From a bacterium (GTDB lineage Bacteria > Elusimicrobiota > Elusimicrobia > Elusimicrobiales > UBA9959), in the NCBI GenBank assembly GCA_021811185.1, contig JAJZPL010000005.1, positions 1 to 42,693 on the forward strand: a stretch of DNA of 42,693 nt. Direction: 5' to 3'. Numbering within the stretch: the first letter of the stretch is position 1; the number at the start of each line of letters is the position of its first letter. Under the pieces are notes generated by a model. It was not told where the DNA came from. It saw only the letters and a list, made by a program, of their open reading frames with translations, and did not search any database. Made by a program: the position numbers and the translations under genes. Positions 1 through 42,693 of this stretch are shown here, one piece after another.

Positions 1-45
1 GCCCAGGCCGCCGGGTACCTGCAGCAGCTCAAAAGGCAGCAGTAA
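1..45 (+). CDS. C-terminal end of an unidentified protein (partial)
   Basis: Frame 1 is open from the window edge and ends at a TAA stop at 43-45, giving 14 residues (AQAAGYLQQLKRQQ). It runs into a T-run and then the strong hairpin at 61-97, which fits the 3' end of a plus-strand gene converging on the minus-strand operon. There is too little sequence to identify a family. Confidence 0.45.
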   Translation, partial: AQAAGYLQQLKRQQ

Positions 46-60
46 GTTTTTTTAGGCATG

Positions 61-97
61 AAAAGAAAAGGCCCGGCGGATCCGGGCCTTTTCTTTT
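61..97. terminator. Bidirectional intrinsic terminator
   Basis: A perfect 16-bp inverted repeat (61-76 with 82-97) has a 5-base loop. The stem core is GGCCCGG/CCGGGCC, flanked by A-rich and T-rich arms, so each strand yields a GC hairpin followed by a U-rich tract. It lies between the end of the plus-strand gene at 45 and the end of the minus-strand operon at 114, and should stop transcription from both sides. Confidence 0.9.
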
Positions 98-113
98 GCG
101 CCGGGGAAAACTT

Positions 114-1025
114 TTACTTGGGCAGGTAATTGTAGCGGAACTGGAACATGCCGAGCAGGTCCCAGCCGCCTTTGAAGGCGAGGTACGACATTTCGAAATT
201 CAGCTTTAGCAGCGTGCCGAGGTGCAGGTTTATCAGCTTGGGGCTCATCGGCGCGCCCTGCGGCAGCATGAATTCCACGCCTATGGGCGAGTCTTTTTTC
301 GGCAGCCACATGAACCCGCCGAACAGCATGCCGGAAGGAATGGTGGCGTTGGGGTGCCCGTTAAGGCTCAGCGCCTCCTTGGAAAGGAATTCTGAAAAAC
401 TGTAGATCACCTTGGGCATGTCGCCGTCGGAGTAGCCGGCGTTAAGCAGGAACTTGGGGTGCAGCCGCTTGGTCAGCACCACGTAGGCGTTGGCGAAGGT
501 GTCGGTATTCTTGGAGGTCACCTTTACGGTGGCCGTGGGCTGGTTGAGAGTGGGCTGGGGCGAGTCGCGGAACTTCAGGATGCCCTGCACGCCGGCGGAC
601 ATCGCCGGCCGCCAGGCGCCTTCGGTCTGCACCTGCATCTTGGAGTCGGCCGAAAGCAGCCAGACGCCCAGGCGGTCCAGGTAGTTCTTCTTTTCCGTGG
701 TCCAGCTGTAAGTATTCTTGCCGTAGAGCCGGCCGATGTAATAGGCCGCGTTGAAGTCCAGGCCCAGGCCGATGGCGTTCCTGCCGCGCCCGCGGTAGGC
801 GGTGGGCATCAGCACGATGCCGCTCAGCGGGACTTTCCCCTCCTCGTAGGCGGCGGGCTTCGAGGGCCCGGCTTTTTCGGGCCGGGGGGCGTAGTAGGCG
901 GCGGTGGAAAGCGAAAGGCCGGAAGAGGCCGCTGCGGTGCTTACGTCGGGGATCACCTGGATCATCTGCGCCGGAAGCGGGGCGGCTAACAGAAGAAGGG
1001 CGCAGGCGCGGAAGATTGATTTCAT
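114..1025 (-). CDS. Probable outer-membrane beta-barrel protein, unknown function
   Basis: The 303-residue protein has a clear N-terminal signal peptide (MKSIFRACALLLLAAPLPAQ) with a likely cleavage after PAQ. The mature part has alternating polar/hydrophobic stretches rich in Tyr, Phe and Gly, and the last segments (LNFEMSYLAFKGGWDLLGMF, then FRYNYLPK) look like amphipathic beta strands. I recognise no family. Its start overlaps the pgpA stop by 4 bases, so it is the last gene of the accB-ftsK-lolA-pgsA-pgpA unit and is followed by the terminator at 61-97. Export, and probably an outer-membrane location, is inference from the signal peptide and strand pattern; it could instead be a periplasmic beta-rich protein. 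Confidence 0.75.
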   Translation of the reverse strand: MKSIFRACALLLLAAPLPAQMIQVIPDVSTAAASSGLSLSTAAYYAPRPEKAGPSKPAAYEEGKVPLSGIVLMPTAYRGRGRNAIGLGLDFNAAYYIGRLYGKNTYSWTTEKKNYLDRLGVWLLSADSKMQVQTEGAWRPAMSAGVQGILKFRDSPQPTLNQPTATVKVTSKNTDTFANAYVVLTKRLHPKFLLNAGYSDGDMPKVIYSFSEFLSKEALSLNGHPNATIPSGMLFGGFMWLPKKDSPIGVEFMLPQGAPMSPKLINLHLGTLLKLNFEMSYLAFKGGWDLLGMFQFRYNYLPK

Positions 1026-1507
1026 ATAAATAGTTTTACCGCCAGCCTGGCCAGGAGGTTCGCTTCCGCCCCGGCCAGCACGTCATCAATAATTATACCA
1101 AAACCGCCCTTGCAGGCGGTTTCCAGTTTCTTGATGGGCCAGGGTTTCAGTGTGTCGAGGGCGCGGAAGATCACGAAAGCGGCGATAAGGTTGGCCGGCG
1201 TGCGCTCCATGAAGAGGATCGCCGTCCAGTAGCCTATTATTTCGTCGATCACGATGCGCGGGTCGTCGTGCGTGCCGTAGCCGGCGGAGGCCAGCGAGGC
1301 TATCCAGATAGAAAAGGGCAGGAAGGCCAGGCAGAAGGCGGCGAAGACCGCGGGGTCCCGCGGCAGTAAAGGGACCAGCGCCGCGGCCAGCAGCGTGCCG
1401 GCGAACCCGGAACCCGTGAATTTTTTGAAGCCCGTGAGTTTGGCGGGGAGATAGCTGATAAAGCCCCCGCTGGCCAGGAACCGTACCGTGAGATCTTTAG
1501 CGGACAT
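1022..1507 (-). CDS. pgpA: Phosphatidylglycerophosphatase A
   Basis: Dephosphorylates phosphatidylglycerol-phosphate to phosphatidylglycerol at the inner membrane, the step after PgsA. The 161-residue protein shows both PgpA signatures: HDDPRIVIDEIIGYW near residue 83, and FRALDTLKPWPIKKLE followed by GGFGIIIDDVLAG near the C-terminus, with the acidic residues that bind Mg2+. Hydrophobic helices lie between them. It starts just after the pgsA stop (6 bases apart) and overlaps the next gene by 4 bases, so the two consecutive phosphatidylglycerol steps are encoded together. Length is usual for the family. Confidence 0.93.
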   Translation of the reverse strand: MSAKDLTVRFLASGGFISYLPAKLTGFKKFTGSGFAGTLLAAALVPLLPRDPAVFAAFCLAFLPFSIWIASLASAGYGTHDDPRIVIDEIIGYWTAILFMERTPANLIAAFVIFRALDTLKPWPIKKLETACKGGFGIIIDDVLAGAEANLLARLAVKLFI

Positions 1508-1513
1508 GAGCGC

Positions 1514-2122
1514 TTAATGCCCCCGCTCGCTCCACGACCTGCGCAGGAGCCCGCGGTGGTTGTAAAGGTAGGCCGCGCCGCTGGCGAGCGTGAAGAAGGC
1601 CGTGGTCACGGTGAGCCACCAGGTGACGGGCTGGGCGAGTTTTTCCGCCCCGAAGAGGAAAACGGGCAGCGGCTCTTGCTTCTGCCAGTAATGGAGGATC
1701 ACCAGCACCATGATGATGAAAGCGGAGGTCATCTGGATGGCGGTCTTGATCTTGCCGGTCTGTTCGGCCTTCATCACTTCGCCGTGCAGCGCGGCCAGCA
1801 CGCGCAGGGTCGAGATGGTCAACTCGCGGAGCATGATGAGGAACACGGCCCAGAGCGGCACCGCCAGCTCCCTGATGGAGGCGAAAGCCAGGAAGACGGC
1901 CATCACGAGGATCTTGTCTGCGAACGGGTCGGCTATCGCGCCGAAAGGCGTGGTGGTCATGGTGCGCCGCGCTACCACGCCGTCGACGTAGTCGGAGATG
2001 CTCGCTATCGTCAACAGGACCAGCGCCGCTACTTCGGCCCAGAGCGTCTTGGAGATTATGCACGCGAAGATCGCCAGGCTGAGCACTACGCGGCTCATCG
2101 TGATTCTGTTGGCTAGGGTCAT
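1514..2122 (-). CDS. pgsA: CDP-diacylglycerol--glycerol-3-phosphate 3-phosphatidyltransferase
   Basis: Makes phosphatidylglycerol-phosphate from CDP-diacylglycerol and glycerol-3-phosphate. The 202-residue multi-pass membrane protein contains the full CDP-alcohol phosphotransferase signature D-x2-D-G-x2-A-R-x8-G-x3-D-x3-D (DYVDGVVAR, then GAIADPFAD). It begins with the typical LANRITMSRV segment, the usual start of PgsA proteins. Its ATG directly abuts the lolA stop (2123-2125), and pgpA follows 6 bases after its end, so the three are almost certainly co-translated. PgsA rather than phosphatidylserine synthase is supported by the adjacent pgpA. Confidence 0.94.
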   Translation of the reverse strand: MTLANRITMSRVVLSLAIFACIISKTLWAEVAALVLLTIASISDYVDGVVARRTMTTTPFGAIADPFADKILVMAVFLAFASIRELAVPLWAVFLIMLRELTISTLRVLAALHGEVMKAEQTGKIKTAIQMTSAFIIMVLVILHYWQKQEPLPVFLFGAEKLAQPVTWWLTVTTAFFTLASGAAYLYNHRGLLRRSWSERGH

Positions 2123-2878
2123 TTAGTTCTTGAATTCCAGCACTTCCACGCCCTTGGGCGGGGAGAACTTGAATATTTCCTTGTCTACGGCGGCGTTCTT
2201 TTCCACGTTGGTGAGGTGCGTCTTTATCAGCGTGTCTCCCACGGAAAGCTCGGCGTCCGTGGGGAAGTAATCGGTGGCGGAGAGCGTGAGTGTCAGCGCG
2301 TATGCTTCCCCGGAGCGGGGCGTAAAGGTCAGCTTAAGGGGCGCCCCGTCCTTCCCCCCCTCGGCGCGGATGTGGTTCCTGGCGCCCAGGGCGGAGTAAT
2401 TCCCGAAGTCGAGGATGCCGGAGAAGTTCTGGTCCTGCGTCTTGCGCCAGGCTTCCCAAGAGGTGCGCACGGCCTGCTTGTCCTCCGGCTTGTAGATCCA
2501 GATGTCGGTCTTGTCCGTCACCACTACCTGCCGGGCGGGCTTCACGTGCTCGATGCGCAGGAAGTTGGGCTTGACGTAGCGGAGCGTGCCCTCGATGGAC
2601 TGTTTGAGCCCGGCCTCGCGGAAGTTCACTTCCTGCGTGAAGTCGGCCTTCAGCGTTTCCAGGGAGGCGTCCCAGGCTTTAAGCCCGGCCATGAGCTCGG
2701 CGGAACGGTCCGCCTCTTTGGCCGGCGCGGGCTGGGCGGCTACGGTCTTCGTCGAGACGACTATCGCCGCCGCTTTCTTCTGCGTCTTGGGGGCCGCTTT
2801 CCTGGCGGCGGGTTTCTGCTGCGCCGAAGCGCCGAGGGCAAAAGCAAGGAGCAATACCGCGGTCAATACTTTATTCAT
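2123..2878 (-). CDS. lolA: Outer-membrane lipoprotein carrier protein LolA
   Basis: Periplasmic chaperone that carries lipoproteins from the LolCDE exporter to the outer membrane. The 251-residue protein has a signal peptide (ALGASAQ cleavage region), then an Ala/Lys/Pro-rich linker up to about residue 55 that most LolA proteins lack. The LolA domain follows: LKADFTQEVNF, GTLRYVKPNFLRIEH, DIWIYKPEDKQAV and a C-terminal strand ending GVEVLEFKN. Its start lies inside the 3' end of ftsK (8-base overlap), an arrangement seen in several diderm phyla. LolB was not seen in the window. Confidence 0.88.
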   Translation of the reverse strand: MNKVLTAVLLLAFALGASAQQKPAARKAAPKTQKKAAAIVVSTKTVAAQPAPAKEADRSAELMAGLKAWDASLETLKADFTQEVNFREAGLKQSIEGTLRYVKPNFLRIEHVKPARQVVVTDKTDIWIYKPEDKQAVRTSWEAWRKTQDQNFSGILDFGNYSALGARNHIRAEGGKDGAPLKLTFTPRSGEAYALTLTLSATDYFPTDAELSVGDTLIKTHLTNVEKNAAVDKEIFKFSPPKGVEVLEFKN

Positions 2879-5195
2879 TTCGTGTGAACTCCTCTCCGGC
2901 CGGTTCCTTTTCTTCCAGCGGCTGTATCACCGCGGCCGCCGCCTGGGACTTAAGATGGGATTCCATCTTGTCGAAGTAGATCTCCCAGCGGTTGGAACCT
3001 TCCGGCTTATGTATGAACCCGTTCATCTCAAGTATGCTCAGAATGTTGGTGGCCCTGGCCGAGGAGCCGAAGTGGGCCTTCAGCAGGTCCTGCGAGACGC
3101 GGCGGCGCTCCAGCACCAGCTTGAGCGCGGCTACCATCTCCTCGGAGGAACTGCCTTTGCCGGAGCCCTGCGTTTCTTCGTCCTCGCTGAGCGGCAGGTA
3201 GTTGGGGCGCGCCTGGGCCTTGGTGAAGTCCGCCACCCGGCGGATCTCGTCCTCGGTCACGTAGGCGCCCTGGATACGCGAGGGCTTCTGCGCGTCGATG
3301 GCGAGGTACAGCAGGTCGCCTTTGCCGATCAACGCCTCGGCGCCGGGGCAGTCCAGGATCACGCGGGAATCGGTCTTGGAGGTGACCTGCAGCGCCACGC
3401 GCGAAGGCAGATTGGCCTTGATCACGCCGGTGATCACGTCCACCGACGGGCGCTGCGTGGCCAGCACCAGGTGGATGCCCACCGCGCGGGCCATCTGGGC
3501 CAGGCGCTGGATGGCGTCTTCCACCACGTTCTTCTGCTGCAGCATCAGGTCGGCCAGCTCGTCGATGACCACGATGATGTAATATTCCTGCGGCTCGTTG
3601 TTCTCGAGCGCCCACTTGTTGTAGGAAGCTATGTTCTTGACCCGCGCCTTCTCGAACTTCTTGTAGCGCTTCTCCATCACGCGCGTCAGCGCCACCAGCG
3701 ACTTGGAGGCGTCCTTCGGGTCCGTGATCACGGACACGCGGTCCGGGGTTTCTTTGGGGTCGTAAAGGTAGGGAATGTCCTCGTAGAAGGTGAGTTCCAG
3801 GCGCTTGGGGTCTATGAAGAGGAACTTCACCTCGTCGGGCTTGTTCCTGAAAATGATCGAGAGGATCAGCGACTGCATGAACACGCTCTTGCCGCTGGCG
3901 GTGGCGCCGGCCACGAGCAGGTGCGGCATGGTTTCAAGGTTCGCCACGGCCACGGCGCCCTCGGCGTAGCGGCCCAGCGCCACCAGCAGCGGCGCGCGGC
4001 CCTCGTTAAAGACGGAATTCTCCAGCAGCTCGCGCAGGCAGACCTTGGCGCGCCGGTTGTTGGGGATCTCGAAGCCGATGGCGGACTTGCCGGGGATAGG
4101 CGCTATCACGCGGATGGCGCCGGCGGATTTCATGGCCAGGGCCACGTCGTTGGAAAGCGACACGATGGAACTGATCTTAACGCCGGGGGCCGGGGTTACC
4201 TCGTAGCGGGTGATGACGGGGCCGGGGTAAACGCCGGAGATCCGGACGTCGATCTTGAAGCTCTTGAAGGTGGTCTCCAGCTGCAGGCCGGCGCTGGCTA
4301 TCTCGTCCTCGCCGGGGCCGATGTCTCCCTGCTGCGAAGGCTTGTCCAGCAGGTCCGTGCCGGGCAGTTTGAAATTCTTGAAATACGGGTCGGCCAGTTT
4401 TTCTTTGCTTCCCGCCGCAGGCGCTCCTTCGGCGGCGGGCCTGGGGGCCTTGGCGGGAGCGGCATCCGGCTGGGCGCGCACAATGACGGGGGCGGGAACA
4501 GGGGCGGGCGCGGGTTTTTCCGGGGCCTTCTCCTCCTGCCGTCTTACGACCGGCGGGGGCTCCACTATGGGCGCGGCGTCGTAGACCGGGCCTTCGGCTT
4601 TCTCTTTTTCGGAAATTATCTTGAGTTTGGCGCTAAGTTCCCTGCGGGCCGCGGCCCAGTGCCGGTAATCCTCCATGGCGGCGGAGGAGACGGTTTTGAG
4701 CACCTTGCGCCAGGAGATCTTGAACAGCAGCTGGATGCCGGCGAAGAGCAGCACGGCGGAGAAGAGCCCGGCCCCGGCGGCGCCGAACATCTTGTACAGC
4801 ACTTCGTAAAGAAAGTTGCCCAGCCAGCCGCCGGCGGTCTGCCAGGGGCCGAAATGGCTGCTGAAAAGTTCTATGATGGCGGAAACGGAGCCCAGCAGCA
4901 GGAGGATGCCCGAAGTGAGGGTTATCGCGCCCTTGTGCGGCTTATTGAGGTTCGTGAGGATGGCCACCAGGCCGTAGAGGAAGATAACGGGAAAGATATA
5001 GGCGGTGTTGCCGAGGAAGCCCAGGAAGGCGTCGTGTACCGTGTCGCCCACTATGCCGCGCGGGCCGGAAGTGAAAAGGACCCAGAGCAGCCAGAGGTTT
5101 AGGGCGAAAGCCCCCGCCCAGTAGAGAACGTAGGAGAGGGCGGAAGTCTTTTTCTTCCCCTGTGCGGAAGCCCGGTTTTTTGCGAAGTCGCGCAT
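2871..5195 (-). CDS. ftsK: DNA translocase FtsK/SpoIIIE
   Basis: Septal DNA pump that clears and aligns chromosome termini during division. The 774-residue protein has four N-terminal hydrophobic segments within about residues 20-165, a Pro/Ala-rich linker (about 210-285), then the alpha and beta motor domains. Walker A is GATASGKS near residue 430 and Walker B IIVVIDELADLM near 540; LATQRPSVDVITG follows. The C-terminal winged-helix gamma domain (about 700-760, LDLLKAHFG-like helix, EMNGFIHKPEG) would read KOPS-type sequences. The linker is short relative to E. coli FtsK and similar to SpoIIIE. A 77-base gap separates it from the upstream winged-helix gene; lolA overlaps its end by 8 bases. 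Confidence 0.95.
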   Translation of the reverse strand: MRDFAKNRASAQGKKKTSALSYVLYWAGAFALNLWLLWVLFTSGPRGIVGDTVHDAFLGFLGNTAYIFPVIFLYGLVAILTNLNKPHKGAITLTSGILLLLGSVSAIIELFSSHFGPWQTAGGWLGNFLYEVLYKMFGAAGAGLFSAVLLFAGIQLLFKISWRKVLKTVSSAAMEDYRHWAAARRELSAKLKIISEKEKAEGPVYDAAPIVEPPPVVRRQEEKAPEKPAPAPVPAPVIVRAQPDAAPAKAPRPAAEGAPAAGSKEKLADPYFKNFKLPGTDLLDKPSQQGDIGPGEDEIASAGLQLETTFKSFKIDVRISGVYPGPVITRYEVTPAPGVKISSIVSLSNDVALAMKSAGAIRVIAPIPGKSAIGFEIPNNRRAKVCLRELLENSVFNEGRAPLLVALGRYAEGAVAVANLETMPHLLVAGATASGKSVFMQSLILSIIFRNKPDEVKFLFIDPKRLELTFYEDIPYLYDPKETPDRVSVITDPKDASKSLVALTRVMEKRYKKFEKARVKNIASYNKWALENNEPQEYYIIVVIDELADLMLQQKNVVEDAIQRLAQMARAVGIHLVLATQRPSVDVITGVIKANLPSRVALQVTSKTDSRVILDCPGAEALIGKGDLLYLAIDAQKPSRIQGAYVTEDEIRRVADFTKAQARPNYLPLSEDEETQGSGKGSSSEEMVAALKLVLERRRVSQDLLKAHFGSSARATNILSILEMNGFIHKPEGSNRWEIYFDKMESHLKSQAAAAVIQPLEEKEPAGEEFTRNE

Positions 5196-5272
5196 GGTTT
5201 AGTAAGGTTCGCGGGCGGGTCGGGTGAGGCCCGCGGCAATAAGATAATATCCGGCGGGGTTTCCCCCGACGT

Positions 5273-5506
5273 CTAACCCTCCGTCTTTTCGGTGAGCACC
5301 ACCCGGAAGTTAAGTTCTTTCGGGTAGAGCGCCACTTTGCCCTGGGCCGCCAGCCAGCCGAGGGCCAGATAAAGGGAGGAACTGGAAAGATGAAGCTTGA
5401 GCTTAAGGTCCCAGGAGGAGGCGTCGCCGCCGGAAGCCTTGAGCGTCTCAAGGAGGTTCCCGGCGGTCTGCGTCAGCGTATCGGTGAACTTGGCGGCGTC
5501 CTGCAT
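5273..5506 (-). CDS. Small winged helix-turn-helix protein (DUF2582-like)
   Basis: A 77-residue protein that is essentially one winged-helix domain: two helices (NLLETLKASGG, SSWDLKLKLHL), then SSSSLYLALGWLAAQGKVAL and a short strand pair. The ALGWLAxxGK segment is the hallmark of the DUF2582 winged-helix family. The start ATG overlaps the accB stop by one base (TAATG), implying translational coupling with accB. The role is unknown; it could be a DNA-binding regulator or a protein-interaction module, and nothing in the sequence decides this. Confidence 0.72.
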   Translation of the reverse strand: MQDAAKFTDTLTQTAGNLLETLKASGGDASSWDLKLKLHLSSSSLYLALGWLAAQGKVALYPKELNFRVVLTEKTEG

Positions 5507-5976
5507 TATTTTTTCACCAGGAACAGGTCGGCGTTAGGCTCCACGGGCTTGCCGTTCTCGTGCACCACTTTCTCGAGCACGCAGTTGAATTCGGCTTTGA
5601 TCTCGTTGAAAACCTTCATGGCCTCGATCACGCAGATGACCTGGCCTTCCTTTATGGCGTCGCCTTCCCTTACATAGGGCGGGCTGGAAGGGCTGGGCGC
5701 GCGGTAGAAGATCCCGGACATCGGGGCTTTTATGGTTTCCCCCCCGTGCTGTTCGGGCTGCGGTTTGGCGGAGGGAGCGGGTTTCCCGGCCTGCACGCTG
5801 GCGGACGGGGCGAAAACGGGGATCTGGTGGATGGCGTTGTTGTGTTTGCGCACCAGCTTAATATAAGTATTATCCTTAGAGAACTCGATGACCTCCAGTT
5901 TATTGGAGTTCATGAACTGGTAGAACTTCTGAACCTGGTCGTAAGCTGTTTCCTGGGGTTTGGCAGTTTTTTTCAT
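5506..5976 (-). CDS. accB: Biotin carboxyl carrier protein of acetyl-CoA carboxylase
   Basis: Carries biotin between the biotin carboxylase and carboxyltransferase of acetyl-CoA carboxylase, the first step of fatty-acid synthesis. The 156-residue length equals the classical AccB. The N-terminal segment (FYQFMNSNKLEVIEFSKDN) and the Ala/Pro-rich linker precede a biotinyl domain beginning IKAPMSGIFYRAPSP. The biotin-accepting lysine is K121 in EAMKVFNEI; Met at the position after Lys in the usual EAMKM is Val here. A GGAGG ribosome-binding site precedes the ATG. The usual partner accC is not adjacent: the next gene is the small winged-helix protein. Confidence 0.93.
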   Translation of the reverse strand: MKKTAKPQETAYDQVQKFYQFMNSNKLEVIEFSKDNTYIKLVRKHNNAIHQIPVFAPSASVQAGKPAPSAKPQPEQHGGETIKAPMSGIFYRAPSPSSPPYVREGDAIKEGQVICVIEAMKVFNEIKAEFNCVLEKVVHENGKPVEPNADLFLVKK

Positions 5977-6000
5977 CGTTGAGCCTCCAGTTATATATAT

Positions 6001-6031
6001 TCCGGCCCCCGCGCCCAGCGCGGGGGCCGGA
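6001..6031 (-). terminator. GC-rich hairpin between pnp and accB
   Basis: A perfect 13-bp stem (6002-6014 with 6018-6030; 14 bp with the flanking A-T pair) closes a 3-base loop directly after the pnp stop. On the minus strand it is followed by an A/T-alternating stretch rather than a U-run, so termination may be partial. It lies 15-20 bases upstream of the accB ribosome-binding site, and I see no clear promoter between. It may therefore act as an RNA-stabilising 3' end for pnp with read-through into accB. Confidence 0.6.
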
Positions 6032-6037
6032 TATCGT

Positions 6038-8164
6038 TTACTTCCTGTCGCCCTGCGGCTGCTGCATGAGAACGCGGCGGGAAAGTCTGAACTTCCCGTT
6101 GTTCTCTTCCAGGACCTTTACCTCGACTTCCTGGCCCATCTTGAGGACGTCGTCAACGCGGTTGATGCGTTTTACGTCGACTTCGGAGATGTGCAGGAGG
6201 CCTTCTTTGCCGGGGAGGATCTCCACGAAGGCGCCGAAGTCCACGATGGACACGACTTTGCCTTTGTAGACTTTGCCCACTTCCACTTCCGCGGTGAACA
6301 TTTCCACCATGGACTTGGCGGCTTCGAGGCTGGCCCTGTCGGCGCTGGAAACGAACACCGAACCATCGTCCTCGACCTCGATGTTGGCGCCGGTGCGCTC
6401 CTGGATGCCGCGGATGTTCTTGCCGCCGGGCCCGATGAAGGCGCCGATCTTGTCGCGGGGGATCATCAGCTTCACGATGCGGGGAGCGAACTCGGAGATG
6501 TCGGCTTTGGGCGCCGGCACGGCCTTTTCCATGATATCGAGGATGTGGAGGCGGCCGCGGGTGGCCTGCTCGATGGCTTCCTTCATGATGTTCATGGGGA
6601 TGCCGCTGGCGAGCTTAACGTCCATCTGCAGCGCGGTCACGCCTTTGCGCGTGCCGGTGATCTTGAAGTCCATGTCGCCGTAGTGGTCTTCCAGGCCGGC
6701 GATGTCGGACAGCACGGCGAACTTGGAGCCGTCGGTCACCAGGCCCATCGCTATGCCGGAGCAGGCGGCCTTCATCGGCACGCCGGCGTTGAACAGCGCG
6801 AGGGACCCGCCGCACACGGTGGCCATCGACGAGGAGCCGTTGGACTCCAGGATGTCGGACACGAGGCGGATGGTGTAAGGGAACGTTTCTTCCGGCGGCA
6901 GCAGCGGCAGCAGCGCGCGCTTGGCGAGGTGGCCGTGGCCGATTTCGCGGCGGCCGGGGCCCCTGTCGGGCTTCACTTCGCCCACGGAGTAGCTGGGGAA
7001 GTTGTAATGCAGCATGAAGCGGTCGAAGGTCTTGCCTTCAAGGGCGTCGAGCATCTGCTTGTCGTCCGAGGTGCCGAGCGTGGCCACCACGAGGGCCTGG
7101 GTCTGGCCGCGGGTGAACACGGCGGAGCCGTGGGTGCGGGGCAGGAAGCCCGGGTCGATGTTGATCTCGCGGACCTCGTCGGTCTTGCGGCCGTCGGTGC
7201 GGACCTTGGTGTCCAGCGTGATGCGGCGCCAGATGGTGTAGAGGACGTCCTCGAACACGGTCTTGGCCTGGTAGGAAGCCGTCGCGTCGGCGGCGTACTT
7301 CTCGACCATCGCGTTGTTGGCCTTGGTCCTGATCTCTTCCAGGGCCTTCTCCATGGCTTTCTTCTCGGGCTTGGAGGAGAGGATCCTCTCCACTTCGGCC
7401 TTCACCATGTTCTCCACGTCGGCCTTGAGTTCGGCCTTGATCTCGGGGGTGGCGATGGGGGTCTTGGCTTTGCCCACCTGCTCCTTCATCTTGATCTGGA
7501 GCTTGCAGAGCTTTTCAAGTTCGGGCTTGGCGGCTTCCATCGCGCCGATGAGGTCGGCGTTGGGGAGCTCGTGCGCCCCGCCTTCCACCATCAGGATGCC
7601 GTTCTGCGTGCCGCAGATGACCATTTCCATCTCGGAAACTTCGCGCTGCTCTGTCGTGGGGTTCATGACGAACTTGCCGTCGATCTTGCCGATGCGCACG
7701 GCGGAGACCGGGCCGTTCCACGGGATGTCGGAGATCATCAGGGCCGCGGAGGCCGAGTTGATGGACACCACGTCGGCGTCGTTGATGCCGTCGTAGGACA
7801 TGACCATGTTGACCACCTGCGTCTCGGTGTTGAAGTAATCCGGGAACAGCGGGCGCACGGCGCGGTCCGTAAGGCGGGAGGCGAGGATCTCTTTCTCGCG
7901 GGCTTTGCCCTCGCGCTTGAAGAAGCCGCCGGGGATCTTGCCGGCCGCATAGGTGCGCTCTTTGTAGTCGCAGCTGAGCGGCACGAACTGGGGCGGGGTG
8001 TCCTTGGGCTTGTTGGCCTGCACAGCGGTGGACAGCACCATGGTGTCCCCGATGCGGATGATCACGGCGCCGCCGGACTGCTTGGCGATGGCACCGGTCT
8101 CGAACGAAATGGTCTTATCCCCGACCTGTTCTTCCAGGCGGAGCGGTTTAGGATAGTTTGTCAT
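6038..8164 (-). CDS. pnp: Polyribonucleotide nucleotidyltransferase (PNPase)
   Basis: Phosphorolytic 3'-5' exoribonuclease of mRNA decay. The 708-residue protein has the full family layout: a first RNase PH domain (about 10-140), an all-helical linker, a second catalytic RNase PH domain (about 310-540, with [20 protein letters not shown]), a KH domain ([16 protein letters not shown], about 555) and an S1 domain ([19 protein letters not shown], about 630). The C-terminal tail is short (ends QQPQGDRK), with no long RNase E-binding extension. It starts 3 bases after the rpsO stop, preserving the widespread rpsO-pnp order. Autoregulation of the rpsO-pnp leader, known in E. coli, cannot be judged here. 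Confidence 0.97.
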
Positions 8165-8167
8165 TTA

Positions 8168-8437
8168 TTATTTCCTTAAGCCTAAAGCTTTAATAACTTT
8201 CTTGTATTCTTCCCTGTTGTTGGCTTCCAGGTAGCTGAGCAGGCGCTTGCGCTGGGAGACCAGCTTGGTAAGGCCGAGCTTGGAGGCGTTGTCCTTGGGG
8301 CGGGAAAGGATGTGCTTGGAAAGGTACTGGATGCGCTCGGTGACGAGGGCAACCTGCACGGAAGTCGAGCCGGTGTCGTTGGGTTTAGCGGAGAATTTCT
8401 CCACGGTTTCTCTGATCTTGTTCTTGGTTAATGACAT
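8168..8437 (-). CDS. rpsO: 30S ribosomal protein S15
   Basis: Primary binder of the 16S rRNA central domain. The 89-residue length and sequence are typical: the DTGSTSVQVALVTERIQYLSKHI segment, the LVSQRKRLLSYL helix and the C-terminal KKVIKALGLRK. It is the first gene after the promoter at 8477-8506, with an untranslated leader of roughly 33 bases and a purine-rich AGAGAG ribosome-binding site. pnp follows after 3 bases. Confidence 0.97.
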   Translation of the reverse strand: MSLTKNKIRETVEKFSAKPNDTGSTSVQVALVTERIQYLSKHILSRPKDNASKLGLTKLVSQRKRLLSYLEANNREEYKKVIKALGLRK

Positions 8438-8476
8438 GTTTTTCTCTCTTTTGTAGTTAGGTTTTACCTTTTCACT

Positions 8477-8506
8477 ATTATATTAACTAGCCCCGCCTTA
8501 AGTCAA
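8477..8506 (-). promoter_or_regulatory. Sigma70-type promoter of rpsO-pnp
   Basis: Read on the minus strand, TTGACT (8506-8501) is separated by 18 bases from a perfect TATAAT (8482-8477). Transcription should begin near 8470, giving a leader of about 33 bases before the rpsO ATG at 8437. This is the best-matching promoter in the window. Confidence 0.85.
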
Positions 8507-8510
8507 TGAA

Positions 8511-8541
8511 AAGCCCCCCCTGGCGCGGAGCCGGGAGGGGC
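8511..8541 (-). terminator. Intrinsic terminator of the 8564-14673 unit
   Basis: On the minus strand a 12-bp stem (8541-8530 with 8524-8513; one C-A mismatch and one G-U pair) has a 5-base loop and is followed by TTTTC. It lies about 20 bases past the stop of the 170-residue membrane protein and just upstream of the rpsO promoter, insulating the two units. Confidence 0.75.
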
Positions 8542-8563
8542 CGGTGAAGGCGTAAAAAAGGCC

Positions 8564-9076
8564 TTATTTGCCAAGCAGTTCTTGCACCGGGTAATAACGG
8601 AAAACGTCATAGACCAGGATGACCCAGGGGATTATGGCCGTGAAAAGAGCCAGCATGGCCCGTTTTACGTAGCGGAACTTGGAGCTGGCGATGACGGCGT
8701 TGTTGTAGCACATGCGGGTGAGGTCCTGCATGTAGGCGTCCTGTGTCATCTCTTTCGCTCTCTTATCGAAGGTCTCGAACCCGGCGAACTTGATCCCTTC
8801 GAAGAACAGCGCCGATTCGTCATACCGGGTTATGCGCGGAAAGTTGACCATAACCATGCAGAACAGCGTGTAGACCAGCGCGCCGATGCAGACCGCCGCC
8901 AGCAGCAGCGACAGGCCCGACAGGCGCGGGGTCTTGGAAAGGAACGCCACGGTGGCGCCCAGCATGGAAGTGGTGATGAAGATCACCGGGGCGATCTTGG
9001 AGTCCGCCGCCCGGATCCAGTCCAGCTGCCTGGCGAGGTTCTTTTCCATGAATTGGATCTTGTCGTTTATGTCCAT
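8564..9076 (-). CDS. Three-TM membrane protein resembling the Pycsar-effector (PycTM/DUF5706) family
   Basis: The 170-residue protein begins with an amphipathic helix carrying LDWIRAADSK, followed by two TM segments (about 28-48 and 55-78). A cytoplasmic helical part follows with LFFEGI and then DAYMQDLTRMCYNNAVIASS ending in KFRYVKRA, and a third TM (about 142-162). This arrangement matches DUF5706: ADSK motif near TM1, an FF-x2-I segment, then a long helix ending IA-x2-KF/Y before TM3. In Pycsar systems such proteins are cyclic-nucleotide-activated membrane toxins. Here no nucleotidyl cyclase is adjacent; the gene is last in a unit with exported proteins, 3 bases after the 904-residue gene. 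Family membership is recognition from motifs, not a search; a defence role is not implied. Confidence 0.6.
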   Translation of the reverse strand: MDINDKIQFMEKNLARQLDWIRAADSKIAPVIFITTSMLGATVAFLSKTPRLSGLSLLLAAVCIGALVYTLFCMVMVNFPRITRYDESALFFEGIKFAGFETFDKRAKEMTQDAYMQDLTRMCYNNAVIASSKFRYVKRAMLALFTAIIPWVILVYDVFRYYPVQELLGK

Positions 9077-9079
9077 AAC

Positions 9080-11794
9080 TTATTTCACGTTCCAGTAGCC
9101 GCCCGCCTCGGTCTTCTTTATCCTGGCGGCGCCGCCGTTCACTTCCACGTGCTCGTAGACGGAGGAGTTCTCCTCGCGCTTGATGTTCTTTTTGTAGATC
9201 CTGCTTTTGATCCCCATATTGTAGGAGGCCGTGTACATGCCGTCCCCGTCGGCCACTACCTGCAGGCCGGTCAGTTCCACCTTTATCTCGTCGAATAAGC
9301 GGAAAATGCGGTTGAACTGCTCGTCCAGGTCGGAGGCCGTGGTGCCGTCGCCGGCGGTCCAGTCGCCCGAAACGAACGACATGACCCTGGAGGCGCTGCG
9401 GGCCTCGTAGGCCTCCCTGAAGCCCTCGTACATTTTCCGCACCGCGGCCAGGCCGGGGTCCCGCTTGTCCTGGGCGTCGGCCAGTTCCGTCAGCCTCCTG
9501 GCTTCGGTTATTTCTTTGCCCGCCGCCGAGCTCCAGAAATCCGAAGAAACTTTTTCCGCTGCCGCGGTCCTGGCGGCGACCGACGCCGGCCAGAAGCCGG
9601 TCTGGAACAGCAGCGGCTGCTTGCCTTCCACCATCGGGCCGTACTGGGTATTCCTGACCGCGAGCTTCTGCGGCTTCAGCTCTTCGGCCGGGTCGAACAG
9701 GAAGGTGGAACGCACTTCTTCCTGTATCTCTTTGAGCTTGGCGTCGGTCTCGTTCCAGGGCTTTGCCAGCTTCTCCATTTCCTTGCCGTACTCCTCGGCG
9801 GAGGCCGTTTTGAGGCGCGAAAGGTCCGCGGAATAGCCGGCCTTCAGCGCGGCCGCGCCCGCCGCCGCTATGTCCACCATTCGCTTCTCGGCGGCGCGCA
9901 GGTAGCGCAGCGCGTCGTCGGCTCCGAAGATGGTGTCGGAAAGTCCGTTGATCGCGGAAGCCAGGCCCGCGTCCGTTACGCCTGTCCCGTCTAAACCCGG
10001 CGACCAGCCCTCGAGCGGTTTCAGCGCGGCGGTGATCCCGGCTTTGTGCGCCTCGTTCCTGGCGCCGTAGCGTATGAAGCCGGCTTCCCCCATCAGCGGC
10101 GAGCCCGCCAGCTCCTCTAGCTGACGCCGCTTCTCGGCTATGCCGTAATAGAGCATGACGGCGGCCCTGTTGGCGCCCTGCGCCTCGGAGAAGGCCTGTT
10201 TGGCGGCGGCTATTTTGGCCTCGAGGTTGGCGAGTTCATGCTTGCCGTTGTAGGCGAACTCGTTCACGAATTCCCACGGCAGCGCGGTCACCGGGGCGGC
10301 CTTCTTGTTGAACTCCTCCATGGCGGCCTGCAGCTTTGCCGAGGTCTGCGGCAGGCCCGCCTTGAAGGCCTGCGCCTTGGCGGCGTAGTCGTCCGCGGCG
10401 CCCTTGGCGTCGGCGTAGACGGCGTTCTTGCGGCTCTCGGCCTGGGCGGCCAGGGCGGAGAATTTCCCGTCCAGGCCTTCGGTTGAAGCCTTGTACTGCT
10501 CGATGGCGGTCAGCGGCCCCGAGTAAAAGCCCGTCCAGGCTGTGGTCTTCGCCATGTCCGGCGGTTCGGCCACGTAGAAGCCCTGCGGCTTGTAGGACTG
10601 GTAGGCCCCTCGCCACTGCCCGGCTATGTCCGTCATCCGGCCCAGGACCGGCTCGAGGGCGGCGCGGATCTCGGCGCTGTAGTTCTGCTGCGCGGCCCTG
10701 TAAACTTTCAGGGCTTCGGCGAGGTACTTTGCCCGGTATTCCACTTCCTGCAGCGGGGAATAGCCGCCCTGGGCCAGTTTTCCCTCCATCCCGGCAAGTT
10801 CGGACATCAGGTCGTTAGCCTGCCCCGGGTAGTCCGCGGCCGGAGCTTTGAGCGCGCTCCAGGCCGCTTCGGCCGCCTTGCTCTCGGCCGCGAATTTCTT
10901 CGAAAGCGAATTGATGTATTTGTCGAGGGCGTCCTGTATCCGGCGCCGCTTCTCTTCCGGGGTCTCCTTCGGGGCCGCTGCAGTTTGCGGCACTTCGGCC
11001 GGGCGCGTGACCTCGGTGCTCACCAGGCCCGAGGGTTTAGCCTTTTTGGCCGCCTCGTATTCCGCGTCCGCCGCCTTCTGTTCCGCGGCCTTCAGCAGTT
11101 CTGCCTCGGCGGCGACCTTCCTGGCCTCGGCGAGGGTCTTGTCTATAAGCGAGTCGGAGGCCTTGATGTCGGTGGCGGTCTTGTCCAGCTGGTCCTGCAT
11201 GTCGAAGATCAGCTGGCGCAGTTCAGGCAGTTTTTCCTTGAGCGTCCTGCCGTCGGATTCGTCCTCCAGCAGGCTTTTGGCCTTCAGCAGCGCGTCCACG
11301 TTATCTTTTGAAAGCTGCGTCCTGAGTTCGTTCTCGTCGAACTTGTTGAAGACGAACATGCCGGCCTTGACCGAGTCGCTGTACCCCGGCACGCCGGCGG
11401 CCTCCTTGCCGGCCTCGACCGCGCCTTTTTCTCCGATGTACTTGCCCATGACCTTGGCGCCTTCCCGGGTAAGCACGCTGAGCCCTTCCTCGGCGGCAAG
11501 GGCTATTCCCCCCGCGCCCGCCGTGGCTACCGTAAAGCCCACATCCACTACCTTGCAGGCTTTAGCGATGTTGTCCCGCTGGATCATATCTTCAACCTTG
11601 GCCTTGGTCTGCTCCAGGCGCTTCATCGTCTCAAGGTTGGCGGTCTGGGCCTGGATGGACTGGCGCAGGTTCTTGCGGTAGGCGGCCGCGTCTACCGACA
11701 GCCAGCCCAGGTCGTTCTGCGCTTCGGCGTAGGTCTTCGCCGCGGCCGGCTGCGCGCCGGTCAGCAGCAGGATGGAGAGGATCAAATGTTTCAC
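9080..11794 (-). CDS. Large exported helical protein with C-terminal NTF2-like domain, unknown function
   Basis: The 904-residue protein has a signal peptide (MKHLILSILLLTGAQPAAAK). Most of the mature chain is Ala/Glu/Lys-rich and predicted helical or coiled-coil (for example about 170-255 and 290-330), interrupted by a Gly/Ala-rich hydrophobic stretch near 85-105 (VDVGFTVATAGAGGIALAAE) and a Pro-rich linker near 265. The last ~115 residues change character: VRKMYEGFREAYEARSASR, then VMSFVSGDW, a helix LDEQFNRIFRLFDEI and antiparallel strands. This resembles an NTF2/SnoaL-like domain, also seen in the 409-residue neighbour. I recognise no family for the long helical part. A terminator-like hairpin at 11820-11843 sits upstream, so its expression may be lower than that of the two genes before it. 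Confidence 0.75.
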   Translation of the reverse strand: MKHLILSILLLTGAQPAAAKTYAEAQNDLGWLSVDAAAYRKNLRQSIQAQTANLETMKRLEQTKAKVEDMIQRDNIAKACKVVDVGFTVATAGAGGIALAAEEGLSVLTREGAKVMGKYIGEKGAVEAGKEAAGVPGYSDSVKAGMFVFNKFDENELRTQLSKDNVDALLKAKSLLEDESDGRTLKEKLPELRQLIFDMQDQLDKTATDIKASDSLIDKTLAEARKVAAEAELLKAAEQKAADAEYEAAKKAKPSGLVSTEVTRPAEVPQTAAAPKETPEEKRRRIQDALDKYINSLSKKFAAESKAAEAAWSALKAPAADYPGQANDLMSELAGMEGKLAQGGYSPLQEVEYRAKYLAEALKVYRAAQQNYSAEIRAALEPVLGRMTDIAGQWRGAYQSYKPQGFYVAEPPDMAKTTAWTGFYSGPLTAIEQYKASTEGLDGKFSALAAQAESRKNAVYADAKGAADDYAAKAQAFKAGLPQTSAKLQAAMEEFNKKAAPVTALPWEFVNEFAYNGKHELANLEAKIAAAKQAFSEAQGANRAAVMLYYGIAEKRRQLEELAGSPLMGEAGFIRYGARNEAHKAGITAALKPLEGWSPGLDGTGVTDAGLASAINGLSDTIFGADDALRYLRAAEKRMVDIAAAGAAALKAGYSADLSRLKTASAEEYGKEMEKLAKPWNETDAKLKEIQEEVRSTFLFDPAEELKPQKLAVRNTQYGPMVEGKQPLLFQTGFWPASVAARTAAAEKVSSDFWSSAAGKEITEARRLTELADAQDKRDPGLAAVRKMYEGFREAYEARSASRVMSFVSGDWTAGDGTTASDLDEQFNRIFRLFDEIKVELTGLQVVADGDGMYTASYNMGIKSRIYKKNIKREENSSVYEHVEVNGGAARIKKTEAGGYWNVK

Positions 11795-11810
11795 TAAGCC
11801 CCCTAAAAGT

Positions 11811-11843
11811 TTAAAAACGGCGGCGCCGGACTTCCGGCGCCGC
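11811..11843 (-). terminator. Internal terminator/attenuator hairpin
   Basis: A perfect 10-bp stem GCGGCGCCGG/CCGGCGCCGC (11834-11843 with 11820-11829) has a 4-base loop and is followed on the minus strand by CG then TTTTT. It lies between the 409-residue gene (ends 11858) and the 904-residue gene (starts 11794), and may terminate part of the transcripts inside the unit. Confidence 0.75.
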
Positions 11844-11857
11844 GTATGTCCCGAAGT

Positions 11858-13087
11858 TTAGAACTTCTTGACCCGGAAAGCGGCCGTCACGTTGGCGGTC
11901 GTGGGGCCGGAAACCATCTCCAGGCAGTAGAAGTCGGCGCCGTAATTAAAGCAGTAGGAGGAGCCGTAGCCGGCGTCGGCTACACTGGACTGGTTCGTGT
12001 AGCCGGCCAGGTTCTTAACCGCCGAGGAGCCCAGCGCGGACAGCGTGGTGGAGAAGGTCTTTTCCTGCGTAATGGCCAGCCCTATCAGGTCCGGGTTCGC
12101 GTCCGTGTAGAACCAGATGTTCATACCGCCCCCCGGGGCGCAGGCGGTGGCGCCGCTGGCGAACTCATAGGCGGGGGTCTGGCCCGGCCCGCAGGCGATG
12201 GTGACCGGAGTCCCGGCGCCGCCCAGGTTGCCGCCGTCATCCAGGACCAGGGGCGTGCCGGTGTTGCCCAGCACGGAGCCCGTAGCCACGTTTTCGGCGT
12301 CGGACAAGCCGAACATCAGCGGCTGCTTCATGCTGAACAGCGCCAGTTTGCCTTCGTTGGAGTCGAACACGAACTCGGTGGAGCCGGTGTCGGTGCTGGT
12401 GGCGCCCGTTTTGTTGACGAACACCATACGGTTATAAGTGACGGAGACGAACACCCTGCCCTGCGAGCCGGCGGAGATGTTGTTGACCGTGTAGCGGATG
12501 TTTATGGAACTGAGCGCGTCGAAGTCGCGCTTGACCGCGCGCTCGAGGATGCCCTTGTCCCCGGCGAAGTCGTCGCCGACGTAGCCCATGAACTTCTGCA
12601 GGTTCTCGGCGCTGTAAGCCGCGAACATCGCGTCGAGCGTTTCCTTGACCTTGGCCTGGATGCTCTCGTCCGAAAGGGTTATTTCCTTCCGGGTCTCGTC
12701 CACCTTGTTGGTCTTGCCCGCGGTGTCGGTGATCTCCAGCAGCATCGTGTAGGTCTTCCCGGTTTCCGGCTTGAAGGAATACTCGAAGGTGCCGTTATCC
12801 GAAAACTTCACGTCCTGCCAGGTGGCCTTGTCGTCCAGGCTTATCCTGACGGAGCCTACGCCGCCTTTGCCGGCGGAGGCCCGGCCGTTTATCTTGATGA
12901 GCCCGTCGGTCCCCAGTGTTTCCCTGAAGATCTTTATTTTCGGACCGGCCTCTTCGGCGGAGACCTGGTTGATGTAGAGGTATCTCAGCCCCACTTCGTC
13001 GTTGGACTTGCCGAAGATCCACCACTTGGCGTCGGCGGCGCCCGCCAGCGAGAGCACCGCGGTAAGTATCAGCAGTAATTTTTTCAT
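11858..13087 (-). CDS. Exported Ig-like plus NTF2-like protein, unknown function
   Basis: The 409-residue protein has a signal peptide (MKKLLLILTAVLSLAGAADA). An Ig-like beta domain spans about 45-130 (VGSVRISLDDKATWQDVKFS ... GTFEYSFKPETGKTYTMLLE). An NTF2-like domain follows at about 145-275 (VKETLDAMFAAYSAENLQKF, then MGYVGDDF and strands IRYTVNNISAGSQGRVFVSV). The C-terminal ~120 residues hold four cysteines (CGPGQ, TACAPGG, YCFNY, YCLEM) that could form two disulfides, then end in a strand-like FRVKKF. It is the second gene of the unit, 17 bases after the beta-barrel gene. Domain names are from pattern only; the function is unknown. Confidence 0.78.
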   Translation of the reverse strand: MKKLLLILTAVLSLAGAADAKWWIFGKSNDEVGLRYLYINQVSAEEAGPKIKIFRETLGTDGLIKINGRASAGKGGVGSVRISLDDKATWQDVKFSDNGTFEYSFKPETGKTYTMLLEITDTAGKTNKVDETRKEITLSDESIQAKVKETLDAMFAAYSAENLQKFMGYVGDDFAGDKGILERAVKRDFDALSSINIRYTVNNISAGSQGRVFVSVTYNRMVFVNKTGATSTDTGSTEFVFDSNEGKLALFSMKQPLMFGLSDAENVATGSVLGNTGTPLVLDDGGNLGGAGTPVTIACGPGQTPAYEFASGATACAPGGGMNIWFYTDANPDLIGLAITQEKTFSTTLSALGSSAVKNLAGYTNQSSVADAGYGSSYCFNYGADFYCLEMVSGPTTANVTAAFRVKKF

Positions 13088-13104
13088 GGTATTTTCACCT
13101 TTCC

Positions 13105-14673
13105 TTAGAAGGAAGTGTTCAGCCCTACGGTAACGCTTTTCTCGCGGAAGTTGCGGTTCGTGGTAGAGAAGGAATAGTCGTTGAAGCCCGCGCGCAGGAA
13201 GATGGTGGAGTCGTTCAGTCCGGCCAGCAGCTTCGGGCGCCAGTAGGCGGAGAGCGCCGCGAAGAACTTGTCGGAGTCGTCGCCGGCCTCCTTGCGCAGC
13301 ATGTTCTGCCCCGCGCGCAGGTCGCCGGTGAGGTTCGCGTCCGGGGCTTCCACGCCCAGGCCCAGCGAATACTCGTAGAGCTTGTCGGTGGTTTCCGCCA
13401 GTTCGTCCCTGGAATACCAGGTGCCGAGGTTCACGCCGGGCTTGAGCACCACCGACTTCAACTGGCGGCGCGAACTCAGCGAGGTGTTGAAGTTGAATTC
13501 GCGGGCGTCGCGTACGGCGGTCTTGGTCCTGTACAGCGTGTAGCCCAGGTTGCTGTCGGAGTCTATCGCGCCCAGGCGGTCGCGGTAGTTGGCGTTCATG
13601 TAATGGTCCGCGCCGCTCGAGCCGCCGCCGTACTTGCGGTCGAACTTGTACGACAGGTCGGCGAAGGAGTACGGCCTGGAGGCGAAAGGCCTCTTGATGG
13701 CGGCGGAAATTTCCGGCTTCCAGTTGTAGGTGGTGCCGGCCGCTTTTGCGTAGTCCAGGTTGTTGCGGTACCAGAGCAGGCCGGAAGTCAGCGTAACCTG
13801 CTTCGTGTATTTATAGCGCCAGCGCGCTTTCATCTTCCGCCTGTCCGGGCTGGCCGAGCCGAGGGCCGAGTAAAAATCCGGTTCGACGTTCTCGTACTCG
13901 AGCGAGACGCGGCTGGGGTCGGCATCCCCGACAAGTTCGAGCCGGGCGGCGCTGCCCTTGGCCGAGGTGTGCGAGGTGGCCTCTTTCTCGTCGGAGATGG
14001 AATACTCTCCGGCCGCGGTAAGGCCGGGCATCGGCAGGTAGTTGAAGTCCAGGGTGTAGTTTTTCGCGTCGTAGAGGGCGTCCGCAGGATTTATCCTGCC
14101 GGTGTCCTTGGCCGACACGGCGCTGACTCCCGCCCAGAGGCCGCCGCTGAAGTTCTCTTTTACGCGCAGGCCCGCGGCCTGCCGGTCGATGGTCCGGGTG
14201 ACGGGGTCTTTCCAGACGCTGTCCCAGCGGGGATACGCCCAGCCGAACACGCCGGTGACTTCCGGCAGTTTCGTCCCTTCTTTAAAGAAGCGGTACGAGC
14301 CGCCTTTAAGCGAGGTGGCCAGCGCGTACTGCGAGAAGGATTCGAACACGTCGCCCACCGTGACGGTATGGACGTTGTTGGTGGCGCGGCCCTGGATATT
14401 GGTGAGCGACAGATGCTTCACGTCGTTCCTCGGGTCGTCGGTGGCTTTGCCGCCGGCGGTGTAGTTGTAGGTCCAGGAGCCTTTCGTGCCATTGCCGTTA
14501 AGGTTCAGCACTTCGAGGTAGTTAAGGCCTTTAGTAAGGGAGGAAGCGTTCTTTCCCGGCCCGCTCAGGTCGTTCTGAGTTACGGAAAACTCGTTCGACG
14601 CGTGAAATTCGCTCTGAGCCATGGCCGGAGCGCAGGCTAGCGCGAAGCAGAATATCGCCGCTGTTCTTTTCAT
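13105..14673 (-). CDS. Probable outer-membrane beta-barrel protein
   Basis: The 522-residue protein has a signal peptide (MKRTAAIFCFALACAPAMAQ) and ends in SVTVGLNTSF, with the C-terminal Phe typical of BAM-inserted barrels. The body is a succession of alternating-polarity strands rich in Tyr, Asn and Arg (LSYKFDRKYGG, FNFNTSLSSRRQLKSVVLKP, STIFLRAGFNDYSFSTTN). Sequence features suggest about 18-24 strands, but I cannot count them reliably. It is the promoter-proximal gene of the 14673-8564 unit, with a GGGGAG ribosome-binding site. The cargo or pore function is unknown. Confidence 0.82.
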   Translation of the reverse strand: MKRTAAIFCFALACAPAMAQSEFHASNEFSVTQNDLSGPGKNASSLTKGLNYLEVLNLNGNGTKGSWTYNYTAGGKATDDPRNDVKHLSLTNIQGRATNNVHTVTVGDVFESFSQYALATSLKGGSYRFFKEGTKLPEVTGVFGWAYPRWDSVWKDPVTRTIDRQAAGLRVKENFSGGLWAGVSAVSAKDTGRINPADALYDAKNYTLDFNYLPMPGLTAAGEYSISDEKEATSHTSAKGSAARLELVGDADPSRVSLEYENVEPDFYSALGSASPDRRKMKARWRYKYTKQVTLTSGLLWYRNNLDYAKAAGTTYNWKPEISAAIKRPFASRPYSFADLSYKFDRKYGGGSSGADHYMNANYRDRLGAIDSDSNLGYTLYRTKTAVRDAREFNFNTSLSSRRQLKSVVLKPGVNLGTWYSRDELAETTDKLYEYSLGLGVEAPDANLTGDLRAGQNMLRKEAGDDSDKFFAALSAYWRPKLLAGLNDSTIFLRAGFNDYSFSTTNRNFREKSVTVGLNTSF

Positions 14674-14717
14674 GTGTTCTCCCCGTTCCCAATGCGCTTA
14701 AATTAACGCATCGTGCA

Positions 14718-14746
14718 AGGATACCAAAAAACGCGGATTCTTTCAA
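14718..14746 (-). promoter_or_regulatory. Sigma70-type promoter of the beta-barrel operon
   Basis: On the minus strand TTGAAA (14746-14741) and TATCCT (14723-14718) are separated by exactly 17 bases. The predicted start near 14711 gives a leader of about 38 bases. This 143-base divergent intergenic region also holds the upstream region of the glutamine synthetase gene, for which I see only a weak TATCAT -10 (14773-14778) without a good -35. Confidence 0.7.
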
Positions 14747-14816
14747 ACTTCATGGAACGGATAAAAATTTGTTATCATTTTTGCTGAAAGGAAAAGAGCA
14801 GAACGGAGCCCCGACC

Positions 14817-16307
14817 ATGAGCCAGACTAAAATTTACGCCAACAAGATAGCCGCCTTCCTTAATAAGGAGCCGCGCGATTTCACCCGCCCGGACCTGGTC
14901 AAATACATCAAAGCACACGGCATCAAGATGGTGAACTTCCGCTACGCCGCAGGCGACGGCCGCCTGAAGACGCTGAACTTCATCATCAACGACGAGAAAT
15001 ACCTGGACCGCATCCTTTCCGCCGGAGAGCGCGTGGACGGCTCCAGCCTGTTCCGGAGCATCGACGCCGGGTCCAGCGACCTCTACGTGATGCCGCGCTA
15101 CCGCACCGCTTTCGTTAACCCTTTCTCGCAGGTGCCCGCCATCGACATCCTTTGTTCCTTTTACACGCCGGACGGCAAGCCCTTCGCCAGCGCTCCGGCC
15201 GAGATCCTGCGCCGCTCGGAGGCGGAATTCAAGAAGACCTCCGGCTACGATTTTCACACGCTGGGTGAACTTGAGTATTACGTTATTTCCCCCAAGAACC
15301 TCCTGTACCCCACGGTGACCCAGAAGGGCTACCACGAATCCTACCCGTTCTCCAAGTGGGAAGGGCTGCGCACCGAGGCGATGGCGGCCATAGCCGAAGC
15401 CGGCGGCCGCATCAAGTACGGCCATTCCGAGGTGGGCTTCATCCGCGGCGAGGAATCCGAGATGGCGCAGCAGGAGATAGAGTTCCTGCCTGTCCCCGCC
15501 TCCGAGTCCGCCGACCAGCTGGCCGTGGCCAAGTGGATCCTGTCCGGCATCGGCAACAAGTACGGCGTGGTAATCTCGTTCGCGCCCAAGATCTCCATCG
15601 GGCACGCGGGCTCCGGCCTGCACGTCCATACCTGCCTTTATAAGAACGGCCGGAACGCCATGATCGACAAGGGCGGCCTTTCCGCCGACGCCCGCAGGAC
15701 CATCGCCGGTTTCCTGGAGCTGGCCGGGCCGATGACCGCTTTCGGCAACACCGTGCCCACTTCTTACTTCCGCCTGGTGCCGCACCAGGAGGCGCCTATA
15801 AACGTGTGCTGGGCCTACCGCAACCGCTCGGCCCTGGTGCGCATCCCGCTCGGCTGGCTGAACGCCGCCGGCATGGTAAAGGACGCCAATCCCGGCTCCG
15901 CGGCTCCCAAGGTGGAATCCACCCAGACCGTGGAGTTCCGCTCGGCGGACGGTTCCGCCAACCTGCATTTCCTGATGGCGGGCCTCTGCGTGGCCGCCCG
16001 GCGCGGGTTCGAGCGGGCCGACGCGCTGGCCTACGCGGATAAATACTTCGTGGACAAGAACATCTATCACAAGGAGAACGCCGCCCTCACCGAGAAGCTC
16101 CCAAAGCTGCCTTCCTCGTGCTGGGGTTCCGCCGAGGCGCTGGAAAAATCCCGCGCCTTGTTCGAGGCCAAGGGAGTCTTCACCCCCCAGGTCATCGACG
16201 GCCTGGTGAAGCGCCTCAAGTCCTACGACGACAGGAATCTCAGCGAGAAACTTTTCGGCAAGGAAGAGGAGATCAAGAACCTGGTAGAGGAGTACCTGTA
16301 TTGCTGA
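14817..16307 (+). CDS. glnA: Glutamine synthetase (GS-I type)
   Basis: ATP-dependent condensation of glutamate and ammonia. The family motifs are in order: LEYYVISPKNLLYPT, the metal/substrate loop GHAGSGLHVHTCLY, FGNTVPTSYFRLVPHQEAP followed by RNRSALVRIP, and QTVEFRSADGSANLHFLMAG. I chose the ATG at 14817 (496 residues) because GGAG stands 8 bases upstream; an in-frame ATG at 14769 lies in the promoter region and adds a non-conserved extension. At the adenylylation position the sequence is KNIYHKEN: the tyrosine is kept but the DLP that normally follows in adenylylated enzymes is absent, so covalent control is uncertain. The last 7 bases overlap the M23 peptidase start. Confidence 0.93.
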   Translation: MSQTKIYANKIAAFLNKEPRDFTRPDLVKYIKAHGIKMVNFRYAAGDGRLKTLNFIINDEKYLDRILSAGERVDGSSLFRSIDAGSSDLYVMPRYRTAFVNPFSQVPAIDILCSFYTPDGKPFASAPAEILRRSEAEFKKTSGYDFHTLGELEYYVISPKNLLYPTVTQKGYHESYPFSKWEGLRTEAMAAIAEAGGRIKYGHSEVGFIRGEESEMAQQEIEFLPVPASESADQLAVAKWILSGIGNKYGVVISFAPKISIGHAGSGLHVHTCLYKNGRNAMIDKGGLSADARRTIAGFLELAGPMTAFGNTVPTSYFRLVPHQEAPINVCWAYRNRSALVRIPLGWLNAAGMVKDANPGSAAPKVESTQTVEFRSADGSANLHFLMAGLCVAARRGFERADALAYADKYFVDKNIYHKENAALTEKLPKLPSSCWGSAEALEKSRALFEAKGVFTPQVIDGLVKRLKSYDDRNLSEKLFGKEEEIKNLVEEYLYC

Positions 16308-17473
16308 ATCTGGCCCGCTTTAAGTCCGCGCCCGCGGGCCTAATCTGGTTCTCCCTGGCCGCGGCGGCGCTCGCGGCCGGCGGCTTCCTGTTCGTGCGGG
16401 GCGGGCCCCTGCGCCGGCCGGCGGAACCCTCGCTGCGCATCTCCAGCGGCACCTTTTCCTCCAGCCTCGACTCGGTGCTTAAGGCCGAGGGTTTTGACGA
16501 CGGAGCACGCGCCAGGGTCTCCTCCGCCCTCGCGAAAAAACTCAACCTCCGCCGCCTGCGCCCCGAGGATTCCTACACCATAGCCTACTCCACGTGGGGG
16601 CCGGTCAAGTACCTCTTCCTGACGAAGGAACTGCAGGATTATTATCTTTTCCCCGAGGACGGCGGGACGTATTCGCTTTCGGTCCGTCCGGTACAGGTCA
16701 GCACCGCCTCCGCGAAGGCCTCGGGGGTCATAAAGTCCTCGCTGTGGGAAGCCATGACCGCGGCGGGCGTACCGCCTGCCCTGATCCTGGACTACGCCGA
16801 CATCTTTTCCTGGTCCGTGGATTTCCTTACCGAAGTGCGCGACGGGGATAAGTGGGCCCTCGCCTGGGACTACGCCGTCGACCCGGCGGGAAGGACGGTT
16901 TCTCAAAAAGTGACGGCCGCCTATTACGACGGGGCGGAAAACGGGCGCAAGGACGCCGCGGAGTACGCGGGCGCCTATTACGGTTCCGACGGAAAGTCGC
17001 TGCGCAGCATGTTCCTCCGCGCGCCGCTGCATTACCGGCGTATCTCCTCTTATTTTACCCACCGGCGTTTCCACCCGATACTAAAGTATTTCAGGGCGCA
17101 CGAGGGAATAGATTACGCGGCGCCGGCCGGTACCCCGGTGTCCGCCGTGGCTTCGGGGACGGTCGCTTTCGCCGGCTGGAAAGGCGGCAACGGGAACTTC
17201 GTCATCCTGCGGCACGCCTCTGGTTACGAAAGCACGTACGGGCATTTGTCGCGTTACGCCCGCGGGCTCAGGCGCGGCAAGCGCGTGGCGCAGGGCGATG
17301 TTATAGCCTTTGTTGGGTCCACGGGGCTTTCCAGCGGCCCCCACCTGGATTTCCGCGTAAAGCTCAATGGCAAACCTCTGAATTTCCTTAAAATAAAATA
17401 CCGCTCAAGCGGGGGCTTGAGCGGCAAAGCCAAGGCTTCCGTGGCCGAGGCTATCCGGAGCCTTGGCGATTAA
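16301..17473 (+). CDS. M23-family (LytM-type) metallopeptidase, membrane anchored
   Basis: Probable peptidoglycan endopeptidase. I place the start at TTG 16301, with AGAGGAG 8 bases upstream and a 7-base overlap with glnA, giving 390 residues; further upstream ATGs lie deep inside glnA. An N-terminal signal anchor (LIWFSLAAAALAAGGFLFV) is followed by a domain related to those preceding M23 in OapA/MepM-like proteins. The catalytic domain runs from about residue 250: HPILKYFRAHEGIDYAAP (H267, D271), YGHLSRYA, and GPHLDFRV. In the usual H-x-H the second His, a zinc ligand, is Asp350 here. Two perfect hairpins lie in the last 75 bases of the gene. Confidence 0.85.
   Translation: MLNLARFKSAPAGLIWFSLAAAALAAGGFLFVRGGPLRRPAEPSLRISSGTFSSSLDSVLKAEGFDDGARARVSSALAKKLNLRRLRPEDSYTIAYSTWGPVKYLFLTKELQDYYLFPEDGGTYSLSVRPVQVSTASAKASGVIKSSLWEAMTAAGVPPALILDYADIFSWSVDFLTEVRDGDKWALAWDYAVDPAGRTVSQKVTAAYYDGAENGRKDAAEYAGAYYGSDGKSLRSMFLRAPLHYRRISSYFTHRRFHPILKYFRAHEGIDYAAPAGTPVSAVASGTVAFAGWKGGNGNFVILRHASGYESTYGHLSRYARGLRRGKRVAQGDVIAFVGSTGLSSGPHLDFRVKLNGKPLNFLKIKYRSSGGLSGKAKASVAEAIRSLGD
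17401..17466 (+). terminator. Two hairpins inside the 3' end of the M23 gene
   Basis: CCGCTCAAGC (17401-17410) pairs perfectly with 17415-17424 around a GGGG loop. A second stem joins CCAAGGCT (17430-17437) with AGCCTTGG (17459-17466). Only 7 bases separate this gene from the convergent gene ending at 17481, leaving no room for a separate terminator. No U-tract follows, so the role as terminator or RNA 3'-end protector is inference. Confidence 0.4.
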
Positions 17474-17480
17474 TACCGGG

Positions 17481-18602
17481 CTATAAGGCTTTCCCTTCCC
17501 TGAGCAGGATGTAGAGGAAGGGCACTACCTCTATAGCGATCAGGAATATCACTATTATTTCCAGCCAGTGGCTGCGGCGCATGTTCACTTCGCCGTGCAG
17601 CATCTGGCTTATCTGCGCCAGGGTATCCATCTTGCGCGAGATGCTCTTGCGCCAGTCGTCGAAATGGAATTCCTGCGCCGAGGTACGGAAAACCACGGCG
17701 AGGTACGGGTCGCCGACGGTCTTGAGGGAGTTCTCCACGCGGCCCAGGAATTCCGAGAAGTCCATGTACTTGCGGCTCGAGTCCTCGGCGATGTCCGCGT
17801 AGAAGTTGCGGAAGATGTTCCAGACGCTTTCCCTTTTCTGGTCCATCGTGTCGTAAAGCTCGTCCAGCTTCATGCCCAGCATCTCGTCGTAGTAGCGGAA
17901 CTCAAGCAGGTGCGTGAGCGAGAACTCTATCACGTCGGCCACGTCGCGTTCGCCGTCCGGCTCTATCAGCAGCGCCGAGTTCCAGTCCAGGATGGCCAGG
18001 TCGGTGGCGGAGTACTGGGTGGCGCTTTCCAGGATGAAGTTCTTGGACTCGTCGCCCAGGTTTTCCCTGTCTTCGGCCAGGATCAGCGCCGCTACGTCGA
18101 CTTTTTTTATAAATTCATTGGGGTTCTCTATGCCCGGCGCTTTTTCGATGATGTAGGTTATGTAGTCCTCGAAAACTTCCCACTCGGCGGGGCCGGTTAT
18201 GGCAGGGATTATCCGTTTCTTGAGCGCGTCCTTTCTGGAGACCGCTACCCGGTCCACTTCCGTGGAAGCTTCCAGTTCCGAGGCGGTCGTTACCAGGGCC
18301 GACCAGGCGGTCCCCGGCTGGATGGGCATTTCGATGGTGACCGAGATCACCCCGTAATTCCAGACGCGCGCGAAGACGCGCACGGGGTATTTGCCCGACG
18401 GTAGCGCCAGTTCTTCCTCCCCCAGGTCCGCCTTTATGGGGGATTCCTTGATTATTATCGCCTTGCGCTTGTTGGCGGCGAACTTGAGACGCGGGCCGCT
18501 GTCCGCGCTGAGCAGCTGCGTGGCCAGGCTGAGAGAGATCTCCCCTCCCACGTCAAAGACGCGGTGGATAAGTATGGTGCCCTTCTGAATTTCGGTGGAC
18601 AT
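17481..18602 (-). CDS. DUF155/RMND1-Sif2-like protein with C-terminal TM
   Basis: The 373-residue protein has a beta-rich N-terminal part (about 1-120) and a helical part. HLLEFRYYDEMLGMKLDELY near residue 235 is followed by a long helix, then HFDDWRKSISRKMDTLAQIS and a C-terminal TM, SHWLEIIVIFLIAIEVVPFLY. This order (YYD-x-LD motif, helical pair, LE-x-II-x-LI-x-E TM) matches the DUF155 family that includes mitochondrial RMND1 and fungal Sif2/Rmd proteins. The bacterial function is unknown. A good GGAGG site precedes the ATG. It is the third gene after cinA and a thioredoxin-like gene, 26 bases downstream of the latter. Family assignment is from motif recognition and needs a profile search. 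Confidence 0.65.
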   Translation of the reverse strand: MSTEIQKGTILIHRVFDVGGEISLSLATQLLSADSGPRLKFAANKRKAIIIKESPIKADLGEEELALPSGKYPVRVFARVWNYGVISVTIEMPIQPGTAWSALVTTASELEASTEVDRVAVSRKDALKKRIIPAITGPAEWEVFEDYITYIIEKAPGIENPNEFIKKVDVAALILAEDRENLGDESKNFILESATQYSATDLAILDWNSALLIEPDGERDVADVIEFSLTHLLEFRYYDEMLGMKLDELYDTMDQKRESVWNIFRNFYADIAEDSSRKYMDFSEFLGRVENSLKTVGDPYLAVVFRTSAQEFHFDDWRKSISRKMDTLAQISQMLHGEVNMRRSHWLEIIVIFLIAIEVVPFLYILLREGKAL

Positions 18603-18628
18603 TCTGCCTCCGGCCGTACCGCGACGGG

Positions 18629-19219
18629 TTACTTTTTAGACAACAGGTCTTTTATGGTTTTTTCTATCTGCGGGTCGTAAGAACTGTCGTATCCTTCCCA
18701 GACGTCGTAGATCTTGTGCCGGCGGTCAAGAGCGTAGATGTAGGGCACGCCCTGGGCGCGGTAGCGGGCGGCGGTATCCCCCCCGTCGTAGGCCAGCGGG
18801 AAGGTGACGCCCAGCGACTTGGCGAAGTTGCGCGCCCCTTCGGGGGAGTCTTCCAGGGAGACGCCGATGATGTTCAGCCCTTTCGGCCCGTAGGCCTTGT
18901 AAAACTTCTCCATGGCCGGCCCGGCCTTGCGGCAGTAAGGGCAGGTTTCGGTGAAGAAGAACACGAAGACCGGTTTGCCGGCGTAGGACGCCAGGTCGAG
19001 CTCGCCGCCGGCGGCGTTCCCGAGCTTGAAATAAGTTTCTTTCTTCTCGTAGGCGGCGGCCTTGGCGGGAGCCGCCGGCTCCGTTCCGCCCGTTCCCGGT
19101 ACCGCCGCCGCGCCCTGGTCCGGCTTCGAATGGCCGGGCAGTTTCCCGCCGAGAGGCCCGAAATACGCGAAGGCGGCGGCGAAGGCCAGGGCAAGTAAAA
19201 TTGTTATCGTTTTTTTCAT
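18629..19219 (-). CDS. TlpA/ResA-type thiol-disulfide oxidoreductase, exported
   Basis: The 196-residue protein has an N-terminal signal or anchor (TITILLALAFAAAFAYFG), a Pro/Ala-rich spacer up to about residue 60, and an AhpC/TSA-type thioredoxin domain. The redox site is FTETCPYCRKAGPAMEKFY (CPYC, near 94-97), and the cis-proline loop is QGVPYIYALDR near 162. Such proteins act in the periplasm as reductants (cytochrome c maturation, peroxide or disulfide handling). No cytochrome gene is adjacent, so the substrate is unknown. It lies 31 bases downstream of cinA in the same direction. Confidence 0.87.
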   Translation of the reverse strand: MKKTITILLALAFAAAFAYFGPLGGKLPGHSKPDQGAAAVPGTGGTEPAAPAKAAAYEKKETYFKLGNAAGGELDLASYAGKPVFVFFFTETCPYCRKAGPAMEKFYKAYGPKGLNIIGVSLEDSPEGARNFAKSLGVTFPLAYDGGDTAARYRAQGVPYIYALDRRHKIYDVWEGYDSSYDPQIEKTIKDLLSKK

Positions 19220-19250
19220 AGTTCGCTCCGTTGCTGAAACTTGTTCCTGT

Positions 19251-20471
19251 TTATTTTATTACTTTTCTCAGTTCATCCAAAATAAAGTTGGCGGCGAAGG
19301 TCCGTACGTTGGCTCGCTCGCCCCTGAACTTGCGGCTGTAAACTTTTTTAAGCCCCGGACCGGCCAGCCCCAACCAGACCAGCCCTACGGGCTTGGCCGC
19401 CGTCCCGCCTCCCGGGCCGGCGACGCCGGTCACCGAGTAGGCGTAGTCGCTGCCGAAAGCCTTCCTGGCCCCTGCGGCCATCTCGGCCGCGCATTCGCCG
19501 GAGACGGCTCCGTGCTTTTCCAGCGTGGACCGTTTAACGCCGAGCAGGGCGCTTTTGGCTTCGTTCGAGTATGTAACGGCGCAGCCGTTGAAATAATCGG
19601 AACTGCCGGCGTTCTCCGTGATCAGCTGCGAGACCAGGCCGCCGGTGCAGGATTCCGCCCCGGCTACGGTCCTGCCTGCCCGCTTTAGTTTTTCCCCCAC
19701 GGCGCCGGCGAGCGTAAGGCCGCCACGGCAGTAGACGCTGCGCCCGAGCAGTTTCCTGCAGGCCGCCGCGGCCCGGGTTACCAGGCCGCGCGTATCGTCC
19801 CCGGCAATTATGAAGTCCACGGTGCCCGGTCCCGCGAGGATGGTGTAGCGGAGAGAGGGAAAGCGGGCCATCGCCGGTTTTACCAGTTTTTCCGCTTCGG
19901 GTTCTTTAAGCCCCGCGGTCCGGAGCTTTACCTGGGTTACGGGGACGGCGTTCCCGAAGAATTCCATTATTTCGTCATCGAGGAAACTGGAGAACATCGG
20001 CTCCCACTCGCGGCGGGGGCCGGGGAGCAGCACCAGCATCCGTCCCTTTTCGGTCAGCACCTGGCCGCAGGCGGTGCCGTTGGCGTTCTCGAGCTGTTTC
20101 GCCCCTTCCACGATCAGGCACTGGTCCCTGAAATTGGGAGGCAGTTCGGAGAGCCCGTAGTTGTGCCGTAGGATCTGGGCGCAGGTTTCAGAGTAGACGA
20201 GCCGGCGGCCGAGCAGCCTGGCCGCGGCCTGGCGGGTGAGGTCGTCGAAAGTGGGCCCCAGCCCCCCGCAGGTTATCACCAGCCGCGTCCGGGCGAGGGC
20301 TCCGGCCAGGCAGTCCTTTATGGAAGCCAGGCTGTCCCCGCAGGACTGCTCGCGCGTTATTTCGAAGCCCAGCCCGGAGAGGCGCTCGTGGAACAGCGGC
20401 ACATAAAGGTTGATCTGGCCGGACAGCAGTTCCGAGCCGGTGCAGATTATTTCGGCCTTCCGCGTTTTCAT
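19251..20471 (-). CDS. cinA: CinA family protein (competence/damage-inducible; NMN deamidase)
   Basis: The 406-residue protein has both CinA parts. The N-terminal MoCF-binding-like domain has ICTGSELLSGQI and GGLGPTFDDLTRQ (ADP-ribose pyrophosphatase in characterised members). The C-terminal nicotinamide-nucleotide amidase domain has GAESCTGGLVSQLITENAGS, VTYSNEAKSALLGV, GAVSGECAAEMA and VTGVAGPGGGTAAKPVGLVW. It is full length for the two-domain form and probably functions in pyridine-nucleotide salvage. It is divergent from the plus-strand DUF4404 gene across 107 bases and leads a three-gene minus-strand unit. Confidence 0.93.
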   Translation of the reverse strand: MKTRKAEIICTGSELLSGQINLYVPLFHERLSGLGFEITREQSCGDSLASIKDCLAGALARTRLVITCGGLGPTFDDLTRQAAARLLGRRLVYSETCAQILRHNYGLSELPPNFRDQCLIVEGAKQLENANGTACGQVLTEKGRMLVLLPGPRREWEPMFSSFLDDEIMEFFGNAVPVTQVKLRTAGLKEPEAEKLVKPAMARFPSLRYTILAGPGTVDFIIAGDDTRGLVTRAAAACRKLLGRSVYCRGGLTLAGAVGEKLKRAGRTVAGAESCTGGLVSQLITENAGSSDYFNGCAVTYSNEAKSALLGVKRSTLEKHGAVSGECAAEMAAGARKAFGSDYAYSVTGVAGPGGGTAAKPVGLVWLGLAGPGLKKVYSRKFRGERANVRTFAANFILDELRKVIK

Positions 20472-20512
20472 GCATAAAGATTAGCATAAACCCGGCCGCC
20501 TTAAAAGCCCGG

Positions 20513-20539
20513 TTGACAGGCGGGGGTGTATTTGATAAT
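20513..20539 (+). promoter_or_regulatory. Candidate promoter of the DUF4404-protein gene
   Basis: A consensus TTGACA (20513-20518) is followed, 15 bases later, by GATAAT (20534-20539). The spacing is shorter than the ideal 17. A GGAGG ribosome-binding site (20570-20574) precedes the ATG at 20579. Confidence 0.5.
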
Positions 20540-20578
20540 TTTTGACTTGCGGCTTGGGGAAAAGCGCCTGGAGGCAAT

Positions 20579-20911
20579 ATGATAAAAGAAACACTTTCAC
20601 GGATAGAATCCGCCATAGCGAAGATCCAGTCCGGGAATTCAAACGAAAAAGCCGACCTTGTAAAGCTCCTCGGCGACCTTAAAACCGAGCTCGCCGCGCT
20701 GCCCGAAGCGAAGCAGGAGGCCGCGCGCAGCGTGGGCTACTTTACCGAGGTGGCCGCGCACGAAGCTACCAGGGAGCACGGCAGCCCGCAGCTCAGGAAC
20801 CTTTCCGTCTCGGGCATCGCCTACTCCGTCAAAGGGTTCGAGGCCACGCACCCGCAGCTGGTCTCCGTGGCGAACGAGATCTGCATGATACTGGCCCGCA
20901 TGGGGATATAA
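20579..20911 (+). CDS. DUF4404-like small protein
   Basis: A 110-residue, mostly helical soluble protein. The C-terminal segment GFEATHPQLVSVANEICMILARMGI matches the DUF4404 signature (F-E-x2-H-P-x-L ... L-x-x-M-G-I). The N-terminal half is an amphipathic helix pair (IKETLSRIESAIAKIQ, LVKLLGDLKTELAALP). The function of the family is not known. It has a strong ribosome-binding site and its own probable promoter; the S9 peptidase follows 32 bases later. Confidence 0.75.
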   Translation: MIKETLSRIESAIAKIQSGNSNEKADLVKLLGDLKTELAALPEAKQEAARSVGYFTEVAAHEATREHGSPQLRNLSVSGIAYSVKGFEATHPQLVSVANEICMILARMGI

Positions 20912-20943
20912 GCCCGCGGAGACCGCTGGGCGGCGAGGAGCGT

Positions 20944-23049
20944 ATGAACTATAAGGCACTGGCGGCGTCCTTTCTTACCGTTATGACACTAAACACTTTC
21001 GCGGGAGCCGTGGAACCGCCTGTGGCGAAAAAGATCCCTTACAGGCTCGAAAAGCACGGCCAGGTCCGCGTGGACGATTACTACTGGCTGAAGGACCGCA
21101 AAAACCCGGAAGTGCTGGCCTACCTGAAGGCCGAGAACGCCTATGCCGACGCCGCGCTCAAGCCGCTGGAGCCGCTGCAGCAGAAGCTCTTCGCCGAGAT
21201 GAAGGCCCGCGTCAAGCAGGACGATTCCACCGTGCCGTTCCGCTACGGCGGCTACTATTATTATAAGACCTATAAGACCGGCGGCGAATACCCGGTCTAC
21301 GCCCGCAAAAAGGGTTCGCTGGACGCGAAAGAGGAAGTGCTTCTGGACGTCAACGAACTGGCGAAGGGCAAGACTTTCTGCCAGGTGAATTTTCCCGCCA
21401 TCCGCCCGGATCACCGCATGATAGCCTATGCCATGGACACCGGCGGACGCCGCTTCTACGACATTTATTTTAAAGACCTCGTTACCGGCAAGATGTACGG
21501 GGATAAGATAGAAAAGACCTCCGGGAACATGGCCTGGGCCAATGACAACCGTACCCTGTTCTACGTGCGTCAGGACACCGGGACCCTGCGGTGGGACCGC
21601 GTGCAGGCGCATGAACTGGGCCGCCTCAGGGATGCCGAGGTATATTTCGAGCCCGACGAGACTTTTGAGGTCGGCCTCTCCAAAGCCAACACCGATAAAT
21701 ATATATTTATCCGTACCGGCGCCACGCTCTCCACCGAGTACCGGCTTATCGACGCGGATAACCCGGCCGCGCCCCCGGCGGTCTTTCAGGCGCGCCTGCC
21801 GGGGCTGGAGTACGACGTGGCCGACGGCGGAGACCGGTTCTACGTGCTTAACAACGACAAGGCCCGGAACTTCAAACTTTCCGTCTGTCCTTCTACCTCC
21901 ACCGCGATCTCCTCGTGGAAAGAGCTCGTTCCCCGGCGCGACGACGTGCTGATAGAGTACATGGATGTTTTCTCCGACTGGGTGGTGCTCAAGGAACGCT
22001 CGAAGGCCCAGGGCAGTTTCCACGTTATCAACCGCACCGTCGGCAGGGATTCCTACATCACCTTCGACGAGCCCGCCTACATGGCGGACCTCGGAGATAA
22101 TTACGAGTACAAGACCAGCGCCCTGCGCGTCACCTACGAGTCGCTCACTACTCCGGATTCCGTTTACGACGTGGACCTGTGGACCGGCAACAAGAAACTG
22201 ATGAAGCGCCAGGAGGTGCTGGGCGGGTTCAAGCAGGAGAACTACCAGGCCGGGCGCCTGTGGTTCCCCGCGCGCGACGGCGAACTGGTGCCGGTGGATA
22301 TAGTTTACCGGAAAGGCCTGGACCTGAAGAGCGGAAAGAACCCGGTCTATCTTTATTCCTACGGCTCTTATGGCTACAGTACGGACCCGTATTTCAGCTC
22401 GTCGCGGCTCTCCCTGCTCGACCGCGGGTTCATCTGCGCTATCCCGCATATCCGCGGCGGCTCGGAGATGGGCCGCCGCTGGTACGAGGACGGCCGCCAG
22501 TTGAAGAAGAAGAACACTTTTTACGACTTTATCGACGCCACCCGCTATCTTATAGCCCAAGGCTACACCTCGCCCGCGCATATCTACGCCGAGGGCGGCT
22601 CCGCCGGCGGGCTGCTGATGGGGGCCATAGCCAACATGGCCCCGGAACTTTATAAGGGGATAATAGCTGACGTGCCGTTCGTGGACGTGGCGACTACGAT
22701 GCTCGACCCCGACATCCCGCTGACCACGGGCGAATACGACGAATGGGGCAACCCCGGAGTTAAAGAGTACTACGACTACATCCTTTCCTATTCGCCCTAC
22801 GATAACGTGGAGAAAAAGGCTTACCCCAGCATGTTCATAACCACCGGGCTGAACGATTCCCAGGTGCAGTACTGGGAACCGGCCAAGTGGGCGGCCAAAC
22901 TGCGCGCCCTGAAGACGGATAAGAACCTGCTCATCCTTAAGACCGATATGGATACCGGGCATGGCGGTAAGTCGGGGCGTTTCGAGGCCATGAAACTTTC
23001 GGCGCTGGAATACGCCTTCATGCTGCACCTTGAGGGGATAGACAGGTGA
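20944..23049 (+). CDS. Prolyl oligopeptidase / oligopeptidase B family serine peptidase (S9A), exported
   Basis: The 701-residue enzyme has an N-terminal beta-propeller (starting RVDDYYWLKDRKNPEVLAYL) and a C-terminal alpha/beta-hydrolase. The catalytic serine is in EGGSAGGLLMGA, the aspartate in TGLNDSQVQYW and the histidine in DTGHGGKSGRFE. The motif HIRGGSEMGRRWYEDG is typical of oligopeptidase B. Unlike classical cytosolic OpdB it has a likely signal peptide (LAASFLTVMTLNTFAGAVEP), pointing to a periplasmic role in peptide turnover. A GAGGAG site precedes the ATG; the next gene overlaps its stop by 4 bases. Confidence 0.9.
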   Translation: MNYKALAASFLTVMTLNTFAGAVEPPVAKKIPYRLEKHGQVRVDDYYWLKDRKNPEVLAYLKAENAYADAALKPLEPLQQKLFAEMKARVKQDDSTVPFRYGGYYYYKTYKTGGEYPVYARKKGSLDAKEEVLLDVNELAKGKTFCQVNFPAIRPDHRMIAYAMDTGGRRFYDIYFKDLVTGKMYGDKIEKTSGNMAWANDNRTLFYVRQDTGTLRWDRVQAHELGRLRDAEVYFEPDETFEVGLSKANTDKYIFIRTGATLSTEYRLIDADNPAAPPAVFQARLPGLEYDVADGGDRFYVLNNDKARNFKLSVCPSTSTAISSWKELVPRRDDVLIEYMDVFSDWVVLKERSKAQGSFHVINRTVGRDSYITFDEPAYMADLGDNYEYKTSALRVTYESLTTPDSVYDVDLWTGNKKLMKRQEVLGGFKQENYQAGRLWFPARDGELVPVDIVYRKGLDLKSGKNPVYLYSYGSYGYSTDPYFSSSRLSLLDRGFICAIPHIRGGSEMGRRWYEDGRQLKKKNTFYDFIDATRYLIAQGYTSPAHIYAEGGSAGGLLMGAIANMAPELYKGIIADVPFVDVATTMLDPDIPLTTGEYDEWGNPGVKEYYDYILSYSPYDNVEKKAYPSMFITTGLNDSQVQYWEPAKWAAKLRALKTDKNLLILKTDMDTGHGGKSGRFEAMKLSALEYAFMLHLEGIDR

Positions 23050-23246
23050 AGCTCTCGGACGTTAAGCGCCGGAACCGCTTTATCGGGGTCATACTGGCCG
23101 TGAGCCTGACCTACTGGGCGGGCCTGGACCAGGTGCTGCGCCGCGTTGGCGGCCCGGTGCTGGTCATCCTGGCGCTGGTCCCATTTTTCGTCCTGTTTCC
23201 AATGGCCATAGAATGGCTGGAGCGTAAGATAAGGAAAGAGGACTAG
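23046..23246 (+). CDS. Small membrane protein, unknown function
   Basis: A 66-residue protein begins with GTG overlapping the preceding stop (GTGA, 4 bases), which implies translational coupling to the S9 peptidase. Two hydrophobic segments (RFIGVILAVSLTYWAGL and GGPVLVILALVPFFVLFPMA) are flanked by basic residues at both ends (KRRNR; ERKIRKED). No family is recognised. Confidence 0.65.
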   Translation: MKLSDVKRRNRFIGVILAVSLTYWAGLDQVLRRVGGPVLVILALVPFFVLFPMAIEWLERKIRKED

Positions 23247-23247
23247 C

Positions 23248-23322
23248 GGACTGGAGGATTGGAAGAATTAGGGAGCTATTTCTGAACTAATCCTCTAATC
23301 TTCTAATCCTCCAGTCCTCTTT
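23248..23322 (+). terminator. Long hairpin terminator after the small membrane protein
   Basis: GGACTGGAGGATT (23248-23260) is the exact complement of 23305-23317. The stem continues inward with GGAAGA/TCTTCT-type pairing and ends in a T-rich TTTCTTTAT tract. An upstream AAAGAGGACT (23235-23244) could also pair with AGTCCTCTTT (23313-23322). It separates this gene from ppdK. Confidence 0.75.
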
Positions 23323-23329
23323 CTTTATA

Positions 23330-23359
23330 TTGCCCCGCCCCCCCCCCATTTAGTATCAT
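23330..23359 (+). promoter_or_regulatory. Candidate ppdK promoter with a C10 run in its spacer
   Basis: TTGCCC (23330-23335) and TATCAT (23354-23359) are 18 bases apart. The spacer contains ten consecutive C residues (23338-23347). Two small hairpins follow in the leader (23367-23380 and 23389-23402), then an AGGAG site before the ATG at 23430. The promoter match is only moderate. Confidence 0.4.
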
Positions 23360-23429
23360 AAAGGAAGCCCTCCAAAGGGCGCACAAGCCCCGCAACCGCG
23401 GGATAAATAGTCAACAGGAGCCAACAATT

Positions 23430-26225
23430 ATGTCCAAGACGGCTGTAAAATCCAAAGCTAAAGTGTCCAGTCCCGTTAAAATTTCCAAAAAAGTGACTTA
23501 TTTCTTCGGCGGCGGCAAGGCCGAAGGCAAAGCCTCCATGAAGAACCTGCTCGGCGGCAAGGGCGCGAACCTCGCCGAGATGGCCGGCCACCCCGACCTG
23601 CGCCTGCCCGTTCCCCCCGGTTTCACCCTTACGACCGAGATCTGCACCTACTACTGGGCCAACAAGCGCTCCTACCCGAAGGGCCTCACCCAGGACGTAG
23701 AGAAGAATTTGCGCAAGGTGGAAGAGATCACCGGCAAGAAGTTCGGCGACGTCAACAACCCTCTGCTCGTCTCCGTGCGCTCCGGCGCCCGCTCCTCCAT
23801 GCCGGGCATGATGGAGACCATCCTTAACGTCGGTCTCACCAGCGAGACCATCCCGGGCCTGATCAAGCTCACCAACAATCCCCGCTTCGTTTACGACTCC
23901 TACCGCCGCCTGATCATGATGTACTCCGACGTGGTTATGGAAAAGGCCGCCGGCATCGAACCCGCCGACGACAAGGGCATCCGCAAGCAGCTCGAGCGCA
24001 TCATGCACGACATGAAGACCCGCAAAGGCGCCAAGGCCGACACCGACCTGAACGCCGAAGACCTGAAGGAACTGGGCGTCCTGTTCCGGGCCAAGGTGAA
24101 AGAAGTGCTCGGCAAAGAATTCCCCGACAACCACATGGACCAGCTGTGGGGCTCCATCGGCGCCGTGTTCGCGTCCTGGATGGGCAAGCGCGCCGTTTCC
24201 TACCGCCGCATCGAGAAGATCCCCGCCGAGTGGGGCACGGCCGTTAACGTGCAGGCCATGGTGTTCGGCAACATGGGCGAGAACTCGTCCACCGGCGTGG
24301 GCTTCACCCGCAACCCCGGCACCGGCGAGAACGCCTTCTTCGGCGAGTTCCTCGAGAACGCCCAGGGCGAGGACGTGGTGGCCGGCATCCGCACCCCCCA
24401 CCCCATCAACGAATCCAGCCGCAACGAGCAGTCCAAGAACCTCAAGTCCCTGGAACAGCTCATGCCTTCGGCCTACAAAGAGCTCGCCGCCATCCGCGCC
24501 AAACTCGAGAAGCACTACCACGACATGCTCGACATCGAGTTCACCATCGAGAACGGCCGCCTGTGGATGCTCCAGTGCCGCGTCGGCAAGCGCAACGGCC
24601 TCGCCGCCGTGCGCATGGCCCTCGACATGCATAAGGAAAAACTGGCCACCAAGGAAGAGGCCGTAATGCGCGTTTCCCCCGACCAGCTCGACGAGCTGCT
24701 GCACCCCATCCTCGACCCCAAGATGGAACTCGCCACCAAGCCCCTCGGCAAAGGCCTGCCCGCGGGCCCCGGCGGCGCCGTCGGTATGATAGTTTTCACG
24801 GCCGAAGAAGCCGTTAAGTGGAAGAAGGAAGGCAAGAACGTCATCCTCGTCCGCGAAGAGACCAACCCCGAAGACGTCGAAGGCATGAGGGCGGCGGAAG
24901 CCATCCTCACCGCCCGCGGCGGCATGACCTCGCACGCGGCCCTCGTGGCCCGCGGCTGGGGCAAGTGCTGCGTGGTGGGCTGCGCCGACGTGAAGATCGA
25001 CCTGAAGGACAAGACCCTCAGCCTCGGCGGCGCGGTGCTCAAGGAAGGAGACTGGATCTCCCTCAACGGTTCCCGCGGCTTCGTCTATACCGGCAAGATG
25101 TCCCTGGTCGAGCCCGGCGAAGTTACGATGGCCATGCTCCAGGACTTCCTCAAGTTCTGCAATTCCATACGCGCGCTGAAAGTGTGGACCAACGCCGACA
25201 CCCCCTCCGATTCCGCCCAGGCCCGCCTGTACGGCGCCGAGGGCATCGGCCTTTTCCGCATCGAGCACATGTTCTACGGCAAAGGCTCCGACGCCGCGCT
25301 GTTCTGCCTGCGCAAGATGATCATGTCGAAGAACCTCGAGGAGCGCAAAGCCGCGCTCAACGACCTGTTCCCCTACATGAAGGCCAGCATCAAGGACACG
25401 CTTAAGGTGATGGAAGGCTTCCACGTGACCATCCGCCTGATGGATCCCCCCCTCCACGAGTTCGTGCCGCAGCAGAAAGCGAAGCTCGAAGAGCTGGGCA
25501 AAGCCCTGGGCATCTCCTACGAGGAGCTCTCGACCCGCGCCAACTCCCTCCACGAGTCCAACCCCATGATGGGCCACCGTGGCGTGCGCCTCGGCATCAC
25601 GTATCCCGAGATCACCGAGATGGAAGCCCGCGCCATCTTCGAGGCCGCCGCCGAACTGCAGAAGGACGGCATTAAGGTGTTCCCCGACATCATGATCCCC
25701 GTGGTCTCCCTCGAGAACGAGGTGAGGAACCAGTCCGAGATCATCCACCGCGTGTACGGCGAGGTAATGAAGCAGCACGGCGTGAAGGTAAAGTACATGG
25801 TCGGCACCATGATCGAGATACCCCGCGCCTGCCTGATGGCCGGCAAGCTCGCCGAGACCATGGAGTTCTTCTCCTTCGGCACCAACGACCTGACGCAGAT
25901 GACCTTCGGTTACTCCCGCGACGACTCCGGTCCCTTCCTGAACGACTACGTTAAGAAAGGCATCATCCCCGTGGACCCGTTCCAGACCATAGACCAGGAC
26001 GGCGTGGGCGAACTGATAAAGATCACCGTCGAGCGCGGCCGCAAGACCCGCAAAGACATGAAGATCGGTATCTGCGGCGAGCAGGGCGGCGAGCCGGCCT
26101 CGGTCGCTTTCTGCCACAAGGTGGGCCTGACCTACGTGTCCTGCTCCCCGTTCCGCGTGCCCATCGCGATCCTGTCCGCGGCCCAGTCCCAGATCAGGAA
26201 CCCGCGCAAGAACAAGGCCGCCTGA
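23430..26225 (+). CDS. ppdK: Pyruvate, phosphate dikinase
   Basis: Interconverts pyruvate + ATP + Pi with PEP + AMP + PPi; in anaerobes it often works in glycolysis. The 931-residue protein has the N-terminal nucleotide-binding domain (YFFGGGKAEGKASMKNLLGG then KGANLAEMAG), the phospho-histidine domain (ARGGMTSHAALVARGWGK, with the catalytic His) and the C-terminal PEP/pyruvate barrel (GTNDLTQMTFGYSRDD, GICGEQGGEP with the catalytic Cys, CSPFRVPIAIL). A short Lys/Ser-rich N-terminal extension precedes the domain. The C-ending codon preference is very strong, which suggests high expression. No regulatory kinase/phosphatase gene is adjacent. Confidence 0.97.
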   Translation: MSKTAVKSKAKVSSPVKISKKVTYFFGGGKAEGKASMKNLLGGKGANLAEMAGHPDLRLPVPPGFTLTTEICTYYWANKRSYPKGLTQDVEKNLRKVEEITGKKFGDVNNPLLVSVRSGARSSMPGMMETILNVGLTSETIPGLIKLTNNPRFVYDSYRRLIMMYSDVVMEKAAGIEPADDKGIRKQLERIMHDMKTRKGAKADTDLNAEDLKELGVLFRAKVKEVLGKEFPDNHMDQLWGSIGAVFASWMGKRAVSYRRIEKIPAEWGTAVNVQAMVFGNMGENSSTGVGFTRNPGTGENAFFGEFLENAQGEDVVAGIRTPHPINESSRNEQSKNLKSLEQLMPSAYKELAAIRAKLEKHYHDMLDIEFTIENGRLWMLQCRVGKRNGLAAVRMALDMHKEKLATKEEAVMRVSPDQLDELLHPILDPKMELATKPLGKGLPAGPGGAVGMIVFTAEEAVKWKKEGKNVILVREETNPEDVEGMRAAEAILTARGGMTSHAALVARGWGKCCVVGCADVKIDLKDKTLSLGGAVLKEGDWISLNGSRGFVYTGKMSLVEPGEVTMAMLQDFLKFCNSIRALKVWTNADTPSDSAQARLYGAEGIGLFRIEHMFYGKGSDAALFCLRKMIMSKNLEERKAALNDLFPYMKASIKDTLKVMEGFHVTIRLMDPPLHEFVPQQKAKLEELGKALGISYEELSTRANSLHESNPMMGHRGVRLGITYPEITEMEARAIFEAAAELQKDGIKVFPDIMIPVVSLENEVRNQSEIIHRVYGEVMKQHGVKVKYMVGTMIEIPRACLMAGKLAETMEFFSFGTNDLTQMTFGYSRDDSGPFLNDYVKKGIIPVDPFQTIDQDGVGELIKITVERGRKTRKDMKIGICGEQGGEPASVAFCHKVGLTYVSCSPFRVPIAILSAAQSQIRNPRKNKAA

Positions 26226-26265
26226 TGCGCATAGCGCCTGACGCGGCACAGCCATAGGCTAGTAA

Positions 26266-26901
26266 GTGATCCGCAGAAAGTACAAGTACTTCCCGATGGT
26301 CATTTCCGCCCCCTCAGGGGGCGGAAAGACCGTCGTGCGTTCCGGCCTTCTGAAGCTGGACAAGCGCTTCGCTTTCAGCGTGACCTGCACTACCAGGCCG
26401 AAGCGGCCGGGCGAGATCGACGGGAAAGATTATTACTTCGTGACCGTGGAGCAGTTCAAGAGGATGCTCAGGGAAGGCCTGCTGCTGGAGTGGGCCAAAG
26501 TGCACGGCAACTACTACGGAACGCCGGTCAAGTCCGTGGTGGAAGTGCTCGGGAAAGGCCGGATCCCGGTGATGACGATAGACGTGAAAGGCGCGCGCGC
26601 CGTCAAGAAGATCTTTCCAGAGGCGATAACGGTGTTTCTGCTGCCGCCGGACCTTAAGACGCTGGTCCAGCGCCTGGAGCGCCGCGGCGAGGCGCCGGAG
26701 AACGTGGCGGTGCGGCTTGAAACGGCCAGGTCGGAGATAAAAGTGGCTTCACGTTTCGACTACCTGGTGATAAACGACAAATTGCGCGAGACCATCCGCG
26801 AAGTGGCCGCGATCGCCGAACTGGAAACGCGCAAGACCGGACGCAACCTGGACAAGGTGAAGGCTTTCGGCAACCAGCTTTTAAAAAGAAAGAGTTTGTA
26901 G
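26266..26901 (+). CDS. gmk: Guanylate kinase
   Basis: Phosphorylates GMP to GDP. The 211-residue protein has the P-loop SAPSGGGKTVVRSGLL, the GMP-binding segments TCTTRPKRPGEIDGKDYYFV and EWAKVHGNYYGTP, and the lid RLERRGEAPENVAVRL. The GTG at 26266 gives MIRRKYKYFPMVISAPSG; an in-frame ATG at 26296 would begin immediately before the P-loop strand and is a possible but very short start. It lies 40 bases after ppdK and heads the conserved gmk-rpoZ-udg-priA order. Confidence 0.94.
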   Translation: MIRRKYKYFPMVISAPSGGGKTVVRSGLLKLDKRFAFSVTCTTRPKRPGEIDGKDYYFVTVEQFKRMLREGLLLEWAKVHGNYYGTPVKSVVEVLGKGRIPVMTIDVKGARAVKKIFPEAITVFLLPPDLKTLVQRLERRGEAPENVAVRLETARSEIKVASRFDYLVINDKLRETIREVAAIAELETRKTGRNLDKVKAFGNQLLKRKSL

Positions 26902-26917
26902 TTAATGGAGGTTCACA

Positions 26918-27241
26918 ATGGCGACCCAAGTTAAAATCGATACCGAAGCGGATCTTGAAAAGCTTATTTCGGATTACGGCCCGTCCAAGTACCTGGATAT
27001 CGTGCGCGCCATGCAGTGGGCCCGCCACCTGCGCCGCCAGGAAGAGTTCCGGAACATCCCCATGGCCGAACTGATCGACCGCTCGCTGTTCGACGTCGTC
27101 AGCGGCAAGGTCCAGGTGCCCGAGATCGAACTCGCCGTGAAGGCCGACCAGGAATTCGAAGAGAAGATGGCCTCCAAGCGCTCCGATGAGCCCCGGAAAC
27201 CCCGCAAGGAAGTCAGGGAAGAGAAGCCTTCCAAAGAATAG
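26918..27241 (+). CDS. rpoZ: Probable RNA polymerase omega subunit
   Basis: The 107-residue protein has the omega-like core KYLDIVRAMQWARHLRRQEE then PMAELIDRSLFDVVSGKVQV, where the family has a conserved helix with R-A-R-x-L and a K/R-x-x-x-x-A-L-x-E-I-x-x-G-K-I segment. The last ~25 residues are a charged Lys/Glu/Pro tail. Position directly after gmk is the classical place for rpoZ, and I rely on it for the name because the sequence match is moderate. A GGAGG site precedes the ATG. Confidence 0.65.
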   Translation: MATQVKIDTEADLEKLISDYGPSKYLDIVRAMQWARHLRRQEEFRNIPMAELIDRSLFDVVSGKVQVPEIELAVKADQEFEEKMASKRSDEPRKPRKEVREEKPSKE

Positions 27242-27245
27242 CTCA

Positions 27246-28037
27246 ATGAAGCGGGAGCTCGCTGCAGCAGCCAGGGACCTGGCGGCGTACATAAAGACGC
27301 TGGATGAAAATCTGGCCGAGTTCCCGCGCGGAGAAGCCGCGCCGCAGCCGAAAATAGCCGCGGCCGTTCACGCCGCCGAGAATCCGCTTCCCGCCCCGTC
27401 CTCCTCCGCCGGACCGGAAGCCCCGGACATGGCTTCCCTGTCAGAAACTGTCAAGAACTGCCGCAAGTGCCCGCTAGGCTACGCCAGGCTCAACGCCGTT
27501 TTCGGCGTGGGCTCGGACACGGCCCGCGTGGTCTTCGTAGGCGAAGGCCCCGGCTTCCAGGAAGACCACCAGGGCGAGCCCTTCGTGGGCCGCTCCGGCC
27601 AGTTGCTGGACAAGATCCTGGAGACCGTGCTGGGGCTCAAGCGCTCCGACGTTTACATCGCCAATATCGTGAAGTGCCACCCCATGAAGAACCCGGAAAC
27701 TCCGGAGGCCCACGGCAACGACCGCCCCCCTACGCCCGAAGAGATCTCCGCCTGCCGCCCGTACCTCGACGAGCAGCTGCGCGCCATAAAGCCCGCCTGT
27801 ATCGTAACGCTGGGCTCCGTGGCCACCAAGGTGCTGCTGGGCATGGACAAAGGCATTTCCGTCATGCGCGGCCAGTGGTACGATTACCCGGTGGAACTGT
27901 TCGGTCCCGGGCACCCGATAAAAGTTCTCCCCACCTACCACCCTGCGGCCCTGCTGCGGAACCCCAACCTTAAACGCGACACCTGGGAGGACATGAAAAT
28001 GCTGAAGTCTTTCCTCGAAAACGGTAAAATAGCTTAA
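27246..28037 (+). CDS. udg: Type-4 uracil-DNA glycosylase with [4Fe-4S] cluster
   Basis: Removes uracil from DNA. I start it at ATG 27246, 4 bases after rpoZ, giving 263 residues; an ATG at 27186 would lie inside rpoZ. After a low-complexity Ala/Pro N-terminal part comes the domain: the first two cluster cysteines in CRKCPLG, motif A GEGPGFQEDHQGEPFVG, NIVKCHPMKNP with the third cysteine, SACRPYLDEQL with the fourth, and motif YHPAALLRNP. The order gmk-rpoZ-udg-priA groups nucleotide supply, transcription and replication repair. Confidence 0.9.
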   Translation: MKRELAAAARDLAAYIKTLDENLAEFPRGEAAPQPKIAAAVHAAENPLPAPSSSAGPEAPDMASLSETVKNCRKCPLGYARLNAVFGVGSDTARVVFVGEGPGFQEDHQGEPFVGRSGQLLDKILETVLGLKRSDVYIANIVKCHPMKNPETPEAHGNDRPPTPEEISACRPYLDEQLRAIKPACIVTLGSVATKVLLGMDKGISVMRGQWYDYPVELFGPGHPIKVLPTYHPAALLRNPNLKRDTWEDMKMLKSFLENGKIA

Positions 28038-28088
28038 GAGCGCGCCCTCCCGGGCTTCAGCGGGCGCCGCTTTGCCCCGTAACGTTAT

Positions 28089-30065
28089 ATGCTGGCGGAA
28101 ATTTCATTCCCCATTCCTTTAAGAAGGACTTTCTATTACCACCTGCCGGAGGAGATGGAACTGCAGGCCGCCCCCGGCCTCCGGGCTCTTGCGTCCCTGG
28201 GTAAGCGCGAAGCCGTAGGCGTTATCCTGCGTGTGCTGCCCGAGAAGGACGCCGACCTTACCAGGTTCAAGGAACTTAAGTCCGTGCTCCGCCTGCTCGA
28301 CGAAAACCCGCTTTTCCCAGAGGACGCGCCGGCCTTGGCGGCCTGGATGTCCGGGCGCTGGGGCTCTCCCGCCGGTCTTTGCCTGGGGGCCTTCTACGCG
28401 CACGCCCCGGCCGACTTGCCGGCCCCGGCCGAACTGCCGCCGGGCCTCCCCGCGCCGGCTCCGGCCCTGCCGGCGCTGAAAGCCTTCCTGGACGAGCTGG
28501 CCGAGGGCAAGTCCGCGGACTTCCTGCTGCGCCTGGCGCCGGTGGAGCGCCGCGAGGACATCTATCCCGCGGTCTTCGCCGCCGCGCTGGGGCAGGGCGG
28601 CGCTCAGGGCCTGCTGCTGGTGCCGGACCTCAGCTTCATCCCGGCGCTGGCCGCCGCGCTGGAACCGGTTTTCCCCGGCCGTGTCGGAGTCTGGCACGCC
28701 AGGCTTACGCCCAAGAAAAGGGCCGAGGCCTGGGCCGGGGCTTACGGCGGCAAGTACCGGGTCGTTATCGCCACCCGCACAGGCGTCTTCCTTCCTTTCA
28801 AAAACCTGAAGCTGGGCCTGCTGGACGAAGAGCATGAAGAGATCTACAAACAGGAGGAGGCCGAACCCGCTTACCATGCGCGGGAAGTCCTGCTCAGGCG
28901 CATGGGAGCGCTGGGCGGCATGACGGTGCTGGCCAGCCCCTGCCCTTCCATAGAATCCTGGGGCGCGGCCGCCGCGGGCCGGCTGAAACGCTTCGACGCC
29001 GTCGGCGCCGCGCCCGCGAAAGGCCCCGGGCCCGACGTTCGCGTCCTGGACATGGCCGCCTATCCCGGCGATATCCTTGCCAGGCCTCTGGCCGACAGCC
29101 TGCGCGCCGCGGTGGCCGCCGGCGGGCAGGCGCTGATCATCGCCGGGCGCAAGGGCTACGCGTCCCGGCTGTTCTGCGCCAACTGCGGCTGGATGCCGCG
29201 CTGCCCGGAGTGCGGGCCGGGCCTTACGCTTTTAAAGACCGGCGCGGGCAAGGAGCCCGTGCTGCTCTGCCGGCGCTGCGGCAAGAAGGAACCCAAGCCC
29301 GTCAACTGTCCTAAATGCAACGGCAAGGTGTTCAGAGAGTACGGCGCCGGCACGCAGAAGACCCAGGAGGCGCTGGCGAAGCTGATGCCCGCCGCGAAAA
29401 TAGTCCGCTTCGACGGCGACGTGCTGCGCGGCCCGCTTAAAGCTATGAAGGAATCCCTCGATAGTTTCTCCAGGGGCGAAGCCGACGTGCTTGTCGGCAC
29501 GCGCATCGCCCTGCGCGAGCTCGGCGCCCCGAGGCTTTCCCTGGTGGCCTTCCTCGACCCGGACTCCGACCTCTCCGGCGCTGATTTCCGCGCCTCGGAA
29601 AGGTCTTTCCAGTCCTTCTACGGGGCCTCGCGGCTGCTGGGCTCCAAAGGCGAGCTGTTCATCCAGACCCGCGAGAGTTCGCACTTCGTTTTCTCGCGGC
29701 TGTCCGATATGGACTATCCCTCCTTCGCCGACGGAGAACTGGAGGCGCGCCGGGATTTCTTCTACCCCCCTTTCTGCCACATCATCAAAGCCCGCTTCGC
29801 CTCCTACGACCGGCGGGCCATGGAAGCCGCCGGCTCGGCTTTCCTGCGCGCGACGGATTTCCTCGGCGCGGACGGCGACAAGAGCGAGGTGCTCGGCCCC
29901 GTGACCCCTCCCGGGCAGGAGAAGCACAAGTTCTTCAGCGAATATTATTTGGTAAAGGCCGCCACCGAAAAGGCCGCCATGCGCTGCATGGAAAAAGCCG
30001 CGGCCCTGCCCGGGCGGCCGGGGGTCAAGGTCTTCCTGGAAGCCGACCCGTATGGGCTGCGGTAG
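28089..30065 (+). CDS. priA: PriA-like primosomal protein with degenerate helicase motifs
   Basis: PriA recognises stalled forks and reloads the replisome. The 658-residue protein has the N-terminal 3'-DNA-binding part (EISFPIPLRRTFYYHLPEEM) and the winged-helix region. The position of Walker A (normally GVTGSGKTEVY) reads LAPVERREDIY near 147-157, with no GKT. The DEEH box (LLDEEHEEIYKQEE, near 244) is kept. All eight zinc cysteines remain as four CxxC pairs (CANC, CPEC, CRRC, CPKC, about 361-420). Motif V is GTRIALRELGAP instead of GTQMIAKGHDFP, and motif VI is YGASRLLGSK instead of QVAGRAGR. It is therefore probably a non-helicase loader. No clear ribosome-binding site precedes the ATG. 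Confidence 0.88.
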   Translation: MLAEISFPIPLRRTFYYHLPEEMELQAAPGLRALASLGKREAVGVILRVLPEKDADLTRFKELKSVLRLLDENPLFPEDAPALAAWMSGRWGSPAGLCLGAFYAHAPADLPAPAELPPGLPAPAPALPALKAFLDELAEGKSADFLLRLAPVERREDIYPAVFAAALGQGGAQGLLLVPDLSFIPALAAALEPVFPGRVGVWHARLTPKKRAEAWAGAYGGKYRVVIATRTGVFLPFKNLKLGLLDEEHEEIYKQEEAEPAYHAREVLLRRMGALGGMTVLASPCPSIESWGAAAAGRLKRFDAVGAAPAKGPGPDVRVLDMAAYPGDILARPLADSLRAAVAAGGQALIIAGRKGYASRLFCANCGWMPRCPECGPGLTLLKTGAGKEPVLLCRRCGKKEPKPVNCPKCNGKVFREYGAGTQKTQEALAKLMPAAKIVRFDGDVLRGPLKAMKESLDSFSRGEADVLVGTRIALRELGAPRLSLVAFLDPDSDLSGADFRASERSFQSFYGASRLLGSKGELFIQTRESSHFVFSRLSDMDYPSFADGELEARRDFFYPPFCHIIKARFASYDRRAMEAAGSAFLRATDFLGADGDKSEVLGPVTPPGQEKHKFFSEYYLVKAATEKAAMRCMEKAAALPGRPGVKVFLEADPYGLR

Positions 30066-30080
30066 GCGGCCACTCTTTTA

Positions 30081-30109
30081 ATGACAGCGGGAAAGCAAAA
30101 TAATACAAT
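30081..30109 (+). promoter_or_regulatory. Promoter of tyrS predicting a nearly leaderless transcript
   Basis: ATGACA (30081-30086) and TACAAT (30104-30109) are separated by exactly 17 bases, each one mismatch from consensus. The expected transcription start is about 30116-30118, at or within 2 bases of the tyrS ATG (30118). No Shine-Dalgarno sequence is visible upstream of that ATG. Confidence 0.65.
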
Positions 30110-30117
30110 CAATTGTT

Positions 30118-31290
30118 ATGAACAACGAAGAAATACTGAAAGATATCCTCAGGGGCGCGGTGGACGTGGTAAGCCGCGAAGACCTGGCTAAAAAGCTTTC
30201 CTCCGGCAAGAAGCTCCGCGTCAAATTCGGCGTGGACCCCACCAGCCGCGACCTGCACCTCGGCCACAGCGTCGTTCTCCGGAAGCTCCGCCAGTTCCAG
30301 GACCTCGGCCATACCGCCGTGCTGATCATAGGCGACTTCACCGCCCAGGTAGGCGACCCGTCCGGCAAAGATTCCACCCGGCCCGTGCTCGACCACGAGA
30401 CCGTGGAGAACAACGCGAAGACTTACGTCGAGCAGGCCTTCAAGGTGCTGGACAGGGACCGGACCGAGATCCGGTTCAACACCGAATGGCTCAAGCCGTT
30501 CCTCTCCAACCCGGCCGCCGGGGTTTCCGAATTCATCAATACCGCCAAGAACGTCACGGTCTCCCGCCTGCTCGAGCGCGAGGATTTCCGGAGCCGCATG
30601 AAGGCGGAGACGCCCGTCAGCCTGCTCGAGATGTTCTACCCGGTTTTCCAGGGCTACGATTCGGTGGCCGTGAAGGCCGACATCGAGCTCGGCGGCAGGG
30701 ACCAGATCTTCAACCTGCTGATGGGGCGCGACCTGCAGAAACTGAACGCCCAGGAGCCGCAGGTGGTGCTGACCATGCCCCTGCTGGTCGGCACCGACGG
30801 CGAAAAGAAGATGTCCAAGTCCTACGGCAACTACGTGGCCTTCAACGACCTGCCCAACGATATGTTCGGCAAGCTGATGTCGATCTCCGACGCGCTGATG
30901 TACTCCTATTACGAGTTGCTGACGGGCGAGGACCTGGCGGCCGTAAAGGCCGGGCACCCGATGGAAGCCAAGAAAAAGCTCGCCGGCCTCCTGACCGCCC
31001 GTTTCCACGGCGAGGAGCAGGGCCTGGCCGCACGCGCGCATTTCGAACAGGTCTTCTCCCGGAAAGAGCTGCCCGGGGATATGGAAGTTTACCGCGTAGA
31101 AAAGGCCGGCAAGCTTTCGTACCTGATGGTGGCCTGCGGGGTGGCTAAGGGCATGAACGAAGCCCGCCGGCTGATAGAGCAGGGCGCCGTGCGCCTGGGC
31201 GGCGAGAAGGTCGCCGAGGATATAGTGTTCGAGCCCAAGGACTGCGTGCTGCAGGTAGGGCGCCGGCAGTTCCGGAAACTTGAAAAATAA
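30118..31290 (+). CDS. tyrS: Tyrosyl-tRNA synthetase
   Basis: The 390-residue class I synthetase begins KFGVDPTSRDLHLGHSVVLR (HIGH-type motif near residue 44-47) and has the KMSKS loop in GEKKMSKSYGN near 230. A tRNA-binding S4 domain closes the protein (VAKGMNEARRLIEQGAVRLG). Length and motifs fit the TyrZ-like bacterial subgroup. No T-box leader can exist because the gene has practically no leader. Confidence 0.95.
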   Translation: MNNEEILKDILRGAVDVVSREDLAKKLSSGKKLRVKFGVDPTSRDLHLGHSVVLRKLRQFQDLGHTAVLIIGDFTAQVGDPSGKDSTRPVLDHETVENNAKTYVEQAFKVLDRDRTEIRFNTEWLKPFLSNPAAGVSEFINTAKNVTVSRLLEREDFRSRMKAETPVSLLEMFYPVFQGYDSVAVKADIELGGRDQIFNLLMGRDLQKLNAQEPQVVLTMPLLVGTDGEKKMSKSYGNYVAFNDLPNDMFGKLMSISDALMYSYYELLTGEDLAAVKAGHPMEAKKKLAGLLTARFHGEEQGLAARAHFEQVFSRKELPGDMEVYRVEKAGKLSYLMVACGVAKGMNEARRLIEQGAVRLGGEKVAEDIVFEPKDCVLQVGRRQFRKLEK

Positions 31291-31301
31291 GGGGTGCGGC
31301 T

Positions 31302-32300
31302 ATGCTAAAGGTTAACTTCACGGCGGCGCTGTTCTGCCTGCTGCTTGTTCCCGCCGCCGCGCGGGCGCAGAGCGACGTGAGCCAGGAAGAGTACCAGAAA
31401 ATGGTGCAGCAGGCCATGAAGTCCGGCGGCAATTACGGCGAAGCCCAGGCCGAGGGCTGGGACGCCCGCCTGAAGGTCATCTCCGGAGAGGTCATGGTAA
31501 AGACGGCCGATTCGGAAGAATGGTCGGCGATAACCGGCTTGATGCCGCTGGACCCCAACGATTCCGTTAAAACTGCCTCCGACGGTATCGCCGAGCTGTA
31601 CCTGGATGACAAGGGCGCCATTGCCATAGGGCGCAACACCGAACTTGAGATCTCTTCTCTGGACCAGACCGACACCGTGTTCACTTTGGATTATGGCTCT
31701 CTGGTAGCCAAGGTAAAGCACTTCCTCAACGAGAAATTCAGGCTGCAGGTCCGCACTCCGTCGGCCGTGTGCGCCGTCCGCGGCACGGAGTTCGCCGTGG
31801 AATATTCCAAGCTGGGCAAGGATACTTCCGTAGCGGTCTTCGACGAAGGGCGGGTGGTGGTCACCCCTAACCTGGAGGCGGAGTCCTCCTCCGGCGTGGC
31901 GTCCCGCGCCAGCAATTCCGGCGCCACCGCGCAGGACTACACGTTGGAAAAGAACACCGAACTTTCCTTCGGTCCCTCCCAGAAAAGGTTCCATCCCGTG
32001 CCCATTGCGCGGATGTCGCGCTACCGCGGCACGCTGGTAACTATGCGCGCCCGCGTGCTGGCCCTGAAGGGTTGGAAACCCCGGTCCGCCCAGCGGCGGG
32101 CCCAGCTGCGCGACCAGGCGCTTAAGCGGAAGGTCATCCGCCGCCAGATCGGCGCCGGCGGCGAAGCGGCCACCGCCCCTAAAGCCAGGGCAAAACGCGG
32201 CTCCAAGGCGAAAGCCGCGGCCGCCGTGAAGCGCGCTAAGGCCAAGCGCCAGGCCGCCCGGAAGAAAGCGCAGGCGGATGAGCCGGAAGAAGCCCCGTAA
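31302..32300 (+). CDS. Exported FecR-domain protein with a basic C-terminal tail
   Basis: The 332-residue protein has a signal peptide (ALFCLLLVPAAARAQ). A FecR domain follows: LKVISGEVMVKTADSEEW, LDPNDSVKTASDGIAELYLD, IAIGRNTELEISSL, FRLQVRTPSAVCAVRGTEFA. The last ~80 residues form a Lys/Arg/Ala-rich tail (KARAKRGSKAKAAAAVKRAK) that ends with acidic DEPEEAP. FecR proteins next to ECF sigma factors are anti-sigma regulators; here there is no N-terminal cytoplasmic helix, TM anchor or sigma factor. A periplasmic or envelope-bound role is more likely. It starts 11 bases after tyrS. Confidence 0.8.
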   Translation: MLKVNFTAALFCLLLVPAAARAQSDVSQEEYQKMVQQAMKSGGNYGEAQAEGWDARLKVISGEVMVKTADSEEWSAITGLMPLDPNDSVKTASDGIAELYLDDKGAIAIGRNTELEISSLDQTDTVFTLDYGSLVAKVKHFLNEKFRLQVRTPSAVCAVRGTEFAVEYSKLGKDTSVAVFDEGRVVVTPNLEAESSSGVASRASNSGATAQDYTLEKNTELSFGPSQKRFHPVPIARMSRYRGTLVTMRARVLALKGWKPRSAQRRAQLRDQALKRKVIRRQIGAGGEAATAPKARAKRGSKAKAAAAVKRAKAKRQAARKKAQADEPEEAP

Positions 32301-32302
32301 AG

Positions 32303-32860
32303 ATGAGGCTTTTCGCCGCTTCCGCTCTTTCCCCGGAATTCACGTCCGCCCTTAAGGCGACCGCGGATTACGCTCGGGACAACGCCGGGCGGGACGCGGT
32401 GAAGTGGGTGGACCCGCGGAATTTTCACCTGACTTACGCCTTCCTGGGAGAAGTGGACGCCAAGGCGGCCGGCGCCGCGGCGGAAGCCCTTGGCACGGCT
32501 TTGGCGGCGGAGAAATCTTTCAGGATAGTTTCGGGGGGCTTCGGGGTTTTTCCCTCGCCCCGGCATCCGAGCGTGCTCTGGGTAGGGATAGGCGAGGGCG
32601 GCGCCGAACTGCGCGCGCTGGCCGCGAAGATATCGGTCAACCTGGCCGCTGCGGGCCTTGTCTTCGAGGACCGCTTCGAGCCGCACGTTACTATAGGCAG
32701 GGTGAAGGGGCTGCTCCCGGAGAATTTCATCAGGCGGGTGTCGGACTTCGCCGCCGGCAGAAAAGTTTCGTCGCTGGTCGCCTCCGTAGAGTTGATGGAG
32801 AGCGCGCTTACTCCCGAAGGGCCGGTTTACCGGCGGCTCAGTTCGAGAAAACTTTTATGA
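32303..32860 (+). CDS. thpR: RNA 2',3'-cyclic phosphodiesterase (ThpR/LigT family)
   Basis: The 185-residue protein is a 2H phosphoesterase with the two catalytic H-x-T motifs: FHLTYAFLGEV (near residue 42) and PHVTIGRVKG (near 128). It starts RLFAASALSPEF, the usual family start. It opens 2',3'-cyclic phosphate ends of RNA in vitro. It lies 2 bases after the FecR gene and overlaps mltG by 4 bases (ATGA). Confidence 0.9.
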   Translation: MRLFAASALSPEFTSALKATADYARDNAGRDAVKWVDPRNFHLTYAFLGEVDAKAAGAAAEALGTALAAEKSFRIVSGGFGVFPSPRHPSVLWVGIGEGGAELRALAAKISVNLAAAGLVFEDRFEPHVTIGRVKGLLPENFIRRVSDFAAGRKVSSLVASVELMESALTPEGPVYRRLSSRKLL

Positions 32861-33807
32861 AAAGATTTAAACAAATAGCGGTCTCGCTTGCGGTGCTCGT
32901 CGCTTTGCTTTCTATCTACCTGTTCTGGCCGGGCCAGCCTTTAAAGGTCACTATCCCGGAAGGCGCCGGGGCCGGCCAGGTGGCCTCCGTGCTCAAGCGG
33001 GACGGCGTGATCTTCAGCGCCACCTGGTTCAAGGCGCTGGTTAAGCTCACCGGCACCGGTAAGAAGATCATGCCCGGCGAATATTCCATGCGGGAGCGGA
33101 TGTCGGCGGAAGAGGCGCTGTGGCGCCTGACGCACAGCGTTTACGTGAGCAGCATCAGAGTGGTGATCCCCGAGGGCTGGCGCATGGAGCAGATCGCCGA
33201 GCGGCTGGAGGCTAACGGCGTTACCCCCGCCGCGAAGTTCCTTGAACTGGCGCGGGCGCAGAAGATGGAAGGCTATCTTTTCCCCTCCACCTACAACCTG
33301 AAAAAAAATACGCCTCCACAGGAAGTTATAAATTTGCTAAAATTAGAATTCGAGAGGCAGACAGCCCCTTTGTTCTCTAAAGGTTTTCCCGATAAGCTGG
33401 ACGAGCGGAAAGCGCTCATCATCGCTTCCATCGTTGAGCGCGAGGCTGTGGACGACAGCGAGCGCCCGCTGATAGCGGCCGTTTACATCAACCGCTACCG
33501 CCTGGGCATGGCGCTGGAAGCGGACCCGACGGTGCAGTACGCGCTGGGTTACTGGAAGAAAGGGCTCACGCTTAAGGACCTCAAGTACAAGTCTCCCTAC
33601 AATACCTACGCCGTAGGCGGGCTTCCCCCGGGGCCTATCTGCAACCCGGGGTACAGTTCGATAGCGGCGGCGATGGCCCCCGCGAACCTGGACGCTCTGT
33701 ACTTCGTGGCCGACAGGAAGGGAAAACATATTTTCAACGCGAATTTCAAAGAGCACCTGAAAGCCAAAAAGCGCGTTGAACAGGCCGCGAAAGCGGAACA
33801 ACAGTAA
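32857..33807 (+). CDS. mltG: Endolytic murein transglycosylase MltG
   Basis: Cleaves nascent glycan strands and sets their length. I start it at ATG 32857, overlapping the thpR stop (ATGA), giving 316 residues: an N-terminal TM (IAVSLAVLVALLSIYLFWP), LysM-like region, then the YceG domain with EGYLFPSTYNL, the catalytic glutamate in IIASIVEREA, ADPTVQYALGYW, YNTYAVGGLPPGPICNPG and LYFVADRKGKHIF. The tRNA-Ala begins 4 bases after its stop. Length is normal. Confidence 0.93.
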   Translation: MKRFKQIAVSLAVLVALLSIYLFWPGQPLKVTIPEGAGAGQVASVLKRDGVIFSATWFKALVKLTGTGKKIMPGEYSMRERMSAEEALWRLTHSVYVSSIRVVIPEGWRMEQIAERLEANGVTPAAKFLELARAQKMEGYLFPSTYNLKKNTPPQEVINLLKLEFERQTAPLFSKGFPDKLDERKALIIASIVEREAVDDSERPLIAAVYINRYRLGMALEADPTVQYALGYWKKGLTLKDLKYKSPYNTYAVGGLPPGPICNPGYSSIAAAMAPANLDALYFVADRKGKHIFNANFKEHLKAKKRVEQAAKAEQQ

Positions 33808-33811
33808 TTTT

Positions 33812-33887
33812 GGGCGTGTAGCTCAGTTGGGAGAGCGCCTCGTTCGCAACGAGGAGGTCGCAGGTTCGATCCCTGTCACGTCCACCA
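33812..33887 (+). tRNA. tRNA-Ala (anticodon CGC)
   Basis: A full cloverleaf folds: acceptor GGGCGTG/CACGTCC with a G3-T70 wobble pair (the alanine identity element), D stem GCTC/GAGC, anticodon stem CCTCG/CGAGG with loop TTCGCAA (anticodon CGC, reads GCG), T arm GCAGG-TTCGATC-CCTGT, discriminator A and an encoded CCA. The length is 76 nt. It follows mltG after 4 bases, so it may be transcribed with it. Confidence 0.97.
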
Positions 33888-33963
33888 AATTTGGAAAAAC
33901 CGGTTAAATCCGGGATGTCCCGAACGAGGCGCGGCGGCCAGCAGGCCTGCCGAGCCCGAGTGA

Positions 33964-34005
33964 GCAACGAGGAGGTCGCAGGTTCGATCCCTGTCACGTC
34001 CACCA
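33964..34005 (+). repeat. Exact copy of the 3' half of tRNA-Ala (possible att-type repeat or tRNA remnant)
   Basis: Bases 33964-34005 repeat bases 33846-33887 of tRNA-Ala without a mismatch over 42 nt: the last anticodon-loop positions, the 3' anticodon strand, variable loop, T arm, acceptor 3' strand and CCA. The 5' half is missing; the preceding 76 bases (33888-33963) do not fold as a tRNA 5' half but hold two short palindromes (33911-33922, 33941-33950). A TTTTT run follows the copy. Exact duplication of a tRNA 3' end is the form of integrase attachment sites. Confidence 0.85.
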
Positions 34006-34064
34006 GTTTTTATCATAGCAATCCAACACATCAGTTCTTAAACTTGCCTTCCGGGGGACCCACA

Positions 34065-34595
34065 ATGGCCGCAGATTACTTTCCGCTCAAAGAAAAGACG
34101 CGCTTCGAGTACAAGTTCACCAGCACCGAGTTCGAAGGTGCGGCCAAGATCTACATCGATATCCTTTCCGTGGCCAAGAAAGCGGCCAAGACCGTGGCGC
34201 AGGCCCGGATGATCTTCGAGCTGCGCGATTCCCATACCACCGAGTACGTCATCACCCGCGACGCCAAGTGGCTGACCACCGCCGACGGCGTGATCACAGG
34301 CGGCCGGCGCGAGTTCCCTATGGGCGCCAAAGAAGGCGCCAAGTGGGAAGAGTATCCCGACTCCAGCGAAGTCATCTCCCTTTCCGACAAGGTTTCCATC
34401 AAGGCCGGCAAGTTCGCCAAGTGCATGAAGATCGTCACCATGCTGGCGGGCGGCGACGCCGGCAAGTCGGTGCGCTATTACGCGCCCGGCACCGGCTACA
34501 TCCTCGAGGAGTACAACGGCGAGGACAAGACCTGCGAGCTCGAACTCGTAGCCATCTCGAAAGTGCCCGAAGAAAAGAAGAAAGGCAAGAAGTAA
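34065..34595 (+). CDS. Conserved-looking small protein, unknown function
   Basis: I take the ATG at 34065 with GGGGGA 5-10 bases upstream, giving 176 residues; a longer frame back to 33891 would only translate the tRNA repeat. The start DYFPLKEKTRFEYKFTSTEFEG resembles exported proteins that open with Y-F-P-L-x-x-G/K-x-x-W/F-x-Y, but there is no signal peptide here. The rest is beta-rich (FELRDSHTTEYVITRDAKWL, KSVRYYAPGTGYILEEYNGE), ending in a Lys-rich EEKKKGKK tail. It is probably a cytosolic beta-sheet protein. asnS follows 28 bases later. Confidence 0.7.
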   Translation: MAADYFPLKEKTRFEYKFTSTEFEGAAKIYIDILSVAKKAAKTVAQARMIFELRDSHTTEYVITRDAKWLTTADGVITGGRREFPMGAKEGAKWEEYPDSSEVISLSDKVSIKAGKFAKCMKIVTMLAGGDAGKSVRYYAPGTGYILEEYNGEDKTCELELVAISKVPEEKKKGKK

Positions 34596-34623
34596 AAACC
34601 TCCCTGCTTCAAAGGACGGCAAC

Positions 34624-36024
34624 ATGCCCCTCCCCACAATAAAAGAACTGCTCAAGTCCGGCGCCCCCTCGAAGGGCGCCGCCGCGCGCGGCTGGATAAA
34701 GACGCGGCGCGATTCTAAAGCGCTTTCCTTCGCGGAGCTGAACGACGGCTCCTGCCGCGAGAATCTGCAGGTGGTGTTCTCAGCCGAGAACGGCGACTTC
34801 TCCGCTGTGCTGCCCCAGCTGGTCACCGGGGCCTCGGTCGAGATCAAAGGCGACCTGGTCCCCTCCCCCGGGGCCGGTCAGAAACTCGAGATGCAGGCCC
34901 GGGAAGTGAAAATATACGGAGGCTGCGACCCGGAAGCCTACCCGATCCAGAAAAAGAAGACCTCCGACGAGTTCCTGCGCACGGTGGCGCACCTGCGCCC
35001 GCGCACTAACAAGTACGCGGCCATGCTGCGCATCCGCGCGGAACTCGCCTACGCGGTGCATTCCTACTTCCGCAATAACGGGTTCACCTACGTGCACACG
35101 CCCATCTTCACGGCCTCGGACGCCGAGGGCGCCGGCCAGATGTTCGCGGCCACCGCCTTCGACCTGACCAGGCTGGCCGGCATCCCGAAGACGGAAGCCG
35201 GCGAGATAGATTTCTCCAGGGACCTCTTCGGCAAGAAGGTGGGTCTTACGGTCTCCGGCCAGATGGAAGGCGAGGCCCTGGCGCTGGCGCTCGGGAAGAT
35301 CTACACCTTCGGCCCGACCTTCCGCGCCGAGAATTCCAACACCTACCGCCACTGCGCCGAGTTCTGGCAGATAGAGCCGGAGATGGCTTTCTACGAACTC
35401 GAAGACGACATGGAGCTCGCCGAAGATTTTATCAAGTCGATAACCAAAGGCGTGCTGGAGAACTGCCCCTCGGACATGGAACTGTTCGCCAAGTTCGTGG
35501 AACCGGCGCTGATGGACAACCTGAAGAACATCACCGAGAACAAGTTCGAGCGGTTGCAGTACACCGACGCCGTAAAGCTGCTCGAGCCCGAGAACGCCCG
35601 TTTCGACCTCAAGGTCAAGTGGGGCGTGGACCTGGCCAGCGAGCACGAGCGCTTCCTGGTGGAGAACTATTTCAAGAAGCCCGTCATCATGTACAACAAG
35701 CCCAAGGAAGTGGCTTCGTTCTACATGAAACTCAACGACGACGGCCGCACCGTGCGCGGGATGGACGTGCTGGTGCCGCGCATCGGCGAACTGGTGGGCG
35801 GCAGCGAGCGCGAGAACCGGCTGGACGTGCTGGAAGGCCGGATGCGCGGCCTGAAGATGAAGGTGGACGATTACCAGTGGTTCCTGGACCTGCGCCGCTA
35901 CGGCTCGGTCCCCCACTCCGGGTTCGGGCTCGGCTTCGAGCGGATGATGATGCTGGTCACCGGCATCTCCAACATCCGCGACGTAAGCGCCTTCCCGCGC
36001 GTGCCTGGTTACGCCGAGTTCTAG
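34624..36024 (+). CDS. asnS: Asparaginyl-tRNA synthetase
   Basis: The 466-residue class IIb synthetase has an N-terminal OB-fold (AARGWIKTRRDSKALSFAEL then NDGS), motif 1 near 140 (FTYVHTPIFTASDAEGAGQM), motif 2 (GPTFRAENSNTYRHCAEFWQ then IEPEMAF) and motif 3 at the end (HSGFGLGFERMMMLVTGISN). The R-A-E-N-S-N-T motif 2 and AEFWQIEPE favour AsnRS over AspRS. It is followed directly by a strong terminator. Confidence 0.94.
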   Translation: MPLPTIKELLKSGAPSKGAAARGWIKTRRDSKALSFAELNDGSCRENLQVVFSAENGDFSAVLPQLVTGASVEIKGDLVPSPGAGQKLEMQAREVKIYGGCDPEAYPIQKKKTSDEFLRTVAHLRPRTNKYAAMLRIRAELAYAVHSYFRNNGFTYVHTPIFTASDAEGAGQMFAATAFDLTRLAGIPKTEAGEIDFSRDLFGKKVGLTVSGQMEGEALALALGKIYTFGPTFRAENSNTYRHCAEFWQIEPEMAFYELEDDMELAEDFIKSITKGVLENCPSDMELFAKFVEPALMDNLKNITENKFERLQYTDAVKLLEPENARFDLKVKWGVDLASEHERFLVENYFKKPVIMYNKPKEVASFYMKLNDDGRTVRGMDVLVPRIGELVGGSERENRLDVLEGRMRGLKMKVDDYQWFLDLRRYGSVPHSGFGLGFERMMMLVTGISNIRDVSAFPRVPGYAEF

Positions 36025-36037
36025 AGGCCGGCGCGCC

Positions 36038-36076
36038 AAAGAAAAAGGCCGGAGCGATCCGGCCTTTTTTTCTTTG
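36038..36076. terminator. Bidirectional intrinsic terminator after asnS
   Basis: AAAAAGGCCGGA (36042-36053) pairs exactly with 36058-36069 around a GCGA loop, with an A-rich 5' flank and a T-rich 3' flank (TTTTTTTCTTT). It sits between convergent genes (asnS, ending 36024, and the gene ending 36090) and can serve both. Confidence 0.92.
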
Positions 36077-36089
36077 CCAGGAGCGGCTG

Positions 36090-36632
36090 TCAGTGGCGTT
36101 CGCTGGCGCGCAGGAAATCCAGCGCTTCCCGCACTATCTTAAGGTTTTCGCCGTAATCAGCCAGCGTGGTCCCCAGCAGGGGGCCGGAGGTAAGGGTGAG
36201 CAGGGTGGCGCTTTCCCCGTCCTTGCGCAGCGTGGCGGTTATCCTGCTGCCGAAGGTCCTGAAGGTGAGTTTCGAACGGGCGGAGATGACCCCCGCTTCG
36301 TGGTTCTTTTCGGTGATGGTGAACCCGGCCACTTCGCTGAAGTAGTGGCCGACTACGGCGAAGAGCCGGTCGTAAGGGAGGGCTGTCCGCAGTTCCGCGC
36401 GCTGCCTTACCGCGTAGATGTCGCCTTCCCGGTCGGCGCCGGCGGCTTTCCTGGCCCTGATTACGTGCAGCGTGCCCATTACAGCCGTCATCCCCAGGCC
36501 GAAAAGCAGGCCTGAGGCGATAGCGTTGACCAGGGCCGGCCTCAGCGTCATGAAGGCCAGGTCCGAAAAAAATATTCCCAGGCAGAACAGCGTTCCCGTA
36601 ATTAAAAATATCCTGGCGTAACATTTGAGCAT
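36090..36632 (-). CDS. Membrane protein with two N-terminal TM segments, unknown function
   Basis: The 180-residue protein has two adjacent hydrophobic helices (ARIFLITGTLFCLGIFFSDL and VNAIASGLLFGLGMTAVMGT), then a soluble ~120-residue alpha/beta part (LFAVVGHYFSEVAGFTITEK, GVISARSKLTFRTFGSRITA, LLTLTSGPLLGTTLADYGEN). The soluble part resembles small beta-sheet domains in envelope proteins, but I cannot assign a family. AGGGGA precedes the ATG. The 108-base gap to the divergent HD gene contains an A/T-rich island (36684-36702) with a perfect TATAAT (36691-36696), but no matching -35 on either strand. Confidence 0.75.
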   Translation of the reverse strand: MLKCYARIFLITGTLFCLGIFFSDLAFMTLRPALVNAIASGLLFGLGMTAVMGTLHVIRARKAAGADREGDIYAVRQRAELRTALPYDRLFAVVGHYFSEVAGFTITEKNHEAGVISARSKLTFRTFGSRITATLRKDGESATLLTLTSGPLLGTTLADYGENLKIVREALDFLRASERH

Positions 36633-36740
36633 GATCCCCTCCCTGACATAACGGCTTCGGCCGCGCTGGGCCGCCGTCCAGCCTATATTCTATAATTTTA
36701 TACGGCCGGCGCACCGCCAGCCCGCAGCCAAGGAGGAACA

Positions 36741-37295
36741 ATGGAAAGGAACGCCGCCCTCGAGCTTCTGAAAAAGCACGTTAAGAACGAGAACCTTCTG
36801 AAACACTGCCTCGCTTCGGAGGCGGTGATGCGCGCGCTGGCCGCCAGGCTTGGCGCCGATCCGGAACTTTGGGGCCTGGCCGGCTTGCTGCACGACGTGG
36901 ACGCGGAGCTCACCTCCGGAGACCTGAAGCGGCACACGCTGGAGGCTGAAAAGATCCTGCTCGGGGCCGGTCTCCCCGGCGAGCTTGTGGAGGCCGTCAA
37001 GATGCATAACGAGGCGGCGCATTCCGTAAAACGCGAACAGCTCTTCCACAAAGCGCTGGCCGCCGGCGAGACCGTTACCGGCCTGATAACCGCCACCGCG
37101 CTGGTCTACCCGGACCGCAAACTTGCCGGCGTTAAGGTCTCTTCTGTGATAAAGCGCATGAAGGACAAGCGTTTCGCGGCCTCGGTGGACCGAGGCATAA
37201 TAATGGAATGCGGGGCGCTGGGGCTGAAACTGGACGAATTCGTGGAACTTTCCCTGGCCGCCATGCTGGCCATAGCCCCGGACCTGGGGCTCTGA
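36741..37295 (+). CDS. HD-domain metal-dependent phosphohydrolase-like protein
   Basis: The 184-residue protein has an HD domain: KHCLASEAVMRALAARLG, then LAGLLHDVDAEL (HD pair), RHTLEAEKILLGAGLP and VKMHNEAAHSV. These histidines and aspartates supply the usual metal site. The substrate is unknown; small single-domain HD proteins of this kind are often annotated as HDIG hydrolases acting on nucleotides. It has an excellent AGGAGG site. A later helix (IKRMKDKRFAASVDRGIIME) completes the fold. Confidence 0.85.
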   Translation: MERNAALELLKKHVKNENLLKHCLASEAVMRALAARLGADPELWGLAGLLHDVDAELTSGDLKRHTLEAEKILLGAGLPGELVEAVKMHNEAAHSVKREQLFHKALAAGETVTGLITATALVYPDRKLAGVKVSSVIKRMKDKRFAASVDRGIIMECGALGLKLDEFVELSLAAMLAIAPDLGL

Positions 37296-37322
37296 TCCGG
37301 CGGCCCGGGAGAACGCCGTAGT

Positions 37323-37709
37323 TTACGCCGCGCGGCGCGGCTCCTCTTTCTTTACGAACTTGTTTATTTTTTCCAGCAGTTCCGAGGTCTCGTAGGGCTT
37401 AGGGATAAATTCCGCTATTTCCGTGTTCAGGTGCCGGCGGTGGATCTCGTAAGCGTCCAGGGCCGTAAAAGCTATTATCGGGGTCCTGCGGGCCGAGGTG
37501 ATCGCGCGCAAGCCCTTTATCAGTTCGGCAGGGCCCATGTCCGGGAGCATCAGGTCCAGGAGGATCAGGTCGGGCTTAAGCAGCCGGGCCGCCTTAAGCC
37601 CGTCCTCCGCCGTCTGGGCCGCTTCGACCTGGAAACCGTGGATTTCCAGCCGGATCTTGACCAGGAGGATATGCTGCGGTTCGTCCTCGATCAGAAGGAT
37701 CTTAGGCAT
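37323..37709 (-). CDS. Single-domain response regulator (receiver)
   Basis: The 128-residue protein is one receiver domain: acidic pair in LLIEDEPQHI, phospho-acceptor Asp in PDLILLDLMLPDMG (near residue 51), the Thr in IIAFTALDAY and the Lys in FIPKPYETS. There is no output domain, so it works by phosphotransfer or protein contact. Its start overlaps the 3' end of the upstream hybrid kinase by 8 bases. The loop after the acceptor (LPDMGPAEL) is one residue shorter than the usual P-x-M-D-G-x-E-L. Confidence 0.92.
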   Translation of the reverse strand: MPKILLIEDEPQHILLVKIRLEIHGFQVEAAQTAEDGLKAARLLKPDLILLDLMLPDMGPAELIKGLRAITSARRTPIIAFTALDAYEIHRRHLNTEIAEFIPKPYETSELLEKINKFVKKEEPRRAA

Positions 37710-39513
37710 TGGCCTTCTCCCTGGCCGCCGCCAGTTTTTTCATGAACTCCGTTTCGTCCCGGAAATCACCCGGGTAGGAGAGCATGAAGGTCAGGTCCCT
37801 GGTGAGGGCGGCGGGCAGACCCGCAAGTTCTCCGAGGCCTTTCTCGATGAAGGCGCAGGCGTGGCAGCCCTCGCGCGGCCCTGAGTTGGAGAGCAGCAGC
37901 GCGAAATCCCCCTCCTCCCGCTTCAGGATCGCGTGGGAGTGGCGCATATTGTTCTTCAGGAAAGCTTCGGCTTCGGCGGCTATTTCCGCGCGCTTCGGGT
38001 TGTCTTTCAGCGCCCTGTCCGCCAGGTCTATATCCAGCACGCAGAAACCGGCACTGCGCGCGCCGGACAGCTCTATTTCCCGGCGCACCAGTTCCTTGAG
38101 TTCAGCCTCGAAAGAGCGGACCGGGAGCAGGATGTAGAACTTGCTGCCCTTGCCCGGCTGGCTCTCCACCCAGATGCGCCCGCCGTGCATTTCTATTATT
38201 CCTTTACTGATGGCCAGCCCCAGGCCGGTCCCCTTGGCACCGGGGGGCCTTTTGCCTCCGAGCTGGGCGAACTTATTGAACAGGCGCGGTACGTCCTCGG
38301 CCTCGATGCCGGGGCCTGAATCCTCCACGCAGATAAGCGCCTCCCCTTCCCACGGCCTGATGGAAAACTTTATGTCGCCGCCGTCGGGCGTGAATTTAAG
38401 CGCGTTGGAGACCAGGTTCACCAGGACCTCCCGCACTTTTTCCGCGTCGCAGTATGTTTTAAGCGGGTCCCCTGAAAAAGCCGCCGTGAGCCGGATGCGC
38501 CTTTCCCCGGCTATGCGGGCATAGTCGGCTTCCGTCTCCTTGAGCAGCTGCCCCAGGTCGGTCCGGCAGATATCCAGCGGCATCACGCCGGCCTCTATCT
38601 TCGTGATATCGAGGAGCCCGTCTATGAGGCGGTTCAGGCGGGCCGCGTTATCCCTGCCTATCTTCAGGATCTCCTTCTGGCGTTCGGTCACTTCCCCTAC
38701 CGCCCCGTCGTAGACCAGGTCCATGGATTCTTTCACCACCGACAGCGGCGAGCGCAGCTCGTGCGAGACCATGGAGATGAACTCGTCCCTGCTGCGCTCG
38801 AGCGTGCGGATCGGGGTCAGGTCGCGCAGGATGACGAGCCTGCAAGGTTCCGCGTCCCAGGAGGTAGCCACGGCGCGCAGCTCCAGCGGGATCTTCTTCC
38901 CGTCCAGGCGCCGCAGCTCGGTTTCGATTATCTTTTCGGTGTCCGTTTCCAGCGAGAACGGCTGCTTTACCAGCTCCTCCCGCCGGCGGCCGAAGATCAC
39001 CTCCGCCCCGTGGTTCGCGAACAGGACCCGGCCGTCCTGCCTGGTCACGATGAACCCGTCGGGGCTTTTCTCCAGGATATCGCGCAGCCGCCCCTCCCGC
39101 TGGCGCAGCTTGCGCTCTATCTTGGCGCGTTCGACCGAGTATTTAAGCGAATAGGCCAGCCAGTCCCCGGTGATCTTTCCCTTTACCAGGTAGTCCTGCG
39201 CGCCTTTCTTGATAAGTTCCAGCCCCAGCTGCTCCTCGTAAAAACCGGTCATCACGATTATGGGCAGTTCGGGGAAGAGCCGTTCCGCGCGGCCGAGGGT
39301 TTCCGGGCCGAAGGAATCGGGCAGGTTCAGGTCCAGCAGCAGGATATCGGGGGGCGCTTCGGCTCCGCGGGCCGCGGCTTTTTCCAGGGTTTCGGCGAAA
39401 TCCAGCCGGAAGCTCCCGCTCTTTATATCGCGGAACAGTTCCGTTATGATCTTTGAATCATACGGGTTGTCCTCCACGATAAGGACGTTTATGCCCTGCC
39501 TGACGTCGTTCAT
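37702..39513 (-). CDS. REC-PAS-histidine kinase with degenerate GGDEF-like C-terminus
   Basis: The 603-residue protein is soluble. An N-terminal receiver (about 9-125, acceptor in LLLDLNLPDSFGPE) precedes a PAS domain (about 140-230, SPDGFIVTRQDGRVLFANHG), a HisKA domain (phospho-His near 250 in ISMVSHELRSPLSVV) and HATPase (NLVSNALKFTPDGGDI, GTGLGLAISKGIIEMHGGRI). After about 475 a ~125-residue tail has GGDEF-like order: GFCVLDIDLADRAL, FLKNNMRHSHAIL, then REEGDFALLLSNS where GGDEF would be. The active-site Gly-Gly-Asp-Glu residues are not kept, so it is unlikely to make c-di-GMP. The start overlaps the upstream receiver gene by one base (TGATG). Confidence 0.9.
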   Translation of the reverse strand: MNDVRQGINVLIVEDNPYDSKIITELFRDIKSGSFRLDFAETLEKAAARGAEAPPDILLLDLNLPDSFGPETLGRAERLFPELPIIVMTGFYEEQLGLELIKKGAQDYLVKGKITGDWLAYSLKYSVERAKIERKLRQREGRLRDILEKSPDGFIVTRQDGRVLFANHGAEVIFGRRREELVKQPFSLETDTEKIIETELRRLDGKKIPLELRAVATSWDAEPCRLVILRDLTPIRTLERSRDEFISMVSHELRSPLSVVKESMDLVYDGAVGEVTERQKEILKIGRDNAARLNRLIDGLLDITKIEAGVMPLDICRTDLGQLLKETEADYARIAGERRIRLTAAFSGDPLKTYCDAEKVREVLVNLVSNALKFTPDGGDIKFSIRPWEGEALICVEDSGPGIEAEDVPRLFNKFAQLGGKRPPGAKGTGLGLAISKGIIEMHGGRIWVESQPGKGSKFYILLPVRSFEAELKELVRREIELSGARSAGFCVLDIDLADRALKDNPKRAEIAAEAEAFLKNNMRHSHAILKREEGDFALLLSNSGPREGCHACAFIEKGLGELAGLPAALTRDLTFMLSYPGDFRDETEFMKKLAAAREKANA

Positions 39514-40004
39514 CAGCTTCCCCTTGCCGTCCTGCTTTTATGAGCCGGTTTAGCCGCCTGCGGGGGGGCCGCTACCAGGGCGAGGCCCACCCCGTCGAGG
39601 CACATGCCGACTTTTATAAGCTGGTTTATATCCGCCGGCTTTACCATGTAGGAGTTGGCCTGCAGGTCGTAGCTGAGGCTGACGTCCTCCATGGCCGAGG
39701 AGGTGGTGAGGATGATGACCGGCAGATGGGAGAGCAGCGGGTCCTTGCGGATCTCCTCCAGTACCTTGCGCCCGTCCTTGCCGGGCATGTTCAGGTCCAG
39801 CAGCACCAGGTCCGGCTTTACCGCGCCCGCGAACTCCCCTTCGCCCCTGAGGTAGCGCAGGGCGGAGTCGCCGTCGCGCATCGCCGTGACCCGGTTGGCC
39901 AGGCGGCCTTCCTTGAAGATCTCGCTCATGAAGCGGATGTCTGCGGGGTTGTCCTCCACCACGAGTATTTCCATCAGCCTCGCGCTCTTATGTGTTTTAT
40001 TCAT
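39513..40004 (-). CDS. Rcp1-type response regulator
   Basis: The 163-residue protein is a receiver domain: MEILVVEDNPADIRFMSEIF, AMRDGDSALRYLRGEGEF, acceptor Asp in PDLVLLDLNMPGKDGRKVL, VIILTTSSAMEDVSLSYDL and the Lys in SYMVKPADINQL. The insertion in the RYLRGEG region and the spacing are typical of Rcp1-like regulators that pair with phytochrome-type kinases, in line with the neighbouring kinase. A basic Pro/Ala tail follows the domain (about 140-163). It lies 23 bases after the membrane kinase. Confidence 0.93.
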   Translation of the reverse strand: MNKTHKSARLMEILVVEDNPADIRFMSEIFKEGRLANRVTAMRDGDSALRYLRGEGEFAGAVKPDLVLLDLNMPGKDGRKVLEEIRKDPLLSHLPVIILTTSSAMEDVSLSYDLQANSYMVKPADINQLIKVGMCLDGVGLALVAAPPQAAKPAHKSRTARGS

Positions 40005-40027
40005 GGTTCCGCCTTTGTCGCAGCCTT

Positions 40028-41587
40028 TCAGACCCGCGCCGGTTCCGGCGCGGGGACCGCGGCCGGGAACGCTATGAAGAACGCGCTCCCTTCCCCGGTT
40101 TTAGATTCCACCCAGATCCTGCCGCCGTGGTTCTCGGCTATTTTCTTGCAGAGGGCCAGCCCTATGCCGGCGCCTGGATATTTATCCACGGTGTGCAGCC
40201 GCTGAAAGATCAGGAAGATGCGCTCGAAGTGCTCCGGGGGGATGCCTATGCCGTTGTCGGAGAACTTCAGTACCCATTCGCCCGCGTTCTTCAGGGCGCT
40301 GACGCGGATTTCCGGCGCCGCCGAGGTGTTGAACTTGAGCGCGTTGGAGAGCAGGTTCTGGAAAAGCTGGATCAGCTGGAATTCGTCCCCCCGCACCGAG
40401 GGCAGGTCCCCGAAGGACACCAGCGCCTTTCTCTCGTCCAGGGTCATCTTCATGTTGAACATGGCTTTTTTCAGCGCGGTAACGCAGTCCACCTGCGCGA
40501 ATTCCTTGGAGGAGTAGGTTACCTTGGAATAGTTGAACAGGGCGTTCACCAGCTCGGTGGCCCGGTTCGCCCCTTCGTCGATGTAGTGGATAAAATCCCT
40601 GGCGTCCTTGTCCAGCCCGGTAGCGTAGCGCTTCGACAGCAGGCCGCTGAAGCTGGAAACGATGCGCAGCGGTTCCTTCAGGTCGTGCGACGCTACGTAG
40701 GCGAACTGCTCCAGTTCCTTGTTGGAGCGGGCCAGTTTCACCCCGGTCTCCTTCAGGGCCTTTTTCTCCCGCTGCAGTTCGGTCCTCGCCTCGTCCAGGT
40801 CTTCCACGAGCGCCATGACCTTGCGCCTGGTGAGTTCGAGGGTGCGCGTCTGCGCCTTCATCTTTCCCAGCCGCACGGTGGTTTCCTTGGCCAGTTTCAG
40901 CCGCGCGAGCATGGATGCCTCCAGGGTCTTTTCAAGCACTTCTGCGGAGGCGGTCAGCTCCTCCGTCTCGCCCAGCGAGCCGGAGCCGGGGCGGAAAGGC
41001 GCGGTTATCCTGGCCAGCCTGGACTTAAGGCCGTCGAACCCGGCCAGGAACGGCGCGTTGACCAGGTAATGCTGCACGCCTTCCGCCAGCAGCAGCAGCA
41101 GGAACAGCGACAGGTAAGCCAGGGCTGTCTGTTCCAACAGGAGATTGCGTGCCTCCAGGCCGCGCCTGGCCGCGCCCAAGGCCAGGAGGCAGATGCGCGA
41201 ACTCCGTTCACCTATCGCCGCGCCGCCGGCGGCCGCCCTGCCCTGGCTCGCCGGAGAAAAGTCCTCGGCCGCCCCGGTCATGCCGTAGTACTGCGCACGT
41301 ATTTCCCTCAGCGCGCCCGTGTTTACCTGGGAAACGGAATCACGCGCGCCGATGGCGCGGCCCAGGGCGGAATACCGCGCCCGGAAATTTTCCGCCGAGC
41401 CCGCGGGTTTGGCGGAGGGAGGCAGGGCAAGCAGGTCCCCCGCCTTGGCCTGGATGTTGAAAAGATATTCGCTCTCGGCGCCCAGTTCCTCGAAGCGCCC
41501 GTAGAGTTTGTACGCCCCGGCCAGCCCGGACAGTATCAGGACCGTCCGGAAGGCGGCGGCAAGCCGGATTTTATTCTTGAATATCAT
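40028..41587 (-). CDS. Membrane histidine kinase with long coiled coil
   Basis: The 519-residue kinase has TM1 (about 8-27), a ~140-residue periplasmic helical part resembling CHASE3-type four-helix sensors, and TM2 (about 163-183, LAYLSLFLLLLLAEGVQ). A cytoplasmic coiled coil runs about 225-290 (LEDLDEARTELQREKKALK-like heptads). HisKA has the phospho-His near 300 in FAYVASHDLKEPLRIVSSFS, a phytochrome-kinase form. The HATPase has LFQNLLSNALKFN, FSDNGIGIPPEHFERIF and GAGIGLALCKKIAENHGGRI. It lies 4 bases after the Cache/HAMP protein and upstream of the Rcp1-type regulator, its probable partner. Confidence 0.92.
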   Translation of the reverse strand: MIFKNKIRLAAAFRTVLILSGLAGAYKLYGRFEELGAESEYLFNIQAKAGDLLALPPSAKPAGSAENFRARYSALGRAIGARDSVSQVNTGALREIRAQYYGMTGAAEDFSPASQGRAAAGGAAIGERSSRICLLALGAARRGLEARNLLLEQTALAYLSLFLLLLLAEGVQHYLVNAPFLAGFDGLKSRLARITAPFRPGSGSLGETEELTASAEVLEKTLEASMLARLKLAKETTVRLGKMKAQTRTLELTRRKVMALVEDLDEARTELQREKKALKETGVKLARSNKELEQFAYVASHDLKEPLRIVSSFSGLLSKRYATGLDKDARDFIHYIDEGANRATELVNALFNYSKVTYSSKEFAQVDCVTALKKAMFNMKMTLDERKALVSFGDLPSVRGDEFQLIQLFQNLLSNALKFNTSAAPEIRVSALKNAGEWVLKFSDNGIGIPPEHFERIFLIFQRLHTVDKYPGAGIGLALCKKIAENHGGRIWVESKTGEGSAFFIAFPAAVPAPEPARV

Positions 41588-41591
41588 CGCC

Positions 41592-42693
41592 CTATTCCGC
41601 CGAGTTCCCCACTTTTTCCCGCAGCTCCGAGATCTCTTTTTTCAGTTCCGAGATCTTGATCTCCCTTTCCATCAGGTACTTGTTAAGTTTTTCCAGTTCG
41701 TCGTTCTGGGTTTTCAGGTCCGCCTCCTCTTCGCGCAGCTTTTCGGTTTCCGTCTCCAGTTCCAGGTCCCGGGAAGCCTGTTGTTTTAGCGCGGCGGCGG
41801 CTTCCGAGATGGCCGCGGCTAGTACTTCCGGTTCGGCGAGCCGCTCGGAACGGCTGGTCGGCCTGCCGCATTCCTCCAGCAGCGTCGCGGCCTCGCGCGC
41901 TATCTCCCTGAGGGGCCCGGTAAGGCTGCCGACTACGAAGAAAGCCGCCGTTGCCAGGAAAGTGAACGCGAGCAGGGCGTTAAGCCGGACCTGCCCCAGC
42001 AGGGCGGCCGCGGGCTGCGCCGCCGGCGAGAATGGCGCCTTTAGAGTCAAGACCCAGTCCGGCCCGCTCAGGGTGCGGCTTGCGTAGACCGCCTTGCCGC
42101 CGCCGGCTTCCGCGTATACCGAGGACCCGTCCCTGCCTTCAAGGGCGGGCAGGAAGGGCGCGGCTTCGGGGCTTTTTAAGTTTAATTCCCGGCCAGGGGC
42201 GCTCCCTGCCGTAAGCAGGAGCCGCTGCCCGCCGCGTTTGGCGAGAACGAGCGCCGCGCCCTCCGCGCGCAGGGCGCCGAGCGCCGCCAGCTGCGCCGGC
42301 GCGGCTTTGAAGCGGCAGCGGAGCGCGCCCAGGGTCCTGGGCGCTTTGCCCCCGGCGGCAAGTACGGGCACGGTTATGTCGTATCCGAAATCCTTGCCCA
42401 GCAGGCGGGGCGCGCTTACGTAGTGACCCTTTATTCCAAGGCGGAAATCCTGGCGGCGCGAAAGGTCGGTTCCGCGGCCGTCCCGCTTCAGCGAGGCCGC
42501 TACCCTACCCTTGGCGTCGGCAAGGTCCAGGCCCACGATCTCCGGCGAGGCGCCGCCCCCGGCGGCCGGCAGCCTGGAAGGGCTCTTTTCCCCGGCCGTC
42601 ACGGCGGCGAGCATTTCGCGGAGTTCGGGGCGCGCGGCCAGCAGGCGCGTCCTCTCGAGGCGCGTATTGACCTCGGCGTTTATCACCGCGGCC
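41592..42693 (-). CDS. Cache-type sensor with HAMP and coiled coil, no output domain (partial, 5' end outside window)
   Basis: The frame is open to the window edge; an in-frame GTG at 42686 is probably not the start, because the sequence there (AAVINAEVNTRLERTRLLAA) is the usual first helix of a Cache domain just after a TM that must lie beyond the window. Visible parts: Cache domain (IVGLDLADAKGRVAASLKRD, RQDFRLGIKGHYVSAPRLLG, SSVYAEAGGGKAVYASRTLS), one TM (LNALLAFTFLATAAFFVVGS), a HAMP-like segment (SLTGPLREIAREAATLLEEC) and a ~65-residue coiled coil to the C-terminus. There is no kinase, GGDEF or methyl-accepting domain. It may feed its signal to the kinase encoded 4 bases downstream. Confidence 0.85.
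   Translation of the reverse strand, partial: AAVINAEVNTRLERTRLLAARPELREMLAAVTAGEKSPSRLPAAGGGASPEIVGLDLADAKGRVAASLKRDGRGTDLSRRQDFRLGIKGHYVSAPRLLGKDFGYDITVPVLAAGGKAPRTLGALRCRFKAAPAQLAALGALRAEGAALVLAKRGGQRLLLTAGSAPGRELNLKSPEAAPFLPALEGRDGSSVYAEAGGGKAVYASRTLSGPDWVLTLKAPFSPAAQPAAALLGQVRLNALLAFTFLATAAFFVVGSLTGPLREIAREAATLLEECGRPTSRSERLAEPEVLAAAISEAAAALKQQASRDLELETETEKLREEEADLKTQNDELEKLNKYLMEREIKISELKKEISELREKVGNSAE

Follow-up and report, generated by a model that had tools for sequence, protein, structure and literature searches.

A PriA homologue with a degenerate helicase motor and a conserved DNA-binding scaffold in an order of Elusimicrobiota

Introduction

The locus described here raises the question of whether a gene that carries the PriA name always codes for a helicase and, if it does not, what its product may be doing. 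According to the passages on these points in PMC4504706 (Lopper et al. 2015), the helicase motifs of PriA are conserved in most bacteria, the helicase activity of E. coli PriA is not strictly needed for viability, and ATPase-deficient E. coli PriA mutants (K230) are reported to keep primosome assembly. The window, that is, the whole stretch of 42,693 nucleotides analysed in this work, is one contig (C15) of a 3.09-Mb Elusimicrobiota genome assembled in 79 contigs, with 94% completeness and 5% contamination. A first-pass annotation had described in it a PriA homologue deprived of its helicase motor and still provided with its zinc and DNA-binding parts, and had proposed that this protein lost its motor independently and acts as a platform for replisome loading.

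Results

The priA gene and its locus

The priA open reading frame (28089-30065, forward strand) runs without interruption from ATG to stop and codes for 658 amino acids, including the four CxxC pairs (eight cysteines) that had been reported for it. The protein was assigned to the family by its score of about 304 bits against the TIGR00595 priA model (cut-off 230.35), its best fold matches are PriA proteins and, judged by its motifs, it is a motor-dead PriA, or pseudohelicase. The gene order around it is gmk, a small ORF, udg, priA, tyrS and fecR. Profile matches identified udg (27186-28037, forward strand), directly upstream of priA, as a family-4 uracil-DNA glycosylase gene, which occurs in the same order in most sampled loci, and tyrS (30118-31290, forward strand) as a tyrosyl-tRNA synthetase gene.

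The small ORF between gmk and udg (26918-27241) encodes 107 amino acids and occupies a place where rpoZ (omega) might be expected. A Pfam search at E 0.01 gave no match for it, and sequences matching it turn up repeatedly in related loci. A 976-aa open frame (23325-26255, reverse strand) lies antisense to a pyruvate phosphate dikinase gene and has the look of a high-G+C by-product, not of a gene.

The first-pass annotation had advised looking for a second, intact priA. None was found by profile search of the 94%-complete genome, in which the weaker matches were Mfd and RecG, and a further copy could have been missed because of this degree of completeness. No rRNA was found in the same genome. 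A priA match was present in 59 of 61 genomes (own included), with an internal stop in none of the listed matches, and the two genomes lacking it are drafts from the same genus, 74% and 63% complete (2 of the 31 same-genus genomes). The best reading is that the window gene is vertically inherited and is the single priA of its genome.

Motor motifs of the window protein

The replaced motifs read as they had been quoted. The former Walker A loop is LAPVERREDIY (residues 149-159; 28533-28565, forward strand), as established by alignment, predicted structure and motif count; in the counts given below, GK[ST] at this position is scored as Walker A. Sequence and alignment located the former motif V, GTRIALRELGAP, at residues 470-481 (29496-29531, forward strand), and the former motif VI, YGASRLLGSK, from which the GRxGR arginines are gone, at residues 511-520 (29619-29648, forward strand). 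In the alignment with E. coli PriA, K230 corresponds to R155 and T231 to E156, an arginine thus replacing the catalytic lysine. The DEEH box (residues 246-249; 28824-28835, forward strand; alignment and motif count) is retained in the window, and D246 and E248 are invariant in ten aligned sequences.

An intact G-K-T placed elsewhere in the protein had been named in the first-pass annotation as a refutation, and neither the predicted structure nor a motif scan revealed one. No GxxxxGK[ST] was found anywhere in the full protein, and its sole GK[ST], at residues 140-142, is not a P-loop, as it sits after helix 128-139 and before strand 143-148 in the predicted model. In this model the P-loop position corresponds to the loop that joins strand 143-148 to helix 155-166, and this loop is replaced in the window PriA. 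With helicase motifs I, V and VI, those of ATPase activity and translocation, all lost, the protein is a PriA homologue and, judged by its sequence, not a PriA helicase.

DNA-binding parts, zinc module and predicted fold

The 3' DNA-binding domain (residues 5-101; 28101-28391, forward strand) was recognised by Pfam PF17764 with 60.1 bits (cut-off 22.7). The cysteine-rich region (residues 363-410; 29175-29318, forward strand) carries the eight zinc cysteines, Cys 363, 366, 372, 375, 394, 397, 407 and 410, which are invariant in 19 sequences, and the C-terminal domain (about residues 531-658; 29679-30062, forward strand) was delimited from the predicted fold and from alignment along a solved PriA, with a boundary of our own choice. 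As in E. coli PriA, the 3' DNA-binding domain, the lobes, the cysteine-rich region and the C-terminal domain follow one another in the same order. The AlphaFold model, built with 33 sequences, shows a full-length fold (mean pLDDT 87, pTM 0.86). In a Foldseek search with this predicted model the nine best PDB matches were all PriA, with TM values of 0.69-0.81 by query length; among these nine is 6dcr, a winged-helix deletion of E. coli PriA (TMt 0.80 and 0.85).

The winged helix present in E. coli PriA was not recognised in the model and alignment of the window PriA, and the intact Elusimicrobiota PriAs, unlike E. coli PriA, are also without it. The stretch flanked by E. coli positions 105 and 198 comprises 93 residues in E. 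coli PriA, winged helix included; its family medians are 19-28 in intact Elusimicrobiota families, and the median in the genus of the window is 23. Since intact relatives lack it as well, the winged helix has no role as a defining feature in this phylum, and its absence was ruled out as a part of the motor loss.

Distribution of the motor loss

The same-genus set consisted of 30 rows, the window and 29 loci from 29 other genomes. The Walker A signature GK[ST] was found in none of the 30 PriAs, motif V in 0/29 and motif VI in 0/29. The earlier description of an intact DEEH box holds for the window and does not extend to its genus, where DEE[HQDE] occurs in 1/30 rows (the window alone) and DGEH is the norm (21/30). 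Eight cysteines are present in 29/30 rows, the exception being a short ORF (L034) that ends inside the zinc region. Sequencing error, which the first-pass annotation had named as a possible refutation, and a chimeric gene were ruled out, as all 29 other members of the same-genus set, each from a genome of its own, share the Walker A loss.

The analysis was extended to the order, represented by families f1 and f2 (82 rows). Walker A was kept in 27/81 rows, DEE[HQDE] in 10/81 and motif V, scored with a rough pattern of our own making, in 11/79. GRxxR at motif VI was found in 7/79 rows, all from group f2.g7, which keeps it in 7 of its 8 rows, with the Q absent in the rows displayed. None of the 78 order PriAs readable at all four motifs kept all four; a partial row of f2.g18 (587 aa), readable for motifs I and II alone, has both intact. 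Eight cysteines were found in 80/82 order rows, the exceptions being L034 and L159. In L159 (f2.g16, genome G158), whose motor is lost, an alignment gap covers the positions of four zinc cysteines out of eight.

Outside the order, all four motifs were found in 39/39 rows from 17 sampled families of the phylum. Nine of these rows (9/9 intact) represent nine further families of the class, and the remaining 30 (30/30 intact), of which 21 belong to f13, come from eight families elsewhere in the phylum. A PriA fragment from f12, a tenth family of the order's own class, is intact where it can be read. Four families outside the class of the window, f18, f20, f21 and f22, have PriAs degenerate in all four motifs (0/8 intact; loci L156, L160, L153, L157, L162, L182, L183 and L184), with the cysteines kept in 7/8. 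Motor degeneration was also read in a genome assembled as a single contig of 1,643,562 bases (G045), in whose PriA (L054) Walker A reads FAPPKTGKKSIL and DEEH is lacking.

The intact sample was skewed towards high scorers, with 29 of the 30 phylum rows coming from the 30 best-scoring loci and 8 of the 9 class rows hand-picked from the list. For this reason 27 further genomes were read, many of them low-scoring or from unseen families. Among the 25 of these outside the order, 11, one of them from f16, have a full-length PriA gene with all four motifs intact. Fragments in G169, G202, G207, G211 and G244, one of which represents the class family f12, are intact at every readable motif; at one of these loci (L232) the frame extends beyond the gene and the motif VI column is noise. 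The other nine (G175, G176, G178, G253, G110, G146, G153, G157 and G163) gave weak matches only, to ORFs of about 700-1070 aa that were taken by their length for RecG and Mfd, with no recognisable PriA. Of the two further order genomes, G235 contains a degenerate fragment and G254 weak matches only. Judged by these motif counts, motor loss is a lineage trait of the group to which the window belongs.

Order and number of the losses

Several groups of the order retain part of the motor. Motifs I, II and V are present without VI in f1.g5 (2/2), and II and V without I in f1.g3 and f1.g10 (5/5); in f2.g8 GK[ST] is mostly kept (16/18) without DEEH or motif VI, and in f2.g17 GKS, DEEQ and a motif VI remnant persist. 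The simplest reading, inferred from the sampled sequences, is that motif VI would have eroded in the ancestor of the order with motifs I, II and V still present, and that Walker A would then have been lost several times.

The number of losses was approached with DnaB as a stand-in for descent, in a tree that covers 30 genomes out of the 33 in which DnaB was matched, f18 being included and f20 absent. The order was held together (100/100), f21/f22 were grouped with mostly intact families and f18 (93/91), and a single clade of the order with f18, f21 and f22 was rejected (lnL 46.8 lower, p-AU 0.0017). A quickly built PriA tree of 70 selected rows brought all degenerate families together (support 93), contrary to multiple losses. 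This grouping was taken for long-branch attraction, since the degenerate families are split both in the DnaB tree and in a PriA tree of 30 rows from which the longest branches, f18 and f20, were left out. In the latter tree the order branches with f8 and f10, two intact families of its class (99*), and f21/f22 are grouped (89) with f4, f11, f13, f15, f17, f19, f23 and f25, all intact; one clade of f21/f22 with intact f13, f17, f19, f23 and f25 rows was not rejected (p-AU 0.43).

On the DnaB test, and on the PriA tree of 30 rows from which f18 and f20 were omitted, a single ancient motor loss is considered unlikely. As DnaB rejects a single origin, at least two motor losses in the phylum are likely, and there were probably at least two by this marker, the count for f18 and f20 being set aside. 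The independent loss proposed in the first-pass annotation therefore finds support inside the phylum, where the class is intact in 9/9 families and the f12 fragment and DnaB rejects a single origin with f18, f21 and f22.

The order udg-priA was found at 21/21 f13 loci, 5/9 class rows, 3/3 f21/f22, 2/3 f20 and 0/2 f18 loci, its absences being uninformative because many loci have short flanks. As this order occurs beside both intact and dead PriA, most of the dead PriAs appear to be orthologous genes still at their ancestral place, and not imports.

Selection on the dead lobes

Nei-Gojobori dN/dS analysis was carried out with the window and 28 genus members (29 sequences), using the 324 of 406 pairs with pS under 0.6; the ratios are medians of regional dN over whole-gene dS, with region boundaries set by us. 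Median values were 0.13 for the 3' DNA-binding domain, 0.51 for the linker, 0.20 for lobe 1, 0.20 and 0.13 for lobe 2, 0.20 for the cysteine-rich region, 0.19 for the C-terminal domain and 0.19 for the whole gene, with 0.16 in the former Walker A stretch and 0.15 in the motif VI stretch. Saturation of synonymous sites is fairly high (mean pS 0.55) and the boundaries are author-set, so that it is the comparison between regions that is meaningful and not the absolute values. Comparison of the motor with the zinc region had been suggested in the first-pass annotation, and a faster decay of the motor was not found among the 29 sequences: the lobes (0.20, 0.20 and 0.13) do not evolve faster than the zinc region (0.20). 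The dead lobes are constrained as tightly as the zinc module, which points to a working scaffold and not to a decaying motor. Purifying selection indicates that the protein matters and says nothing on which function is selected.

Replication partners

One copy of DnaB is present in the own genome, and DnaB was matched in 33 of the 35 genomes searched, with no match in G043 and G088, both with degenerate PriA. DciA was matched in 33/35 genomes at E <= 0.001, 31 of them above the cut-off; the own genome reached 22.1 bits, just below the Pfam cut-off of 24, and the same-genus G014 reached 30.9. There was no DciA match in G045 and G097 among these 35, and the matches of G000 and G152 lie below the cut-off; these four are degenerate-PriA genomes. 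DciA over the cut-off is therefore absent in 4/21 degenerate-PriA genomes versus 0/14 intact ones, small numbers from mostly draft genomes, in which G118 was counted as intact by score alone and G164 as degenerate by family, its gene being cut by a contig end. Perhaps the loader has diverged in degenerate-PriA genomes.

PriC was found in 0/35 genomes of the phylum and, among 14 control genomes, was matched in E. coli alone; with PriC in none of the 35, a PriC route is no evident alternative. A UvrD-family helicase is encoded in 35/35 genomes, including all 14 counted as PriA-intact (13 read, G118 by score), and this general presence gives no sign of UvrD-type compensation for the motor loss.

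Discussion

The window PriA is probably an ATP-independent platform that recognises forks and loads DnaB, with unwinding left undone or carried out by another helicase; the parts that perform fork binding and DnaB binding in E. coli and D. radiodurans PriA are kept here, which argues for this reading. For the window protein itself, we infer the loss of ATPase activity, the binding of forks and the loading of DnaB from its motifs and from analogy with these PriAs. The two RecA-like lobes, without ATP use as suggested by the motifs, would persist as a folded scaffold and, together with the 3' DNA-binding domain, the zinc module and the C-terminal domain, would grip an abandoned fork or D-loop. 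The fork-bound PriA would then recruit DnaB, perhaps with a DciA-type loader, and the lagging-strand arm would not be unwound by PriA itself. In the E. coli PriA/PriB/fork structure, as described in passages of PMC10175261, lagging-strand single-stranded DNA passes through a pore formed by the cysteine-rich region, lobe 2 and the C-terminal domain, and fork binding exposes the PriB docking site.

It is highly improbable that the diverged site, for example R155 in place of the Walker lysine together with DEEH, still uses ATP, making the protein a weak or non-canonical helicase. The window keeps DEEH, D246 and E248 are invariant in ten sequences, and a loop still connects strand 143-148 with helix 155-166 in the model, all of which would fit such an activity. 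However, the genus-mates mostly carry DGEH (21/30), the Walker A signature has disappeared along with the arginines of motif VI, and K230R alone abolishes the ATPase and helicase of E. coli PriA, as stated in PMC4504706 where that mutant is treated. We also consider it improbable that priA is decaying or has been co-opted outside restart, for example to serve the adjacent uracil-DNA glycosylase as a zinc-dependent partner. The adjoining family-4 udg gene and the variable degree of motor-motif loss within the order are consistent with this possibility. Against it stand the priA matches in 59/61 genomes, with no internal stop among those listed, the overall dN/dS of 0.19, and the searches for another PriA in the own genome and for PriC, both of which found none. 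Moreover, the udg-priA order also stands beside intact PriAs (21/21 in f13) and is not tied to motor loss.

That another helicase, of UvrD/PcrA type or RecG, supplies lagging-strand unwinding in trans is a rather doubtful proposal, although one compatible with a loading platform. UvrD-family genes occur in 35/35 genomes and RecG and Mfd in the own genome, but the UvrD family is also present in all 14 intact-PriA genomes, so that its presence alone indicates no specific compensation.

Beyond the platform reading itself, a wider scheme may tentatively be put forward. The motor would have been shed at least twice and, within the order, motif VI first and Walker A several times; the dead lobes, kept by selection, might serve as an ATP-free clamp on the fork and pass DnaB on, either directly or with DciA, and the intermediates that keep GKT without DEEH or motif VI might be nucleotide-responsive switches and not motors. 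If this scheme is true, the phylum would be a natural series separating the purpose of the PriA helicase from the purpose of PriA. With intact, partly eroded and fully motor-dead PriAs in one phylum, mostly behind the same neighbour gene and probably produced by at least two separate losses, the purpose of the helicase becomes testable by comparing relatives instead of making mutants, and a gene annotated as PriA helicase may not be a helicase.

PriA proteins of actinobacteria, such as the mycobacterial ones, are not known to carry the ATPase motifs. The window PriA scored 344.8 bits with the best NCBIfam PRK05580 model versus 128.9 bits with the best model of PRK14873, which we take to be the actinobacterial PriA set. 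Passages on PriA in PMC3290774, PMC5720831, PMC5694481 and PMC9825169 do not state the actinobacterial motif loss. A search of the open-licence literature found no paper that has, by its title, an Elusimicrobiota PriA protein as its subject, subscription papers being mostly outside this coverage.

The closest case found in print is the PriA of D. radiodurans, which, according to the passages of PMC4504706 devoted to it, has no measurable ATPase and negligible unwinding, binds DnaB, and in its binding of single-stranded and fork DNA differs from E. coli PriA by no more than about twofold (fork binding 108.5 nM versus 52.1 nM for the E. coli protein). As in that protein, as far as these passages describe it, the Walker A lysine has become an arginine in the window PriA (R155) and the DNA-binding parts are kept, and in both cases the loss spans a phylum-level group. 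The substituted lysine and the conservation of the protein in its lineage, two traits of the D. radiodurans type, are found here (GK[ST] in 0/30; dN/dS 0.19), and the best reading of the sequence and of the analogy is that the window PriA would be the same in kind as this pseudohelicase. The activity of D. radiodurans PriA was measured, whereas the Elusimicrobiota PriA is described here by its sequence and predicted fold. Compared with the account of D. radiodurans PriA in those passages, the phylum is another one, the replacement in the window PriA extends to most of the P-loop and to motifs V and VI, and the order holds intermediates with Walker A and without an intact motif VI. A PriA pseudohelicase has been known since 2015 from D. 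radiodurans; what looks new, within the literature searched, is its occurrence in this phylum, together with the repetition of the loss and the graded intermediates.
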